Shown piece by piece: positions 1-43,941 of a stretch of 43,941 nucleotides of DNA. The stretch is taken from IMG/VR virus record IMGVR_UViG_3300010371_000054, positions 1 to 43,941 of that record; one strand, given 5' to 3'. The notes beneath the pieces are model-generated. The model saw only the letters and a list, made by a program, of their open reading frames with translations, was not told the origin of the DNA and ran no database searches. Within the stretch, counting starts at the first letter, position 1. The number at the start of each line of letters is the position of its first letter. The translations under genes were made by a program, and so were the position numbers. This DNA comes from a virus.

Positions 1-462
1 CGTAGCCTAGAGGCAGAGGATATAGAAAAGAAGAAAGAAGAACATTCGTCCGCTTCGCGGCCGGGGAATGAGGATTTCGAAAATCTCAAGAGGGCCTACC
101 CAAGACGCAAGGGAAACTACGGTTGGAAAGCCGCGGAACGGAAATTCAATTCCCTGGTGAAGACCGGGGTGGATCCGAAGGTGATCATTGCCGCTGCTGT
201 GCGCCTTGGTGAAGTCCTTCGACCGAAAGTCGGGACGGAATTTATTCCGATGCCAGCCAGCTGGCTCAATTCGGAAGATTTCATCGAAAGCGCCATTGCG
301 AGCTTCGATGAGGCTCCGGCACCGATCGACTGGGACTCGATTGTGCGCACGTGGACCAAGACCGGCTATTGGTCGCATCAAGCTGGGCCGGATCCTGAAT
401 CGCCAGCTTGCCGTTGCCCGCGTCACATCATCGAAAAGCACAGCTCGGAGGCTAGACAATGA
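1..462 (+). CDS. Phage replication protein, C-terminal part (continues from 43378-43941)
   Basis: Open from the first base to a TGA at 460-462, with no start needed here because the frame continues the ORF that runs off the right end. The part after about position 60 (NEDFENLKRAYPRRKG, then a WKAAERKF stretch and a TEFIPMPASWLNSEDF stretch) resembles the C-terminal domain of phage replication initiators, where a conserved xxAYPxRxG motif precedes a helical domain ending in a WLN motif. A charged, lysine/glutamate-rich linker (about codons 4-20) separates it from the HNH domain encoded at the other end. Joined with the 9-base end overlap removed, the full protein is 338 aa. The stop overlaps the next ATG (ATGA). 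The replication role is inferred from similarity recalled for the family and from position downstream of DnaA-like and GapR-like genes. Confidence 0.8.
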   Translation, partial: RSLEAEDIEKKKEEHSSASRPGNEDFENLKRAYPRRKGNYGWKAAERKFNSLVKTGVDPKVIIAAAVRLGEVLRPKVGTEFIPMPASWLNSEDFIESAIASFDEAPAPIDWDSIVRTWTKTGYWSHQAGPDPESPACRCPRHIIEKHSSEARQ

Positions 463-713
463 GCGTTGTTGAGAACTGCAAGAACTGCGCGTTTGGCGTC
501 CAAGATCCTGGCAGCGTCTACGGGTATCGCTACTGCCATCGTCGTCCACCGGTCGTCTACGAAGGCATTACCGGTCTTCGCTTCGAAGATGTTTGGAGCC
601 ACGGGTATCGCATCGGTTCTGAGGCGAAAGAGATCAGAGGCCCGATCACAGCATGGCCGAAGGTTGGAGACAGCGATTTCTGCGGCGAGTTCGAGCTGAA
701 AGACGCGTCATGA
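459..713 (+). CDS. Small four-cysteine protein
   Basis: 84 aa, start coupled to the replication gene by ATGA (459-462). It shows a CKNC pair near residue 7, a third cysteine in YRYCHRRPP (about residue 26) and a fourth in DFCGEFE (about residue 75). This spacing suggests one metal site (zinc or Fe-S). Similar short CxxC...C...WPxV...DxCGEF proteins are common in phage early regions, but I know of no assigned function. The neighbours are replication-associated small genes in one tight transcription unit. Confidence 0.75.
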   Translation: MSVVENCKNCAFGVQDPGSVYGYRYCHRRPPVVYEGITGLRFEDVWSHGYRIGSEAKEIRGPITAWPKVGDSDFCGEFELKDAS

Positions 714-913
714 TCCGTGATCCCTCAGACGGCACCGTCCGCCCCACAATGCCCTCCCTGGCTTCATTGAAGGACAAATACGGCGAGAACTACGGTCTGA
801 ACGTCAACGTACCGAAACGAGTGAGCACCTTCAAGGCTCCGACATCAGACGAGTTGGCCGCGCACTATGCGAGGTTTGGGTTGGCTTTCAGGGAGAAGGA
901 AACGACGGCATGA
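710..913 (+). CDS. Hypothetical protein, 67 aa
   Basis: The start at ATG 710 is chosen because it overlaps the upstream stop as ATGA. No recognisable domain; hydrophilic with a C-terminal AHYARFGLAFREKE stretch. The DNA for this C-terminal segment is repeated about 300 bp downstream (1176-1194), which marks a local duplication. Function unknown. Confidence 0.65.
   Translation: MIRDPSDGTVRPTMPSLASLKDKYGENYGLNVNVPKRVSTFKAPTSDELAAHYARFGLAFREKETTA
872..890 (+). repeat. 19-bp direct repeat, copy 1 (inside a gene)
   Basis: AGGTTTGGGTTGGCTTTCA, identical to 1176-1194. Here it encodes the RFGLAF part of the 710-913 product. Confidence 0.9.
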
Positions 914-1176
914 GTGAATTTCTTGAAAACCTCAACGAGTATCAACGCGAAACGATCAACCTTGTGCGCCTAGCCTTGTTCTGGTCCAGCCGGACGGACG
1001 TGAAAATCCGCAAGGACGGGCAAGACCTCTGGTTCGAGGCGGATTGGCTGCGGCATGCGCTGGACGCGCTGTGCGGTCCTCATCCTGAAATCGAGCGCCG
1101 TAAGCAGGAAGCCGCAAGGATCAATGCGCAGACGATGATATCGAGTCCAAAATCTGCAGAGTTCGGGCGATCGTAA
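910..1176 (+). CDS. Hypothetical protein, 88 aa
   Basis: ATGA overlap with the gene before. Helical and charged, with a central WFEADWLRHALDALCG stretch. No family recognised. It ends at the point where the second copy of the 19-bp repeat begins. Confidence 0.65.
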   Translation: MSEFLENLNEYQRETINLVRLALFWSSRTDVKIRKDGQDLWFEADWLRHALDALCGPHPEIERRKQEAARINAQTMISSPKSAEFGRS

Positions 1177-1214
1177 GGTTTGGGTTGGCTTTCAAACAAC
1201 GGGAAATGACATGA
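1176..1214 (+). pseudogene. Remnant of a duplicated gene tail
   Basis: Begins with the 19-bp repeat (1176-1194). Read from 1176 it gives RFGLAFKQREMT and a stop at 1212-1214, parallel to the last residues RFGLAFREKETTA of the 710-913 gene. The ATGA start context of the next gene is also reproduced. It has no start of its own and looks like the tail of a duplicated and lost gene copy. Confidence 0.55.
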
Positions 1215-1414
1215 GCGATCACACAAAAGAGGCAAGAGACCTCGTGAGAATGCGGAAATGGTTGATAGCTACTGGCGTCCCATTGGCGGTCTTCAATCTT
1301 GGCTTGGGCCTCTGGTTTGGTGGGATATTTGGGATATCGGCGGCCCTTGGAACGTACATTGCAATGCGGGTTGTTGGCCTGATTTGCGAGCGACACCCCC
1401 ACAATCTGAACTGA
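1211..1414 (+). CDS. Small membrane protein, 67 aa
   Basis: Basic N-terminus (residues 1-17) followed by two hydrophobic stretches, about residues 18-33 and 36-57, so probably a two-TM hairpin in the inner membrane. The start overlaps the stop of the duplicated tail fragment as ATGA. Function unknown. Confidence 0.65.
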   Translation: MSDHTKEARDLVRMRKWLIATGVPLAVFNLGLGLWFGGIFGISAALGTYIAMRVVGLICERHPHNLN

Positions 1415-1437
1415 CGTTCAGGCAAAGGAACACGAGG

Positions 1438-1677
1438 ATGTACACCATCTACGACGAAGATGAATTTGAGACGATCACCCACCATCGACCATGCACGAAT
1501 TGCGGCGGCAATCTCGGCAGGTGTCGCGGCGTCGGTTGCAACGGCTCGTTCGGCATAGGCTCGCGGCGGCGTGCGCCAGATGAAATAAGAGCAATCAAGG
1601 AGAGGCGCCGGCTGGAGCACGAGGATGCCATTCTCGCCGAGGCCGAGGCCATCAGAGCGCGGCGCGGCATCCAATAG
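1438..1677 (+). CDS. Small Cys-rich protein, 79 aa
   Basis: ATG 1438 lies behind an AAAGGAACACGAGG stretch that can serve as ribosome binding site. The N-terminal half contains CTNCGG and GRCRGVGCNG, giving four cysteines in a compact zinc-ribbon-like arrangement (residues 19-37). The C-terminal half is a charged helix rich in Arg and Glu. Function unknown; nucleic acid binding would fit the composition. Confidence 0.65.
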   Translation: MYTIYDEDEFETITHHRPCTNCGGNLGRCRGVGCNGSFGIGSRRRAPDEIRAIKERRRLEHEDAILAEAEAIRARRGIQ

Positions 1678-1702
1678 CCAAACGACAAAGGGGGAATATC
1701 GA

Positions 1703-1933
1703 ATGACGATCCAGCGCCACCGATGGACAAGGCCTCAACTGGCCCTGTTGAAAGAGCTATGGGAGGGCGGGTCTACCATTGAGGAGATCACCGAAGCTCT
1801 ATCGCCGCACACGATCCGCGCAATCAAGGCCATGGCGCACGAGCGCCGGTGGACTCGACCAGCCTTCGGCAAGTCCAAATACCTAGCCTACGCGCAGACC
1901 CATGTTTACCACTCCTACCGATGGACGCTGTGA
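1703..1933 (+). CDS. GcrA/SANT-like helix-turn-helix protein
   Basis: 76 aa. The start is supported by AGGGGGAA ten bases upstream. Residues 7-50 (RWTRPQLALLKELWEGG followed by a STIEEITEAL helix and a conserved ERRW) follow the pattern of the GcrA/SANT-like DNA-binding helices of alphaproteobacteria, where W-x-L-L-K-x-L-W marks the first helix. The full GcrA C-terminal sigma-factor-binding part is absent. With the DUF6456-like gene two positions downstream, it sits just before the late genes, so a role in switching on late transcription is an attractive inference. Confidence 0.65.
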   Translation: MTIQRHRWTRPQLALLKELWEGGSTIEEITEALSPHTIRAIKAMAHERRWTRPAFGKSKYLAYAQTHVYHSYRWTL

Positions 1934-2151
1934 TGAACGAGATAATTGAACGAGTGGCGCGAGCCATCAGGGCAGTAGTTGTCGCGCCTGGATCGCATCT
2001 AGATCAAGACTGGAAGTCGATCGGAGAGCCAGCGCGGGAAATGTATCGGCGCGATGCCCGCGCCGCGATCGATGAAATAGCGAAAGACAAGCAGCCATGT
2101 GGCGTTTGCGGCGGTCCTGTTTTCCCGGAACTGGAGAAGGCCCTGAAATGA
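1933..2151 (+). CDS. Hypothetical protein with a C-terminal CxxC
   Basis: 72 aa, start fixed by a TGATG junction at 1931-1935. The C-terminus carries PCGVCGGPVF, a single CxxC knuckle. The N-terminal 55 residues are helical (VARAIRAVV, YRRDARAAIDEIA). Function unknown. Confidence 0.65.
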   Translation: MNEIIERVARAIRAVVVAPGSHLDQDWKSIGEPAREMYRRDARAAIDEIAKDKQPCGVCGGPVFPELEKALK

Positions 2152-2657
2152 CCATTCACGACCGCCGCTCAACCGACACAATCAAAGCCGGCCAATATGC
2201 CGCTGTCGAGATCGACGATCCCATGGAGGAGGGCGGGAAGCTCGTTGTCACCCGCCAGCTTCGTGGAGACCCTTTGGCCCGACTCCACAGCCATCATCAG
2301 ATCGATGAAGCACAGTATCACGCCGGCCGGGCGTTCCAGCACGATTTCGAAACCGCAGAGCGCGGTCCTCGCGCAATCGACCCGACCAAGGAAGCGGTTG
2401 ACGGCGGCATGATGCCAGAACCTATCACGGAGGCGCAGCGGAAGGCGGCGGTGCGTTTAGGGCGAGTCCATCGGACATTGGGCCAGAACGGCGCCGCGCT
2501 CATCCACGACGTTCTAATCCACGGCAGGACCATATTCCAGGTAGCGACCATCAGAGGCATGTCGGGCGAGCTTGAGATGAAGTACCTCGGCAAACGATTC
2601 CGTGAATGCCTCGACTGTCTGGCGAAATTCTATGGGTTTGCGATGGACAAGTCGTAA
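2148..2657 (+). CDS. DUF6456-like putative regulator
   Basis: 169 aa, ATGA-coupled. From about residue 45 (HSHHQIDEAQYHAGRAFQ) to the C-terminus (helical RECLDCLAKFYGF) it follows the DUF6456 pattern of alphaproteobacterial proteins, in which a helical domain ends in a helix-turn-helix-like module. DUF6456 proteins occur in phages and in the host near GcrA-type genes; the biochemical function is not established as far as I know. It is the last gene before the untranslated gap that precedes the late operon, which suggests a late activator. Confidence 0.6.
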   Translation: MTIHDRRSTDTIKAGQYAAVEIDDPMEEGGKLVVTRQLRGDPLARLHSHHQIDEAQYHAGRAFQHDFETAERGPRAIDPTKEAVDGGMMPEPITEAQRKAAVRLGRVHRTLGQNGAALIHDVLIHGRTIFQVATIRGMSGELEMKYLGKRFRECLDCLAKFYGFAMDKS

Positions 2658-2781
2658 TTAATGTTGCTGGTCCAGCAAATCACTATGTACTGGGTATCAT
2701 CCCAGAAATTCCAAGTTCGGGCCTGTGCTGCACGAGGTCTCTACCATTCAACCCTTGCCAGAAAAATGGAGAGATTGAGCC
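2658..2781. other. Early/late intergenic gap
   Basis: 124 bp without an ORF that I can support, one of the few untranslated gaps in the genome. It holds the two hairpins, and its position directly before the terminase cluster makes it the expected site of the late promoter. I see no convincing sigma70 -35/-10 pair, as would be expected if a phage activator were required. Confidence 0.5.
2664..2700 (+). terminator. Paired hairpins before the late genes
   Basis: Two inverted repeats follow the early operon: TTGCTG-GTC-CAGCAA (2664-2678), and a CTGGG/CCCAG stem that starts at 2690 and closes at 2705, just past this interval. Neither has a clear T-run, so intrinsic termination is uncertain. They may be early-operon terminators or leader structures of the late transcript. 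Confidence 0.4.
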
Positions 2782-2835
2782 ATGAGTGATCCTGGCTTAG
2801 GCGCAGGCCCGTCCCATCTCAGGCTCAGTCAATGA
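2782..2835 (+). CDS. 17-codon ORF, possible leader peptide
   Basis: ATG 2782 behind GGAGAGATTGAGCC; encodes MSDPGLGAGPSHLRLSQ. The stop overlaps the next ATG as ATGA (2832-2835). The ribosome binding site and coupling suggest it is translated, perhaps only to deliver ribosomes to the membrane microprotein. Could be chance. Confidence 0.35.
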   Translation: MSDPGLGAGPSHLRLSQ

Positions 2836-2969
2836 CTGAGCTAGCAGCATTTATTGGTCTGATGACTCTGGCGGTTGTCCTCGCAATAGTGATCCGCCGC
2901 GCTTTCGAATTCAAGGTGAGGTGCCTGAGCGTTCGTCTTCTGTACGCGCAGTGGTGGGATTGTGCATGA
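2832..2969 (+). CDS. Single-TM microprotein, 45 aa
   Basis: MTELAAFIGLMTLAVVLAIV forms an N-terminal hydrophobic helix followed by RR and a basic amphipathic tail, an inner-membrane N-out/C-in pattern. ATGA overlaps link it to the ORF before and the gene after. Function unknown; one of a series of such microproteins here. Confidence 0.5.
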   Translation: MTELAAFIGLMTLAVVLAIVIRRAFEFKVRCLSVRLLYAQWWDCA

Positions 2970-3142
2970 CCAACGTCGTCAACATCCGAGACTATCACCC
3001 CAAGCCAAAGCCCAAATCCATGGATGACATCACCATGGACATGTGGGCTGCACTTACGGCTCTATGGGGATTCCCCTCGCGTGACTGCGAGGTGGTGAAT
3101 CTACCGAAGCGCGGGAATACCCCAAACAACGTAAATGGCTAA
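2966..3142 (+). CDS. Hypothetical protein, 58 aa
   Basis: ATGA-coupled start at 2966. Contains a lysine/proline-rich HPKPKPK stretch and a DDITMDMWAALTALWGFPS segment. It overlaps the next start by 8 bases. Immediately before terminase, so a packaging accessory role is possible; no family recognised. Confidence 0.6.
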   Translation: MTNVVNIRDYHPKPKPKSMDDITMDMWAALTALWGFPSRDCEVVNLPKRGNTPNNVNG

Positions 3143-3383
3143 AAATCTTACCGATATCCGATCATTAGCGCGGGGCCACACAGAGGGCGCATTGGCGACC
3201 CTGGCCAGCATCATGCACTCCGAGGAAGCCCCGCCTGCTGCCCGCGTGGCGGCGGCAAACAGCCTTCTGGATCGAGGGTGGGGAAAGCCGGCCCAGCCTC
3301 TGACTGGCGATGAAGACGGCCCGCCGATCCGCTTCACAAGGATAGAACTGATTGGTGTCCGTCCCCCAGATCAGGATTCCTGA
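3135..3383 (+). CDS. Putative terminase small subunit
   Basis: 82 aa; residues 9-52 (RSLARGHTEGALATLA, then APPAARVAAANSLLDRGWGK) match a short helical family found directly upstream of large terminase genes in rhizobial phages. It would recognise phage DNA and hand it to the large subunit. The assignment rests mainly on position and this pattern; it is shorter than most small subunits. It overlaps the large subunit gene by 32 bases. Confidence 0.6.
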   Translation: MAKNLTDIRSLARGHTEGALATLASIMHSEEAPPAARVAAANSLLDRGWGKPAQPLTGDEDGPPIRFTRIELIGVRPPDQDS

Positions 3384-4665
3384 CAAGCTCGTTCCGGTCT
3401 TCACGGGCGAGGCCATGTATCGCGGCGCCTATGGTGGCCGTGGCTCTGCAAAGACCAGAACATTCGCGAAGATGGCGGCCGTCAAGGGGTTGATGTTCGC
3501 CGAAGCTGGACTTGATGGTGTTATCGTCTGCGGGCGTGAGTTCATGAACTCGCTGGACGACAGTTCGCTTGCTGAGGTGAAGGCGGCCATTCTTGAGGAG
3601 CCGTGGATCTCCGCCAAGTATGAGGTCGGCGAGAAGTACGTCAGGACCAAGGACGGACGCATAAGCTTCGCGTTCATTGGGCTGCGGCACAATCTCGACA
3701 GCATCAAGTCAAAGGCCAAGATCAGGCTATTATGGGTGGACGAGGCTGAGCCGGTCTCCGAAGCAGCGTGGTCTAAAGCCATTCCGACCGTTCGTGAGGA
3801 AGAGGCGGAAATCTGGGTTACCTGGAATCCAGAGCGCAAGAAGAGCGCAACGCATAAGCGCTTCAGGGAAAACCCTCCCGAGGGCGCCAAGATCGTGCAG
3901 ATGAACTGGCGGGACAATCCGTGGTTCCCGTCCACGCTCGACAAGACCAGACGAGACGACAAGGAAAAGCGTCCCGACCAATACGAGCATGTGTGGGGCG
4001 GGGACTTCGTGACTGCCGTGGAGGGCGCCTACTATGCGCCGTTCCTGACAGCGGCAAAGGAACAAAAGCGAATAACGCGGGTCACATTCGACCCGAACAT
4101 GAGGGTGAGGGTTTACGTCGATATTGGCGGGACTGGAGCAAAGGCGGATGCCTTCGCCATGTGGCCGTCCCAGTTCATAGATCGCGAAATCAGGACGCGG
4201 GACTATTACGAGGCTCAGGGTCAGCCGCTCGCCGCCCATCTGCGCTGGCTGCACTCCAAGGGCTACAAGCCGGAGGTGGCGGACATCTACCTGCCACACG
4301 ACGGCGCCACCAACGAGAAGATCATAGACGCCTCGTTTGAGAGCGCGTTCAGGGCAGCAGGATACGACGTGACCGTGATTCCGAACCAGGGCAAGGGCGC
4401 CGCGAAGCAGCGGGTTGAAGCCGGGCGTCGCGTGTTCGGGATGATCTACTTCGACGAAGAGACGACACAGGATGGCCGGGACGCGCTCGGCTGGTATCAT
4501 GAGAAGAAATCGGACGATGATCGTGAAGCATTGCTTGGGCCGGAACATGACTGGTCATCTCACGGCGCGGACGCGTTCGGTCTGATGTGTGTCTCGTATG
4601 AAGATCCGGCGCGGACGGCATCGTTCAACCGGCCGATCCAGTACGCCAACATGGGCATTGCCTAA
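3352..4665 (+). CDS. terL: Terminase large subunit
   Basis: 437 aa from TTG 3352, preferred over GTG 3355 because AAGGA lies 9 bases upstream. Walker A GGRGSAKT is at residues 28-35 and Walker B LLWVDEAE at 126-132, followed by a coupling-type TWNPERK motif. The C-terminal half has an RNase H-like nuclease pattern: VYVDIGGTGAKADAF near residue 260 and HGADAFG near 407 supply the acidic residues. This is the PBSX/Terminase_3-6 type. It pumps DNA into the prohead through the portal encoded next. Confidence 0.95.
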   Translation: MVSVPQIRIPDKLVPVFTGEAMYRGAYGGRGSAKTRTFAKMAAVKGLMFAEAGLDGVIVCGREFMNSLDDSSLAEVKAAILEEPWISAKYEVGEKYVRTKDGRISFAFIGLRHNLDSIKSKAKIRLLWVDEAEPVSEAAWSKAIPTVREEEAEIWVTWNPERKKSATHKRFRENPPEGAKIVQMNWRDNPWFPSTLDKTRRDDKEKRPDQYEHVWGGDFVTAVEGAYYAPFLTAAKEQKRITRVTFDPNMRVRVYVDIGGTGAKADAFAMWPSQFIDREIRTRDYYEAQGQPLAAHLRWLHSKGYKPEVADIYLPHDGATNEKIIDASFESAFRAAGYDVTVIPNQGKGAAKQRVEAGRRVFGMIYFDEETTQDGRDALGWYHEKKSDDDREALLGPEHDWSSHGADAFGLMCVSYEDPARTASFNRPIQYANMGIA

Positions 4666-5222
4666 TGGCTAAAATGACCGTCCTCGACGTGCAAGCCATG
4701 GTCAACGGCGAGCACGCAGGAGCGCTTGCTGCGTTGACTGCGGCCCAGCTCGCCCAAGAGCGCGCCGATGCGATGGACTACTACCTCGGCAACATGTCCA
4801 AGGACATGCCGGCGCAGGATGGTCGTTCCAAGACCGTCTCCATGGACGTGCAGGACACGGTTGAAGGTCTGATGCCGAACCTCATGGAGATTTTTGCTGG
4901 ATCGGATGAGGTGGTCCGGTTCGAACCTGTAGGCCCTGAAGACGAAGAGGCGGCACAGCAGGAGACGGATTACGTCAACCACGTCTTCATGCAGCGCAAT
5001 CCAGGCTTCATGATCCTGTACTCGTTCATCAAGGATGCGCTGCTGTCGAAAGTCGGCATCGTCAAGGTATGGTGGGAGGAGCGGGAGGAGGAGCAGCGCG
5101 AGACGTATTATGGACTCTCGGAAGAGCAGTTCATGTTGCTGTCTCAGGCTGTGTTGATGTCGGACGGGGCGATGAAGATCGTGGAGCATAGCGTGAACAA
5201 CGGGGCGGCAGCAACATCGTGA
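4665..5222 (+). CDS. Portal protein, N-terminal ORF (split gene)
   Basis: 185 aa, start overlapping the terminase stop (TAATG). The sequence (MDYYLGNMSKDMPAQDGRS, a VEGLMPNLMEIF helix, YVNHVFMQRNPGF) is the N-terminal part of a large podovirus portal. The ORF stops at 5220-5222 inside what should be a Gly/Ala-rich linker, and the rest of the portal follows in another frame. Adding one G to the GGGG run at 5202-5205 would join the two ORFs into a 771-aa protein with a GGGS linker. Either a real mutation or split, or a homopolymer sequencing error. Confidence 0.85.
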   Translation: MAKMTVLDVQAMVNGEHAGALAALTAAQLAQERADAMDYYLGNMSKDMPAQDGRSKTVSMDVQDTVEGLMPNLMEIFAGSDEVVRFEPVGPEDEEAAQQETDYVNHVFMQRNPGFMILYSFIKDALLSKVGIVKVWWEEREEEQRETYYGLSEEQFMLLSQAVLMSDGAMKIVEHSVNNGAAATS

Positions 5223-6979
5223 ACGCCTACGCCGCTCCGGAACAGATGGCCCAAGGCGCAGCACCGGCACAGAACGCGCTCGCGCCCATGGCTGCGCCAG
5301 TCACCCACGACGTCACGATTACCACGACCAAAAAGCTCGCCCAAGCCCGCGTAATGGGGGTGCCGCCCGAGGAATTTGGCATCGAACGCGGCGCTCGTAA
5401 CCTCCGGGACTGCAACTACTGCTTCCACACCGTTGTCACCAAGACCGAAGCCCAGTTGATCGGGGAGGGCTTCGACGAAGAGCAAATCAAGGGGCTGTCG
5501 GACTATACCGGCCGGACTGAAATCGAAACCCTGGCGCGGGATTCCGTGCAGGAGCATTTCAACACCGCCTCGGACATCAACACCGCTGCAAGGCTGGTCC
5601 GGATTACCGAGCACTATGTTCGGATGGACTATCTCGGGGATGGCAGGCCCTGCCTGTATCAGGTGATCACCGGAGGTGATAAGGGCGAGATCCTTCGCAG
5701 GGACGGCAAGGACTGCATTGAGAAGTACGATGTGATCCCGTTCGCTGCAACCACTCCGGTACCGATCACGCATCGGTTCTTCGGCCGTTCGGTTGCCGAC
5801 CTCGTGATGCCGTTGCAGCGGGAGAAGACAGCGCTGAAGCGGGGTGCGCTGGATAACATGTACCTGCACAACAACCCTCGCATAGAGGTGCCTGAGGCGG
5901 CGAACGGGCCGAATACGCTTGACGATCTATTGGTATCGCGGCCTGGCGGGATCGTGCGGACCAAAGGTGACGGGGGCATGCTTAAGTGGCAGGTCGTCCC
6001 CGACATCACGTCCTCGATTTATCCCATGCTGCAGTACCTTGATGCGGAACTTGAAACCCGCACCGGCCTGAGCAAGCAGGGGCAGGGGATCGACGCCAAC
6101 GCGCTGCAGAACCAGTCCGCAACGGCTGTGGCGCAGGTGTTCTCTGCCTCGCAGATGCGCATGAAGCTGATTGCGCGCATCATGGCGGAAGGTGTGCGGG
6201 ATATCTTCTCGCTGCTCCACGGGACGATCCGGAAGCACGGCGGGCAGGCGGAAACGGCAAGGCTGCGCAACAAGTGGGTGCAGGTTGATCCGAGGCAGTG
6301 GAAAACCCGCGATGACATGACCATTCATGTCGGGCTTGGGAACGGGGGTAAGGCGCAACAGTTCGCGCAGACCATGGCGCTGGCGAATGTGCAGAAAGAG
6401 TTGATCGCAGGCGGCAAGGCCAATCTGGTCGATGACAGGGCGCTGTATAATACCGCAGCCGAGCTGACCCGGATCATGGGCCACAAGAACCCGGACAAGT
6501 TCTTCAACGATCCGGAGGCGAAAGATCCGCAGACCGGGCAACTGCTGCACCCGCCCGTACCGCCTCCGCCTCCCGAGGCCGTGCAGGTGGCGCAGATCAA
6601 GGCGCAGACAGACCAGCAGAACATGCAGGTGCAGTCCCAGCTTGACGAAAGGGCTGATCAGCGCAAGGCCCAGATTGAGACCACGCAGGCGCAGGCCGAT
6701 ATTGCGACTCAGGACCGCAAGACGAATGCGGAAATGGTCCAGTCCGAGCGCGAGTTCCAGCTAAAGCGCGAATTGGCAATTCTGGAGTTCGAACTGCAGC
6801 GCCAGCTTGAGACCGAAAAGCTGAACATGCAGCGCGAAATGCACCAACAGAGCTTGGCACAGAGCGCCGAGCAGCACCGGCAGGCGATGGAAGCCGGCGT
6901 GTTCAAGGTTGCGCAGGGTCAACAGGCGCACGAACAGAAGATGGAAATGGCGGCACAAAAGCCGAAGGCGGATGACTGA
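5219..6979 (+). CDS. Portal protein, C-terminal ORF (split gene)
   Basis: 586 aa if started at GTG 5219, which overlaps the first ORF as GTGA. It holds the main portal body: RVMGVPPEEFGI, HRFFGRSVADLVMPLQ, and RTGLSKQGQGIDANALQNQS, followed by a wing/crown region. The last 150 residues are a long Gln/Glu-rich coiled coil, likely the barrel. The upstream frame is closed by TAG at 5189-5191, so the break lies between 5192 and 5222. It may be expressed by coupling, or be the 3' part of a damaged gene. Confidence 0.85.
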   Translation: MNAYAAPEQMAQGAAPAQNALAPMAAPVTHDVTITTTKKLAQARVMGVPPEEFGIERGARNLRDCNYCFHTVVTKTEAQLIGEGFDEEQIKGLSDYTGRTEIETLARDSVQEHFNTASDINTAARLVRITEHYVRMDYLGDGRPCLYQVITGGDKGEILRRDGKDCIEKYDVIPFAATTPVPITHRFFGRSVADLVMPLQREKTALKRGALDNMYLHNNPRIEVPEAANGPNTLDDLLVSRPGGIVRTKGDGGMLKWQVVPDITSSIYPMLQYLDAELETRTGLSKQGQGIDANALQNQSATAVAQVFSASQMRMKLIARIMAEGVRDIFSLLHGTIRKHGGQAETARLRNKWVQVDPRQWKTRDDMTIHVGLGNGGKAQQFAQTMALANVQKELIAGGKANLVDDRALYNTAAELTRIMGHKNPDKFFNDPEAKDPQTGQLLHPPVPPPPPEAVQVAQIKAQTDQQNMQVQSQLDERADQRKAQIETTQAQADIATQDRKTNAEMVQSEREFQLKRELAILEFELQRQLETEKLNMQREMHQQSLAQSAEQHRQAMEAGVFKVAQGQQAHEQKMEMAAQKPKADD

Positions 6980-8240
6980 ACTCATCGCGGCCTACAAGCA
7001 AACAGCCGCGAAACTCCTGGCCAACCCCGACGATCCCGAGCAGCTATCCAACCAGTACACACTGCTTTCAACTACCCCGCGCAGCCCGGCTCAACTGGCC
7101 ATCGCAAAACGCTGCGCGAATAATGCTCCGGACGAGTTCATAGCGGTGTTCAACTACGCTTCCGCTCTGATGCGGGGCGGGCACGACAGTCTTGAGGTGT
7201 TCAGGCGGGCCTTGGACATCGCGCCGGATGACCGCAGGGCGATTACGCTGCATCATATCGGCTTGGCGCATCACGACCGGGGCGAATACGAGGTGGCGCT
7301 GCGCTGGTACGAGCTGAGCAAGTCCGCAGATCCTAACGAGCCGAAAATAGACCACTCGACTGCGATTGCAAAGCTCGCGATGGGGCAATTACGGGAAGGC
7401 CTCTATGAGTTTGAAGTCAGACATCACGCAAAGCCGCGAAAAGCTATTAGCGAGAGCGGCATTTCTTGGTGGCGTGGAGAGGCACTTGAAGGGAAACGGG
7501 TCATCCTCGGCCACGAACAGGGGTTCGGAGACACCCTCCAGTTCATCAGATTCGCGCCACTGCTCAAATCCAGAGTTCGTGAGCTGGTTTTTTCAGGACC
7601 CGAATCCCTGGCACCTCTGATTGCCGAACAATTCGACTGCTTTGACGACGTAATCAACGAAGAAGGGCCGTTTGACGCTGATTTCGTGACCTCGCCAATG
7701 GCTGCCTGCGCCCTCATGGGCATCGGCTATGGAGATGTGAACGGGCTGGCCTACATGGCGGCCAAACCGATCAGACTGCCTAAGCGCGGCAAGCTCAAGG
7801 TTGGTCTGTCGTGGAAGGGCTCGCCGGGATACGCGAACGACGCGCTCCGGTCTGCCGATCTCAAGGATTTCTGTCCGCTGTTCGATCTTCCGGGCGCTGC
7901 GTTCTACTCGCTTCAGGTGAGGCCGGGACCTGAGGAGATATCAAGCCTCGGCTTGGACGGCTTCATTGCGGATGTTGGCTCTACCCTGAGGGACTTCCGC
8001 GATACTGCGGCGGCAATCTCAGCAATGGATGTGGTCGTGACTGTCGATAGCGCGAATGGCCATCTGGCCGGGGCGCTCGGGAAGCCCGTTCTGATGCTTT
8101 TGGGCCGCGCTACCTGCTGGCGCTGGATGAAGGGCGACACCACGCCTTGGTACCGAAATCATAAAATCTACAGGCAGGCCAAGGTCGATTGCTGGCCCAT
8201 GGATGAGGTTCGGAGCGAATTGCAGAGGATGATGCAATGA
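6972..8240 (+). CDS. TPR domain plus GT9-like glycosyltransferase
   Basis: 422 aa. The start at ATG 6972 overlaps the portal stop by 8 bases. Residues 1 to about 165 form TPR-like helical pairs (FRRALDIAPDDRRAITLHHI, GLAHHDRGEYEVALRWYELS). Residues 170-422 follow the heptosyltransferase-like fold of TPR-glycosyltransferases: HEQGFGDTLQFIRFAPLL, VGLSWKGSPGYANDALRS, and VVVTVDSANGHLAGALGKPV with the conserved VDSAxxHLAGALG donor-site motif. Such proteins usually transfer sugars in the cytoplasm. Its place between portal and scaffold suggests glycosylation of a virion protein or surface, or a moron; this is inference. Confidence 0.85.
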   Translation: MTELIAAYKQTAAKLLANPDDPEQLSNQYTLLSTTPRSPAQLAIAKRCANNAPDEFIAVFNYASALMRGGHDSLEVFRRALDIAPDDRRAITLHHIGLAHHDRGEYEVALRWYELSKSADPNEPKIDHSTAIAKLAMGQLREGLYEFEVRHHAKPRKAISESGISWWRGEALEGKRVILGHEQGFGDTLQFIRFAPLLKSRVRELVFSGPESLAPLIAEQFDCFDDVINEEGPFDADFVTSPMAACALMGIGYGDVNGLAYMAAKPIRLPKRGKLKVGLSWKGSPGYANDALRSADLKDFCPLFDLPGAAFYSLQVRPGPEEISSLGLDGFIADVGSTLRDFRDTAAAISAMDVVVTVDSANGHLAGALGKPVLMLLGRATCWRWMKGDTTPWYRNHKIYRQAKVDCWPMDEVRSELQRMMQ

Positions 8241-8419
8241 CGATCGAAGAAATTTCAGACCTGAAACTCCGCGTTGAAGAACTCGAAAAGATTGTCATCG
8301 CCATGGCATCCGGTTCTGGGCAGTCTATTTCACTTCACAATGGGAGACCTGTCTTGCTTGGTGTCATCGGGGGCAGCGAACAAGTCTGGCGCACCAGTGC
8401 CAGCAGCCGTTCTTCATGA
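8237..8419 (+). CDS. Hypothetical protein, 60 aa
   Basis: ATGA-coupled to the glycosyltransferase gene. An N-terminal amphipathic helix (EISDLKLRVEELEKIVIAMA) could form a short coiled coil; the rest is low-complexity and Ser-rich. Function unknown. Confidence 0.55.
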   Translation: MTIEEISDLKLRVEELEKIVIAMASGSGQSISLHNGRPVLLGVIGGSEQVWRTSASSRSS

Positions 8420-8727
8420 CCGACGAATCCAAGCTTGACGTTGCCGTTGGTCGAGCGGCCCGAGCGCAAGACCTGATCGATAACGAGCTGCTCGCGGAAT
8501 CGTTCAAGACGCTTGAGGATGCCTACATCGCGGCATGGCGGCAGTCTCCGATCGAGGACACAGCAGCCCGCGAGAAGCTGTTCCTGGCAGTCAATGTCAT
8601 CGGCAAGGTGCGTGACAACCTCATCGCCGTTCTGAGCAACGGGAAATTGGCCATGGCTGAAATCCAGCAGATCGCTGAAGCAGCAGAGCGCCGCAAGAAA
8701 TTCGGTTTCAACAAGGAAAACGCATGA
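8416..8727 (+). CDS. Helical phage protein upstream of scaffold
   Basis: 103 aa, ATGA overlaps on both sides. It has the helical pattern LAESFKTLEDAYIAAWRQSP and NVIGKVRDNLIAVLSNGKLA seen in small proteins that precede the scaffold gene in related podoviruses. Probably a head-assembly accessory protein; exact function unknown. Confidence 0.65.
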   Translation: MTDESKLDVAVGRAARAQDLIDNELLAESFKTLEDAYIAAWRQSPIEDTAAREKLFLAVNVIGKVRDNLIAVLSNGKLAMAEIQQIAEAAERRKKFGFNKENA

Positions 8728-9800
8728 GCGACGATATCGGCCCCGGCCCTGAGATTGCTGTAACCCTTCCCGCCGATGCGCCCGAGACATTCGATTCACC
8801 CTCCAGTGCTGCGAGCTATCTCGCGGACTACTGGGAAAAACGTAACAAATCTGCCGAGAGCGCTGAACCAGCGACCGCAGAACCTGAATCGGCCGGTGAG
8901 GCCGACGCTGCCCCTCCTGAGGAGGCTCACGGCGAGACTGAGGCAACCGAACCGGCTGAAGAACAGCCGCCCATCGAACCGCCGAAGTCGTGGACGAAAG
9001 CAGAGAAGGAACGGTTTGCTTCCTTGCCTCGCGAAACGCAGGAATACCTGCACACTCGCGAACAGGAACGGGACCGGGAATTTCGCCGGAGTCAGAACGA
9101 AGTCGCTGAACAGCGCAAAGCCATTCAGGCCGAGCGTGAAGCGGCGGAAAAGGCAAGGCAACAGTACGAGGCCCAGCTCCCTGCGCTGATGCAGGAGCTG
9201 CAGAACGTCAACCAGTCCAGTTTCTCCGACATCAAGACTATGGATGATGTCGTGAAGCTCCAGGCTGAAGACCCGTTCCGGTTTCAGGCATGGCAGGTGC
9301 ATCAGATGCGCTTGCAAGCCGCGAAAGCCGAAACGGATCGCGTTCAAGCACAGAAGGATCAGGACAGGAACAGCAAGCGATCGACCTATGAAGCGGAGCA
9401 GAACAAGCTTCTCATCGGGCTCGTGCCGGAAATGGCCGAACCGAAGAAGGCGAGCGAACTCCGCGAACGCGCGATTGCCATGCTGACCGATCCTGACGAT
9501 CTCGGATTGAAGAACGAACAGCTCTCCCGATGGATGGCCGATGACACAGGGCATGAGATCCTGTCGAACGCGGGTATCCAGAAGCTCATTGCTGACGGTC
9601 TGAAATATCGGGACATCCTCAAGGCGCCAAAGGCTGTCGCTGCCAAGCCAGTTCCACCCGTTCAGAAGCCCGGCGTGCGCCAGACCGGCAATGCACAGTC
9701 CGAGCGGATTCAAGCCCTCACCCGTCAACTCAACGAAACCGGCGATCTCCGTGCCGCGCAAGAGCTGCGAGCCTTGCAGGTCCGAAGCCGGGCATCATAA
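8724..9800 (+). CDS. Scaffolding protein
   Basis: 358 aa. Typical scaffold composition: an acidic, Ala/Pro/Glu-rich N-terminus (residues 10-90), a long charged coiled coil (about 95-230, with many Arg/Glu/Gln), and a basic C-terminus. It lies directly before the major capsid gene and is ATGA-coupled to the gene before. It would guide assembly of the prohead and leave before packaging. Confidence 0.85.
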   Translation: MSDDIGPGPEIAVTLPADAPETFDSPSSAASYLADYWEKRNKSAESAEPATAEPESAGEADAAPPEEAHGETEATEPAEEQPPIEPPKSWTKAEKERFASLPRETQEYLHTREQERDREFRRSQNEVAEQRKAIQAEREAAEKARQQYEAQLPALMQELQNVNQSSFSDIKTMDDVVKLQAEDPFRFQAWQVHQMRLQAAKAETDRVQAQKDQDRNSKRSTYEAEQNKLLIGLVPEMAEPKKASELRERAIAMLTDPDDLGLKNEQLSRWMADDTGHEILSNAGIQKLIADGLKYRDILKAPKAVAAKPVPPVQKPGVRQTGNAQSERIQALTRQLNETGDLRAAQELRALQVRSRAS

Positions 9801-9812
9801 GGACACACGACA

Positions 9813-10772
9813 ATGGCTTTCCCAGCCTCATCTTTTGCCACCTATCAGGCGATTGGCAACCGCGAAGACCTCAGCGACATGATCTATCGCATCGACCCGA
9901 CCGACACCCCCGGCATGTCCGGCGTCGCGAAGGAAAAGGCGACCGCCGTACTGCACGAATGGCAGATGCAGGCGCTTGCGTCCGTCGATACCGCCAACGC
10001 CCAGCTCGAAGGCGACGACCCGACCACGACCGCGACCACTGCCACCACGCGGCCGAACAACCGCACGCAGATCTCCTACAAGGTGGCCCGCGTTACCGGC
10101 ACCCAGCAGGCGGTTGAGCATGCCGGCCGCGACAACGAACTGGCCTATCAGGAGATGCTGAAGGGTCTCGAACTGAAGCGAGATATGGAAAGCATCCTGT
10201 TTGGCCTGAACCAAACTGTGTTGACCGGCGACACCACCACGGCGCGCACAACTGCAACGGTCCTGTCCTGGATCAAAACAAATACGTCGAAGGGCACGGC
10301 GGGCGGTGCGGCCGACCCAACCACGTCCGGAACGACAACCCGCGTTGACGGCACGCAGATCGCGTTTACCGAGGCTCGGCTGAAAACCGTCCTTTCGTTA
10401 ATCTGGACGGCCGGCGGCAAGCCAAACGTCATCATGACCGGCGCGTTCAACAAACAGGTGTTCTCGACCTTCACCGGCCGCTCATCGCCGATCGAACAGG
10501 CGAGTTCGAAGAAGATCGTGGCCTCCGTCGATGCCTACGAGTCCGATTTCGGCAAGCTCAAGGTCGTCCCGAACAGGTTCTCCCGAGCCCGTGACGTTCT
10601 CGTGCTCGAAATGGATAAATGGGCCGTCGCCTATCTGAACGGCCGCAACATGATTTCGATCCCTCTCGCCAAGACCGGCGACTCGGATCGACGTCAGATC
10701 CTCAGCGAATACTGCCTCGTTTCTCGCAACGAAAAGGCGAGCGGCGGCGTGTTCGACAACACCACTTCGTAA
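9813..10772 (+). CDS. Major capsid protein
   Basis: 319 aa, preceded by AAGGACACACGACA. The N-terminus (ASSFATYQAIGNREDLSDMI, then YRIDPTDTP) and the middle (NRTQISYKVARVTGTQQAVE, LELKRDMESILFGLNQ) match the DUF5309/SU10-type major capsid family, with an HK97-like fold. It follows scaffold directly and is followed by a strong hairpin, as expected for the most abundant product. Confidence 0.9.
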   Translation: MAFPASSFATYQAIGNREDLSDMIYRIDPTDTPGMSGVAKEKATAVLHEWQMQALASVDTANAQLEGDDPTTTATTATTRPNNRTQISYKVARVTGTQQAVEHAGRDNELAYQEMLKGLELKRDMESILFGLNQTVLTGDTTTARTTATVLSWIKTNTSKGTAGGAADPTTSGTTTRVDGTQIAFTEARLKTVLSLIWTAGGKPNVIMTGAFNKQVFSTFTGRSSPIEQASSKKIVASVDAYESDFGKLKVVPNRFSRARDVLVLEMDKWAVAYLNGRNMISIPLAKTGDSDRRQILSEYCLVSRNEKASGGVFDNTTS

Positions 10773-10778
10773 GGCATC

Positions 10779-10801
10779 GGGGCGGCGAAAGCCGCCCCTT
10801 T
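10779..10801 (+). terminator. Strong terminator/attenuator after the capsid gene
   Basis: Perfect 8-bp stem GGGGCGGC (10779-10786), GAAA tetraloop, GCCGCCCC (10791-10798), then TTT. It lies in the only sizeable gap within the head cluster. Probably partial, lowering transcription of later genes relative to capsid and protecting the capsid mRNA 3' end. Confidence 0.8.
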
Positions 10802-10821
10802 CACCTCGAAAGGATCATCCG

Positions 10822-11436
10822 ATGTCAACGACTTTTACCAACAAATATGACTCCTCGCCGATGACGCGGCCAGTTGCGGCCAACATCATCCCGACGCAGG
10901 ATAGTACCGGAAATCAGGCGAACACGATCCGGCATGATCAGCTCTTGCCCATGACTGGGCGTTACCGCGTCTGCACGCTCTCCGGCAACCTCGGTACCCT
11001 GTCCTCACTCGGGACTGATACCGCTGGCGTCAACGGCACGATCTGGTTCGCGGACGTGTTCATTCCTTTCGTCGGCACCTTTACCGGGATCGGCGTTCTG
11101 AACGGCGGCACGGTCGCAACGGACAAGATCATCGTGGCGCTGTACGACTCTGCTGGGACCCTGCTGGCCAACTCGGCTCTTGCCGGGACCAACATGGCCT
11201 CCACGAACGTGTTTCAGGAAACGGCATTCACCGCGACCTATACCACGCTTCGTCCGGGCCGGTTCTGGATTGCATGCCAGACCAACGGCGCCAACGCCAA
11301 TATCAGGACCATCGCCACGGCAACGTGGATCGACGTTCTGACCAACAGCACTACCGGAACGTTCGGCACGCTGCCAGCGCTCACGCCTGCCACCACCTTT
11401 GCCGCCGGCAAGGGTCCCGTCGCATATCTCTATTAA
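10822..11436 (+). CDS. Head decoration or fibre-like structural protein
   Basis: 204 aa, start behind GAAAGGATCATCCG. Low-charge, Gly/Thr/Ala-rich beta-type sequence (VFIPFVGTFTGIGVLNGGTV, LRPGRFWIACQTNG) like a jelly-roll decoration or receptor-type virion protein. It follows the capsid gene directly. Exact role inferred from composition and position. Confidence 0.65.
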   Translation: MSTTFTNKYDSSPMTRPVAANIIPTQDSTGNQANTIRHDQLLPMTGRYRVCTLSGNLGTLSSLGTDTAGVNGTIWFADVFIPFVGTFTGIGVLNGGTVATDKIIVALYDSAGTLLANSALAGTNMASTNVFQETAFTATYTTLRPGRFWIACQTNGANANIRTIATATWIDVLTNSTTGTFGTLPALTPATTFAAGKGPVAYLY

Positions 11437-11446
11437 GGATATCCTC

Positions 11447-11848
11447 ATGGCCCTTCCCGGCACTCACCCGATGCTGCAGGAGCGAGTCCTGCAGTCCTCG
11501 ACCAACTCGATTGCCTCAACGCCTCTCGCCTGTGTTCTCCGTGTGCCGTTCCGCTGCAAGGTCAACTTGGTCAGCGGGGTATCACACGGAGCCTTCACCA
11601 CGGATTGTTCCGTGGCGGTCGCGATCATCGCCTCTGTCGCGGGCGGTACGGCTCCAGGCAGCGGTACGGCAATCACCGGCTCGCCTCTGGTCCTGACCGC
11701 GTCAAACAGCGCGGCAGGGACCAGTGCAACCATGACGCCAACCGCCGCCAATATCGCGAACGAGGGCGATCTGATCTCATTCACCCCTTCGGGCTCGACC
11801 GGGACCACGATTGGCGGCACTTTCTATGCTCATGTGACGCCGGTGTAA
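11447..11848 (+). CDS. Probable virion structural protein
   Basis: 133 aa; ATG 11447 preferred because AAGGAT lies upstream. Beta-rich and Ala/Thr/Ser-rich, with a C-terminal GTTIGGTFYAHVTPV. Position after capsid suggests head decoration or head completion. No family recognised. Confidence 0.65.
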   Translation: MALPGTHPMLQERVLQSSTNSIASTPLACVLRVPFRCKVNLVSGVSHGAFTTDCSVAVAIIASVAGGTAPGSGTAITGSPLVLTASNSAAGTSATMTPTAANIANEGDLISFTPSGSTGTTIGGTFYAHVTPV

Positions 11849-11852
11849 GCCC

Positions 11853-12164
11853 ATGGTGGCAATGAACCAGTCCTCGAGAGAGGGCGTCACCCAAACCATC
11901 GCCTATGACGCGACTGTCCCCATTACCAATGCGTTCGCGGCAGGGACATATCAAATCAGGCTCTGTTGCAACTCGGCCTGTCATTACCGGATCTATGACC
12001 CGGCCGGGACGGCTACCGCGACGACAGCTGACCCATTCTTGCCTGCGAACTGGATTGAGTATGTCACGGTTTCGCCTGGCCAGAAGATATCAGCCATCAA
12101 AGCCGCGACAAACGGTCTCGTGACGGCCACGGCCGGCACGCTCTGGGTCACGGAGCTTTCCTGA
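11853..12164 (+). CDS. Probable virion structural protein
   Basis: 103 aa (ATG 11853, or ATG 11862 as alternative). Beta-type sequence (FAAGTYQIRLCCNSACHYRI, FLPANWIEYVTVSPGQKIS). Decoration-like proteins of this size often follow the capsid gene. The stop overlaps the next start (TGATG). Confidence 0.6.
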   Translation: MVAMNQSSREGVTQTIAYDATVPITNAFAAGTYQIRLCCNSACHYRIYDPAGTATATTADPFLPANWIEYVTVSPGQKISAIKAATNGLVTATAGTLWVTELS

Positions 12165-12496
12165 TGGATGGCGTTACCCTTCGTCCGCATTTCGACAGCA
12201 ACGGTCGGGATATGGCGATCGAGCACATTCAGGACGTTGAGCCGATCCTGAATTGGAACAAGGAGGCGCGGCGCGACGAGCAGCATAGCGATTGGGGCCG
12301 TCACGTCGCCAAAATTCCGAACGTGATCTATGTGCAGTGGTTGAACGAGGAACATGCGAAGGGCAACATTCACCTTCGCATGTTCACGCCGGAGTTCGAT
12401 GAGATCGTCCAGCGCAAGCTTGACGATCCGGAATGGGCGTATTTGAGAACGGATAAGCCGGCGCTGATTGTGGGCTGGATGGGTTTCGGCTCATGA
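12164..12496 (+). CDS. Conserved phage protein, 110 aa
   Basis: Mixed alpha/beta protein (EPILNWNKEARRDEQHSDWG, IPNVIYVQWLNEEHAKGNIH, EFDEIVQRKLDDPEWAYLRT). Proteins of this pattern occur between capsid and adaptor genes in podoviruses. Function unknown; coupled to both neighbours. Confidence 0.7.
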   Translation: MDGVTLRPHFDSNGRDMAIEHIQDVEPILNWNKEARRDEQHSDWGRHVAKIPNVIYVQWLNEEHAKGNIHLRMFTPEFDEIVQRKLDDPEWAYLRTDKPALIVGWMGFGS

Positions 12497-13146
12497 CCCT
12501 GATTACCGACTACACGACCTTGCAAACCGCGATTACCGAGTATCTTGCTCGCGAAGAAGACACGACGCTGATTGCGCGGATTCCGACGTTCATTCAGTTC
12601 ACCGAAGCCAAGCTCAACCGGAAACTGTTCGTGCGTCAGATGGAGCAACGCTCCACCACGACGGCGGACACGACATCGACCGATCCTGAGTTCATCTCCC
12701 TTCCGGATGATTTTCAGGCAATGCGACGTATCAGGCTGTCGAGCGTGACGGGAAAACCGCATCTCGATTTCCTGTCCGGAACGCAGATGGATGAGATTCG
12801 GTTCGGGGACGCAAACACACCGGCCCAGCCGAAATATTTCACGATCACGGGCGATGAGATCGAACTCGGGCCAACGCCAGATCAGGATTATACGATCGAG
12901 ATGACGTACCGGAAAAACATCCCGGCGCTGTCTTCGAACTCGACCAACTGGCTCTTGGACCTCGCTCCGGATCTGTACCTATATGGCGCTCTCCTTGAGT
13001 GCTCGCCCTACATGAAAGACGATAACCGGATTCAGGTGTGGGGCGCCGGCTTCGTCAAGGCGTTCGATGACCTGAACGACCTCGGCATGACCTCCGCGTT
13101 CAACTCAGGCCCGATGGTAATGCGGCCCACTGGAATAACGCCATGA
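12493..13146 (+). CDS. Head-tail adaptor protein
   Basis: 217 aa, ATGA-coupled. The N-terminus (YTTLQTAITEYLAREEDTTL, IPTFIQFTEAKLNRKL) and the middle (LPDDFQAMRRIRLSS, PAQPKYFTI) match the podovirus adaptor family (P22 gp4-like fold) that forms the ring beneath the portal and starts tail assembly. Confidence 0.85.
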   Translation: MTLITDYTTLQTAITEYLAREEDTTLIARIPTFIQFTEAKLNRKLFVRQMEQRSTTTADTTSTDPEFISLPDDFQAMRRIRLSSVTGKPHLDFLSGTQMDEIRFGDANTPAQPKYFTITGDEIELGPTPDQDYTIEMTYRKNIPALSSNSTNWLLDLAPDLYLYGALLECSPYMKDDNRIQVWGAGFVKAFDDLNDLGMTSAFNSGPMVMRPTGITP

Positions 13147-13319
13147 CGACATGGACGCCGGCAGCCGAAGACTCCGAAACGTGGGCGGAAAACCCCGCAC
13201 ATCGGCGCCGGATCTTCAGCCCGAGCACATTCCAGGCATGGCCGGTGTTCGCAACCGGGGTGCTGTCGGATTTCTGGACCGAAGAAACCAAGCAAGCCGA
13301 GACGTGGACGCCTGAATGA
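13143..13319 (+). CDS. Small Trp-rich protein, 58 aa
   Basis: Encoded between adaptor and fibre genes with ATGA overlaps on both sides (13143-13146 and 13316-13319), which supports translation. Five tryptophans and repeated W-T/E motifs (MTTWTPAAEDSETWAE, TWTPE). Such W-x-P motifs occur in short tail-assembly linkers. Function unknown. Confidence 0.65.
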   Translation: MTTWTPAAEDSETWAENPAHRRRIFSPSTFQAWPVFATGVLSDFWTEETKQAETWTPE

Positions 13320-14671
13320 CCGGGGTAATCACACATTCCGTCTCGGCTGGCGGGGCGGTCGACACAACGGCTGATGTCGATGGTGCTGCATGGGATGCCA
13401 ATCACGTCATCACTGGGGTATTCACGCCAGATCAGGGCGGCACGGGTGTTGCCAACAACGCCGCTTCCACGCTCACGATCAGCGGATCGTTCGGCGCAAC
13501 ATTTACGCTGACCGCGACCACGGGTGTCACTTTCCCGACCACGGGCACGCTGGCGACGCTCGCGGGCGCTGAAGCGCTGACCAACAAGTCATACAACGGC
13601 AATACGTGGACGGCCGGCACAGGTACCCTGACGATCGCGGCGGGCAAGACCCTCACGGCGAGCAATACGCTCATCATGACGGCCACGGACGGCAGCACGG
13701 CTGCATTCGGGGCTGGCGGGACCGTCGCGTACAAGGGCTCATCGCTCGCTCAGTTCGCCGCGACGACCTCCGCTGAACTCCGGGGTGTCCTGAGCGATGA
13801 GAGCGGCACGGGGGCGGCGTATTTCCAGGGGGGCGACCTCGGGACGCCTTCTGCCGGGGTGCTCACCAATGCCACGGGATTGCCGCTGGCTGGCGTAACC
13901 GGGACATGGACGATTGCCCGTGGCGGGACGGGGCAGACCACCCAGCAGGCCGCATTTGATGCTCTGGCGCCCACGGCGACCCGGGCCGGCGATATCACCT
14001 ACTGGAATGGCACGCATTACGTCAATCTAGCAGGCAACAACGCCGGCACGAAGGTGCTTCAGGAAGACGCCTCCGGTGTCCCGTCATGGGCTGCGGCGGG
14101 CGCTGGCACCCTCACTGGGCCGGGTTCCTCGACCGACAAGGCGTTGGTCCGCTGGAGCTCAACCGGCGGCACGGTTACGCAAAACTCCGAAATCGTCTTG
14201 GGTGACACGGACGGGAAAATGACCCGTACCGCTGGTATTTCGATCAGCGGCACCAACACCAACGATAGTGCGGCGTCTGGGTATGTCGGGGAGTTCATCG
14301 AAAGCACAATTTTAGTTGGTTCGGCCGTCTCCTTGACGACCAACACGACCGCAAACGTGACATCAATCAGCTTGACGGCCGGCGACTGGGATGTGTTCGG
14401 CAATATCGCCTTGAATCCCGGTGGCGGCACGGCGCTGTCAAAGATTGTCGCCTCAATCAGCACGACATCTGCTACTGAGCCGACTATCCCGAACGGCGGC
14501 GCTTTCGTGCTGACCAACTTCTCGGACTCCAACGCGAACGACGTCATCCCGGTTGGAATAAAGCGCCTGAGCCTCTCTGGAACGACCACAGTCTATTTGA
14601 CGGCTCGTGTTGTTTTCACAGTGAGCACGATGGGCGCCTACGGTTACCTCGGGGCGAGGAGAGCACGATAA
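13316..14671 (+). CDS. Tail fibre/tail protein
   Basis: 451 aa. Low-complexity Gly/Thr/Ala-rich beta repeats with two GGTG motifs (QGGTGVANN near residue 40, GGTGQTTQQAAFDAL near residue 202), typical of phage tail fibre shafts; the second continues with THYVNLAGNNAGTKVLQED and VPSWA. The C-terminal 130 residues form a different beta domain ending in TVYLTARVVFTV. Probably a receptor-binding or fibre-shaft protein. Confidence 0.75.
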   Translation: MTGVITHSVSAGGAVDTTADVDGAAWDANHVITGVFTPDQGGTGVANNAASTLTISGSFGATFTLTATTGVTFPTTGTLATLAGAEALTNKSYNGNTWTAGTGTLTIAAGKTLTASNTLIMTATDGSTAAFGAGGTVAYKGSSLAQFAATTSAELRGVLSDESGTGAAYFQGGDLGTPSAGVLTNATGLPLAGVTGTWTIARGGTGQTTQQAAFDALAPTATRAGDITYWNGTHYVNLAGNNAGTKVLQEDASGVPSWAAAGAGTLTGPGSSTDKALVRWSSTGGTVTQNSEIVLGDTDGKMTRTAGISISGTNTNDSAASGYVGEFIESTILVGSAVSLTTNTTANVTSISLTAGDWDVFGNIALNPGGGTALSKIVASISTTSATEPTIPNGGAFVLTNFSDSNANDVIPVGIKRLSLSGTTTVYLTARVVFTVSTMGAYGYLGARRAR

Positions 14672-15736
14672 ATGCGCGCAATAATTTCACTTCTGCTTTC
14701 ACTTGTTGCGTTCTCTGCATATGCGCAGATGCCATGCGCGAGCTGCACAGCCGGCACTGAGGGAATGCTCTTGCGGTCCAACGGGGACGGCACGGCAAGC
14801 CCGACAACGACGCTTTCCAGGCACATGACGTGGGCACCGAATCCCGACCCTGGATCTGACACCTACGCGAACCAAGAGCCTCTTGGGCTTATAGAGTTCC
14901 CCAACAACCGCGTGCCGTTCTGCCAATGGGACGCGTCACACACGCACTGCAATAATTTCATGTATTACGATGATGCGCAGGGCATCATTGATGGTCCAAA
15001 CTGGGATCGCGGCCTCCATCAACGTTACAGGTTCGGGCAGGAACAGCGCGATGTGACCCACACCCGATGGGACTGGATCGGCAATGGTATGCCTCCGGGG
15101 CTCGCGGCAACCGGGTCCTACTACACAGACGACGGTGGTGGAGGCGATCTCAACCACCTGTTTACGTCAACTTCGGCTTCCGGAAGCCTCACCCTATCCG
15201 GGGTGAACGTCCGCACCAACGTTTCGTATTTGAGTGACACGTATTTCATCGAAGGCGTGCAAACGGTCGATTCCGGCGAACCTAACAGTCTCGCCGATAC
15301 CTGCATCAACCTGCAATTCGGTCTGCAGACGGCCAACCGCTCAGCGGGAATCGAATTTGCGTTCTACCCGAACTGCTCAACGGGCGAGCACGCAAAAATG
15401 GACTGCACGATCTGGAACGCAGCCGTTCCGAACGGGCACACGATCTCGACCGGGATTGAGGGGCTGCTCACGCCGGGAGGTGGCGGGCGGAATTTCTTCC
15501 ACATCCACATGGACCGTCCAAGGTCTCCTCACAGCGCTGGCGATCAGGTCGAGTTCTGGGCCGGCGACCCAACTGAGCTTGTGAAAGGGCTGATCTACAA
15601 GAAGTATTGCGCATTTGATCGCGACGACACTGCGATGCCGGCCGCCGCCGACAACCTCATACCCTTCTCGCAGCACAAGATCACTGGCACTCACAAGCGC
15701 CAATGGCTCGTCGGCGCGCGAGAATTGATCCACTGA
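14672..15736 (+). CDS. Secreted Cys-rich protein in the tail cluster
   Basis: 354 aa with a classic Sec signal peptide: MRAI, hydrophobic core ISLLLSLVAFS, and an AYA-Q cleavage site after residue 18. The mature part has eight cysteines (CASC near 22, then FCQ, HCN, TCIN, NCS, DCT, YCAF), enough for four disulfides. The sequence looks like a beta-rich extracellular domain. A signal peptide is unusual for a tail-operon gene: virion proteins are normally assembled in the cytoplasm. It may be an exported host-modifying factor or an appropriated host gene. No family recognised. Confidence 0.8.
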   Translation: MRAIISLLLSLVAFSAYAQMPCASCTAGTEGMLLRSNGDGTASPTTTLSRHMTWAPNPDPGSDTYANQEPLGLIEFPNNRVPFCQWDASHTHCNNFMYYDDAQGIIDGPNWDRGLHQRYRFGQEQRDVTHTRWDWIGNGMPPGLAATGSYYTDDGGGGDLNHLFTSTSASGSLTLSGVNVRTNVSYLSDTYFIEGVQTVDSGEPNSLADTCINLQFGLQTANRSAGIEFAFYPNCSTGEHAKMDCTIWNAAVPNGHTISTGIEGLLTPGGGGRNFFHIHMDRPRSPHSAGDQVEFWAGDPTELVKGLIYKKYCAFDRDDTAMPAAADNLIPFSQHKITGTHKRQWLVGARELIH

Positions 15737-15737
15737 T

Positions 15738-17438
15738 ATGCCGCTTCTGAAATTCGGCGCGTACCTACCAGACACCACGGACTACGAATCGGAAACGGTT
15801 CACACAATCAACAACGTGGTGCCTCGTGGAGATGGTTACGGGCCGTTTGGGAGCTTTTCAGCCTATGCGCAGGCGCTTCCTGCGATCTGTAGAGGCGGGT
15901 TCTACGCCCTGAAATCAGACGGCACGGTCATCACGTTCGCAGGGACGGTTGACCGTCTTTACATGCTCAACAACAGTGATTTTAGCTGGAAGAACGTCAG
16001 TGTGGTTGCGAACTGCACGATATCGAATGCGTCTCCCGGCGTCGTCACCTACACGAATACGTTCGCGGCGAATGATCCCGTGGTGTTCGGGGCTGGTGCC
16101 GGAACGCTGCCAAGCCAGATCGTTGCTGGGACGACCTATTATGTGAGTGCAACCGGGCTTTCCGGCTCTGCGTTCAGTGTTTCGGCGACCGCAGGCGGGA
16201 CGCGGATCAACACCTCTGGTGGTTCCGGGACCGTCAACGTCACGTCAATCTATTCGTCGCTGTCATCCGATGCCAATTGGCAGTTCGCGCAGTTCGGCAA
16301 TCTGGTGTTTGCGACGCAAAAGAACGTCGTGCTGCAGGTGTTCGACCTGTCCAGCTCCACAGCCTTCGCGGTGTGCGCCGGCTCTCCTCCGCAGGCCGCT
16401 TATATCGCGGTCGTGGGGCGGTTTCTGGTGCTCTCCGGGTTGCTCTCGACTCCGTACCGCATTCAATGGTCAGGGTTGAACGCAACGACGACTTGGACCA
16501 GCGGAACGAACAGCTCTGACTTTCAGGACTTCCCGGACGGGGGTATTGTTCGAGGCGTAGCGGGCGGCGACCAATCGGGGGTGATATTTCAGGACCAGGC
16601 TATTCGAAGGATGGCCTACGTTCCGGGTTCTCCGATCATCTTCCAGATCGACCGGCTGTCCGAAGGCAAGGGGCTCTATGCGCCTTATTCCATCGTGAGG
16701 GCTGGCGACAAGATTTTCTTCTTCGCGGGGCAGGGCTTCCACAAGATCGAACCGGGTGGGGTGCCCGAGCCGATCGGGCTTGAGAGAGTAGATCGCACAT
16801 TCCTGACCAACCTCGATTCTGGCAATCTGCAACTGTTCATCGGGGCGGCCGATCCAAGGGCCAGCATGGTCTACTGGGCATACAAGTCCAACTCAGGTTC
16901 GACGGGATTGTTCGATAAGATCCTTGGTTTTCATTTTGCGCTTGATCGGTTCTTTTCGATAACGGTCAGCGCTGAATACCTCGTGGGCATCTCGCAAACC
17001 GGCCTCACGCTGGAGGGCCTTGACGCCATCTCGTCGTCGATCGACGCCATGACGCTGAGCCTGGATAGCTACGCGACGGCTGTTCAGCCTCGTATCGCCG
17101 CGTTCAATTCATCGCATGTGCTAGGGTTCTTCAGCGGGACACCACTGGAAGCGACCATCGAAACCGCAGAGCAAGGCACCGACGACAAGCGGATTTTCAT
17201 CCGGGGATTTCGGCCAATCACGGATTCCGCGACGGTCTACGGCTCGTTGTCTTACAGGGATACGCAGGCAGCTACATCGACTACGGGCACAGAGGTTGCA
17301 ATGAACTCCCGTACAGGTCGATGTGACATGCGCAAGGACGCCAGATATTCCCGCTTCAATGTGAGGATTCCGGCCGGCACGACATGGAGCTTTGCGGCCG
17401 GGGTTGAGCCGGACATCACAACCAGTGGATCGATATGA
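15738..17438 (+). CDS. Packaged-DNA stabilisation / tail hub protein (P22 gp10-like)
   Basis: 566 aa. The N-terminus MPLLKFGAYLPDTTDYESET plus INNVVPRGDGYGPF is the signature of the beta-propeller stabilisation proteins that close the head after packaging. Internal beta repeats follow (GGFYALKSDGTVITFAGTVD, VGRFLVLSGLLSTPYRIQWS, PYSIVRAGDKIFFFAGQG). It sits after adaptor and fibre genes, as in P22-like tails. Confidence 0.8.
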   Translation: MPLLKFGAYLPDTTDYESETVHTINNVVPRGDGYGPFGSFSAYAQALPAICRGGFYALKSDGTVITFAGTVDRLYMLNNSDFSWKNVSVVANCTISNASPGVVTYTNTFAANDPVVFGAGAGTLPSQIVAGTTYYVSATGLSGSAFSVSATAGGTRINTSGGSGTVNVTSIYSSLSSDANWQFAQFGNLVFATQKNVVLQVFDLSSSTAFAVCAGSPPQAAYIAVVGRFLVLSGLLSTPYRIQWSGLNATTTWTSGTNSSDFQDFPDGGIVRGVAGGDQSGVIFQDQAIRRMAYVPGSPIIFQIDRLSEGKGLYAPYSIVRAGDKIFFFAGQGFHKIEPGGVPEPIGLERVDRTFLTNLDSGNLQLFIGAADPRASMVYWAYKSNSGSTGLFDKILGFHFALDRFFSITVSAEYLVGISQTGLTLEGLDAISSSIDAMTLSLDSYATAVQPRIAAFNSSHVLGFFSGTPLEATIETAEQGTDDKRIFIRGFRPITDSATVYGSLSYRDTQAATSTTGTEVAMNSRTGRCDMRKDARYSRFNVRIPAGTTWSFAAGVEPDITTSGSI

Positions 17439-17755
17439 CGGTCTATGTCCCGTCGATCGAGGAAAAGGACCTAACAAAGGTCATTCGCTCCGTTCTGGAG
17501 TTGTCGGCAGGGCGCTCCAATGCGGTCGGGACGGTGACGCTCACGGCGAATGTGGCAACAACCACCGTCACCAATATGAATTGCGCCGTGGCGTCCTCGA
17601 TACTGCTCATGCCGACAACGGCGAACGCATCGGCGGAACAGGGAGCCGGTACCATCTACATTGCAACGGCTACAATCCTCAACGGCTCGTTCGTCATAAC
17701 GCACGCCAACAATGCTCAGACTGACCGAATCTATCGATACGCCATCTACGGTTGA
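17435..17755 (+). CDS. Small structural protein
   Basis: 106 aa, ATGA-coupled. Beta-type, Ala/Thr/Asn-rich (GTVTLTANVATTTVTNMNCA, LMPTTANASAE). Short proteins of this pattern occur as tail components beside the stabilisation gene. It overlaps the next gene by 44 bases in a different frame. Confidence 0.65.
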   Translation: MTVYVPSIEEKDLTKVIRSVLELSAGRSNAVGTVTLTANVATTTVTNMNCAVASSILLMPTTANASAEQGAGTIYIATATILNGSFVITHANNAQTDRIYRYAIYG

Positions 17756-18152
17756 TCTCGTTTGCATCGATCCGAAGCGGGTTTCCGAAGTCTGGCCACA
17801 CGTCAAGCACCTGATCCGATCGGCAATTGAAAGAACGGGGTTGAGCGACTTTCTTGATGTCGAGCGCTCCGTGCTCCGGGGCGATCAACTGTTGTGGATG
17901 GCTTGGAATGGCCTCGGGGTTGAGGCAGCCGCAACAACGCATCTGATCAGGGTTTCAGGCCGGAAGGTCTGCGAACTCACGGCATGCGGGGGGAAAGACC
18001 GCATGAGGTGGCTTCCGCTGCTCAACGATATCGAAACCTACGCGAAGAACGAGGGCTGCGACGCCATGCGGATACTCGGCCGAAAGGGATGGTCCCGCGT
18101 GCTCAACGATTACCACATCGCGCATGTGGTCTTGGAGAAGGATCTAGGATAA
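17712..18152 (+). CDS. Acetyltransferase-like phage protein
   Basis: 146 aa, start ATG 17712 nested in the previous gene. The pattern (LLWMAWNGLGVEAAATTHLI, ETYAKNEGCDAMRILGRKGW, VLNDYHIAHVVLEKDLG) resembles small GNAT-like proteins found before internal virion genes of podoviruses. The acetyl-CoA loop is not obvious, so catalytic activity is uncertain. Confidence 0.6.
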   Translation: MLRLTESIDTPSTVDLVCIDPKRVSEVWPHVKHLIRSAIERTGLSDFLDVERSVLRGDQLLWMAWNGLGVEAAATTHLIRVSGRKVCELTACGGKDRMRWLPLLNDIETYAKNEGCDAMRILGRKGWSRVLNDYHIAHVVLEKDLG

Positions 18153-19009
18153 TGGGCGGCGAATCTAAGACCAGCTCAACGCAGAACAGCACCACGGCGC
18201 CGTGGGAGGCTGCACAACCCGCGCTTCAGGGCATCCTCAGCCAGCTCGGTACCGGTCTCAACAACACCGGCCTGACCGGGGCGGAATCCGGCGCGCTCGA
18301 TACGCTGTCACAGAATGCGGGGCGGGCAGGCCAGTACGCTCCGGCCATTCAAGGCTATGCAACGAATCTGTTGAACGGCGGCGGTGCGCTCAATCAGGCC
18401 GGCAACGTCAACCAGAACTATCTCGACTACCGGAACGCGACACAGCCGCTTGCGAGCAACACCAACTATGACCCGTACAGCACGCCGGGGTTCCGGAACG
18501 CAATCGATACGCTGACCTCGGACATCACGAACAACACCAACGGGACCTTCGCGGCTGCTGGCCGGGACTTCTCAGGCGCGAACTCCATGGCTTTGGGTCG
18601 CGGCATCGCGCAGGGCGTAGCTCCGACCATTGCAGCCCAGTACAATACTAACGTTGCGAACCAGCAGGGCGCGGCTGGCAATCTCTATAACGCTGGAAAT
18701 ACCAATGCCGGTATCCTGTCGGGGCTTCAGCAACAGTATCTCGCCAATCAGGGTCAGGGCGTCAACGCGGCCAGCGCTGCAAACGACGCGGCCAACGCTG
18801 GACCTAACGCCATCCTGGCCGCAGAAGCGGCGCGGCGCGGCATCCCGGTGCAGGCTCTCGGGCTGCTGTCTCAGATCGGCATTCCGATTGCGGGGCTTGG
18901 TTCGCAGTCCACGGGGCAGTCGCAAGGAACGCAGGAAATGAGCGGTGCGCAGCAGTTCGCGTTGATTGGCCAAGGTGCCGGCGGTTTCGGCAAGCTCTTG
19001 TTCGGATAG
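18152..19009 (+). CDS. Internal virion / DNA ejection protein
   Basis: 285 aa from ATG 18152, which overlaps the previous stop (TAATG). Asn/Gln/Ala/Gly-rich with no predicted enzyme motif; patterns such as APWEAAQPALQGILSQL, FAAAGRDFSGANSMALGRGI and a C-terminal GAGGFGKLLFG are typical of ejection proteins of rhizobial podoviruses. Probably released into the cell envelope with the genome. Confidence 0.7.
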   Translation: MGGESKTSSTQNSTTAPWEAAQPALQGILSQLGTGLNNTGLTGAESGALDTLSQNAGRAGQYAPAIQGYATNLLNGGGALNQAGNVNQNYLDYRNATQPLASNTNYDPYSTPGFRNAIDTLTSDITNNTNGTFAAAGRDFSGANSMALGRGIAQGVAPTIAAQYNTNVANQQGAAGNLYNAGNTNAGILSGLQQQYLANQGQGVNAASAANDAANAGPNAILAAEAARRGIPVQALGLLSQIGIPIAGLGSQSTGQSQGTQEMSGAQQFALIGQGAGGFGKLLFG

Positions 19010-19018
19010 GAAACAAAA

Positions 19019-20614
19019 ATGGGTCTTCTCGACTCCCTATTTCAACAGCAGAGCGGCAGCGGCGGATTGCTCGACTATCTGAACAACCCGCTTTACCGTG
19101 GTCCATCGTTCGCACCCACGCTAGACTTTGCTGACCGCTACAATGCGTTGCCGAACGCTCCGCAGCCGTTCAATCCGGCCCCACGCCAGATGGACGCGGC
19201 GAATTATGACCCGGCGACCTTCGCACCGAACCAAGCACAGCCGATCAATATTGGCGGCTACCAGATGCCGCGCATGGGGAGCGCGGACCTCTACCAGCCA
19301 CAGCAGGTTATGACACCTCCGAACGCCCAGCCGGCGCAGGGGGCAGCCATGGCCGCCCCACAAGGGGGTATGCCTCAGCCACAGCAGCCTGAACAACTAC
19401 CTCCGGCACTCGGCGGGAACGCGCTCGCCGGTAATTTTGGGGCGGGGCTCCAGAACTTCGTCAACACTCCCGGCGGGCTATTGCCGAAAATCCTTGGCGG
19501 CATCACGGGAGGCATCACGGGCCAGCGCACCGACCCGGCCGGGGTGCAACAGCAGAACTTGAAGGCCCAATTCGACGCTACGCGGCAGGCTCTTATCGAT
19601 AATGGAGTTGACCCTAGGCAGGCGGCGTCGACCGCAATGCTTTCTGTACTCAACCCAGAAGCCGCAAAGACTGTCCTCCCCGAACTTCTGACCAACAAGC
19701 AAGATATCAAGATGGTCAAGGACGAGTTCGGCGCGGAGCATCCCTATTGGTACGACAAGATCAACCAGACCTTTAAGCCTGCTTTGACCCAAGGGAATGG
19801 CGGTCCCGGCGGTACGGCGCCGGGGCTGCAGCAGGTAATCAGCAGTCTCGACAATATGCCTGCTGGCACGACCCAAGAGCAGCGTCTAGCGCAGGTTCCT
19901 GAGTCATATAGAGGCTACGTCAAATCCTTGCTGGAAGGCAAAGCGCTTCCGAGCAACATTGGCCGTTCTCAACTGCGTGGACCGCTTATGACGCTTGCTC
20001 ACGCGGTTGATGGCTCATTTGACGAATCGCTTATCCCACTTCGTTTCAAGACGGCAACTGACTATGCCCCGAATGGCCAGTCTGGGCGCTCGATCGTCGC
20101 GCTCAACACGGTGCAGCATCACATCGGCAAACTGAGCGATGATCTGGAGAACCTTGGAGATACCGGGTGGACTGCCGGCAACGCCGTATGGAATGCAATC
20201 GCCAAAAACACGCCAATGAGCCCGGGTCAGGGCAAGGCTATTCAGGCTGTTCAAGACGACATCAAGGCGGTGACCGATGAAATGTCGGCGGCCTACAAGG
20301 CTGGCCGCGTTTCCGACCACGAAATCGAGTCGTGGAATAAACTAGCAAATTCAAACCTGCCCCTGCGCCAGCTCAAACAGGGCATCTATGATTTCGTAGG
20401 GCTGTTGAATGGCAAGCGTGACCAGCTCAACGAAACACATCAATCGATTCTCGGGAAAGACGCCCCCGGGATGAACAAGGACCTGAACGAGGCAATCACC
20501 AAGAAGGTAATTTCACGTAACTCCGGCGATGCTGCCCCAACTCCTGCCACTCAAGGCGCTCCCGCTCCCGGCGCCTATGTCTGGTCTCCAGGCAAGGGGA
20601 TTTCCCCGAAATGA
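19019..20614 (+). CDS. Internal virion protein
   Basis: 531 aa, GGAAACAAAA upstream. A Pro/Gln/Ala-rich N-terminus (residues 1-170) is followed by a helical body (DKINQTFKPALTQG, VPESYRGYVKSLLEGK, DDIKAVTDEMSAAYKAGRVS). It fits the second ejection protein in a three-gene internal-protein set. No catalytic motif seen. Confidence 0.7.
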   Translation: MGLLDSLFQQQSGSGGLLDYLNNPLYRGPSFAPTLDFADRYNALPNAPQPFNPAPRQMDAANYDPATFAPNQAQPINIGGYQMPRMGSADLYQPQQVMTPPNAQPAQGAAMAAPQGGMPQPQQPEQLPPALGGNALAGNFGAGLQNFVNTPGGLLPKILGGITGGITGQRTDPAGVQQQNLKAQFDATRQALIDNGVDPRQAASTAMLSVLNPEAAKTVLPELLTNKQDIKMVKDEFGAEHPYWYDKINQTFKPALTQGNGGPGGTAPGLQQVISSLDNMPAGTTQEQRLAQVPESYRGYVKSLLEGKALPSNIGRSQLRGPLMTLAHAVDGSFDESLIPLRFKTATDYAPNGQSGRSIVALNTVQHHIGKLSDDLENLGDTGWTAGNAVWNAIAKNTPMSPGQGKAIQAVQDDIKAVTDEMSAAYKAGRVSDHEIESWNKLANSNLPLRQLKQGIYDFVGLLNGKRDQLNETHQSILGKDAPGMNKDLNEAITKKVISRNSGDAAPTPATQGAPAPGAYVWSPGKGISPK

Positions 20615-22344
20615 TCACGGTCACGGCGCCGAACGGTGCAACGGTCGATTTTCCTGATGGGACCGACCATGCGACCATTGATGGCGTGATGACGCAGCAT
20701 TTCGGGGGGAATCAGGCTCCTCAAGTCTCTGCCGGCGAGGATGCCGCAAAAAGCGTTGCCTCGGGCTTAGCCAGCGGCACGGCTGGGATGCTCGGTGCTG
20801 CTGGGAGCGTTCGGTCGGGCTTGTCGGCGGCGACCGATTATCTCGGGGAGAAACTGGGGGCCTCACCGGACAAGGTGCAGGCCTTCAAGGATCTGGCGAC
20901 AAAGGCCGCCAACATGACGGGTGCAGGGGCCGCTATCGCCAATGCGCCAACGCCTCGCCAAATAAGCGACGTGATGGAGCCGGTTGTTTCGACGGACTAT
21001 AAGCCGCAAACGACACTTGGAAGCTATCTCAAGACCGGCGCGGAATTTGCTCCGGGCATGCTGATGGGCGGCCCGGCAAACCTCGCGGCGCGTTTCGCTA
21101 CCAACGTGGCGCTTCCCGCTATCGGGAGCGAGACGGCGGGCCAGATGACCAAGGGCACGGCGGCTGAACCCTACGCAAGGGTTGCTGGCGCATTCCTGTC
21201 CCCAGCTTTGGCGAGCGCCGGCCGTCGTGTCATTACCCCGTTGCCGGCCACGGCCGAACGGCAAGCCCTTGCCGATACCCTTCGCAATGAAGGCGTTCAA
21301 GTCACGGCAGGGCAATCGACTGGCAATAAGCCCCTGCAATGGATGGAAAGCGCTCTTGGCGATACGCCGGGTTCTGGTGGGCCTGCTGCACGCGCCATGG
21401 AGAACCAGGGCGAGCAGTTCACCGCCGCAGCTCTTCGTCGGGCAGGTATCAATGCCAACCGGGCTACACCTGATGTAATCGATAACGCTTTCACTCGCAT
21501 CGGAAACGATTTCGAGGGGGTTGCGCAGCGAAACAACATGCTGGCGGATCGACGGCTAGGTAACGATCTGACCACAGTGGAGCGCGAATACAACAACGTG
21601 GTCAGCCCCTCGAACCGGGCTCCAGTGATTGAAAATACAGCTCGCGATATCGGCGATATGGTCGCTCAGAACGGTGGCCATCTCACTGGAGAACAGTACA
21701 ACGCGATCACCTCCCGCCTTGCGAGGCAGGCCCGCAGCGCGAGCGCGGATGCCCAGTTGCAGGAAGCGCTTCAAGGCCTTCGCAGCGCGCTTGACGACAC
21801 CATGGAACGGTCACTGTTCCGAACCGGCAATCAAGCCGACATGCAGGTGTTGCGGAACGCCAGAAACCAATACCGCAACATGATCGTGCTGGAGAAGGCC
21901 GCAACCGGGGCGGGGTCGAACGCGGCGGAAGGGCTGATTTCACCGTCTCAACTCCGCAACGCCGTCGTCCAGCAAAACCGCAGGGCATATGGGCGGGGAC
22001 GGGGAGATTTCGCCGATTTGGCGCGGGCTGGAGAAGCTTTGTTGAAGCCACTCCCGCAATCCGGGACCTCTCCGCGCCATAACGTGACGCACATGCTCCA
22101 GACCATCGGCGCGATCGTTGGTGGCAGCACGGGGGCCGTAGGAGGGCCGGGAGGAGCGGCAGCCGGCGCTCTCGCGGGGCTCGCTGCTCCTGCTGTTGCC
22201 GGGCGGGCGCTGCTCTCCAGGCCCGTACAGGCCTATCTCTCAAATCAGGTGCTCGGCCGGAATGCGCCGGGCAACGCCTCTCGTCAGCGGGCGCTATTTA
22301 ACGCGCTGCTGGCCAGCTCGTCGCTTCGCCTGCCAAGCCCGTAG
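20611..22344 (+). CDS. Internal virion / DNA ejection protein
   Basis: 577 aa, ATGA-coupled. Starts with ITVTAPNGATVDFPDGTDHA, an N-terminal signature seen in phage internal proteins. Long helical segments follow (NQYRNMIVLEKAATGAG). The C-terminus has a Gly/Ala-rich hydrophobic region (AIVGGSTGAVGGPGGAAAGA, then LAGLAAPAVAGRALL) that could insert in the inner membrane during ejection. Confidence 0.7.
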   Translation: MITVTAPNGATVDFPDGTDHATIDGVMTQHFGGNQAPQVSAGEDAAKSVASGLASGTAGMLGAAGSVRSGLSAATDYLGEKLGASPDKVQAFKDLATKAANMTGAGAAIANAPTPRQISDVMEPVVSTDYKPQTTLGSYLKTGAEFAPGMLMGGPANLAARFATNVALPAIGSETAGQMTKGTAAEPYARVAGAFLSPALASAGRRVITPLPATAERQALADTLRNEGVQVTAGQSTGNKPLQWMESALGDTPGSGGPAARAMENQGEQFTAAALRRAGINANRATPDVIDNAFTRIGNDFEGVAQRNNMLADRRLGNDLTTVEREYNNVVSPSNRAPVIENTARDIGDMVAQNGGHLTGEQYNAITSRLARQARSASADAQLQEALQGLRSALDDTMERSLFRTGNQADMQVLRNARNQYRNMIVLEKAATGAGSNAAEGLISPSQLRNAVVQQNRRAYGRGRGDFADLARAGEALLKPLPQSGTSPRHNVTHMLQTIGAIVGGSTGAVGGPGGAAAGALAGLAAPAVAGRALLSRPVQAYLSNQVLGRNAPGNASRQRALFNALLASSSLRLPSP

Positions 22345-22482
22345 TTCGTTGAAAATGCCGGTCACCATCAAGGCCGCCACGACGCCAAGCATGGCGGCGA
22401 GGTAGCCGTTGTCCGTCCACTTCCACCGGATGTTGGACGCCACCACACAAAAGATGATCACGGATTGAAGCAGGTACCACAT
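22294..22482 (-). CDS. Two-TM small membrane protein, antisense in the late region
   Basis: 62 aa from ATG at 22482. Two clear TM helices: MWYLLQSVIIFCVVASNI (residues 1-18) and YLAAMLGVVAALMVTGIF (about 26-43), with a basic tail ELRAWQAKRRAGQQRVK. It fills the 136-bp gap between two rightward genes and overlaps the end of one and the start of the other. No good ribosome binding site is visible. A holin-like or moron role is possible. Hydrophobic pattern and gap-filling are the main evidence. Confidence 0.55.
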   Translation of the reverse strand: MWYLLQSVIIFCVVASNIRWKWTDNGYLAAMLGVVAALMVTGIFNELRAWQAKRRAGQQRVK

Positions 22483-23173
22483 GGGGCTTGTTGACTCGAT
22501 TATTGGCGTAGAGAGCGGGGGCAATGCAGACGCTCGTAATCCAAATTCGTCAGCGTCGGGATTAGGTCAATTCATCGACTCGACTTGGCTTTCCACGATC
22601 CGATCTGCACGGCCCGACCTCGCCGGCAAGTCCGATGCCGATCTGCTGGCCCTGAAATCCGACCCTCAGCTTTCGAGGGAGATGACCGAGGCTTATGCAG
22701 GACAGAACCAAGCCATCCTAGCCAAGAACGGTCTCCCCGTCACCGACGGAAACACCTACCTGGCGCACTTTGCCGGCCCTCAAGGGGCGGTGAAGGTCCT
22801 TCAGGCCGATCCGAACGCTCCGGTTGAAAGCGTCCTCGGCCCCGGTGTCGTGAAGGCCAACCCGTTTCTTGCCGGAATGACCGTCCAAGGCCTCCAAGCG
22901 TGGGCCGCGAAGAAAATGGGCGGGCAACCCACTCAACAACCCGTAGCACAAGCACCTGTCGCGCCCGTGCCAAGCCCTGTCATATCTCAGCCACCAATAT
23001 TCGCAGCTCCTCCGCAAGCCCCTCAGCAGGCTCCGCAAGCGCAGGAAATGCCGGGCTTCGCTCAGGTCCCTGACACGCAGGCTCCGCCGATATTTTTTGC
23101 ACCCCGACGTCCCGTCAACCTCTCCGCGCTCAGGGGAGCGTTCCGGGCTCCTGTATTTCCGAACAGAGGATAA
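22481..23173 (+). CDS. Virion transglycosylase / lysozyme-like protein
   Basis: 230 aa. Residues 5-35 (SIIGVESGGNADARNPNSSA, SGLGQFIDSTW) show the lytic transglycosylase pattern: catalytic Glu in VESGG, followed by the SGLGQF motif of the SLT fold. After the domain (to about residue 145) comes a Pro/Gln/Ala-rich tail. Placed among internal and fibre genes, it probably opens peptidoglycan during genome entry; a role in lysis is an alternative since no separate endolysin is obvious. Confidence 0.8.
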   Translation: MGLVDSIIGVESGGNADARNPNSSASGLGQFIDSTWLSTIRSARPDLAGKSDADLLALKSDPQLSREMTEAYAGQNQAILAKNGLPVTDGNTYLAHFAGPQGAVKVLQADPNAPVESVLGPGVVKANPFLAGMTVQGLQAWAAKKMGGQPTQQPVAQAPVAPVPSPVISQPPIFAAPPQAPQQAPQAQEMPGFAQVPDTQAPPIFFAPRRPVNLSALRGAFRAPVFPNRG

Positions 23174-23176
23174 GAA

Positions 23177-24154
23177 ATGGCTTTCTGGTCTTGGAGCCGC
23201 ACGGCTGCGTCGAATGCTACCGCAGATGTGACGATTAACTATAGCGAGGGGCAAGCACCGTCATCTCTCAACGACAGCGCCCGCGCTGCAATGGCTCGAC
23301 TCGCAGAATATCGCGATGACGTCGCTGGCGCCATCACTACAGGCGGCTCGGCGACGGCCTACACCGTGACGAGCTATCAGGTGTTCGACAGCTTGGCCCA
23401 TCTCAATGGCCAGATGATTGCCTTCGTTCCGCACGCGACGAACACCAATACCGTTGGTGCAGACGTTACCTTGAACGTCGATAGCCTCGGGGCCAAGTCG
23501 ATCCGCATGCAGCCGGGCGTGGCTCTGCCAAACGGGGCGCTGGTTCTCGGTACGCCGTATGTGGTCGTCTACAATAGCTCGGACGCAGTATTCTACCTGC
23601 GGAACATGGTCAATCCATATAGCATTCCGCTTGCCGCTGGCTTCGAATTTTGGGGCACGACCGCGCCGAACTCGTCGTTTGCTTTTCCAGTCGGGCAGGC
23701 GATATCGCGCACTACTTACGCCACACTATTCGCACTCACAGGAACGACCTACGGGGCTGGTGATGGCTCGACTACCTTCAACCTACCAGACCCCACCGGG
23801 CGCGTGAGGGCGGTTAAAGAAGCAAGCGTTTCACGGATAACCTCGAACGGCTGGTCCGGCAATTCGTCTATTTTGGGATCAACCGGAGGCGCCGACTCGA
23901 TCACGCTGACCACGAATGAAATGCCGACGCATACCCATGCAGTCACTGATCCGCAGCACTCGCACTCCTATAACATCACAACCATTCCCGGAGGGAGCGG
24001 CCTTCAGGCTGGCGCTGGCGCAACAACTGGTACGACGGGCAGCACAACCGGATCAAGTTCTACAGGGATCAGCATCAACAATGCAGGGTCCGGCAATTCT
24101 CACAGAAACATCCCGCCGATGATTATCTGCAACTACATCATCAGAATTATCTGA
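23177..24154 (+). CDS. Tail fibre with collar domain
   Basis: 325 aa. The N-terminus (MAFWSWSRTAASNATADVTI, then NYSEGQAPSSLNDSARA) is a known phage fibre attachment module. The C-terminal half is a tail collar domain: GTTAPNSSFAFPVGQAISRT, YATLFALTGTTYGAGDGSTT, FNLPDPTGRVRA; then a His/Gly/Thr-rich metal-binding-like shaft with HTHAVTDPQHSHSYN, ending HRNIPPMIICNYIIRI. Likely the receptor-binding fibre. Confidence 0.85.
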   Translation: MAFWSWSRTAASNATADVTINYSEGQAPSSLNDSARAAMARLAEYRDDVAGAITTGGSATAYTVTSYQVFDSLAHLNGQMIAFVPHATNTNTVGADVTLNVDSLGAKSIRMQPGVALPNGALVLGTPYVVVYNSSDAVFYLRNMVNPYSIPLAAGFEFWGTTAPNSSFAFPVGQAISRTTYATLFALTGTTYGAGDGSTTFNLPDPTGRVRAVKEASVSRITSNGWSGNSSILGSTGGADSITLTTNEMPTHTHAVTDPQHSHSYNITTIPGGSGLQAGAGATTGTTGSTTGSSSTGISINNAGSGNSHRNIPPMIICNYIIRII

Positions 24155-24159
24155 CGGGC

Positions 24160-24315
24160 CTATCGTTCCGGGTGTTCACGCTGCTCTACGCGTTCCAACT
24201 CTGCGAGTTCGATGCGCTCCAGCTCGGAAAGTATGCGTCGGAAGTACTCCGTCTCTTCCTTGGACTGCTCGTACTTCTGCCGAATCCATTCTCGCAGGGA
24301 CATGCTTGTTGTCAT
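24160..24315 (-). CDS. Charged coiled-coil microprotein, 51 aa
   Basis: ATG at 24315 with AGGA 7 bases upstream on the minus strand. The sequence MTTSMSLREWIRQKYEQSKE continues as a Glu/Arg-rich helix (ILSELERIELAELERVEQRE). Its start lies just after the stop of the 40-aa TM gene, so the two form a small leftward operon inside the late region. Function unknown. Confidence 0.55.
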   Translation of the reverse strand: MTTSMSLREWIRQKYEQSKEETEYFRRILSELERIELAELERVEQREHPER

Positions 24316-24322
24316 TTCGATC

Positions 24323-24445
24323 CTATCGATCATCGCACAGCGGTACATCCGAGGGCGGACATGTCTTGTCTTGTGTTGCTGACAGGGCAATCAGAGCAAA
24401 CATGGCCGCAACCACAAACAGGCTCAAGACGAGCGCTTTGAGCAT
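24323..24445 (-). CDS. Single-TM/signal-like microprotein, 40 aa
   Basis: ATG at 24445 behind GGAG. MLKALVLSLFVVAAMFALIA is a strong N-terminal hydrophobic segment, followed by a short tail with two cysteines (TCPPSDVPLC). With the 51-aa gene it fills a 375-bp gap that has no rightward gene. Possibly an envelope moron or an accessory lysis protein. Confidence 0.55.
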   Translation of the reverse strand: MLKALVLSLFVVAAMFALIALSATQDKTCPPSDVPLCDDR

Positions 24446-24469
24446 CAGGAATGCTCCGGTTAAGCCGGG

Positions 24470-24499
24470 ACCATACCACCACAGCCTAGCTGCAATCAA
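24470..24499 (-). promoter_or_regulatory. Candidate leftward promoter for the two microproteins
   Basis: On the minus strand TTGATT (24499-24494), 18-bp spacer, TATGGT (24475-24470). It matches four of six consensus bases in each hexamer and sits about 25-30 bp before the ATG. Weak by itself; supported by the need for a separate promoter in the opposite direction to the late operon. Confidence 0.35.
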
Positions 24500-24529
24500 T
24501 ACCGCCGATTCCAAGGGGACCCCGACGTG

Positions 24530-24874
24530 ATGGGCATCTTCACCGTCAAGCACATTCACGACCACTTTTACCACCCAGACAAGGCAACCGCCGACCAACT
24601 TGCCTGGATCATTCGCGGAGTCGGCACACTCAACAGAAACATGGAGAAACTCATGTCCAGCTTTGACGACCTGAAAGCAGCCCAAGACGAAAGCGATGCC
24701 AAGATTGCGGCCATCAAGGCCGACGTGGAGACCATGCTGGCCAAACTGGCGAACATCCCTGTTGCAGGCATGACGCCGGAGCAGCAGGCCGCGCTGGATG
24801 CCGCCGTCGACCACGCCAAGAAGATGAACGACGCAATGGGAGCGATCGACGCTTCCGCGAATCCCACACCGTAA
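24530..24874 (+). CDS. Hypothetical coiled-coil protein, 114 aa
   Basis: ATG 24530 (GTG 24527 possible), behind AAGGGG. The middle SFDDLKAAQDESDAKIAAIK continues as a helix (ADVETMLAKLANIPVAGMTP) and the C-terminus is Ala/Asp-rich. Similar helical proteins with an EQQAALDAAV motif occur before lysis genes in rhizobial phages. Function unknown. Confidence 0.65.
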   Translation: MGIFTVKHIHDHFYHPDKATADQLAWIIRGVGTLNRNMEKLMSSFDDLKAAQDESDAKIAAIKADVETMLAKLANIPVAGMTPEQQAALDAAVDHAKKMNDAMGAIDASANPTP

Positions 24875-24894
24875 ACAACTGGAGAACTAGAACT

Positions 24895-25185
24895 ATGTGG
24901 AAGACGATCGTTGGAATGTTTGCGGCTCCCCTCGGAGCAATTATCAACAAGGGCATCGCAATGGGCGCCGCTTCGGTGATCGCCTATTCGGTCGCCAAGG
25001 GTAATCCTCTGGGCGATGTGACCAACATCGTGATGATGCTGGCGGCCGGTCTTTCGACCCTGATCTCTGGCTTTGCTGCTTCGCAGGGCATCCAGATCCC
25101 AATCATCAACGCTGACCCGACCAACGGCGTCAAGGTCGTTGCGCAAGATTCGCCCGCCCCGGTCGTGAACGCGCCGCTCAAGTGA
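24895..25185 (+). CDS. Putative holin
   Basis: 96 aa, behind GGAGAACTAGAACT. Two hydrophobic segments: about residues 19-34 (NKGIAMGAASVIAYSV) and 44-63 (NIVMMLAAGLSTLISGFAAS), with Gly/Ala-rich helices, and a polar C-terminal tail. Size, membrane pattern and place directly before a spanin-like pair suggest a holin. Sequence alone does not prove it. Confidence 0.55.
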   Translation: MWKTIVGMFAAPLGAIINKGIAMGAASVIAYSVAKGNPLGDVTNIVMMLAAGLSTLISGFAASQGIQIPIINADPTNGVKVVAQDSPAPVVNAPLK

Positions 25186-25412
25186 TCTTCTCATGGGTCT
25201 CATTCGCGATCGCGCTGCTCAAGTTCGTGAACAACGTCATGATCTGGGCACGCGAGCGCGAATTGATCGCAGAGGGCCAGCGGCAGGAGATCGCCCGAGA
25301 AGCCCTCAACATCGCAGCAAAGGTGCATACTCGTGACGAGATTCTGGCCAAAGTCAATGCGCTCAGCGATGCCGATGTTGATCGCGAGCTTCGCGGCCTT
25401 GAGCCCAAGTAG
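25182..25412 (+). CDS. Putative inner-membrane spanin (Rz-like)
   Basis: 76 aa from GTG 25182, GTGA overlap with the holin-like gene. An N-terminal TM segment (FSWVSFAIALLKFVNNVMIW) is followed by a charged helix (ARERELIAEGQRQEIAREAL) and a short C-terminal domain. A second cysteine-containing ORF starts inside its 3' end in another frame, the classic Rz/Rz1 arrangement. It would act with the outer-membrane partner to disrupt the outer membrane at lysis. Confidence 0.6.
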   Translation: MIFSWVSFAIALLKFVNNVMIWARERELIAEGQRQEIAREALNIAAKVHTRDEILAKVNALSDADVDRELRGLEPK

Positions 25413-25560
25413 CTGTACACCGGAGCAGATCGACTCGTTCTGCCAGATCTACAACCAAGTGATCGTCCAGAAGGGCGACGGCGCGATTACCGCGACACCC
25501 GAGGTAAAGCGGCGGCTGCTGGCGAACGAGTTAACGTACAGGAGTCAGTGCAAGAGTTGA
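25369..25560 (+). CDS. Putative outer-membrane spanin (Rz1-like), nested
   Basis: 63 aa from ATG 25369 (ATG 25375 or an upstream GTG 25333 are alternatives). It overlaps the Rz-like gene by 44 bases out of frame. A short hydrophobic start MLIASFAALSPSSC could be a lipoprotein signal, but the residue at -3 is Pro rather than Leu, so the lipobox is poor. The rest (CTPEQIDSFCQIYNQVIVQ, RRLLANELTYRSQC) matches the short periplasmic Rz1-like pattern of rhizobial phages. Confidence 0.5.
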   Translation: MPMLIASFAALSPSSCTPEQIDSFCQIYNQVIVQKGDGAITATPEVKRRLLANELTYRSQCKS

Positions 25561-25639
25561 AAGCGGCGCAAGCCTCCCGGGGTCAACGGTAGGCCTGCGC
25601 CTGACCACATCAAACCCTAAAGGGGGTCTAGGGATTAAT
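25561..25639. other. Intergenic gap with small inverted repeats
   Basis: 79 bp with AGGC-CTGC-GCCT (about 25591-25602) and CCCTA/TAGGG arms (25615-25619, 25629-25633). Could be a weak terminator after the spanin pair; the last arm also contributes the AGGG ribosome binding site of the next ORF. Confidence 0.35.
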
Positions 25640-25729
25640 ATGGCTGGAACAAATCAAAGCACAACTTCAGGGCGCAAATTGTGCGGTCCTATACACGTCC
25701 GAAAAATATTCGGAGTGTTGCCAATATGA
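25640..25729 (+). CDS. 29-codon ORF coupled to the next gene
   Basis: ATG 25640 with AGGG 6 bases upstream; stop overlaps the next ATG as ATGA (25726-25729). Product MAGTNQSTTSGRKLCGPIHV plus nine residues, no recognised feature. Start signal and coupling support translation; could serve as a leader ORF. Confidence 0.4.
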   Translation: MAGTNQSTTSGRKLCGPIHVRKIFGVLPI

Positions 25730-26127
25730 CGGAGCCGCCGATGGTTGAGCGCATTCCTGATATTTTGCAAAGGCTTGCGTCTCTTGAAACAGATATCAAG
25801 CGGTCCGATCAACTGCTGAAATCGTCCGTTGACGACATAAAGGCGACGATCAAGTCAGAAATCTCGGACCTGAAGGGCGAGCAAATCGGAGACCTGAAGA
25901 GTGCTAACGCGAATCTGATAGAGCGGTTGGATCGTCAGGCTGAGCGCATGGAGCGCATTGAACGCTCAGCCTCCGAGCGCATCGAACGTCTCGAACGAAC
26001 GCAGGGCGAATGGAAGACAGGCGCCGGTGTCGCGGAGTGGATGATCCGCTTTGCGATCCTTCTCATCGGCGTGATCATCACGGGCTTAGGGGTCTTCGGC
26101 TACAAGCATATTGGGGCCGGGTCATGA
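25726..26127 (+). CDS. Coiled-coil protein with C-terminal TM
   Basis: 133 aa from ATG 25726. Long coiled coil (residues 8-97: LQRLASLETDIKRSDQLLKS, SEISDLKGEQIGDLKSANAN, then RLDRQAERMERIERSASERI) ending in one TM helix MIRFAILLIGVIITGLGVFG. This tail-anchored layout resembles holin-associated or spanin-type proteins. It is coupled to another small TM gene by ATGA. Confidence 0.65.
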   Translation: MTEPPMVERIPDILQRLASLETDIKRSDQLLKSSVDDIKATIKSEISDLKGEQIGDLKSANANLIERLDRQAERMERIERSASERIERLERTQGEWKTGAGVAEWMIRFAILLIGVIITGLGVFGYKHIGAGS

Positions 26128-26240
26128 GCGCGCTCGGTTATCTCCAGATCGCGGCCCATTACGTCGGGATCTTCCTAGGTTCGATCTTCGCGATCGGCGT
26201 TTTTCTGTGGCTGTTCAAGCTCGCCTTCGGCGACCGATAG
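26124..26240 (+). CDS. Single-TM microprotein, 38 aa
   Basis: ATG 26124 overlaps the previous stop as ATGA. GYLQIAAHYVGIFLGSIFAI continues into a hydrophobic GVFLWLFKLAFGDR, so a membrane helix spans most of the protein. Its place among lysis-type genes suggests a holin/antiholin or regulator; not proven. Confidence 0.55.
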   Translation: MSALGYLQIAAHYVGIFLGSIFAIGVFLWLFKLAFGDR

Positions 26241-26249
26241 GGGAATCCC

Positions 26250-26435
26250 ATGGCTGACGACTACAATGCCCCACTTGAGGGCCAGTCCTCCTATACGGAG
26301 GGAGAAGCCCAACGACTATTCGCTGAAGAGGCGAAGTACAAGCGAATGAAGGCGGCTCCGAAATGCACATGCAAGGGCTCTCCGTTCGGGATGGACATTG
26401 ATCTCTGTCCGGTGCATGGGAAGGGCTGCGCATGA
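26250..26435 (+). CDS. Small protein with a C-terminal Cys motif
   Basis: 61 aa, behind AGGGGAATCCC. The C-terminus CTCKGSPFGMDIDLCPVHGK contains three cysteines and a histidine, which could bind one metal ion. Function unknown. ATGA-coupled to the next gene. Confidence 0.6.
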   Translation: MADDYNAPLEGQSSYTEGEAQRLFAEEAKYKRMKAAPKCTCKGSPFGMDIDLCPVHGKGCA

Positions 26436-26875
26436 CCATCATTGGCGGGATGATCGGCGCTGTGTTCATCGGGCTCGGGCTCCTGATGAATCACTATTGC
26501 AAGACCGGCCCGCAGTCCACAGCGGCAAGCCTGCTGGTCGCCTTCGGCGCGGTGGTGCTGCTCATTATGGCCTTGGCGTCGATTCCGGTGCGCGCCCATG
26601 ACCACAATAACCCCGGCCTGAATCCCTGGCTCAAGACCCTGAAGAATAAGCATCAGGTACCCTGTTGTGACGGCTCCGATGCGACCCGACTGAGCGACGT
26701 TGATTGGGACACGAAGGATGGACATTACCGCGTGCGCCTTGATGGCAAGTGGGTGGACGTGCCAGACGAAGCCGTGATTGAGGAGCCGAACCGGGCAGGG
26801 CAAACGCTGGTCTGGCCGTGGTTCAAGGATGGCGAGATGAGGCCGAGGTGCTTCTTGCCGGGGAGCATGACGTAG
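26432..26875 (+). CDS. Membrane-anchored protein with an exported Cys domain
   Basis: 147 aa. Two hydrophobic segments (residues 3-20 and about 32-52); the second ends IPVRA-HDHNNP, like a signal cleavage site. The following domain has QVPCCDGSDATRLSDVDWDT, HYRVRLDGKWVDVPDEAVIE and MRPRCFLPGS, a pattern I recognise from exported HDH...CC...D proteins common in rhizobia and their phages. The function is not established. Last rightward gene; its stop lies in the convergent hairpin. Confidence 0.65.
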   Translation: MTIIGGMIGAVFIGLGLLMNHYCKTGPQSTAASLLVAFGAVVLLIMALASIPVRAHDHNNPGLNPWLKTLKNKHQVPCCDGSDATRLSDVDWDTKDGHYRVRLDGKWVDVPDEAVIEEPNRAGQTLVWPWFKDGEMRPRCFLPGSMT

Positions 26876-26889
26876 ATAGCTTATCTACG
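26871..26889. terminator. Convergent hairpin between the two arms
   Basis: CGTAGATA-GCT-TATCTACG: perfect 8-bp stem, 3-nt loop. The rightward TAG stop (26873-26875) and the leftward stop (26885-26887) both lie within the arms. No T-run on either strand, but position and symmetry suggest a shared bidirectional 3' end. Confidence 0.6.
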
Positions 26890-27061
26890 CGGCTTTTGCC
26901 TTCGCCTGTGCAGCGAAGATGGCACCTTCAAGGAAGGCATACCGCAGGCTGCCACGGTCCACCGTAATCTTGCCGGCGGGATGGTAGTCGACCGGCTCGA
27001 CTTCATCCGGGAAGCGCTTGTAGCCTTCTTCAATGAAGCGCTTGATCTGCTCATCCATCAT
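26885..27061 (-). CDS. Hypothetical protein, 58 aa
   Basis: Start ATG at 27061 (or 27058), behind GGGGAAAC on the minus strand. Helical N-terminus MMDEQIKRFIEEGYKRFPDE and a C-terminal FLEGAIFAAQAKAKAA. No family recognised. Last gene of the leftward arm. Confidence 0.6.
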   Translation of the reverse strand: MMDEQIKRFIEEGYKRFPDEVEPVDYHPAGKITVDRGSLRYAFLEGAIFAAQAKAKAA

Positions 27062-27076
27062 GTTTCCCCAATTGCG

Positions 27077-27247
27077 TTATTGCGGCGTCACGCCAAAACG
27101 GGCTGCGGCAGATCGCAGCGCCCATTCCCTGATGATGCTGGCGCGAATTTCTCCGACGTCGTCAACCTTCAGCAGGGTGCGCGCGTGGCGCTCTTGGTCG
27201 GCGAGGTATAGGCACTCCTCCTTGGAGGTCTTAATGTGCTCGCTCAT
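27077..27247 (-). CDS. Hypothetical protein, 56 aa
   Basis: ATG at 27247, GAGG upstream; overlaps the gene before by ATGA. Charged, helical (SKEECLYLADQERHARTLLK, EIRASIIREWALRSAAARFG). Function unknown. Confidence 0.6.
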   Translation of the reverse strand: MSEHIKTSKEECLYLADQERHARTLLKVDDVGEIRASIIREWALRSAAARFGVTPQ

Positions 27248-27450
27248 GATTCCCTCGTTATCTCACCGTCAGGGCGAACCGCAGCCGCAGCCTTGTCCAG
27301 CAACTGGAGCTGACGGACCGCCTTGTAAATTTTCTGCGCGACTCGCCTGTCGTCAAGAAGCCCAGCCATGGCCACCAGCTCCTTGCAGAGCTCGCTTGTG
27401 TCCACGAGAGCGGCCGCCGGCCGTGTCTGCTTTGGTTTTCCTTTGGTCAT
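27244..27450 (-). CDS. Hypothetical protein, 68 aa
   Basis: Basic N-terminus MTKGKPKQTRPAAA followed by a helical region (ELCKELVAMAGLLDDRRVAQ, KIYKAVRQLQLLDKAAAA). No domain recognised; ATGA-coupled to the next gene. Confidence 0.6.
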   Translation of the reverse strand: MTKGKPKQTRPAAALVDTSELCKELVAMAGLLDDRRVAQKIYKAVRQLQLLDKAAAAVRPDGEITRES

Positions 27451-27463
27451 CGTTAGGGTAACC

Positions 27464-27706
27464 TCACTTCACAAGCTTGAGACGCGGCTGCAGATCGTCA
27501 GGATGCATCATCACCCGAGGAACCGGGCGCGTTCTGAACTCACAGAATACCACTCCGTTCGGAATCTTGCTGCTGATTGGGACATAGAACCGGAAGCCCA
27601 TTTCCTCGCCAATATCGCGTTCCATCATTCCGCGCTCGACCTCATAGCGAAGTTCGTGCAGCAGCTTCTCGATGCGCTCTTGGCGAAAGTTCGTTGGATC
27701 GGCCAT
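27464..27706 (-). CDS. Conserved small phage protein, 80 aa
   Basis: Helical N-terminal half (RQERIEKLLHELRYEVERGM) and a beta-type C-terminal half (GFRFYVPISSKIPNGVVFCE). Similar proteins are widespread in rhizobial phages without a known role. Confidence 0.65.
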   Translation of the reverse strand: MADPTNFRQERIEKLLHELRYEVERGMMERDIGEEMGFRFYVPISSKIPNGVVFCEFRTRPVPRVMMHPDDLQPRLKLVK

Positions 27707-27725
27707 GGCTTACCTGTGTGTGATG

Positions 27726-27965
27726 TTAAAGCGAAATTGCCGCTAGCTCAGACAAGTAACTCAGGCTCTCTCCGAAAGCCTGCGCTATACCCGTAAGTGT
27801 CTTGATAGTCGGATTGTCCGAGCGACCCTGCTCAAGATCCCATAAGTGGGATTTTGTACAACCAACCCTAGCAGCGGCCTCCGAAAGGCTGAGATCATTG
27901 CGCTCTCGGGCATGACGTATGTAGGAAGGAAAACTAGCCGCTTTCGATATGCTTGACTTGGCCAT
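27726..27965 (-). CDS. XRE-family DNA-binding protein
   Basis: 79 aa. HTH_3 (Cro/CI) domain at residues 14-70: YIRHARERNDLSLSEAAARV then GCTKSHLWDLEQGRSDNPTI and KTLTGIAQAFG. No dimerisation or protease domain. Located far from the immunity region in the distal leftward operon, so it is probably an accessory regulator, not the main repressor. Confidence 0.85.
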   Translation of the reverse strand: MAKSSISKAASFPSYIRHARERNDLSLSEAAARVGCTKSHLWDLEQGRSDNPTIKTLTGIAQAFGESLSYLSELAAISL

Positions 27966-27975
27966 AATCCGCTCC

Positions 27976-28185
27976 TCAGTCGTCAGTGTTGGAATCTATG
28001 TACTCACCGATATCGGTGTGCTCAAAGTGGCGGTTCTTGGCCCACTTCTCCCAGCACTTCCCATATTCTTCGCAGAATGAAGGAGAGGGGCATAAGCACT
28101 TTTCCCGCTCTTGTTCGACTTGCAGGTCATGGAACAGTTCGTTCATTCCCGGCCCGGTGTCCTGCAACGGAAACCCTCGCGACAT
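27976..28185 (-). CDS. Cys-containing protein, 69 aa
   Basis: Contains EQEREKCLCPSPSFCEEYGK followed by CWEKWAKNRHFEHTDI: four cysteines and two histidines that may form a metal site. Coupled in the leftward operon. Function unknown. Confidence 0.6.
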   Translation of the reverse strand: MSRGFPLQDTGPGMNELFHDLQVEQEREKCLCPSPSFCEEYGKCWEKWAKNRHFEHTDIGEYIDSNTDD

Positions 28186-28202
28186 TCAATCCTCCTGTTT
28201 CG

Positions 28203-28427
28203 TTATCGCTGCTTCAACGCATCGGCGATTGCCTCATCAATCGCCCCAGCGAGATCACGGGTTTCTGACGCCAGAATGTGGCTATATCGACTTGCGATGC
28301 TCCACGCAGTATCGCTGTACTTTCGCAAGCTGTCGTATTTGGCGCGATCCTGTTCCTCGCAATGACGCTCGTAAGCCGATGCTCCTTCAAAGTTAGGGTC
28401 ACCCGGCTGTTCATATCCAGTGGTCAT
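28203..28427 (-). CDS. Hypothetical protein, 74 aa
   Basis: ATG at 28427 chosen for its strong AAGGAGG 6 bases upstream. Helical, charged (AYERHCEEQDRAKYDSLRKY, AGAIDEAIADALKQR). Function unknown. Confidence 0.65.
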   Translation of the reverse strand: MTTGYEQPGDPNFEGASAYERHCEEQDRAKYDSLRKYSDTAWSIASRYSHILASETRDLAGAIDEAIADALKQR

Positions 28428-28633
28428 GTTTCCCTCCTTATCTGCTGAATAACGCGGACGATGCATCTCCCGGTCGGTCGATCGCCGTCCATTTCCCAAG
28501 TATAGCTGTGACCGTTTCGCTCCATGCGCCGCGCCGTTTTCAGGTCAGTCACGATGAAGCTGGAAATGCGGGAGAAGCGGCCATCAGATACCTGCCGAAG
28601 CGCTTCGATCAGTCTATCGCCTGCTTTGCTCAT
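28424..28633 (-). CDS. Hypothetical protein, 69 aa
   Basis: ATG at 28633 (GTG 28639 is an alternative); ATGA overlap with the next gene. Mixed alpha/beta: KAGDRLIEALRQVSDGRFSR then ISSFIVTDLKTARRM and TGRCIVRVIQQIRR. No family recognised. Confidence 0.55.
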   Translation of the reverse strand: MSKAGDRLIEALRQVSDGRFSRISSFIVTDLKTARRMERNGHSYTWEMDGDRPTGRCIVRVIQQIRRET

Positions 28634-28644
28634 GTTCACCCAAT

Positions 28645-28848
28645 CTACCTAAAACGGCTGATTGCCTCGGCGATGGCTACAAGCATATCTCCTGCAGCCG
28701 TAGCCGGAAGCTTCCATCCCATTGCAGTGAAGCCTCGGATCAGAACGTGTTCGAGCGGAATTGGAGCAGACCCGTCGCCTGGATCTACCGTGACATCGCC
28801 GATGTTAGCTTTCGCTCTAATCATGCGTCTTGTGCGTTCCATGTCCAT
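28645..28848 (-). CDS. Hypothetical protein, 67 aa
   Basis: Start placed at ATG 28848 (MDMERTRRMIRAKANIGDVT); upstream starts at 28941 or 29061 would run over the 28-aa ORF and the Lar-like gene in another frame. C-terminal MGWKLPATAAGDMLVAIAEA suggests a helix. Function unknown. Confidence 0.5.
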   Translation of the reverse strand: MDMERTRRMIRAKANIGDVTVDPGDGSAPIPLEHVLIRGFTAMGWKLPATAAGDMLVAIAEAISRFR

Positions 28849-28868
28849 GAATGTTCCATACCTGTCTA

Positions 28869-28955
28869 TTACAGCATTCCCAAGCGTAACATCCTGTCGA
28901 GTATCGCGCCGACGATCATGCCGCCCAAGAACAATTTCCATTGATCTGTAGTCAT
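28869..28955 (-). CDS. Single-TM microprotein, 28 aa
   Basis: ATG at 28955 overlaps the Lar-like gene's stop as ATGA. MTTDQWKLFLGGMIVGAILD followed by RMLRLGML: one short membrane helix with basic C-terminus. Function unknown. Confidence 0.45.
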   Translation of the reverse strand: MTTDQWKLFLGGMIVGAILDRMLRLGML

Positions 28956-29164
28956 CTTCGCCGATTCCATCGCTCAAGCGCTTCGACCTTGGTCTCGCCC
29001 GATACTGATGGCCCCACTTCGCAGGTGCACGAGATGAGCCTCTTTGACGGTCGGCCGCCATGCCAGAATTGAATATAAGGAGATGAGCCGCAGAATGGGC
29101 AAGGCAACGCCTCTCCGCACTCTTCCGGCTCTCTATTCAGCCGAGCTGTCAATGACAATTTCAT
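28952..29164 (-). CDS. Lar-like restriction alleviation protein
   Basis: 70 aa from ATG at 29164 with AGGACAGAGG upstream. Residues 20-32 ALPCPFCGSSPYI and 44-49 ISCTCE give the CxxC...CxC zinc ribbon, and the C-terminus EALERWNRR matches the AxxxWNRR ending of the Lar family. Lar of the Rac prophage reduces type I restriction; many homologues are annotated from this motif alone. Confidence 0.75.
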   Translation of the reverse strand: MKLSLTARLNREPEECGEALPCPFCGSSPYIQFWHGGRPSKRLISCTCEVGPSVSGETKVEALERWNRRR

Positions 29165-29189
29165 CCTCTGTCCTTTCGGTTGCGACGCG

Positions 29190-29360
29190 TTAGCGAACAA
29201 CTTCCTGTTCTGATTTTTCCGTGTGCTTACGCTCCTGGTGCTCTAGGAGGCTTGCGAGACCGCGAAAAAGGCCTCCGCAGTAGTTGCATGCCCAACCCAT
29301 TCGAGCACCTCTGAAGGTATATGGCGGAACTGGCTTGCCCCAAGCGTCAAGAGTTTTCAT
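29190..29360 (-). CDS. C2H2 zinc-finger microprotein, 56 aa
   Basis: ATG at 29360 overlaps the stop of the C5 methyltransferase gene as ATGA. Residues 25-46 (CNYCGGLFRGLASLLEHQER then KH) form C-x2-C-x12-H-x4-H with hydrophobic positions as in classical C2H2 fingers. The tail is charged. DNA or RNA binding is likely from the fold; the partner is unknown. Confidence 0.65.
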   Translation of the reverse strand: MKTLDAWGKPVPPYTFRGARMGWACNYCGGLFRGLASLLEHQERKHTEKSEQEVVR

Positions 29361-30007
29361 TCTGCTGCCTCACGGATAATATGCGGTCGCAAGGCGGCGA
29401 GCGCCGCACGCCCTATATATTCAGAGTAGACTGGCGGGATCGCCTCGGACATCTCGTTGCCGGACATCCAATCGATACCCATCGCGCCGGGACCGCAGTA
29501 CACTCCGACGTCGCCAGTGATCGTCATGAACCCGCCGTTGGCCCAATGCTCGCGCCTATTCTCGCCGCGGCGGTTTACCCTGATCTTGTGTTCTGGATGC
29601 GCGGGCTGTGCGATTGGAAAGCTACACTCGAAATGACGGTGTCGGTAGCTGCGCAGACCGAACATGTTTGCGCATAGCATCAGGTCGGCGCGCAAAGGCG
29701 CCTCTGGCACATTCTCGATGACATATGGCACGCCGCTGGCGATCAGCTTAGCTCGAACTGGGGCTATCAGGTCAGGATAGCCTGACAGATCCTCGCGCGT
29801 CTTGAGCCGGCAAAACTGCTGACATGGAGGGGACGCCCAGATCAGATCAAACTTCCGAAAGTCGATCTGCATAACGTCGGCTTGGATGAAGGGGAACGGG
29901 TACCGAGGCTGCGGATCGATATCGACGCCAATAACCTGATATCCGGCACGGGTCAGCCCCATGGCAGCGCCGCCAGCACAACAGAAAAGGTCTAAGGCTA
30001 TCGACAT
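29357..30007 (-). CDS. Compact C5 cytosine DNA methyltransferase
   Basis: 216 aa from ATG at 30007, fixed by a TGATG junction. Motif I LDLFCCAGGAAMG (residues 5-17), motif IV ASPPCQQF with catalytic Cys62, motif VI ENV (98-100), an RHRHFE motif VIII, and a motif-X-like AIPPVYSEYIGRAAL. The target-recognition region is only about 50 residues, giving a protein much shorter than typical bacterial enzymes. It probably methylates phage DNA against host restriction. Confidence 0.9.
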   Translation of the reverse strand: MSIALDLFCCAGGAAMGLTRAGYQVIGVDIDPQPRYPFPFIQADVMQIDFRKFDLIWASPPCQQFCRLKTREDLSGYPDLIAPVRAKLIASGVPYVIENVPEAPLRADLMLCANMFGLRSYRHRHFECSFPIAQPAHPEHKIRVNRRGENRREHWANGGFMTITGDVGVYCGPGAMGIDWMSGNEMSEAIPPVYSEYIGRAALAALRPHIIREAAE

Positions 30008-30078
30008 CAATGGTTCACCACTGCAAGGTAGACCGCCACGAGAGCGAGAAATAACATCCAAAATTGCCAGTTTTTCAT
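30007..30078 (-). CDS. Single-TM microprotein, 23 aa
   Basis: ATG at 30078; MKNWQFWMLFLALVAVYLAV plus VNH. Nearly the whole chain is one membrane helix. Its stop overlaps the methyltransferase start as TGATG, so it also sets up coupling. Weak ribosome binding site. Confidence 0.45.
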   Translation of the reverse strand: MKNWQFWMLFLALVAVYLAVVNH

Positions 30079-30100
30079 GTGCGTTAACTTGCCGTATCCG

Positions 30101-30310
30101 TCACTCGTCGCAGCCGACCACTTGGACATCCCAGCCTTTGCCAGCGCGGTCCTCGTCCTGCTCCTGGCCGGGCCATTTGCAAGCGGCGAAGGATGCTGCC
30201 TCCATGGCGCTCGGAAACGGGCCATGCATCTGGCCGTGTCGATCGACGATCTCATAGCGGGTTGGCACAGTTTCGGCACAGCTTGAGCCTGATGTTCGCC
30301 TAGTGTTCAT
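30101..30310 (-). CDS. Hypothetical protein, 69 aa
   Basis: ATG at 30310 with GGAG 6 bases upstream. Contains RYEIVDRHGQMHGPFPSAME then AASFAACKWP, a pattern of small phage proteins. Lies directly beyond attP, so its promoter region is next to the attachment site. Function unknown. Confidence 0.6.
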   Translation of the reverse strand: MNTRRTSGSSCAETVPTRYEIVDRHGQMHGPFPSAMEAASFAACKWPGQEQDEDRAGKGWDVQVVGCDE

Positions 30311-30363
30311 GGAACGATCTCCAGTTAAAATCAGCTAAACTATTGAAATATATAGAGGCTGCA

Positions 30364-30411
30364 TCGTTTACACCGAGAGGGTCAGGGGTTCGAATCCCTT
30401 GTCGCCCACCA
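30364..30411 (+). other. attP core: 3' half of a tRNA-Val(TAC) gene
   Basis: TCGTTTACACCGAGAGG and the following GTCAGGGGTTCGAATCCC, then TTGTCGCCCACCA, reproduce anticodon loop (TTTACAC), variable loop, T-arm and acceptor 3' strand with CCA of an alphaproteobacterial tRNA-Val. The 5' half of the tRNA is absent. It sits 37 bp beyond the integrase stop. Integration would restore the host tRNA-Val 3' end. Confidence 0.9.
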
Positions 30412-30447
30412 CTTTCTGAAGCATTCGGATCAGTTTCGGCTCAGTTA

Positions 30448-31437
30448 TCATATCTCAGCCGCTCGCGATTGGAAGTCCGGAGAGTGCTTCCCGTAGACTT
30501 TTGTGAGGATAGCTACCGACATTCCGAGCGAGCCTGCGGCTTCCCAAACGTCGATCCCGGCCTGCATCAGCCACGTAGCCCGCGTGTGCCGCAGTGTGTG
30601 CGGGCTCACTCCGGTAAGTTTGGCTTCCTTGCAGGCCGCCGCCCACGATCGGCGCAACTTCTGGATCGGCATCCCGTCGTAATGGATGACGTTCTGAATC
30701 TTGCCGTCCTTGGCCTTCCAGCGTCTCAACAGGCGAACCGTGGACCTGCCGAGCCTCACTGGAGGCTTGCGCTTATTGGCCGCCTCTGTCTCACCTGGCG
30801 CGCGGCGGTTCATCACGCCACTCGCCAAGTCGATTTGATCCCATTTCAGATTGAACAGCACGGCCGACCGCGAGCCGGTCTTGAGGCCGAGGATCACGAA
30901 TCGGTAGAGGTGAGGGTGTTTCATGGCCGCCCGCCGTAGCCGCTTGGCCTCGTCTTGGGTCAACCAGCGCTCGCGCGGCTGCGCCTTGTCGGGCAGCACC
31001 ACGGACGGAACGCGGGAGAGGGGGGCCTTGTGCTTGTTCCAGTAGAGCAGGGCAGCGCGCAGTACCTCAAGATCCCGGCGCGCGGCAGCGGGCGGCCGGG
31101 TCTTCGCATAGGCGATGCAGGTCTCCGCGTTCACGTCGTCTGCTCTCTTCTTCGCCCAGAATGGCGTCAGGTTCGAAATGTTGTGAGCGGCCTTGTCTGG
31201 CGCTCGGGTCTTGGGTAGCCGCTCCTTCGCATAGATCAGCAACACGTCGGCGATAACAGGGGAGGCTACCGGCGCCGGCCGGTATTTGCTGGCGATGTAT
31301 TCCGCGAGCCGCCTTTCAGCTCCCGCGTTGTCTGACTCAGGGCAACCAGTGCGGACGAAACTCGATCCATCTCGGATAGCCCATTGGCCGCGCTCTCGAT
31401 CGAGGTAAAGCCGGGGACCCTTCGCTTTCCTTGGCAT
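30448..31437 (-). CDS. int: Tyrosine-recombinase integrase
   Basis: 329 aa. C-terminal catalytic residues: Arg in KTGSRSAVLF (about 189), HTLRH with His279 and Arg282, and the nucleophile Tyr315 in KVYGKHSP. The N-terminal region (RLYLDRERGQWAIRDGSSFV, LAEYIASKY) is the arm/core-binding part typical of rhizobial phage integrases. It ends next to attP. Its 5' end overlaps the excisionase gene by 172 bases. Confidence 0.95.
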   Translation of the reverse strand: MPRKAKGPRLYLDRERGQWAIRDGSSFVRTGCPESDNAGAERRLAEYIASKYRPAPVASPVIADVLLIYAKERLPKTRAPDKAAHNISNLTPFWAKKRADDVNAETCIAYAKTRPPAAARRDLEVLRAALLYWNKHKAPLSRVPSVVLPDKAQPRERWLTQDEAKRLRRAAMKHPHLYRFVILGLKTGSRSAVLFNLKWDQIDLASGVMNRRAPGETEAANKRKPPVRLGRSTVRLLRRWKAKDGKIQNVIHYDGMPIQKLRRSWAAACKEAKLTGVSPHTLRHTRATWLMQAGIDVWEAAGSLGMSVAILTKVYGKHSPDFQSRAAEI

Positions 31438-31622
31438 CGATCTCTCATTTCGCGGACGCTTCGAAGCGTCGTAAACCAGCGCCGGCCAACCCGGAAGATG
31501 TCGACATTGCCGCGCCCGGCCTCAAGCTTCAAGGTCGAAACCTTGATCGCTCCGCGATAGACCAGATCACACGCCTCTTGGAGGGTGACCGGATCGTCAT
31601 CGCCTGGGTGCGGGTTCATCAT
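31266..31622 (-). CDS. xis: Putative excisionase
   Basis: 118 aa. Residues 12-60 (VTLQEACDLVYRGAIKVSTL, DIFRVGRRWFTTLRSVREMR) have the winged-helix excisionase arrangement: a helix that picks the site, then a beta wing with W/F, then a helix. It lies immediately upstream of and overlapping int, as expected for xis. Confidence 0.7.
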   Translation of the reverse strand: MMNPHPGDDDPVTLQEACDLVYRGAIKVSTLKLEAGRGNVDIFRVGRRWFTTLRSVREMRDRCQGKRRVPGFTSIESAANGLSEMDRVSSALVALSQTTRELKGGSRNTSPANTGRRR

Positions 31623-31637
31623 TTCGTTTTCAGTTCG

Positions 31638-31847
31638 TTAGCGCTTAAGCATCTCAGCCACGATGGCCGGGACCCTCGGATCAATCTTCTCGCCGATAGC
31701 TTTCAGTGCTATGGCAAAGCCTGCCGCAACGATCACGACGCCATTCGGGTCATTGCCATGTCGCTCCATGACAGCGCCGGCAGCTTTGAGGATTGCCGCT
31801 GAGACTTCCTGCGTTGCTTCTGCCCTAGCTACGTCCATCTCAGTCAT
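31638..31847 (-). CDS. Hypothetical protein, 69 aa
   Basis: Helical, Ala-rich (RAEATQEVSAAILKAAGAVM, GVVIVAAGFAIALKAIGEKI), behind AAGG. The hydrophobic middle may be a helix hairpin. Function unknown. Confidence 0.65.
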   Translation of the reverse strand: MTEMDVARAEATQEVSAAILKAAGAVMERHGNDPNGVVIVAAGFAIALKAIGEKIDPRVPAIVAEMLKR

Positions 31848-31863
31848 TTGCCTTGTCCCGAGG

Positions 31864-32880
31864 TTAAAACAAATCGAGCTGCTCCACGGCGCGCCGCCCC
31901 TTGGCGTTCACGTCGTAGAACTCGAATGGAATGAAGGTGTAGGCTTTGCGGATCACCCAACGCTGAAACTCACTGAGTGTCCGATGCTCGATCTTGGCGT
32001 TATGGCCGCCGAGCGGAAGCGTGCGCTCGCCGTCCCCAAAGACCATAGGATAGGGCCGGATTCCGCGCTCTTTCATTTTATTGAAGCGGTAGAACAGGCG
32101 CTCCCATGTCTCGCGCCTGTCGTAGCCGATAAGCATATAGGCCATGACGTGAGTTGGCGGAACGCCGTGGCGCTCAAGGGTGTCAATGCCTTTGAAAAAC
32201 CGCGCCTCGTCCCCGACATTATCCCATGCGGTGTAGAGCCGGCGATATTTGAAACTGTCATCGTGGTACGGCAGCTCGGCCAACCGAGCCGCTGACACCT
32301 CATCGATCATGCGGACGTTGATGCCCTGGTTCAGGCAAACCTTAAACCCGCCAGTTTTGATGGCGTCGAGATGGGCTTCCCACGCGGCCTGGGGCTGGCC
32401 GAAAAAGTCATTGTCCAAAAGGTGAAGGTGCTTCGGATATGGCTCGCCGCGCCACAGAGAGGCGACTGTATTGACGGTTCTCGGCTTGCCCTCTTTCCAT
32501 GGCACGACACAGAAACCGCACCGGAGGCGGCAGCCGCGTTGCGTGAATCCTATTGAGGCGTCAAACTTGGGATAGATCGAATAGTCGATCTCCTCGCTCT
32601 CGGGAATGCCAAGAAACTCCTCGACCGTCTGGTGCTCCTCTTTGTTCCATGTGCCGCTGACCACGGCCTCGGGGAATGCCTGCCGAAACTTCGCCACGCG
32701 ATCGGCGCTGAATGAGAAGATGGCCGAGCCGTAAACGCGATCATACTGAGGTTCGAGCATGTCCCGCTCGACATGCTTCGTGAAGTGCAACTCGTGACCC
32801 AAAGCGCGGTGGTGCCGCGCCAGCTTCATCAGAGCTAGGTTCGGCAGCTTTCCATCGATCTGGGTGAGGCGCACAATCAT
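31864..32880 (-). CDS. Radical SAM enzyme with a B12-binding-like N-terminus
   Basis: 338 aa. Residues 114-124 TQRGCRLRCGF then C: a CxxxCxxC cluster with Cys117, Cys121 and Cys124 that would hold the [4Fe-4S] cluster and S-adenosylmethionine. The first 100 residues (RLTQIDGKLPNLALMKLARH, DRVYGSAIFSFSADRVAKF) resemble the Rossmann-like N-terminal domain of B12-dependent radical SAM proteins but lack the DxHxxG motif. Radical SAM proteins of this type occur in rhizobial phages; substrate unknown. Nearby Mom-like and methyltransferase genes make a nucleobase a possible target. Confidence 0.85.
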   Translation of the reverse strand: MIVRLTQIDGKLPNLALMKLARHHRALGHELHFTKHVERDMLEPQYDRVYGSAIFSFSADRVAKFRQAFPEAVVSGTWNKEEHQTVEEFLGIPESEEIDYSIYPKFDASIGFTQRGCRLRCGFCVVPWKEGKPRTVNTVASLWRGEPYPKHLHLLDNDFFGQPQAAWEAHLDAIKTGGFKVCLNQGINVRMIDEVSAARLAELPYHDDSFKYRRLYTAWDNVGDEARFFKGIDTLERHGVPPTHVMAYMLIGYDRRETWERLFYRFNKMKERGIRPYPMVFGDGERTLPLGGHNAKIEHRTLSEFQRWVIRKAYTFIPFEFYDVNAKGRRAVEQLDLF

Positions 32881-32898
32881 TCTCGCGCTATCCGATGG

Positions 32899-33105
32899 TC
32901 AACGTTGAATAATGTCGAGCATGCGCTCAATCTTCCGAGCGGCGTTGACCCACTCGGATGCCGATATCCTGAAAACGGATTCGAGGGAGACAGTCGGCTC
33001 TGATTCCTCCGTCTCCTTCTCAATGGTGACGGTGATCTTGAACCCGCTGCCGTCCGAGTACGGCGCGAGCCCCGACTTGGAGTAAAAGAACTTGTCGTCG
33101 GACAT
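32899..33105 (-). CDS. Hypothetical protein, 68 aa
   Basis: ATG at 33105 preferred over 33126 because AAAGG lies at suitable distance. Beta-type middle (SGFKITVTIEKETEESEPTV) and helical C-terminus (ASEWVNAARKIERMLDIIQR). Function unknown. Confidence 0.65.
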   Translation of the reverse strand: MSDDKFFYSKSGLAPYSDGSGFKITVTIEKETEESEPTVSLESVFRISASEWVNAARKIERMLDIIQR

Positions 33106-33140
33106 CTTCAAACCTTTCCTGGGCAACTCGTTAGCGAAAA

Positions 33141-33413
33141 CTACGCGCGGCCGGAGACTTCGGGCTGACCTTCGAACCGCGCAATCATCTCGCGCATCAG
33201 GGTCACCACGTCTTTGCGGTCGGCGCCGTTCGATATGAAATTGCAGCGCGAGCCAGCAGCGTCACCGAACGGGAAGACGAGCAAAACAAAGCCCGTCCCC
33301 CGCGCTGCGCCTTTGGCGTCGCCGTTGAAAGCTTGATCCAGAGTTCGTGCCACAGCATTCATCATGTCGCGGTATTCCTGCTGGATTGGGGCGTCGCCTA
33401 GGCGCCCGGTCAC
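33141..33413 (-). CDS. Hypothetical protein, 90 aa
   Basis: GTG at 33413 overlaps the stop of the Acb2-like gene as GTGA, so this start is preferred to the longer frame. Sequence: helical N-terminus, then a beta-rich part (ARGTGFVLLVFPFGDAAGSR, CNFISNGADRKDVVTLMREM). Conserved in phage early regions, function unknown. Confidence 0.65.
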   Translation of the reverse strand: MTGRLGDAPIQQEYRDMMNAVARTLDQAFNGDAKGAARGTGFVLLVFPFGDAAGSRCNFISNGADRKDVVTLMREMIARFEGQPEVSGRA

Positions 33414-33655
33414 GACGTCAGCTCCTTGACGATCCACATGATGGACTGTTCCAGGGAGGTGATCGCCAGTGAGTTGTAGCGGCCGGCCTTGACCCTGCCG
33501 AACAGCGCTTCAAGCTCGCCCGCCTTGTCCTTCAGAGCATCGTGCAGCGCCTTCTCGTCGTCCGTCAGAGCACGGTACTTCGGACGGAATCGGCTCACCG
33601 GAATCGCGGTGTCTGCCTGCCGGCCATCGGGTTGTCCTTCGAACACATGGGCCAT
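33410..33655 (-). CDS. Acb2/Tad1-like hairpin protein (candidate anti-CBASS sponge)
   Basis: 81 aa, AAGGAAA upstream. Residues 25-81 (KYRALTDDEKALHDALKDKA, ELEALFGRVKAG, RYNSLAITSLEQSIMWIVKE) follow the helical hairpin pattern of the Acb2/Tad1 family: YRxLxxxE at the first helix, a small insertion, and a second helix with SLAxTxLExxxMWxxK. Acb2 proteins bind cyclic oligonucleotide signals of CBASS and block abortive infection. Assignment is from remembered family pattern. Confidence 0.6.
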   Translation of the reverse strand: MAHVFEGQPDGRQADTAIPVSRFRPKYRALTDDEKALHDALKDKAGELEALFGRVKAGRYNSLAITSLEQSIMWIVKELTS

Positions 33656-33720
33656 TCTATTTCCTTCGTTTGAGGTTGGTACGCATGGCTACAAAAACGG
33701 CGTTACGTGGTGTTTATCGC

Positions 33721-33981
33721 TTACGCGCGGCCCTTGCTGTTCATCACTTCGGCAACCGCCTGTCGATTGCCTTCCTCGACATTCTGGGCGACGATTTCCA
33801 TTACCATGGCCGGCGTGTAGGCGCGCTGGTCCTGCAGCGCGCATAACTTACCCAGCATGTTCGCCGCTATTGCCAGCATCTCAATTGCGTCAAGATGTCC
33901 AGCATGCTTACGGACCAGAGCGACGAGTTCTTGATAGACGATCTCGTGCTTGGGACTCGCGGTATGGATTTTTGTTTTCAT
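33721..33981 (-). CDS. Hypothetical helical protein, 86 aa
   Basis: ATG at 33981 overlaps the upstream stop as ATGA and has GAGGGTGG before it. All-helical (YQELVALVRKHAGHLDAIEM, LAIAANMLGKLCALQDQRAY, VAQNVEEGNRQAVAEVMN). Pattern common in rhizobial phages; function unknown. Confidence 0.7.
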   Translation of the reverse strand: MKTKIHTASPKHEIVYQELVALVRKHAGHLDAIEMLAIAANMLGKLCALQDQRAYTPAMVMEIVAQNVEEGNRQAVAEVMNSKGRA

Positions 33982-34352
33982 TCGCCCACCCTCGATCCGT
34001 CGTCCCATGTGAACTCGCCATCAGGCTGACCAAACGTGAAATGAGTCCGGCAACCAACGCAGTATGTCCCGCTGTAGAACTTGGGATCGCGAGCGTAGGT
34101 CTCAGCCAAGGCGAGTCCCATCGTTGTGGCCGCGCCACACTTTTTGTGCACGTATGTGCGGCGAACTGGCTGAACAAAGCCACGAGCGCGCTCCTCGGCA
34201 CTTAGGACCACGTACCCCTTTTGCATCCCGCTCGGCTGGATTTCTCGGTGATCTGGAGTGACCGGAGAGCCATCAGTAAGCACGCGCTTCGTGCGATCTG
34301 GCGCGGGAACGGCGCCAGCATCCCTGATTATCTTGTCGACGTCGTTGCTCAT
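33978..34352 (-). CDS. Zinc-ribbon-like conserved protein, 124 aa
   Basis: ATG at 34352 with AGGGGAAACAGGA upstream. Residues 68-103 (TYVHKKCGAATTMGLALAET, then SGTYCVGCRTHF) provide HxxC and CxxC for one metal. The tail GEFTWDDGSRVG is a recurring ending in this family. Probably a DNA/RNA-binding accessory protein; function unknown. Confidence 0.7.
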   Translation of the reverse strand: MSNDVDKIIRDAGAVPAPDRTKRVLTDGSPVTPDHREIQPSGMQKGYVVLSAEERARGFVQPVRRTYVHKKCGAATTMGLALAETYARDPKFYSGTYCVGCRTHFTFGQPDGEFTWDDGSRVGE

Positions 34353-34543
34353 TCCTGTTTCCCCTGTGCGGTCTTTAACACTGTGTATATAGCACATGCC
34401 AATGCGGTGATTGAAAACGCGCAATGCGCATCAGCCTCGAAAATCCACTCGTGGCTTTCATGGATGCATCGTTTTCCATCGGCCTCTAGATAGTCAACGA
34501 TCGTGCGCTCGATCGCCGTGAACTCTGATGCAGCATCGCTCAT
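34349..34543 (-). CDS. Hypothetical protein, 64 aa
   Basis: ATGA overlap with the zinc-ribbon gene, GAGGG upstream. Helical, with two cysteines (GKRCIHESHEWIFEADAHCA). Function unknown. Confidence 0.6.
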   Translation of the reverse strand: MSDAASEFTAIERTIVDYLEADGKRCIHESHEWIFEADAHCAFSITALACAIYTVLKTAQGKQE

Positions 34544-34568
34544 GACTCGCCCTCGCGATATGCAGAAG

Positions 34569-34730
34569 TTAAGGACGAAGACCTAGCGCCTTGCGCCGGT
34601 CAGCTTCGCTGAGATGTTCGTTGCATTCTTTCAGCTTCGACCATGCCTCTGGCGGAACATCCTTCGTCCATTTAATCCCATACTGTTGGACCAACGCGCG
34701 GAATGCTTCGATTGCTTGCTCTTTTGTCAC
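34569..34730 (-). CDS. Hypothetical protein, 53 aa
   Basis: GTG at 34730 overlaps the Mom-like gene stop as GTGA. MTKEQAIEAFRALVQQYGIK then WTKDVPPEAWSKLKECNEHL: compact helical domain. Seen in rhizobial phages without function. Confidence 0.6.
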   Translation of the reverse strand: MTKEQAIEAFRALVQQYGIKWTKDVPPEAWSKLKECNEHLSEADRRKALGLRP

Positions 34731-35338
34731 TTTGAGTGTCCTTCAAACTGTTTGATGAAGAGGTGTTTCCGAGAACGCGGGCGCCACTCGCCAGTTTTCC
34801 CTTTTATTCCTTGGCGGCGCTGGCCGACGTTCACATTATCAACCCAGAAGTCTGTCTTCTGCGCCGTCAAGCCCATGTATTGGAACCCCGATGCCTTATA
34901 GATGATGCCAGTGTGACCAGCCGCGCTATCTGCATAGGTCACGATGCCACTGACGATGCACCGTCTACGTAGGAGAGAAATTGTTTTCCCAATGAACCTA
35001 CTCTCTGAATTGCGGGGGCAGTTTGGGCTCATCGCTAGGCGCTTAATTTCATACCAACCAAATTGACTTTTTCTATCCCAATATCCCTTCATCTCCGGTG
35101 CACTCAGTGGGCCATAAGAGATTGCACCCTCTAATTCCCCTTCGAAATATGCGCCAAAACTGATTTGAGAAAGGAACCCAACGTCACCTAGGTAATGCCA
35201 CCTTCGGTAAGCTACAGCCGCGGTGCGTGGATCTATGACTTCAAATCTAAGTTGGAGCGGCGAGGTCGGAATTGAACCGCCCTCCTTCCCTTGGAAAAGG
35301 GAATGCATTGCCCCTATGCTATCGCCGCGTAAATTCAC
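34727..35338 (-). CDS. Mom-like DNA modification protein
   Basis: 203 aa from GTG at 35338, GTGA-coupled to the gene before. Residues 30-165 match the Mu Mom / GNAT-related family: RWHYLGDVGFLSQISFGAYF, EIKRLAM, CPRNSES (107-113), and VTYADSAAGHTGIIYKASGF (133-152). Mom converts adenines in phage DNA to a bulky amide form that blocks many restriction enzymes. Residues 6-28 are encoded by a tRNA-Gly-like sequence, and no in-frame start exists between it and the conserved core. Confidence 0.8.
   Translation of the reverse strand: MNLRGDSIGAMHSLFQGKEGGSIPTSPLQLRFEVIDPRTAAVAYRRWHYLGDVGFLSQISFGAYFEGELEGAISYGPLSAPEMKGYWDRKSQFGWYEIKRLAMSPNCPRNSESRFIGKTISLLRRRCIVSGIVTYADSAAGHTGIIYKASGFQYMGLTAQKTDFWVDNVNVGQRRQGIKGKTGEWRPRSRKHLFIKQFEGHSK
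35253..35328 (-). tRNA. tRNA-Gly(TCC)-like gene with an 8-nt anticodon loop, nested in the Mom-like gene
   Basis: 76 nt. Acceptor GCGGCGA/TCGCCGC with TCCA end; D-stem GCAT/ATGC; anticodon stem TTCCC/GGGAA with loop TTTTCCAA (8 nt; normal loops have 7); T-loop TTCAATT. The T-stem is either 6 bp with one mismatch or 5 bp with a bulged C. Glycine identity elements known from E. coli (G1-C72, C2-G71, G3-C70, U73, C35, C36) are all present. It may be functional, a frameshift-suppressor type, or a decayed tRNA retained as coding or regulatory sequence. Confidence 0.65.
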
Positions 35339-35604
35339 GAGTTGCCTTTTTCGTCAGTTAAAGAACAACCGGCGTCGCGCTCGCATTCTTCGATCACTCC
35401 GATGATGTTGCCTGGATGCGCGCCTTTGTTGGCCCTGATCCAAGTCAGCGCCTTCCTCGCGCTCGCGAGCTGGGCGCGGAGCCGTTCGATCTCGTCGACG
35501 CCCTCACTGATATTACTGGCGACGCCTGATGAAAAATTCAGCTCGCACCTTACCGCATCAAACCGCAACCGATCGGCGATGGACAACGTTCCTTTTTCAC
35601 TCAT
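35335..35604 (-). CDS. Hypothetical protein, 89 aa
   Basis: ATGA overlap upstream and GTGA downstream. Helical middle (SEGVDEIERLRAQLASARKA) like a short coiled coil, and a Cys-containing C-terminus (EECERDAGCS). Function unknown. Confidence 0.65.
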   Translation of the reverse strand: MSEKGTLSIADRLRFDAVRCELNFSSGVASNISEGVDEIERLRAQLASARKALTWIRANKGAHPGNIIGVIEECERDAGCSLTDEKGNS

Positions 35605-36104
35605 GAACGATGTTCCCCATGCGCGTCACGAATTGCCTGCGCGATGTCGCGGCAGGCTTCGTCGTACCCGCGAACGTACTGCTCGGAATCGCCAAGTAGA
35701 TCGATCTCGACATGTCCCTCCGCGATCTTGGCGCAGTCCTCGGCGATGTCTTTAACGGCAGATGAGGGCCGTTCCGGAGCGCATACCTCTTCCACCGCCT
35801 TGCAGATGTCCACATTTGAGCAGTCTGTTCGATCGAAGCAATCTGGGCAGCTTTCCGGGGCTTCACGGGCTTCCGGCGCATGCGCAATAATAGTTGTCAC
35901 CGGATTGGGCTGGCTGGAGCCTGGAATCTTGGGCGGCAAGCTTAGGCGGGAAACGAATGCTTTGACGGCTCCTCTGGAGTTGCGGCAGCATTCGATCACG
36001 CAGAGCCGGGCACTTTCCGATAGCGCCGGGTCAGTCTTCACCTGCTCAATCGTGCGGTCGTATTCCGCCAAAACTTGATCGAGAAGCTTCTTCGCGTCCG
36101 TCAT
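35601..36104 (-). CDS. Cys-rich hypothetical protein, 167 aa
   Basis: ATG at 36104 behind AGAGGGG. N-terminal helix (KLLDQVLAEYDRTIEQVKTD), then Cys-rich SCPDCFDRTDCSNVDICKAV, then a C-terminal helix ending YDEACRDIAQAIRDA. The four spaced cysteines could form a metal site. Function unknown. Confidence 0.65.
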   Translation of the reverse strand: MTDAKKLLDQVLAEYDRTIEQVKTDPALSESARLCVIECCRNSRGAVKAFVSRLSLPPKIPGSSQPNPVTTIIAHAPEAREAPESCPDCFDRTDCSNVDICKAVEEVCAPERPSSAVKDIAEDCAKIAEGHVEIDLLGDSEQYVRGYDEACRDIAQAIRDAHGEHRS

Positions 36105-36139
36105 GGTCTGTTGCCCCTCTTGTTCCGTTATTCTCAGCG

Positions 36140-36229
36140 TTACCGCAATTGGCAGGACATGAGCTGATACCCTGCGAAGATCAGCAGGAAGACAGCAGCA
36201 AGCACGACTTCGATCTTGAATGGCCTCAT
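36140..36229 (-). CDS. Single-TM microprotein, 29 aa
   Basis: ATG at 36229 overlaps the HNH gene stop as ATGA. MRPFKIEVVLAAVFLLIFAG plus YQLMSCQLR: basic start and one membrane helix. Function unknown. Confidence 0.5.
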   Translation of the reverse strand: MRPFKIEVVLAAVFLLIFAGYQLMSCQLR

Positions 36230-36618
36230 GTCCGCTTCTGGTTCGCTCGAATAATCCCGTCCGCAATCTCGTCATCTCCAGTGCAGGCATGGAGTGCCAG
36301 AGCAAGGCCGAACGGATCTATGCCGTGACGAGCCCAGAACAGAAGCTCATTGCCCTGATGCTGTTCGTCGTGGTGCGCCCTGCACAGCGGTGTCACCCAC
36401 TTGTCGGAGGCCTTTTCTGCTCCTCCGGTCTCGCGCTTCCCATGCACCGGGCTTGCTGCCCGGATGTGCGCCGGGTCGGGATCTGGAGCGCCGCAGATGC
36501 AACAATGCAATGTGCGAATCCATTTCAGGTGCGCCACGTCTTCAACACGGGGCCGCTTCTGCTTCGTGGATGCGACGGAAAAGGCCGTCCTGGGGCGAAT
36601 GATACGTTGGGGTCTCAT
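36226..36618 (-). CDS. HNH nuclease (Ref/DUF968-like)
   Basis: 130 aa from ATG at 36618 (ATGA overlap, AAGGAACG upstream). Residues 28-100: HLKWIRTLHCCICGAPDPDP, AHIRAASPVHG, DKWVTPLCRAHHDEQHQGNE, FWARHGIDPFGLALAL. CxxC, AHIR, and C-x-x-HH-x3-H form the HNH/beta-beta-alpha metal site seen in P1 Ref-like and DUF968 phage nucleases. Next to the Sak4-like ATPase, a recombination role is likely. Confidence 0.8.
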   Translation of the reverse strand: MRPQRIIRPRTAFSVASTKQKRPRVEDVAHLKWIRTLHCCICGAPDPDPAHIRAASPVHGKRETGGAEKASDKWVTPLCRAHHDEQHQGNELLFWARHGIDPFGLALALHACTGDDEIADGIIRANQKRT

Positions 36619-37142
36619 GCTCGTTCCTTCACTCGCCAAGCTTGATACTGACTATCGAGCTGATGCCAGAGCACGCGGGCTCTATGGTCGTGTCCAAGGT
36701 AACCGCGCGATGCAACTCCACAGATCAGCCGAACGCATTCCTCCGGACTACCCATGGCTTCGTGCCAGTCATCCGGCCGAGTTTCCTTCAGGAAGTCTGC
36801 GAACGCCGGTTGACCGCAGCAAATTCCCGCTTGCTGACCTGGCGGCACATCCCGCCAATCTCGCTTGGCAGCCCCGTCAGGCTTTGAGGGGGGCATGGGG
36901 GTGTCCTGACGGGGCTGCTCTGCGCGGGCCTCCTTCTGCTGCACGGGTAGCTCGTTGTCGCCGATCTCGACCAGCACCATGGCGAAGCGCGTGCCCATGG
37001 CTGCCTGAGTAAGGCGCGGGTCCATGTCGATACCTTGGGCCGTGAAGGACACTTTCCAGTCGCCGGATTGCTTCTGGAAAAGGCCATCCTTCTTGACCTC
37101 AAGAGATATCGCTGCGTTCCTGGCGTGGTCGGCGGGGGTCAT
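36615..37142 (-). CDS. Recombination-associated protein, possible ssDNA-binding partner
   Basis: 175 aa, ATGA-coupled to the ATPase gene. N-terminal 65 residues (ISLEVKKDGLFQKQSGDWKV, SFTAQGIDMDPRLTQAAMGT, RFAMVLVEIGDNELP) form a beta-rich module; a Pro/Lys linker follows, then a helical C-terminal domain (HEAMGSPEECVRLICGVASR). Proteins of this layout accompany Sak4-like recombinases. Function inferred from neighbourhood. Confidence 0.6.
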   Translation of the reverse strand: MTPADHARNAAISLEVKKDGLFQKQSGDWKVSFTAQGIDMDPRLTQAAMGTRFAMVLVEIGDNELPVQQKEARAEQPRQDTPMPPSKPDGAAKRDWRDVPPGQQAGICCGQPAFADFLKETRPDDWHEAMGSPEECVRLICGVASRGYLGHDHRARVLWHQLDSQYQAWRVKERA

Positions 37143-38236
37143 TCTGCGGCATCCTTCATGTCGTCGAAGTCAGGAATGCTGTCGTTCATCTCAGGCGCCT
37201 GCTCGCGGACGTAGGCGTACCGTGACGGCTCCTTTTCGAGCTGTACGTGCAAGCTGTCGTAGCCGGCGCGGAGATCGACCAGCGGCATGAGCTTTTCCAT
37301 CTCGGTCCACGATGCATGGAAGTGATGCTTGATCAGTTCCAGCTTGTTCTTCTTTTCCAAGGCGGATTGGCCCGGGAAATATCGGGTCAGCAGACTTTCG
37401 ATTTCGTCCAGAACGATCTTCCGATGCAGGGCGCGGTTGTCGCGCTCGTCATTCGGGATAGATCCCTCGGAGGTCCGCGAGGTATCGACGCCGAGCTGCC
37501 TGCCGCCAAGGTTCAGATACTTGATGTGCGGCATGAACGTCTCAAATGTCGGGTTGCTGAAGCGCCGGCCGTCGATCGCCGTTGAGCGATCCTTGATGAT
37601 GGAGGCAGTCCGGGAAACCTTGTTGGTCTCCATGTCCATTTCGCGTTCCATCAGGACCAAAAGCGAAGGCTCATAGCCCATCTCGCCTTCGGCCTTCATC
37701 TTGATCCCGGTCTTTTCCAGTTGCTTCTTCCCGCTCTCGTCCTGGAAATAGTCGTACTCGTAGCCGGCGCGGCCACAGAGGATGATATGCAGTTGCGAGT
37801 TGATGTATTGATCGGTAAACTTTGCCCATTCCTTCTTCAGGAAGGCCCAATCCTCGAACTGCAAACGGGTACGGTTCTTCCGCTTCATGTAGCTGTCGCA
37901 AATCTCGGTCCAGAAATGCGAGATGGAATCCACCAACAGGAGCGAGGCGTTGCTCTCAGCTTCCTTGACGGCCGAAAGCAGGTCGGTGAAAGATCGGGTC
38001 TTCGCCGTGAAGAGACGAACATCGGCCGCCTCGAACTGCGGCTTCACCCAGTCAGATCCGGTCTCGGTATCGAGGAAGAACGCGGGCTTATTCGCGTAGT
38101 CTACGCCTTTCTCACGCATGTAGTGGACCAAGCCTATGGCCGTCTGTGATGCCGTGTGCGTCTTGCCGGCGCCGGCAAAGCCCATCAATCCCATCTTGAG
38201 GAACGCGCTCGTCACTTCGGCTTCCTTGAAAAGCAT
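37139..38236 (-). CDS. Sak4-like RecA-fold recombination ATPase
   Basis: 365 aa, AAAGGAA upstream. Walker A GFAGAGKT at residues 19-26 and Walker B ASLLLVDSISHFW near residue 100; HIILCGRAGYEY follows the pattern of the Sak4/RecA core. A C-terminal extension (residues 250-365) is helical. Sak4-type ATPases promote single-strand annealing/recombination for phage replication; the HNH and associated genes next to it complete the module. Confidence 0.8.
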   Translation of the reverse strand: MLFKEAEVTSAFLKMGLMGFAGAGKTHTASQTAIGLVHYMREKGVDYANKPAFFLDTETGSDWVKPQFEAADVRLFTAKTRSFTDLLSAVKEAESNASLLLVDSISHFWTEICDSYMKRKNRTRLQFEDWAFLKKEWAKFTDQYINSQLHIILCGRAGYEYDYFQDESGKKQLEKTGIKMKAEGEMGYEPSLLVLMEREMDMETNKVSRTASIIKDRSTAIDGRRFSNPTFETFMPHIKYLNLGGRQLGVDTSRTSEGSIPNDERDNRALHRKIVLDEIESLLTRYFPGQSALEKKNKLELIKHHFHASWTEMEKLMPLVDLRAGYDSLHVQLEKEPSRYAYVREQAPEMNDSIPDFDDMKDAAE

Positions 38237-38252
38237 GGTGGTATTCCTTTGT

Positions 38253-38486
38253 TCACGCGATTACTGGTTTGGTGCTGAACTCAGCCATGGCGCGGCGTAC
38301 CGCGTTCAACGAGTTCTCAAGCTCTGCCTCGGCGAGGCGCAAGGCGTCCTCTGCTCTGGTCTCGAATGGTGGCCGGCTGCGCAGAACTCGCACAGCGCCG
38401 GTAACCGTGATTGCGTCGATCATGGCGTGTCTGGCGTAGCGCTCAACGCGTTCAAGGTCGCCGCTCTGGGTAAGGTCGCTGGTCAT
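38253..38486 (-). CDS. Hypothetical protein, 77 aa
   Basis: ATG at 38486 overlaps the upstream stop as ATGA. Helical (DLERVERYARHAMIDAITVT, AEAELENSLNAVRRAMAEFS). Function unknown. Confidence 0.6.
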   Translation of the reverse strand: MTSDLTQSGDLERVERYARHAMIDAITVTGAVRVLRSRPPFETRAEDALRLAEAELENSLNAVRRAMAEFSTKPVIA

Positions 38487-38662
38487 GGCTGCGCCCACTT
38501 GTCGAAATCGTTGAAAGCCTTCTGCGGAGTCCTTCCGGTGCTCCATGCGATCTCAAAATACGGGTAGGCACAAAAGGCCAGATCGAACTCCTCCGGCTGC
38601 TCAAACAGCGCCTTGAGCTGCTCGCGCCATACAGTCCAGTTGCTCTGTACGTGGACGTTCAT
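38483..38662 (-). CDS. Hypothetical protein, 59 aa
   Basis: ATG at 38662 with GGGAGAAG upstream. Trp/Phe-rich (NWTVWREQLKALFEQPEEFD, LAFCAYPYFEIAWSTGRTPQ). Function unknown. Confidence 0.6.
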   Translation of the reverse strand: MNVHVQSNWTVWREQLKALFEQPEEFDLAFCAYPYFEIAWSTGRTPQKAFNDFDKWAQP

Positions 38663-38681
38663 GGTTGCTTCTCCCCCTTGC

Positions 38682-39005
38682 TCAATCTCTGTCGTCGTAT
38701 TCGTATTCTGGGTAGTAATCGTGATCCTGCCCGCATATCTCTTGGTAAACGTCGTCGTCCTCGGACAAGATCGTGTAGAGCCAGTCTGGCGCGGGAAAAT
38801 AGTTCTCGGTCTTCGCCGTCTTTGGGTCGCTATCGGTCGTATTGATCTCGACCTTTACGAACTCAATCTCTGCAGGTTCGGCCGGATGGCCCGGGTAAGA
38901 CAGCGAACCATAGTGCGCAGGACTTCCGGCGCTGAAGGTGTACTCAGCAAAAACCAGCACCTTCTTGCTGCCGATTTTGAAGTCCGTCTCGTAAAAATGA
39001 GTCAT
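38682..39005 (-). CDS. Acidic hypothetical protein, 107 aa
   Basis: ATG at 39005 overlaps the stop of the 23-aa microprotein as TGATG. Acidic, Tyr/Asp-rich C-terminus (EICGQDHDYYPEYEYDDRD). A DNA-mimic role would fit such an acidic tail but is speculation. No family recognised. Confidence 0.6.
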   Translation of the reverse strand: MTHFYETDFKIGSKKVLVFAEYTFSAGSPAHYGSLSYPGHPAEPAEIEFVKVEINTTDSDPKTAKTENYFPAPDWLYTILSEDDDVYQEICGQDHDYYPEYEYDDRD

Positions 39006-39076
39006 CACAGCAGCACCCCAACAATAAGAAATGTTCCAACGCAGGCGATGAGGAGGGAGAGGAGGTAGTCGGTCAT
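39005..39076 (-). CDS. Single-TM microprotein, 23 aa
   Basis: ATG at 39076; MTDYLLSLLIACVGTFLIVG plus VLL, entirely hydrophobic after the first residues. TGATG overlaps on both sides link it to the genes before and after. Function unknown. Confidence 0.45.
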   Translation of the reverse strand: MTDYLLSLLIACVGTFLIVGVLL

Positions 39077-39291
39077 CAGTCTTCGTCCAACTCATTCGCC
39101 TCGATTTGCCAAGGCTGAGGGCAATAGCAAACGTTGCCTTGGTTGAAGCGTTCGAGGGTGTCCCACGATTCGAGATTGTCGAGCGTCGCAACCTCAGAAG
39201 CCTTCTCGATCGCGTCTTCCTCACTGTCGGCCTCCACCTCCACATAGAGGTGGCCAGCCATCGGAATCATCACGCTCCATTTCTTGGTCAT
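39076..39291 (-). CDS. Hypothetical protein, 71 aa
   Basis: ATG at 39291 (ATG 39306 is an alternative). MTKKWSVMIPMAGHLYVEVE, then SEEDAIEKASEVATLDNLES: a small alpha/beta fold common in phages. C-terminal part has CYCPQPW. Function unknown. Confidence 0.6.
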   Translation of the reverse strand: MTKKWSVMIPMAGHLYVEVEADSEEDAIEKASEVATLDNLESWDTLERFNQGNVCYCPQPWQIEANELDED

Positions 39292-39292
39292 C

Positions 39293-39595
39293 TCAAACTG
39301 CCCCATGCTTACGAAGATCGCGGGTGTGATCCCAGCGCGCGGCCTGACGATCTGGACGGTCGAGCGCCGGCATGCCTTGCTCAGCTTCCTCGAACAGTTC
39401 GTCCGTCACGTCTTCAACAAAGAGCCCGTCAACGTGGTGGATGAATACGACGTGCTTGCTCTCGCCGGTCTGGAGCATATGGACGACATCACGGCGGGTG
39501 TGCTCGGGATTGACGACAGCCTCACGGCCGATCTTCCCGTGGTCGATCATCACGACGAAATAGGAGTGGCTGGTGCGCTTGCAGTGTGCGGTCAT
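39293..39595 (-). CDS. Hypothetical protein, 100 aa
   Basis: Behind GAGGGGGAAAACA. Alpha/beta: SHSYFVVMIDHGKIGREAVV, NPEHTRRDVVHMLQTGESKH, VVFIHHVDGLFVEDVTDELF. Found in early operons of rhizobial phages. Function unknown. Confidence 0.65.
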   Translation of the reverse strand: MTAHCKRTSHSYFVVMIDHGKIGREAVVNPEHTRRDVVHMLQTGESKHVVFIHHVDGLFVEDVTDELFEEAEQGMPALDRPDRQAARWDHTRDLRKHGAV

Positions 39596-39630
39596 TGTTT
39601 TCCCCCTCGTTTCAGATCGGATGGGAAGGT

Positions 39631-39649
39631 GAGGGGCACAGAGCCCCTC
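39631..39649. terminator. Hairpin after the first leftward gene
   Basis: GAGGGGC-ACAGA-GCCCCTC: perfect 7-bp stem, 5-nt loop, between the first and second leftward genes. No T-run. It may be an attenuator that limits transcription into the long leftward operon. Confidence 0.5.
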
Positions 39650-39656
39650 TTCGCAT

Positions 39657-39821
39657 TCAGGAGATCTGGATGCCGACCTTCAGGAACTCGCGCTTGAAGT
39701 ACTCACGATCCTCGGGGGTGAGGGCCTTGATTTCGGCCTGCAGCTCCATGAGCGTCTGGCCCGGCTTCTTGCCGAAAAACTCGTTGATGGCGGCGGTGAA
39801 GGAGAGAGTGCGGTTGGTCAT
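39657..39821 (-). CDS. First leftward early protein, 54 aa
   Basis: ATG at 39821 with GGAG at proper spacing. MTNRTLSFTAAINEFFGKKP then GQTLMELQAEIKALTPEDRE and YFKREFLKVGIQIS: a helical protein. As the first gene from PL it takes the position of lambda N, but no arginine-rich RNA-binding motif is present. Similar KPGQTLxEFxxExKxLxxxDR proteins occur in phages without a known role. Confidence 0.65.
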   Translation of the reverse strand: MTNRTLSFTAAINEFFGKKPGQTLMELQAEIKALTPEDREYFKREFLKVGIQIS

Positions 39822-39826
39822 TGGCT

Positions 39827-39846
39827 GGCTCCGTGTTGATGGAGCC
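39827..39846 (-). promoter_or_regulatory. Hairpin over the ribosome binding site of the first leftward gene
   Basis: On the minus strand GGCTCC-ATCAACAC-GGAGCC, with the GGAG ribosome binding site in the 3' arm. It lies in the first 15-20 nt of the predicted PL transcript, so it could lower translation of the first gene until melted or bound. Confidence 0.5.
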
Positions 39847-39876
39847 AATCTACTTCACGTCTTGTGAAGTCGTCAA
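39847..39876 (-). promoter_or_regulatory. Promoter PL (leftward early)
   Basis: Minus strand: TTGACG (39876-39871), 18-bp spacer containing operator O1, TAGATT (39852-39847). Same design as PR. Drives the leftward early genes. Confidence 0.8.
39853..39869. promoter_or_regulatory. Operator O1 in PL
   Basis: CTTCACGTCTTGTGAAG: perfect 6-bp arms around a 5-bp centre. It fills the PL spacer. Confidence 0.85.
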
Positions 39877-39883
39877 GCACTAT

Positions 39884-39900
39884 TTTCACGCCCTGTGAAG
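39884..39900. promoter_or_regulatory. Operator O2
   Basis: TTTCACGCCCTGTGAAG: one mismatch to the arm consensus, starting 31 bp after O1. Confidence 0.75.
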
Positions 39901-39905
39901 ATTGC

Positions 39906-39922
39906 CTTCACAAACCGTGATG
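39906..39922. promoter_or_regulatory. Operator O3 (degenerate)
   Basis: CTTCACAAACCGTGATG: left arm perfect, right arm differs in the last two bases. It starts 22 bp after O2 and lies just beyond the repressor stop. Confidence 0.6.
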
Positions 39923-39927
39923 AAGTG

Positions 39928-40203
39928 TCAGGCTGCTTGACGTATTTTCAGCCGCAGCTCGTGCGCCAGGCCGGAGGGATTGGCCCGATAGATCCAATCC
40001 AGGGTAAGGCCAAACTCGTCGCATAGCGAAATCGCTACGGGCAGAGTGATTTGCCGCTCGCCGCTTTCGTACTGCGACCAGCGATTTTCCTTGATGTCGA
40101 TCCGTTTGCAGACGTCGACAGGCCTTAGTCCCAGCGCAAGCCGGGTTACTTCCAGTCGCTTTGCCAATGACTTAAGGCTTTCGGGCATGACCACATTGGA
40201 CAT
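39928..40203 (-). CDS. CI-like repressor (XRE family)
   Basis: 91 aa from ATG at 40203. HTH_3 domain at about residues 12-75: LAKRLEVTRLALGLRPVDVC, KRIDIKENRWSQYESGERQI, TLPVAISLCDEFGLTLDWIY. There is no C-terminal cleavage domain of the LexA/CI type, so induction is not by RecA-stimulated self-cleavage in the usual way. It lies between PL and PR operators and is transcribed leftward, as lambda cI. Longer upstream start codons would overrun PR and the Cro-like gene. Confidence 0.85.
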   Translation of the reverse strand: MSNVVMPESLKSLAKRLEVTRLALGLRPVDVCKRIDIKENRWSQYESGERQITLPVAISLCDEFGLTLDWIYRANPSGLAHELRLKIRQAA

Positions 40204-40241
40204 CACCAAAGCGGCCGTTTCCACTGCCAACCTGTGAAGGC

Positions 40242-40271
40242 TTGACAACTTCACAGCACGTGAAGTAGTAT
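40242..40271 (+). promoter_or_regulatory. Promoter PR (rightward early)
   Basis: TTGACA (40242-40247), 18-bp spacer filled by operator O4, TAGTAT (40266-40271). Expected transcript start at about 40277-40279, which is the ATG of the Cro-like gene, so the mRNA is likely leaderless. Confidence 0.85.
40249..40265. promoter_or_regulatory. Operator O4 in PR
   Basis: CTTCACAGCACGTGAAG: perfect 6-bp arms. Occupancy would directly block RNA polymerase at PR. Confidence 0.85.
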
Positions 40272-40276
40272 AGGGC

Positions 40277-40489
40277 ATGCTCAACTCAGTCGACGACGTT
40301 ATTGATGCACTCGGGGGTCCGTCCAAGACGGCGGACCTTACCGGAGTAGGAGCGTCTGCGGTGGTGAACTGGCGCACACGCGGGATCGCGCCGGCCAAGT
40401 TTCTCTTGGTGACGAAGGCCTTGAAGTCGAGAGGCTTGGAGGCCTCGCCCGGTGTTTTTGCCTTCAAGAAGCAGAAGGCCCGCGCATGA
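40277..40489 (+). CDS. Cro-like repressor (YdaS-type)
   Basis: 70 aa. MLNSVDDVIDALGGPSKTAD then LTGVGASAVVNWRTRGIAPA: a short Cro/YdaS-type HTH, followed by FLLVTKALKSRGLEASP. First gene from PR, start at the predicted transcription start. It would compete with the CI-like repressor for the CTTCAC operators. Confidence 0.8.
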   Translation: MLNSVDDVIDALGGPSKTADLTGVGASAVVNWRTRGIAPAKFLLVTKALKSRGLEASPGVFAFKKQKARA

Positions 40490-40635
40490 TGACGACGCTC
40501 CCGCTTGCGCGGAAACGGAATGACCTTCCCCGACATGGTGTGATGCCCGCTGCCCGATTGTGTGGCCATTATTCAACCACAAGTGAGGCGGGTTCGTCAT
40601 CAAAAATTCACGATTCGATCAAGGCATTTGTGTGA
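40486..40635 (+). CDS. Hypothetical protein, 49 aa
   Basis: ATG 40486 overlaps the Cro-like stop as ATGA. MMTTLPLARKRNDLPRHGVM then a Ser-rich tail. Coupling is the main evidence. Function unknown. Confidence 0.45.
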   Translation: MMTTLPLARKRNDLPRHGVMPAARLCGHYSTTSEAGSSSKIHDSIKAFV

Positions 40636-40650
40636 CCGGAAGATGAACGC

Positions 40651-40929
40651 ATGACCCATTGGCGAACAGCTCGCGTCATCGACATCAACAGCGGCCGGCA
40701 GTCGCCTCGGGGGCTGAACAAAGCGCCGCCGGCCGCATCACGCGACATTTACGCATCGCGTGGGTCTGGAATCTCACCTGAGCTTATGGACCGCGTAGCG
40801 CTTTGCTTCTCCGTGGCGTTCTTCGGGGGCGTTGCGGTCTGCGCCGGCATCTCCGCGTATTTCATCAGTCTTATCATTGATTGGGACGGCGTAGGGGAAG
40901 CCGCGTTTCGCATCTTCAGCTTTGGTTAG
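40651..40929 (+). CDS. Membrane protein, 92 aa
   Basis: Basic N-terminal 45 residues, then a hydrophobic segment VALCFSVAFFGGVAVCAGIS plus AYFISLIID that spans the membrane once, and an aromatic C-terminus. Function unknown; superinfection exclusion would fit an early immunity-linked membrane protein but is speculation. Confidence 0.6.
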   Translation: MTHWRTARVIDINSGRQSPRGLNKAPPAASRDIYASRGSGISPELMDRVALCFSVAFFGGVAVCAGISAYFISLIIDWDGVGEAAFRIFSFG

Positions 40930-40935
40930 AACGCG

Positions 40936-40953
40936 CTCGGCGTGCAGGCCGAG
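40936..40953. terminator. Hairpin, possible early rightward terminator
   Basis: CTCGGC-GTGCAG-GCCGAG: perfect 6-bp stem, 6-nt loop, 7 bp after the membrane protein stop. No T-run. Position is like lambda tR1. Confidence 0.45.
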
Positions 40954-41053
40954 TGTGCTCCAAGGATCTTCGTTCTGATTGTCTGCCTTCATGCCAACCA
41001 ACATGAAGGAGTTCACTGAGATGGTATTGCCATACTCTGACAGGAATAAGCCA

Positions 41054-41398
41054 ATGAGTGCAGCTGCGTTGACCTCCTCCACCAGGATGGCCCTTGGGGT
41101 GCTAGTCGAGCGTGAACAGAGGCATTACGGCCGGATGGAGGCCTATGAACGTGTCGCTAGGACGGTCGGGATTTCGTCGTCGTGGATACGCAAGTTCCTG
41201 GCGAACTCTGAAGAGGTCAAAGAGCCTCGCATCACATTATTCCAGAATATCAGGGCCTCTTACGAAAGTCTTTGTAACCGCGTCGAAGCAGAAAACCGGG
41301 CAGATGAGTTGCGGTTGAAACTCATCATGGGAGAGTTGAATGCGGTTGATAAGGGCTTTGTGGCGGAAGCTGCTTCTGAAAATCAGGCTGATATTTAG
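41054..41398 (+). CDS. Putative HTH regulator, 114 aa
   Basis: ATG 41054 preferred for AGGA at proper spacing; ATG 40991 is an alternative. Residues 20-62 (HYGRMEAYERVARTVGISSS, WIRKFLANSEEVKEPRITLF) look like a helix-turn-helix. The C-terminal half is a charged helix (RVEAENRADELRLKLIMGEL). It occupies the lambda cII position. Function not established. Confidence 0.65.
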   Translation: MSAAALTSSTRMALGVLVEREQRHYGRMEAYERVARTVGISSSWIRKFLANSEEVKEPRITLFQNIRASYESLCNRVEAENRADELRLKLIMGELNAVDKGFVAEAASENQADI

Positions 41399-41409
41399 GA
41401 GGTGAGCCG

Positions 41410-41463
41410 ATGACGCACGATATGCGCTCTCACCTTCATCTACCAGACCCGCCATTGTCCTGA
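41410..41463 (+). CDS. 17-codon ORF with a perfect ribosome binding site
   Basis: AGGAGGTGA followed by CCG and ATG 41410, encoding MTHDMRSHLHLPDPPLS. The strongest ribosome binding site that I see here, on a very short ORF in the 83-bp gap before the DnaA-like gene. Likely translated; product or leader function unknown. Confidence 0.45.
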   Translation: MTHDMRSHLHLPDPPLS

Positions 41464-41481
41464 GCAACGAAAGGGGGAAGC

Positions 41482-42030
41482 ATGACACCAACGCAAGCTG
41501 CAATTCACGAACGGCACAAGATGTTCCGGGCGCGCATCGCTGCGAACGCTGTGCCGGATACGCCGGTTAGCTGCCAGTCGGCTTCAGGGAGGCGCGGTTC
41601 ACCTCCGCCGGTAGCCGAGCCTGCGCTGGAGGTCGCTGAGAAGCCGATCGATACATGGGTTGCGCGCCAGAAGGCGCTTCAGGTCATCGAAGTATGGCCC
41701 TACATCCCGATCGAGGACCTTCCTCCCACCAGGTTCTCCAAGATCCAAGATATCAAGCGCGCGGTTATCCGCCTTTTCCCGACAGTCACCATTAGGGATA
41801 TCGATTCGAGACGCCGCACTGCGGATGTCATCATGCCGCGACAGATCGGGATGTTCCTCGCGAAAACGAGGACAGGCGCATCCCTGCCAGAAATCGGCAA
41901 GCGCTTCGGGGGGCGAGATCACACAACTGCGCTGCATGCGGTCAACAAGATCGGGGCTCTCATCAAGACTGATAAAGAGCTGGCGCAGATTATCCACGCC
42001 ATTGAGGGCTACTTGGAGCTTCATCCATGA
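41482..42030 (+). CDS. DnaA domain IV-like replication initiator
   Basis: 182 aa, AAAGGGGG upstream. Residues 118-160 (MPRQIGMFLAKTRTGASLPE, IGKRFGGRDHTTALHAVNKI) are the DnaA C-terminal DNA-binding domain, including the signature GGRDHTT at 143-149. The AAA+ ATPase domains are absent; the N-terminal 100 residues are unrelated and Pro/Ala-rich at first. It probably binds DnaA-box-like sites to recruit or divert host initiation to the phage origin. Confidence 0.85.
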   Translation: MTPTQAAIHERHKMFRARIAANAVPDTPVSCQSASGRRGSPPPVAEPALEVAEKPIDTWVARQKALQVIEVWPYIPIEDLPPTRFSKIQDIKRAVIRLFPTVTIRDIDSRRRTADVIMPRQIGMFLAKTRTGASLPEIGKRFGGRDHTTALHAVNKIGALIKTDKELAQIIHAIEGYLELHP

Positions 42031-42227
42031 AGCCAACCCCGATCCATCTGATTGTATCGAACCTCAAGCGCATGAAACTCCCCCTGCAGATCCAAACGTT
42101 GCAAGCGCTGGTCTCACTGGAGAAGCCGTACAGCGTGCGGCGGAATGAACTCCTCTCGATCCTGGCCGGCAAGATGACGAAACAACTGCGGTGGGAAGCG
42201 CGGCAGGAGCGGAGGAAAGCAGCATGA
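42027..42227 (+). CDS. Hypothetical basic protein, 66 aa
   Basis: ATGA overlaps on both sides. Helical (IHLIVSNLKRMKLPLQIQTL, VRRNELLSILAGKMTKQLRW) and strongly basic C-terminus (EARQERRKAA). Possibly nucleic acid binding. Confidence 0.65.
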   Translation: MKPTPIHLIVSNLKRMKLPLQIQTLQALVSLEKPYSVRRNELLSILAGKMTKQLRWEARQERRKAA

Positions 42228-42913
42228 GGAAGGAAGTCTTAGCCGAAGGCGTGGAGCTATATCTCGGGGACTGCCGCGAGGTGCTGCCAATACTTGGCAA
42301 GGTCGATGCAGTGGTGACTGATCCGCCTTACGGCATGAAATGGGATGGTAAGGTCACAGTTGGCAAGAACGGCCACGGCTCGACAGGTACGAAGGCAAAG
42401 CACTACGGCGTCGAGATCATGGGAGACGATCGGCCGTTTGAAGCTGCACCGTGGCTCCGGTTTAGGAACGTATTGCTATGGGGGTTTAATCATTTCCCCG
42501 AACAATTATCGAAGGGGCGGGCGCTCGTTTGGATTAAACGATCCGATGAAGCTTTCGGTTCGTTCCTCAGCGATGCTGAACTAGCATGGTGCTCTAACGG
42601 CCATGGTGTTTACTGCTTTCGCGATCAAAGCCTAATGGCGGAAACAAAGGATCGCGCGCATCCGACGCAAAAACCCGTTCCCTTGATGCGCTGGTGCATC
42701 GAACAATTCCCGAACTCGCAAACCATCCTTGATCCCTTCATGGGCTCCGGCACGACAGGCGTTGCCGCCGTCAAACTCGGCAGGAAGTTCATCGGCATTG
42801 AGATCGAGCCAAAGTACTTCGATATCGCACGCAAGCGCATCCAAGCCGCGCTAGACGCGCCTGATATGTTTGTAGAGCCTCCCAAGCCCGCGAAGCAGGA
42901 GGCGATGCTTTGA
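42224..42913 (+). CDS. DNA N6-adenine/N4-cytosine methyltransferase
   Basis: 229 aa from ATG 42224 (ATGA). Motif IV DPPYG at residues 33-37 comes before motif I DPFMGSGTTG (170-179) and FIGIEIEP, a beta-class order. HPTQKPVPLMRW precedes motif I as in this family. It may protect phage DNA or mark it for regulation; the target cannot be read from sequence. Confidence 0.9.
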   Translation: MRKEVLAEGVELYLGDCREVLPILGKVDAVVTDPPYGMKWDGKVTVGKNGHGSTGTKAKHYGVEIMGDDRPFEAAPWLRFRNVLLWGFNHFPEQLSKGRALVWIKRSDEAFGSFLSDAELAWCSNGHGVYCFRDQSLMAETKDRAHPTQKPVPLMRWCIEQFPNSQTILDPFMGSGTTGVAAVKLGRKFIGIEIEPKYFDIARKRIQAALDAPDMFVEPPKPAKQEAML

Positions 42914-43152
42914 AACTCTACGCCATGAAATTCGTGCGCTTTGACAGAATCGAAGACCACTACCGGCAAGGATGGGTCATGAGCTTCCCGAACGCTCCCA
43001 TGCATCATCACTATTACGGGGTGGAGTTAGCATGGATCTGCTCTTGCCCTATTCCAGGGGGCTGCAAACCCCGCCTGAGGCCTATCAGTAACCGAACCCG
43101 CGTTCCCGCAGCATCAACAGAGAGCGCAGATGAGCGAGCAAATCGGAGATAA
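42910..43152 (+). CDS. Hypothetical protein, 80 aa
   Basis: TTG 42910 start, overlapping the methyltransferase stop (TTGA), supported by AGGAGG 6 bases upstream; ATG 42925 lacks such a site. MKLYAMKFVRFDRIEDHYRQ then GWVMSFPNAPMHHHYYGVEL and WICSCP, a pattern of small phage proteins found between methyltransferase and GapR genes. Function unknown. Confidence 0.65.
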   Translation: MKLYAMKFVRFDRIEDHYRQGWVMSFPNAPMHHHYYGVELAWICSCPIPGGCKPRLRPISNRTRVPAASTESADERANRR

Positions 43153-43378
43153 CGCAAAGCAGCAGCTACGGTCGATCGTGGAGAGGGTCGAACGGCTGAA
43201 TGAGGAGATCAAGGGTCTCCAGTCAGATCGTGGCGACATTTTTGAGGAAGCCAAGTCAAATGGTTTTGACGTACCCGCGCTGAAGGCCATCGTCCGCGCT
43301 CGCCGCGAGGATCCGGAGAAGCGCCGCGCCAGGGAAGCGATGATGGACGTCTACGGCGAGGCGCTGGGGGTCAGGTAG
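43130..43378 (+). CDS. GapR-like (DUF2312) DNA-binding protein
   Basis: 82 aa. Nearly the whole protein follows the GapR/DUF2312 pattern: QLRSIVERVERLNEEIKGLQ, SDRGDIFEEAKSNGFDVPAL, KAIVRARREDPEKRRAREAM. In Caulobacter GapR binds overtwisted DNA ahead of replication forks and aids topoisomerases. A phage copy just before the replication gene suggests a role in phage replication or in managing supercoiling. Confidence 0.9.
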   Translation: MSEQIGDNAKQQLRSIVERVERLNEEIKGLQSDRGDIFEEAKSNGFDVPALKAIVRARREDPEKRRAREAMMDVYGEALGVR

Positions 43379-43941
43379 TGGCACTCACGCCAAAGAACTG
43401 GTCTTCGTTCCAGCACTATAAAGACCGAGCCCCGCCGTGGATCAAGCTCCATCGGGGCTTGCTGGACAACATTGATTACTACCGGCTGTCCGCAGAGGCC
43501 GGCAAGGCGCTCCCTTTGATTTGGCTAATAGCATCCGAAAAGGATGGCTTGGTGCCGAGCGCTCCGGAGTTGGCATTCAGGCTTCGCATAGATGAGGACA
43601 TGGCTACGGACATCCTTGATGAACTGGTGGAGCGCTGTTTTTTGGTGGAATCTGACTTAGCAGAGACTGCGGAGCAAGATGCTACGCCTGCCCAGCGCGT
43701 GGCTAAGTCCAATGGTTTTGGCTCTCGCCACATCTCTGACGAAGTGAAGCGAGTCGTGTGGGAGAGAGACGGTGGCAAATGCTGCGAGTGTGGTGGTGAC
43801 CAGAACATTGAATTCGACCACAAACACCCTGTTTCAAAAGGTGGAAACTCCGAAGAAGGCAATGTTCAACTTCTCTGCCGACGGTGCAACCGACGCAAGC
43901 GTGCGCGTGTTGCTACGCAGCAGCTGGGCAGGCGTAGCCTA
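43378..43941 (+). CDS. Phage replication protein with HNH domain, N-terminal part
   Basis: GTG 43378 overlaps the GapR stop (TAGTG); the frame is open to the window end and continues at position 1. Residues 1-90 (SSFQHYKDRAPPWIKLHRGL, LDNIDYYRLSAEAGKALPLI, ELAFRLRIDEDMATDILDEL) are the winged-helix N-terminal domain of phage replication proteins. Residues 118-182 form an HNH domain: WERDGGKCCECGG, IEFDHKHPVSKGGNSEEGNV, LLCRRCN. The HNH lies between the initiator's N- and C-terminal parts. Confidence 0.85.
   Translation, partial: MALTPKNWSSFQHYKDRAPPWIKLHRGLLDNIDYYRLSAEAGKALPLIWLIASEKDGLVPSAPELAFRLRIDEDMATDILDELVERCFLVESDLAETAEQDATPAQRVAKSNGFGSRHISDEVKRVVWERDGGKCCECGGDQNIEFDHKHPVSKGGNSEEGNVQLLCRRCNRRKRARVATQQLGRRSL

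Follow-up and report, generated by a model that had tools for sequence, protein, structure and literature searches.

A phage-encoded Acb2-branch hairpin protein and candidate cyclic-nucleotide sponge from a soil virus

The window, a 43.9-kb virus record (43,941 nucleotides), encodes on its minus strand an 81-aa protein (33410..33655) that is a solid new member of the known Acb2/Tad1 family, from an under-sampled branch. Bacteria use small nucleotide alarm signals to trigger anti-phage suicide, and Acb2/Tad1 proteins soak these up. By analogy with characterised members, the 81-aa protein very probably acts as a hexameric sponge that sequesters a nucleotide alarm signal, blocking CBASS and/or Thoeris signalling. 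As proposed for this candidate cyclic-nucleotide sponge, the protein would assemble into a hexamer, as do Acb2 and T4 Vs.4; pockets including Y27 and K42 would form between protomers and hold the cyclic nucleotide alarm signals of the infected cell; and CBASS (possibly also Thoeris) effectors would stay off, such that the host does not kill itself.

The gene and its family

The open reading frame runs on the minus strand from an ATG at 33655 to a stop ending at 33410, with a putative ribosome-binding site (AAGGA, within 33656..33668, minus strand) six bases before the ATG. This confirms the 81-aa frame given at 33410-33655 in the earlier note, from which the strand was absent; a plus-strand reading of the same interval was rejected, as it contains a stop. 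Both motifs quoted there are present, YRALTDDEK as residues 27–35 and RYNSLAITSLEQSIMWIVKE as residues 59–78. Relatives are encoded at 46 loci (43 in IMG/VR and three in bacterial genomes), nearly all of them full length and 48–98% identical to the protein over the best segment. Differences between the gene and 16 relatives fell mostly at third codon positions (dN/dS 0.035-0.15), and the gene is therefore under purifying selection.

Family membership had been proposed from the sequence by the earlier note, with a profile search as the check. Pfam PF24729, the Acb2/Tad1 hairpin, matched residues 26–77 (model positions 1–54 of 58; E 1.4e-13, 51.2 bits, against a gathering cut-off of 27 bits) and had matches in 0/14 control genomes; together with the confident two-helix hairpin described below, this match supports the assignment. 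A chance hairpin-like reading frame or spurious gene might be suspected in so short a protein, helical hairpins being common folds, but this explanation is already refuted by the Pfam score, the 46 relatives and the dN/dS values, and retains a negligible probability. PHROG 1454 also matched the protein, and PHROG 717, taken as the T4 Vs.4 family (PMC10097602), matched weakly (E 0.0096). PADLOC, which holds defence rather than counter-defence models, has no model for it.

Searches of PDB chains depended on the query. Single-sequence phmmer with the protein recovered none, a point against the sponge reading; a profile of near relatives placed Acb2 on top at E 0.19; and a wider profile, which includes three phage homologs, placed Acb2 p26 first (2.8e-5), with Acb2 homolog 43 (0.0039), Tad1 (0.03) and Vs.4 (0.038) among the first ten. 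In profile-to-profile comparison by HHalign, the branch aligned with a canonical Acb2 set, which includes PaP2 p26 (structure 8H2J), over 56 columns, the whole hairpin (probability 96.9, E 2e-10), and with Tad1 at E 8e-5 over only 21 columns, while Acb2 aligned with Tad1 at 0.074. Because of these three values, the protein lies on the Acb2 side and links Acb2 with Tad1: within the Acb2/Tad1 family, its place is in the Acb2 branch.

The branch is widespread among environmental viruses but hardly represented in cultured phages, with at least 553 loci in IMG/VR compared with 4 cultured-phage records. In one record classed in Caudoviricetes under the name ‘Dunaliella viridis virus SI2’ (HQ332136, L049), the homolog shares 66% identity with its counterpart in a Sinorhizobium phage, and the assignment to an algal host is probably mistaken.

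Predicted fold and pocket residues

AlphaFold2, run with 40 sequences, gave a model of pLDDT 84 in which helices at residues 32–52 and 59–80 reached pLDDT 91–97. Residues 1–26 were modelled with low to medium confidence and no helix was assigned there, where Acb2 has a short N-terminal helix. The structure check set out by the earlier note thus returned a confident two-helix hairpin, whose structure matches were led by Tad1 and Acb2 chains. The best Foldseek match was 8h2x (probability 0.97, TM 0.61, rmsd 1.8), and the top dozen were all Tad1, Acb2 or Vs.4, with no E-value significant for so small a fold. VIA-align superposed the model on 8h2x (Acb2) at 1.3 Å over 54 residues, on Vs.4 at 1.6 Å over 54 residues and on Acb2 homolog 43 at 2.2 Å over 57 residues (Z 7.0). 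Unrelated helical hairpin chains reach an equal VIA Z of 6 to 7, which counts against the sponge reading, and Z was for this reason not taken as proof. The modelled hairpin agrees with the Acb2 family and is no proof by itself.

Alignment places the positions of Acb2 on three parts of the protein. The YR motif and helix 1 (residues 27–52; 33500..33577, minus strand) contain Y27, R28, L30 and K42, equivalent to Acb2 Y11, R12, L14 and K26. Helix 2 (residues 59–81, RYNSLAITSLEQSIMWIVKELTS; 33413..33481, minus strand), the most conserved part, contains R59, T66, M73 and K77, equivalent to Acb2 R67, T74, M81 and R85. All eight are identical to Acb2 except residue 77, where K conservatively replaces R. 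Among near relatives, Y27, K42, R59, M73 and K77 were kept in 40/40 and T66 in 39/40, with R28 and L30 likewise kept in the 40. Among 65 wider relatives, K42, R59 and T80 were found in 65/65 and T66 in 64/65; this set was selected by a pattern containing Y27, R28, M73, W74 and K77, so that the conservation of these five there carries no independent weight. In T4 Vs.4, cGAMP is contacted by Y8, K23 and R79, which align with Y27, K42 and K77, and Y8A reduces binding more than 5-fold (PMC10097602); T68M, at the position of T66, reportedly lowers the binding affinity of T4 Acb2 (PMC12657230).

The third part is an N-terminal extension (residues 1–26; 33578..33655, minus strand), which has no counterpart in the aligned Acb2 and Vs.4 sequences. 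Its D-x-R-[TQ] motif has D10 and R12 invariant in near and wider relatives.

Several residues count against the sponge reading. The C-terminal [QKN]Pxx[F] (QPxxF) tail of Acb2 is absent, the protein ending in ...KELTS; this tail is a trait common to the canonical Acb2 sequences aligned here, is not known to be required and was not treated as defining. H11 and F82 of T4 Vs.4 correspond to L30 and T80, although PaP2 Acb2 likewise lacks both, and I75 occupies the position at which A77I breaks the T4 hexamer, although PaP2 Acb2 has I there too. In a close relative (L044:6001-6330), the hairpin tip naturally holds about 29 inserted residues, at the site of the extra loop of PaP2 Acb2.

Genomic setting, host defences and probable ligand

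On its plus strand the window carries terminase, portal and major head protein genes, and a minus-strand cluster comprises genes for a Sak4-like ATPase, an HNH nuclease, a Mom-like protein, the candidate sponge, a radical SAM protein (31864-32880, minus strand; phrog_9298, 1.8e-40) and an integrase; given the head and terminase genes and a cluster with integrase, the window looks like a temperate tailed phage. Its sole nucleotide match in the phage collection (query window 20000-43941) was a Bradyrhizobium elkanii prophage, and the host of this soil phage is most likely Bradyrhizobium.

The earlier note had the gene lying between other candidate anti-defence genes, which holds at a distance: the Mom-like DNA-modification protein (34727-35338, minus strand; PF25680 4.9e-30, phrog_1384), which probably protects phage DNA against restriction, is encoded 1.07 kb upstream, and 3.3 kb downstream lies the gene for a DNA methyltransferase (29357-30061, minus strand; phrog_363), but no function is assigned to the genes directly adjacent. 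With a further methyltransferase (42191-42913, plus strand; phrog_67), this 44-kb phage carries three separate DNA-modification genes, two for methyltransferases and one for the Mom-like protein. The gene after that of the candidate sponge (33141..33437, minus strand; phrog_35296) encodes a conserved small protein of up to 98 aa with an FPFG...RCNFISNGADRKDVVTLM motif. Its listed GTG start overlaps the sponge gene, and its true start is probably further inside the listed frame because of a stop in L009; a single-sequence structure model of its product was unusable (pLDDT 48). It follows the sponge gene in 10/46 close relatives. It was rejected as an obligate partner, since a sponge gene lies near only 10/50 of its own relatives. 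Gene order only would suggest an operon and early timing for the sponge gene; promoter and terminator scans gave results at the level of shuffles.

Homologs occupy different locations: among structural genes in Sinorhizobium phage Aussie, adjoining recT/exonuclease in ctCJ8213 and within the accessory cluster here. The position among head-tail genes in Aussie would suit a hairpin protein with another role, for example as an accessory protein of virion assembly or DNA metabolism. However, the Acb2 homolog of JBD67 too sits between the major head protein and the head-tail adaptor, so that a place among head genes does not exclude a sponge; moreover, location varies between phages, as it does for accessory genes, and the pocket residues are conserved, making such a role improbable.

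The genomes of likely hosts encode makers of more than one signal. Among bacterial genomes, the closest homolog, 86% identical, comes from Bradyrhizobium centrolobii, and the same genome has, on contig L201, a CBASS locus in which a cyclase (PDLC00823, 6e-101) adjoins a 4TM effector (PDLC00719, 3e-91) and which also has a ThiF-domain gene. Among 98 sampled genomes of this genus, a SMODS nucleotidyltransferase was found in 29/98 and a ThsB TIR in 13/98; hence makers of each kind of signal are present among likely hosts. In one genome of the genus (G050), a homolog 59% identical to the protein lies at C2:44930-45142, and on another contig three ThsB TIR matches and one SMODS match fall within about 7 kb (C26:112686-119741), a possible Thoeris and CBASS island.

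For the ligand, cyclic di- or trinucleotides rank first, with roughly even chances; cADPR isomers come second and are distinctly less probable; both classes together, or another ligand, rank last. A sponge mainly for a TIR-made signal (2'cADPR, 3'cADPR or a relative), and hence anti-Thoeris rather than anti-CBASS, is a minority possibility. It draws on helix 2 (GRYNSLAITSLEQSIMW), which is nearer to that of Tad1 (SRENACALTHVEEALMW) and to that of Acb2 homolog 43 with 3'cADPR (GREKSVFKTKLEEAMFF) than to that of Acb2 (GRWLAIGKTDIQTGMMA), on the closer HHalign match to Tad1 than Acb2 itself attains, and on the ThsB TIR genes of the Bradyrhizobium group. Nevertheless, the Tad1 match covers only 21 columns, the protein lacks the N-terminal beta domain of Tad1, and the Y and K that contact cyclic dinucleotides in Acb2 recur in every one of the 40 near relatives. 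It is also conceivable, though doubtful, that the branch stands between Acb2 and Tad1, combining an Acb2-like helix 1 with its cyclic-dinucleotide contacts, a helix 2 like that of Tad1 and homolog 43 and, as an extra pocket part, an N-terminal D-x-R-[TQ] motif of its own, and could bind signals of CBASS as well as those of the cADPR type, or one so far not known as a target. Sponge proteins indicate the alarm signals that are important in a given group of hosts, and the ligand of this branch would reveal the signalling defences met by phages of soil alphaproteobacteria.

Comparison with known sponges

The candidate sponge and Acb2 (PaP2 p26, PDB 8H2J/8IXZ; JBD67 homolog) have in common the hairpin over its 56 columns, a YR-L motif, the residues Y11, K26, R67, T74 and M81 (Acb2 numbering), size class, phage-borne state and, in some phages, a place near head genes. 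Identity is 22–29%, and the candidate differs in an N terminus 16 residues longer, with D-x-R-[TQ], in lacking the QPxxF tail and in having E-[QE]-[SA] in helix 2 where Acb2 has Q-x-G. T4 Vs.4 (Acb2 of T4, PDB 7UQ2), at 21% identity, offers the equivalents Y8/Y27, K23/K42, T68/T66, M75-W76/M73-W74 and R79/K77 (Vs.4/candidate), but has D61 where the candidate has R59, and the candidate has no hairpin-tip insert.

Acb2 homolog 43 (PDB 9PTQ, with 3'cADPR) has the same short hairpin without insert and, in a sequence comparison confined to helix 2, the same GR-x-x-S-[LV] ... T-x-LE pattern. Tad1 (CbTad1 7UAV; SBSphiJ7 Tad1) consists of an N-terminal antiparallel beta-sheet and two C-terminal helices (PMC12043709); the beta domain is absent from the AlphaFold2 model of the 81-aa protein, which is much shorter and alignable over the 21 columns only, yet both have R-x-N-x-x-A-x-T-x-[LV]-E-x-[AS]-x-MW in helix 2. 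The branch supplies sequence intermediates between Acb2 and Tad1, a pair whose direct alignment is difficult.

What the first reader, a model, noticed from the sequence alone, without database searches (positions are those of the whole stretch)
34727..35338. A whole tRNA-Gly-like gene nested in the 5' end of a Mom-like gene
The 76-nt tRNA-like sequence (35253-35328, minus) lies entirely inside the ORF of the Mom-like DNA modification protein. The ORF begins at GTG 35338 by a GTGA overlap with the upstream gene. It has no in-frame start between the tRNA and the conserved core, so the tRNA must be read as codons 4-28 if the protein is made. In Mu, mom translation is blocked by an RNA structure at its start; here a tRNA fold occupies that place. 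It could be processed by RNase P/Z, destroying the mom message, or act as a structural switch.
Basis: partly seen in the sequence, partly recalled or inferred. Interest (0 to 1): 0.85.

Follow-up and report, generated by a model that had tools for sequence, protein, structure and literature searches.

The report
Glycine tRNA nested in Mom genes
Many phages carry an odd glycine tRNA folded inside, or directly against, the gene for Mom, an enzyme that decorates viral DNA with a glycine-derived group, which suggests that this tRNA delivers the glycine to the DNA.

Summary
The 76-nt element at 35328-35253 (-) lies inside the Mom ORF (34727-35338, Pfam PF25680). Scans of IMG/VR and GTDB genomes with the RNA pattern alone, holding no Mom information, found 165 distinct element contexts. 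Of the 161 not cut by a contig end, 155 carry a Mom gene: 115 nested at its 5' end, 34 nested (one only partly) at its 3' end, 6 adjacent. These Moms fall into 57 clusters at 60% identity and are scattered over the Mom tree.

The RNA covaries in all four stems. It keeps the bacterial GlyRS identity set (G1-C72, C2-G71, G3-C70, C35, C36, U73). It has features that should bar decoding: a bulged A in the T-stem, mis-sized anticodon loops, position 33 often not U, position 34 free. Cultured Salinibacter, Arthrobacter and Psychrobacter phages have tRNA-Gly-like genes abutting or overlapping mom.

The start-codon-switch reading cannot be the general role, because the element also occurs at the 3' end. 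Best explanation: a dedicated, probably non-decoding tRNA-Gly that supplies glycyl-tRNA to Mom, whose known product is an N6-glycinamide adenine. The tRNA-mom linkage is shown; charging and glycyl transfer are inferred. No description of the linkage was found in the papers held.

The parts
35253..35328 (-). tRNA-Gly-like element, 76 nt, with encoded CCA
   Evidence: ARAGORN, RF00005 31.3 bits, R1 model 91.8 bits, consensus fold and covariation with 29 relatives
35322..35328 (-). acceptor stem 5' strand GCGGCGA (G1, C2, G3 glycine identity)
   Evidence: pairs 7/7 with 35257-35263; columns 4-69 and 5-68 show compensatory changes among relatives
35305..35319 (-). D-arm, 4 bp stem, 7-nt loop
   Evidence: columns 10-24 of A6; 3 of 4 pairs with compensatory changes
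35287..35302 (-). anticodon arm; loop UUUUCCAA (8 nt), or 6 nt if U31-A38 pairs; C35 and C36 present
   Evidence: columns 27-42 of A6; compensatory changes at 27-42, 29-40 and 30-39; C35 and C36 invariant in A6
35264..35281 (-). T-arm GGCGG-UUCAAUU-CCG(A)CC with bulged A at 35266
   Evidence: bulged A63 in 30 of 30 rows of A6; pairs 49-64 and 50-62 compensated
35253..35256 (-). U73 discriminator and encoded CCA
   Evidence: sequence; U73 in 28 of 30 relatives in A6
34727..35338 (-). Mom-like ORF, 203 aa, GTG start, reads through the element
   Evidence: PF25680 E 4.9e-30; phrog_1384 Mom-like
34835..35251 (-). conserved Mom (GNAT-fold) domain, ORF residues 30-168
   Evidence: AlphaFold model mean pLDDT 93.0; best Foldseek match Mu Mom 8bv8, E 2.3e-11
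35000..35002 (-). Ser113 codon, aligned with Mu Mom Ser124 (the 8bv8 entry is titled 'inactive mutant S124A')
   Evidence: Ser in 72 of 77 aligned Moms
35336..35338 (-). GTG start codon, GTGA overlap with the upstream ORF, AAGG 6 nt upstream (35345-35348)
   Evidence: sequence; relatives have ATG or GTG a few codons upstream of the element
35335..35604 (-). upstream ORF, 89 aa, same operon, no family found

Best explanation
The element is a member of a widespread family of tRNA-Gly-like RNAs tied in cis to mom. It is made from the mom transcript, or from a transcript that abuts it. It has the host GlyRS identity set and so would be charged with glycine, while its bulged T-stem and abnormal anticodon loop should keep it off EF-Tu and the ribosome. 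Mom would use this glycyl-tRNA as donor: the glycyl group is transferred to N6 of adenine in phage DNA and, by a Smiles-type shift, ends as N6-carbamoylmethyl-adenine (glycinamide), which protects the DNA from restriction. Shown: nesting, RNA covariation, near-exclusive linkage to Mom, identity elements. Inferred: processing, charging, use by Mom, and the chemistry.
For: Linkage: scans using only the RNA pattern gave 165 contexts; 155 of the 161 not cut by a contig end carry Mom. Representatives are Mom by Pfam in 55 of 55 cases and span 57 clusters at 60% identity, interleaved with Moms without the element on the tree. Position-independent: 5'-nested, 3'-nested, adjacent; two tandem copies after mom in Psychrobacter phage Y8A with a compensated acceptor pair. 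RNA: RNAalifold finds a cloverleaf with the bulged A unaided; 10 of 21 pairs show double changes; 99.4% of cells paired; 0 of 500 shuffles reach the covariation score. Identity: G1-C72, C2-G71, G3-C70 in 30 of 30, U73 in 28 of 30, C35 and C36 invariant in A6, matching the bacterial glycine set of PMC9976931. Non-decoding: loops such as AUUCCA or CGACCAG, often without U33 and with position 34 varying while C35 and C36 stay. S. aureus non-proteinogenic tRNA-Gly for FemXAB is a precedent (PMC4052509). Chemistry (own knowledge): the Mom adduct has the atoms of one glycine residue. Independent, more canonical tRNA-Gly genes overlap the 3' end of mom in Arthrobacter phages Wyborn and Sonny, and a canonical tRNA-Gly(UCC) lies directly before mom in marine contigs L017-L019.
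Against: Many Moms have no such RNA nearby: 1 of 80 Enterococcus/Geobacillus-type loci has it, and it was not found beside mom in Mu or ICP1; these would have to use host tRNA-Gly. Foldseek neighbours after Mu Mom are CoA-using GNATs, and the literature proposes an acyl-CoA donor (PMC7824862). Six contexts have no detected Mom nearby. Nothing here shows expression, processing or charging. A bulged T-stem could also impair RNase P, CCA repair or GlyRS. Several phages share one element and upstream flank but carry different Moms, which also fits cassette exchange at this point.
Confidence: 0.68

Rival explanations
1. Regulatory reading: the tRNA-like fold in the mom message senses or titrates a host factor (GlyRS, RNase P, free glycine) and so controls mom expression, as RNA structure does in Mu.
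For: Mu mom is controlled by an RNA structure at its start (PMC6483171); the 5'-nested form lies over the start of mom and the frame through it is kept open.
Against: The same RNA occurs at the 3' end of mom in 33 contexts, beside it in 6, and as two tandem copies after mom; the upstream ORF is not recognisable as com. Keeping C35, C36, G1-C72 to G3-C70 and U73 together is what glycylation asks for.
Confidence: 0.14
2. Recombination site: the tRNA-like sequence is an exchange or attachment point at which mom cassettes are swapped, and the RNA has no function of its own.
For: Contigs L032, L043, L056 and L099 share upstream flank and element but carry different Mom subfamilies. tRNA genes are classic att sites (own knowledge).
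Against: Compensatory changes in all four stems and selective keeping of C35, C36 and U73 are not expected of an att site; the partner is nearly always Mom and not other cargo; either end of mom is used.
Confidence: 0.06
3. An ordinary phage translation tRNA that happens to sit in mom, supplying glycine for GGA/GGG codons.
For: Anticodon UCC in most; phage tRNA clusters include tRNA-Gly(UCC), for example in L017-L019.
Against: Bulged T-stem in 30 of 30, loops of 6 or 8 nt, frequent loss of U33; ARAGORN misses or mislabels several; near-exclusive link to one enzyme family.
Confidence: 0.05
4. The conserved thing is the peptide (GGxxPTxxLQ) that the segment encodes, and the tRNA look is secondary.
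For: The frame is kept and the peptide is similar at both ends of Mom.
Against: Paired-site changes compensate in RNA; the element also exists outside any Mom frame, as in Salinibacter B2_17 and Psychrobacter Y8A; Moms without the element lack the peptide.
Confidence: 0.04

Closest known systems
Mom DNA-modification family (phage Mu Mom, Pfam PF25680, PDB 8bv8)
   Same: Sequence family, predicted fold, the residue aligned with Mu Ser124
   Different: Mu mom has no detected tRNA-like element; no tRNA link was found in the Mom papers held; the Mom donor is only proposed in the literature, as acyl-CoA (PMC7824862)
Non-proteinogenic tRNA-Gly with FemX/FemA/FemB (staphylococcal cell wall)
   Same: Glycyl-tRNA set aside from translation for a transferase; tRNA features that weaken EF-Tu binding (PMC4052509, PMC9976931)
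   Different: Acceptor would be DNA, not lipid II; the tRNA is nested in the enzyme gene; the disabling feature is a bulged T-stem and abnormal anticodon loop rather than 49-65/51-63 changes
Aminoacyl-tRNA-dependent GNAT-fold enzymes (L/F transferase, Fem family) and GNAT toxins acting on aminoacyl-tRNA (TacT, AtaT2)
   Same: GNAT-type fold handling aminoacyl-tRNA (own knowledge)
   Different: Foldseek places Mom nearest Mu Mom and CoA GNATs, none of these among the 50 matches listed
Mu com/mom translation inhibition structure
   Same: RNA structure at the start of a mom message
   Different: Hairpin system that needs Com; here a full tRNA fold that also occurs at the 3' end of mom

Membership tests
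Mom family (PF25680) | Match above the curated Pfam cut-off | tested here: met
   105.1 bits against a cut-off of 27.1; 55 of 55 element-linked representatives also match
Mom family (PF25680) | Residue aligned with Mu Ser124 (8bv8 is titled inactive mutant S124A) | tested here: met
   ORF Ser113; Ser in 72 of 77 aligned Moms
Mom family (PF25680) | Makes N6-carbamoylmethyl-adenine in DNA | not testable with these tools
   needs nucleoside mass spectrometry
tRNA (RF00005) | Cloverleaf scoring above the gathering cut-off | tested here: met
   31.3 bits against 29; cloverleaf with covariation
Elongator tRNA | 7-nt anticodon loop with U33 | tested here: not met
   8-nt or 6-nt loop in the window; U33 often lost in 3'-nested relatives
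Elongator tRNA | Unbroken 5-bp T-stem | tested here: not met
   bulged A63 in 30 of 30
tRNA-Gly (bacterial identity set) | G1-C72, C2-G71, G3-C70, U73, C35, C36 | tested here: met
   sequence; identity set from PMC9976931
tRNA-Gly (bacterial identity set) | Charged with glycine by GlyRS | not testable with these tools
   needs aminoacylation assay
Staphylococcal-type non-proteinogenic tRNA-Gly | Loss of G18-G19 and altered 49-65/51-63 pairs | tested here: inconclusive
   window D-loop still holds GG; many relatives lack it; T-stem pairs are G-C but broken by a bulge
Mu-type com/mom switch | Com protein encoded upstream, overlapping mom | tested here: not met
   the 89-aa upstream ORF matches no Pfam family above cut-off and no PHROGs family

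The most novel reading that the evidence does not exclude
Mom is a glycyl-tRNA-dependent DNA-modifying enzyme. Many phages encode its private, non-decoding tRNA-Gly inside the enzyme's own gene, so that one transcript gives either the enzyme or its activated-glycine carrier; Moms without such an RNA, including that of Mu, draw on host glycyl-tRNA.
Probability: 0.6. Interest if true: 0.97.

Novelty: categorically new. Interest (0 to 1): 0.93.

Why it matters
How Mom obtains its glycinamide group appears to be unsettled; the literature read here only proposes an acyl-CoA donor. A tRNA-Gly fixed in or beside mom across 57 Mom clusters points to glycyl-tRNA and makes the question directly testable. 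If right, it would be, to my knowledge, the first DNA modification drawn from the translation apparatus, and a rare case of a tRNA gene read in frame as part of a protein gene, at either end of it. It also gives annotators a covariance signature for these RNAs, which tRNA finders miss: the Psychrobacter Y8A paper reports no tRNA genes although two such elements follow its mom.

Tried and rejected
The A3 protein scan of GTDB genomes found nothing; the RNA pattern did. The peptide patterns included the tRNA-encoded part, so that set is biased; RNA-only scans were run for this reason. The blastn search of isolate phages with two elements found nothing; protein searches followed by the RNA model did. 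My first parse gave the T-stem as having a mismatch; covariation showed a bulged A instead. One search used a query of which I had typed part from memory; it is not relied on, and repeats it with the real sequence. Chance folding considered and rejected: covariation and linkage are far beyond it.

Full report
1. Observation. ARAGORN finds one tRNA in the window, tRNA-Gly(tcc), at 35253-35328 minus; Rfam tRNA matches at 31.3 bits, just above its cut-off of 29. It lies inside an ORF, 34727-35338 minus, that starts with GTG in a GTGA overlap with the upstream ORF. The Pfam Mom domain begins at ORF residue 30, after the element. The finding is confirmed.

2. Relatives of the window Mom. The four nearest Moms in IMG/VR (60-64% identity) all have the same kind of RNA fused in frame to the 5' end, with no start codon between RNA and core. 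A wider protein scan gave 79 loci; nearly all distinct ones show the same build, in front of at least five Mom subfamilies. Because that scan partly used the tRNA-encoded peptide, I then searched with DNA patterns of the RNA alone.

3. RNA-only searches. A pattern of the anticodon and T arms gave 59 IMG/VR stretches. All 59 ORFs that run on from the element look Mom-like; one is cut after 26 residues by the contig end. Of 165 distinct contexts from these scans, 115 have the element nested at the 5' end of a Mom gene, 33 at the 3' end, one partly at the 3' end, six lie within 600 nt of a Mom, four are cut by contig ends, and six show no Mom within 3 kb. One of the six has a Mom-like remnant, and one of the four edge cases shows the start of a Mom. 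Only 21 hits in some 85,000 genomes means this T arm is not that of ordinary host tRNA-Gly; in 14 of the 21 the element is nested in a Mom gene and in 2 it is adjacent.

4. The partners are Mom. At 60% identity the nested Moms form 57 clusters; 55 of 55 proteins in an alignment of the window Mom and 54 representatives match PF25680. A tree with Moms that have no nearby element shows both kinds interleaved: L101 beside ICP1, L251 beside CRP-902, 3'-nested types both with Mu and Y8A and with phiEf11 and Arthrobacter phages. So the link was gained or lost repeatedly. The AlphaFold model of the window core (mean pLDDT 93.0) matches Mu Mom 8bv8 best and then acetyl-CoA GNATs. Mu Ser124, mutated in the 8bv8 entry titled inactive mutant, aligns with window Ser113.

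5. The RNA. RNAalifold on 30 nearer elements returned a cloverleaf with a 7-bp acceptor, 4-bp D-stem, 5-bp anticodon stem and 5-bp T-stem holding one bulged A; 10 of 21 pairs show double changes and none of 500 shuffles reached the covariation score. A wider set of 49 keeps the acceptor, anticodon and T stems, with double changes in 8 of 16 pairs. In the first set G1-C72, C2-G71 and G3-C70 are invariant, U73 is in 28 of 30, and C35 and C36 are invariant. In the wider set the 3' acceptor strand was fixed by the search pattern, so its invariance there is no evidence. The retained bases are the bacterial glycine identity set (PMC9976931). By contrast, position 33 is often not U, position 34 varies, and the anticodon loop is 6 or 8 nt in most 5'-nested forms.

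6. Coding. In 5'-nested elements the mom frame contains a stop in 2 of 76, the other frames in 64 and 69 of 76; most have a start codon within about 16 nt upstream. In 3'-nested forms Mom reads in the same phase through the element and stops a few codons later. In L130 a second, tandem mom starts with GTG inside the element. So the segment is under both RNA and frame constraint, and a given transcript can presumably serve as message or as tRNA precursor, not both.

7. Cultured phages. Salinibacter phage B2_17 has an annotated tRNA-Gly of the bulged kind starting right after the TAA at the end of the mom region. Arthrobacter phages Wyborn and Sonny have a tRNA-Gly-like gene overlapping the last 21 nt of mom, without the bulge. 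Psychrobacter phage Y8A has two short tandem elements right after mom, whose acceptor stems differ by a compensated pair; its paper reports no tRNA genes (PMC10434257). In marine contigs L017-L019 a canonical tRNA-Gly(UCC) ends 2 nt before the mom start, within a tRNA cluster. No element was found beside mom in Mu, phiEf11, CRP-902, WaterT, ICP1 or 79 of 80 Enterococcus/Geobacillus-type loci.

8. Mechanism. Mom adds a glycinamide at adenine N6 (own knowledge; 8bv8 is deposited as 'methylcarbamoylase mom'). That group has the atoms of one glycine residue, and N6-glycyl-adenine is its isomer, one Smiles shift away (own inference). The literature read here only proposes an acyl-CoA donor (PMC7824862). 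A cis-linked RNA that keeps GlyRS identity while losing decoding features points to glycyl-tRNA as donor, as FemXAB use non-proteinogenic tRNA-Gly (PMC4052509). Shown: linkage, structure, identity elements. Not shown: transcription, processing, charging, use by Mom. Moms without a linked element would have to use host glycyl-tRNA.

9. Rivals. Translational control cannot be the general role, because the RNA also occurs at the 3' end and outside mom. A recombination point may explain mom swapping but not the covariation. An ordinary decoding tRNA is unlikely given loop and T-stem. A peptide-only reading fails where the element lies outside the Mom frame.

10. Novelty. No paper in the library searched describes this linkage; that library lacks most subscription papers and most preprints, so prior description elsewhere is not excluded.

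Noticed in passing
L130:3997-5312 (IMGVR_UViG_3300036760_000193): Two different mom genes in tandem, the second with the element and a GTG start inside the D-loop; that 193-kb record has three Mom genes and many tRNA-like matches.
   Followed up: partly
L032, L043, L056, L099: Same upstream flank and same element followed by Moms of different subfamilies, as if mom cassettes were swapped at the end of the tRNA.
   Followed up: partly
L380:1662-1802 (Psychrobacter phage vB_PmaS_Y8A): Two tandem 68-69 nt tRNA-Gly-like elements that look D-armless, right after a Mom gene annotated as hypothetical; the paper names a different ORF (ORF69) as Mom.
   Followed up: partly
L354, L355, L362, L370 (Bacillota MAGs): Elements with the bulged T arm and no Mom detected in the sequence held; relatives in MAG MAS3.bin161 (L364, L365) are fused to Mom. 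Possibly solitary copies or another partner.
   Followed up: no
L372 (Arthrobacter phage Wyborn), L371 (phiEf11), L380 (Y8A): A ParB-like domain gene lies directly upstream of mom in all three, a possible recurrent partner.
   Followed up: no
window 36226-36639: HNH endonuclease-like ORF (phrog_96, E 1.5e-13) about 0.9 kb upstream of mom in the same orientation.
   Followed up: no
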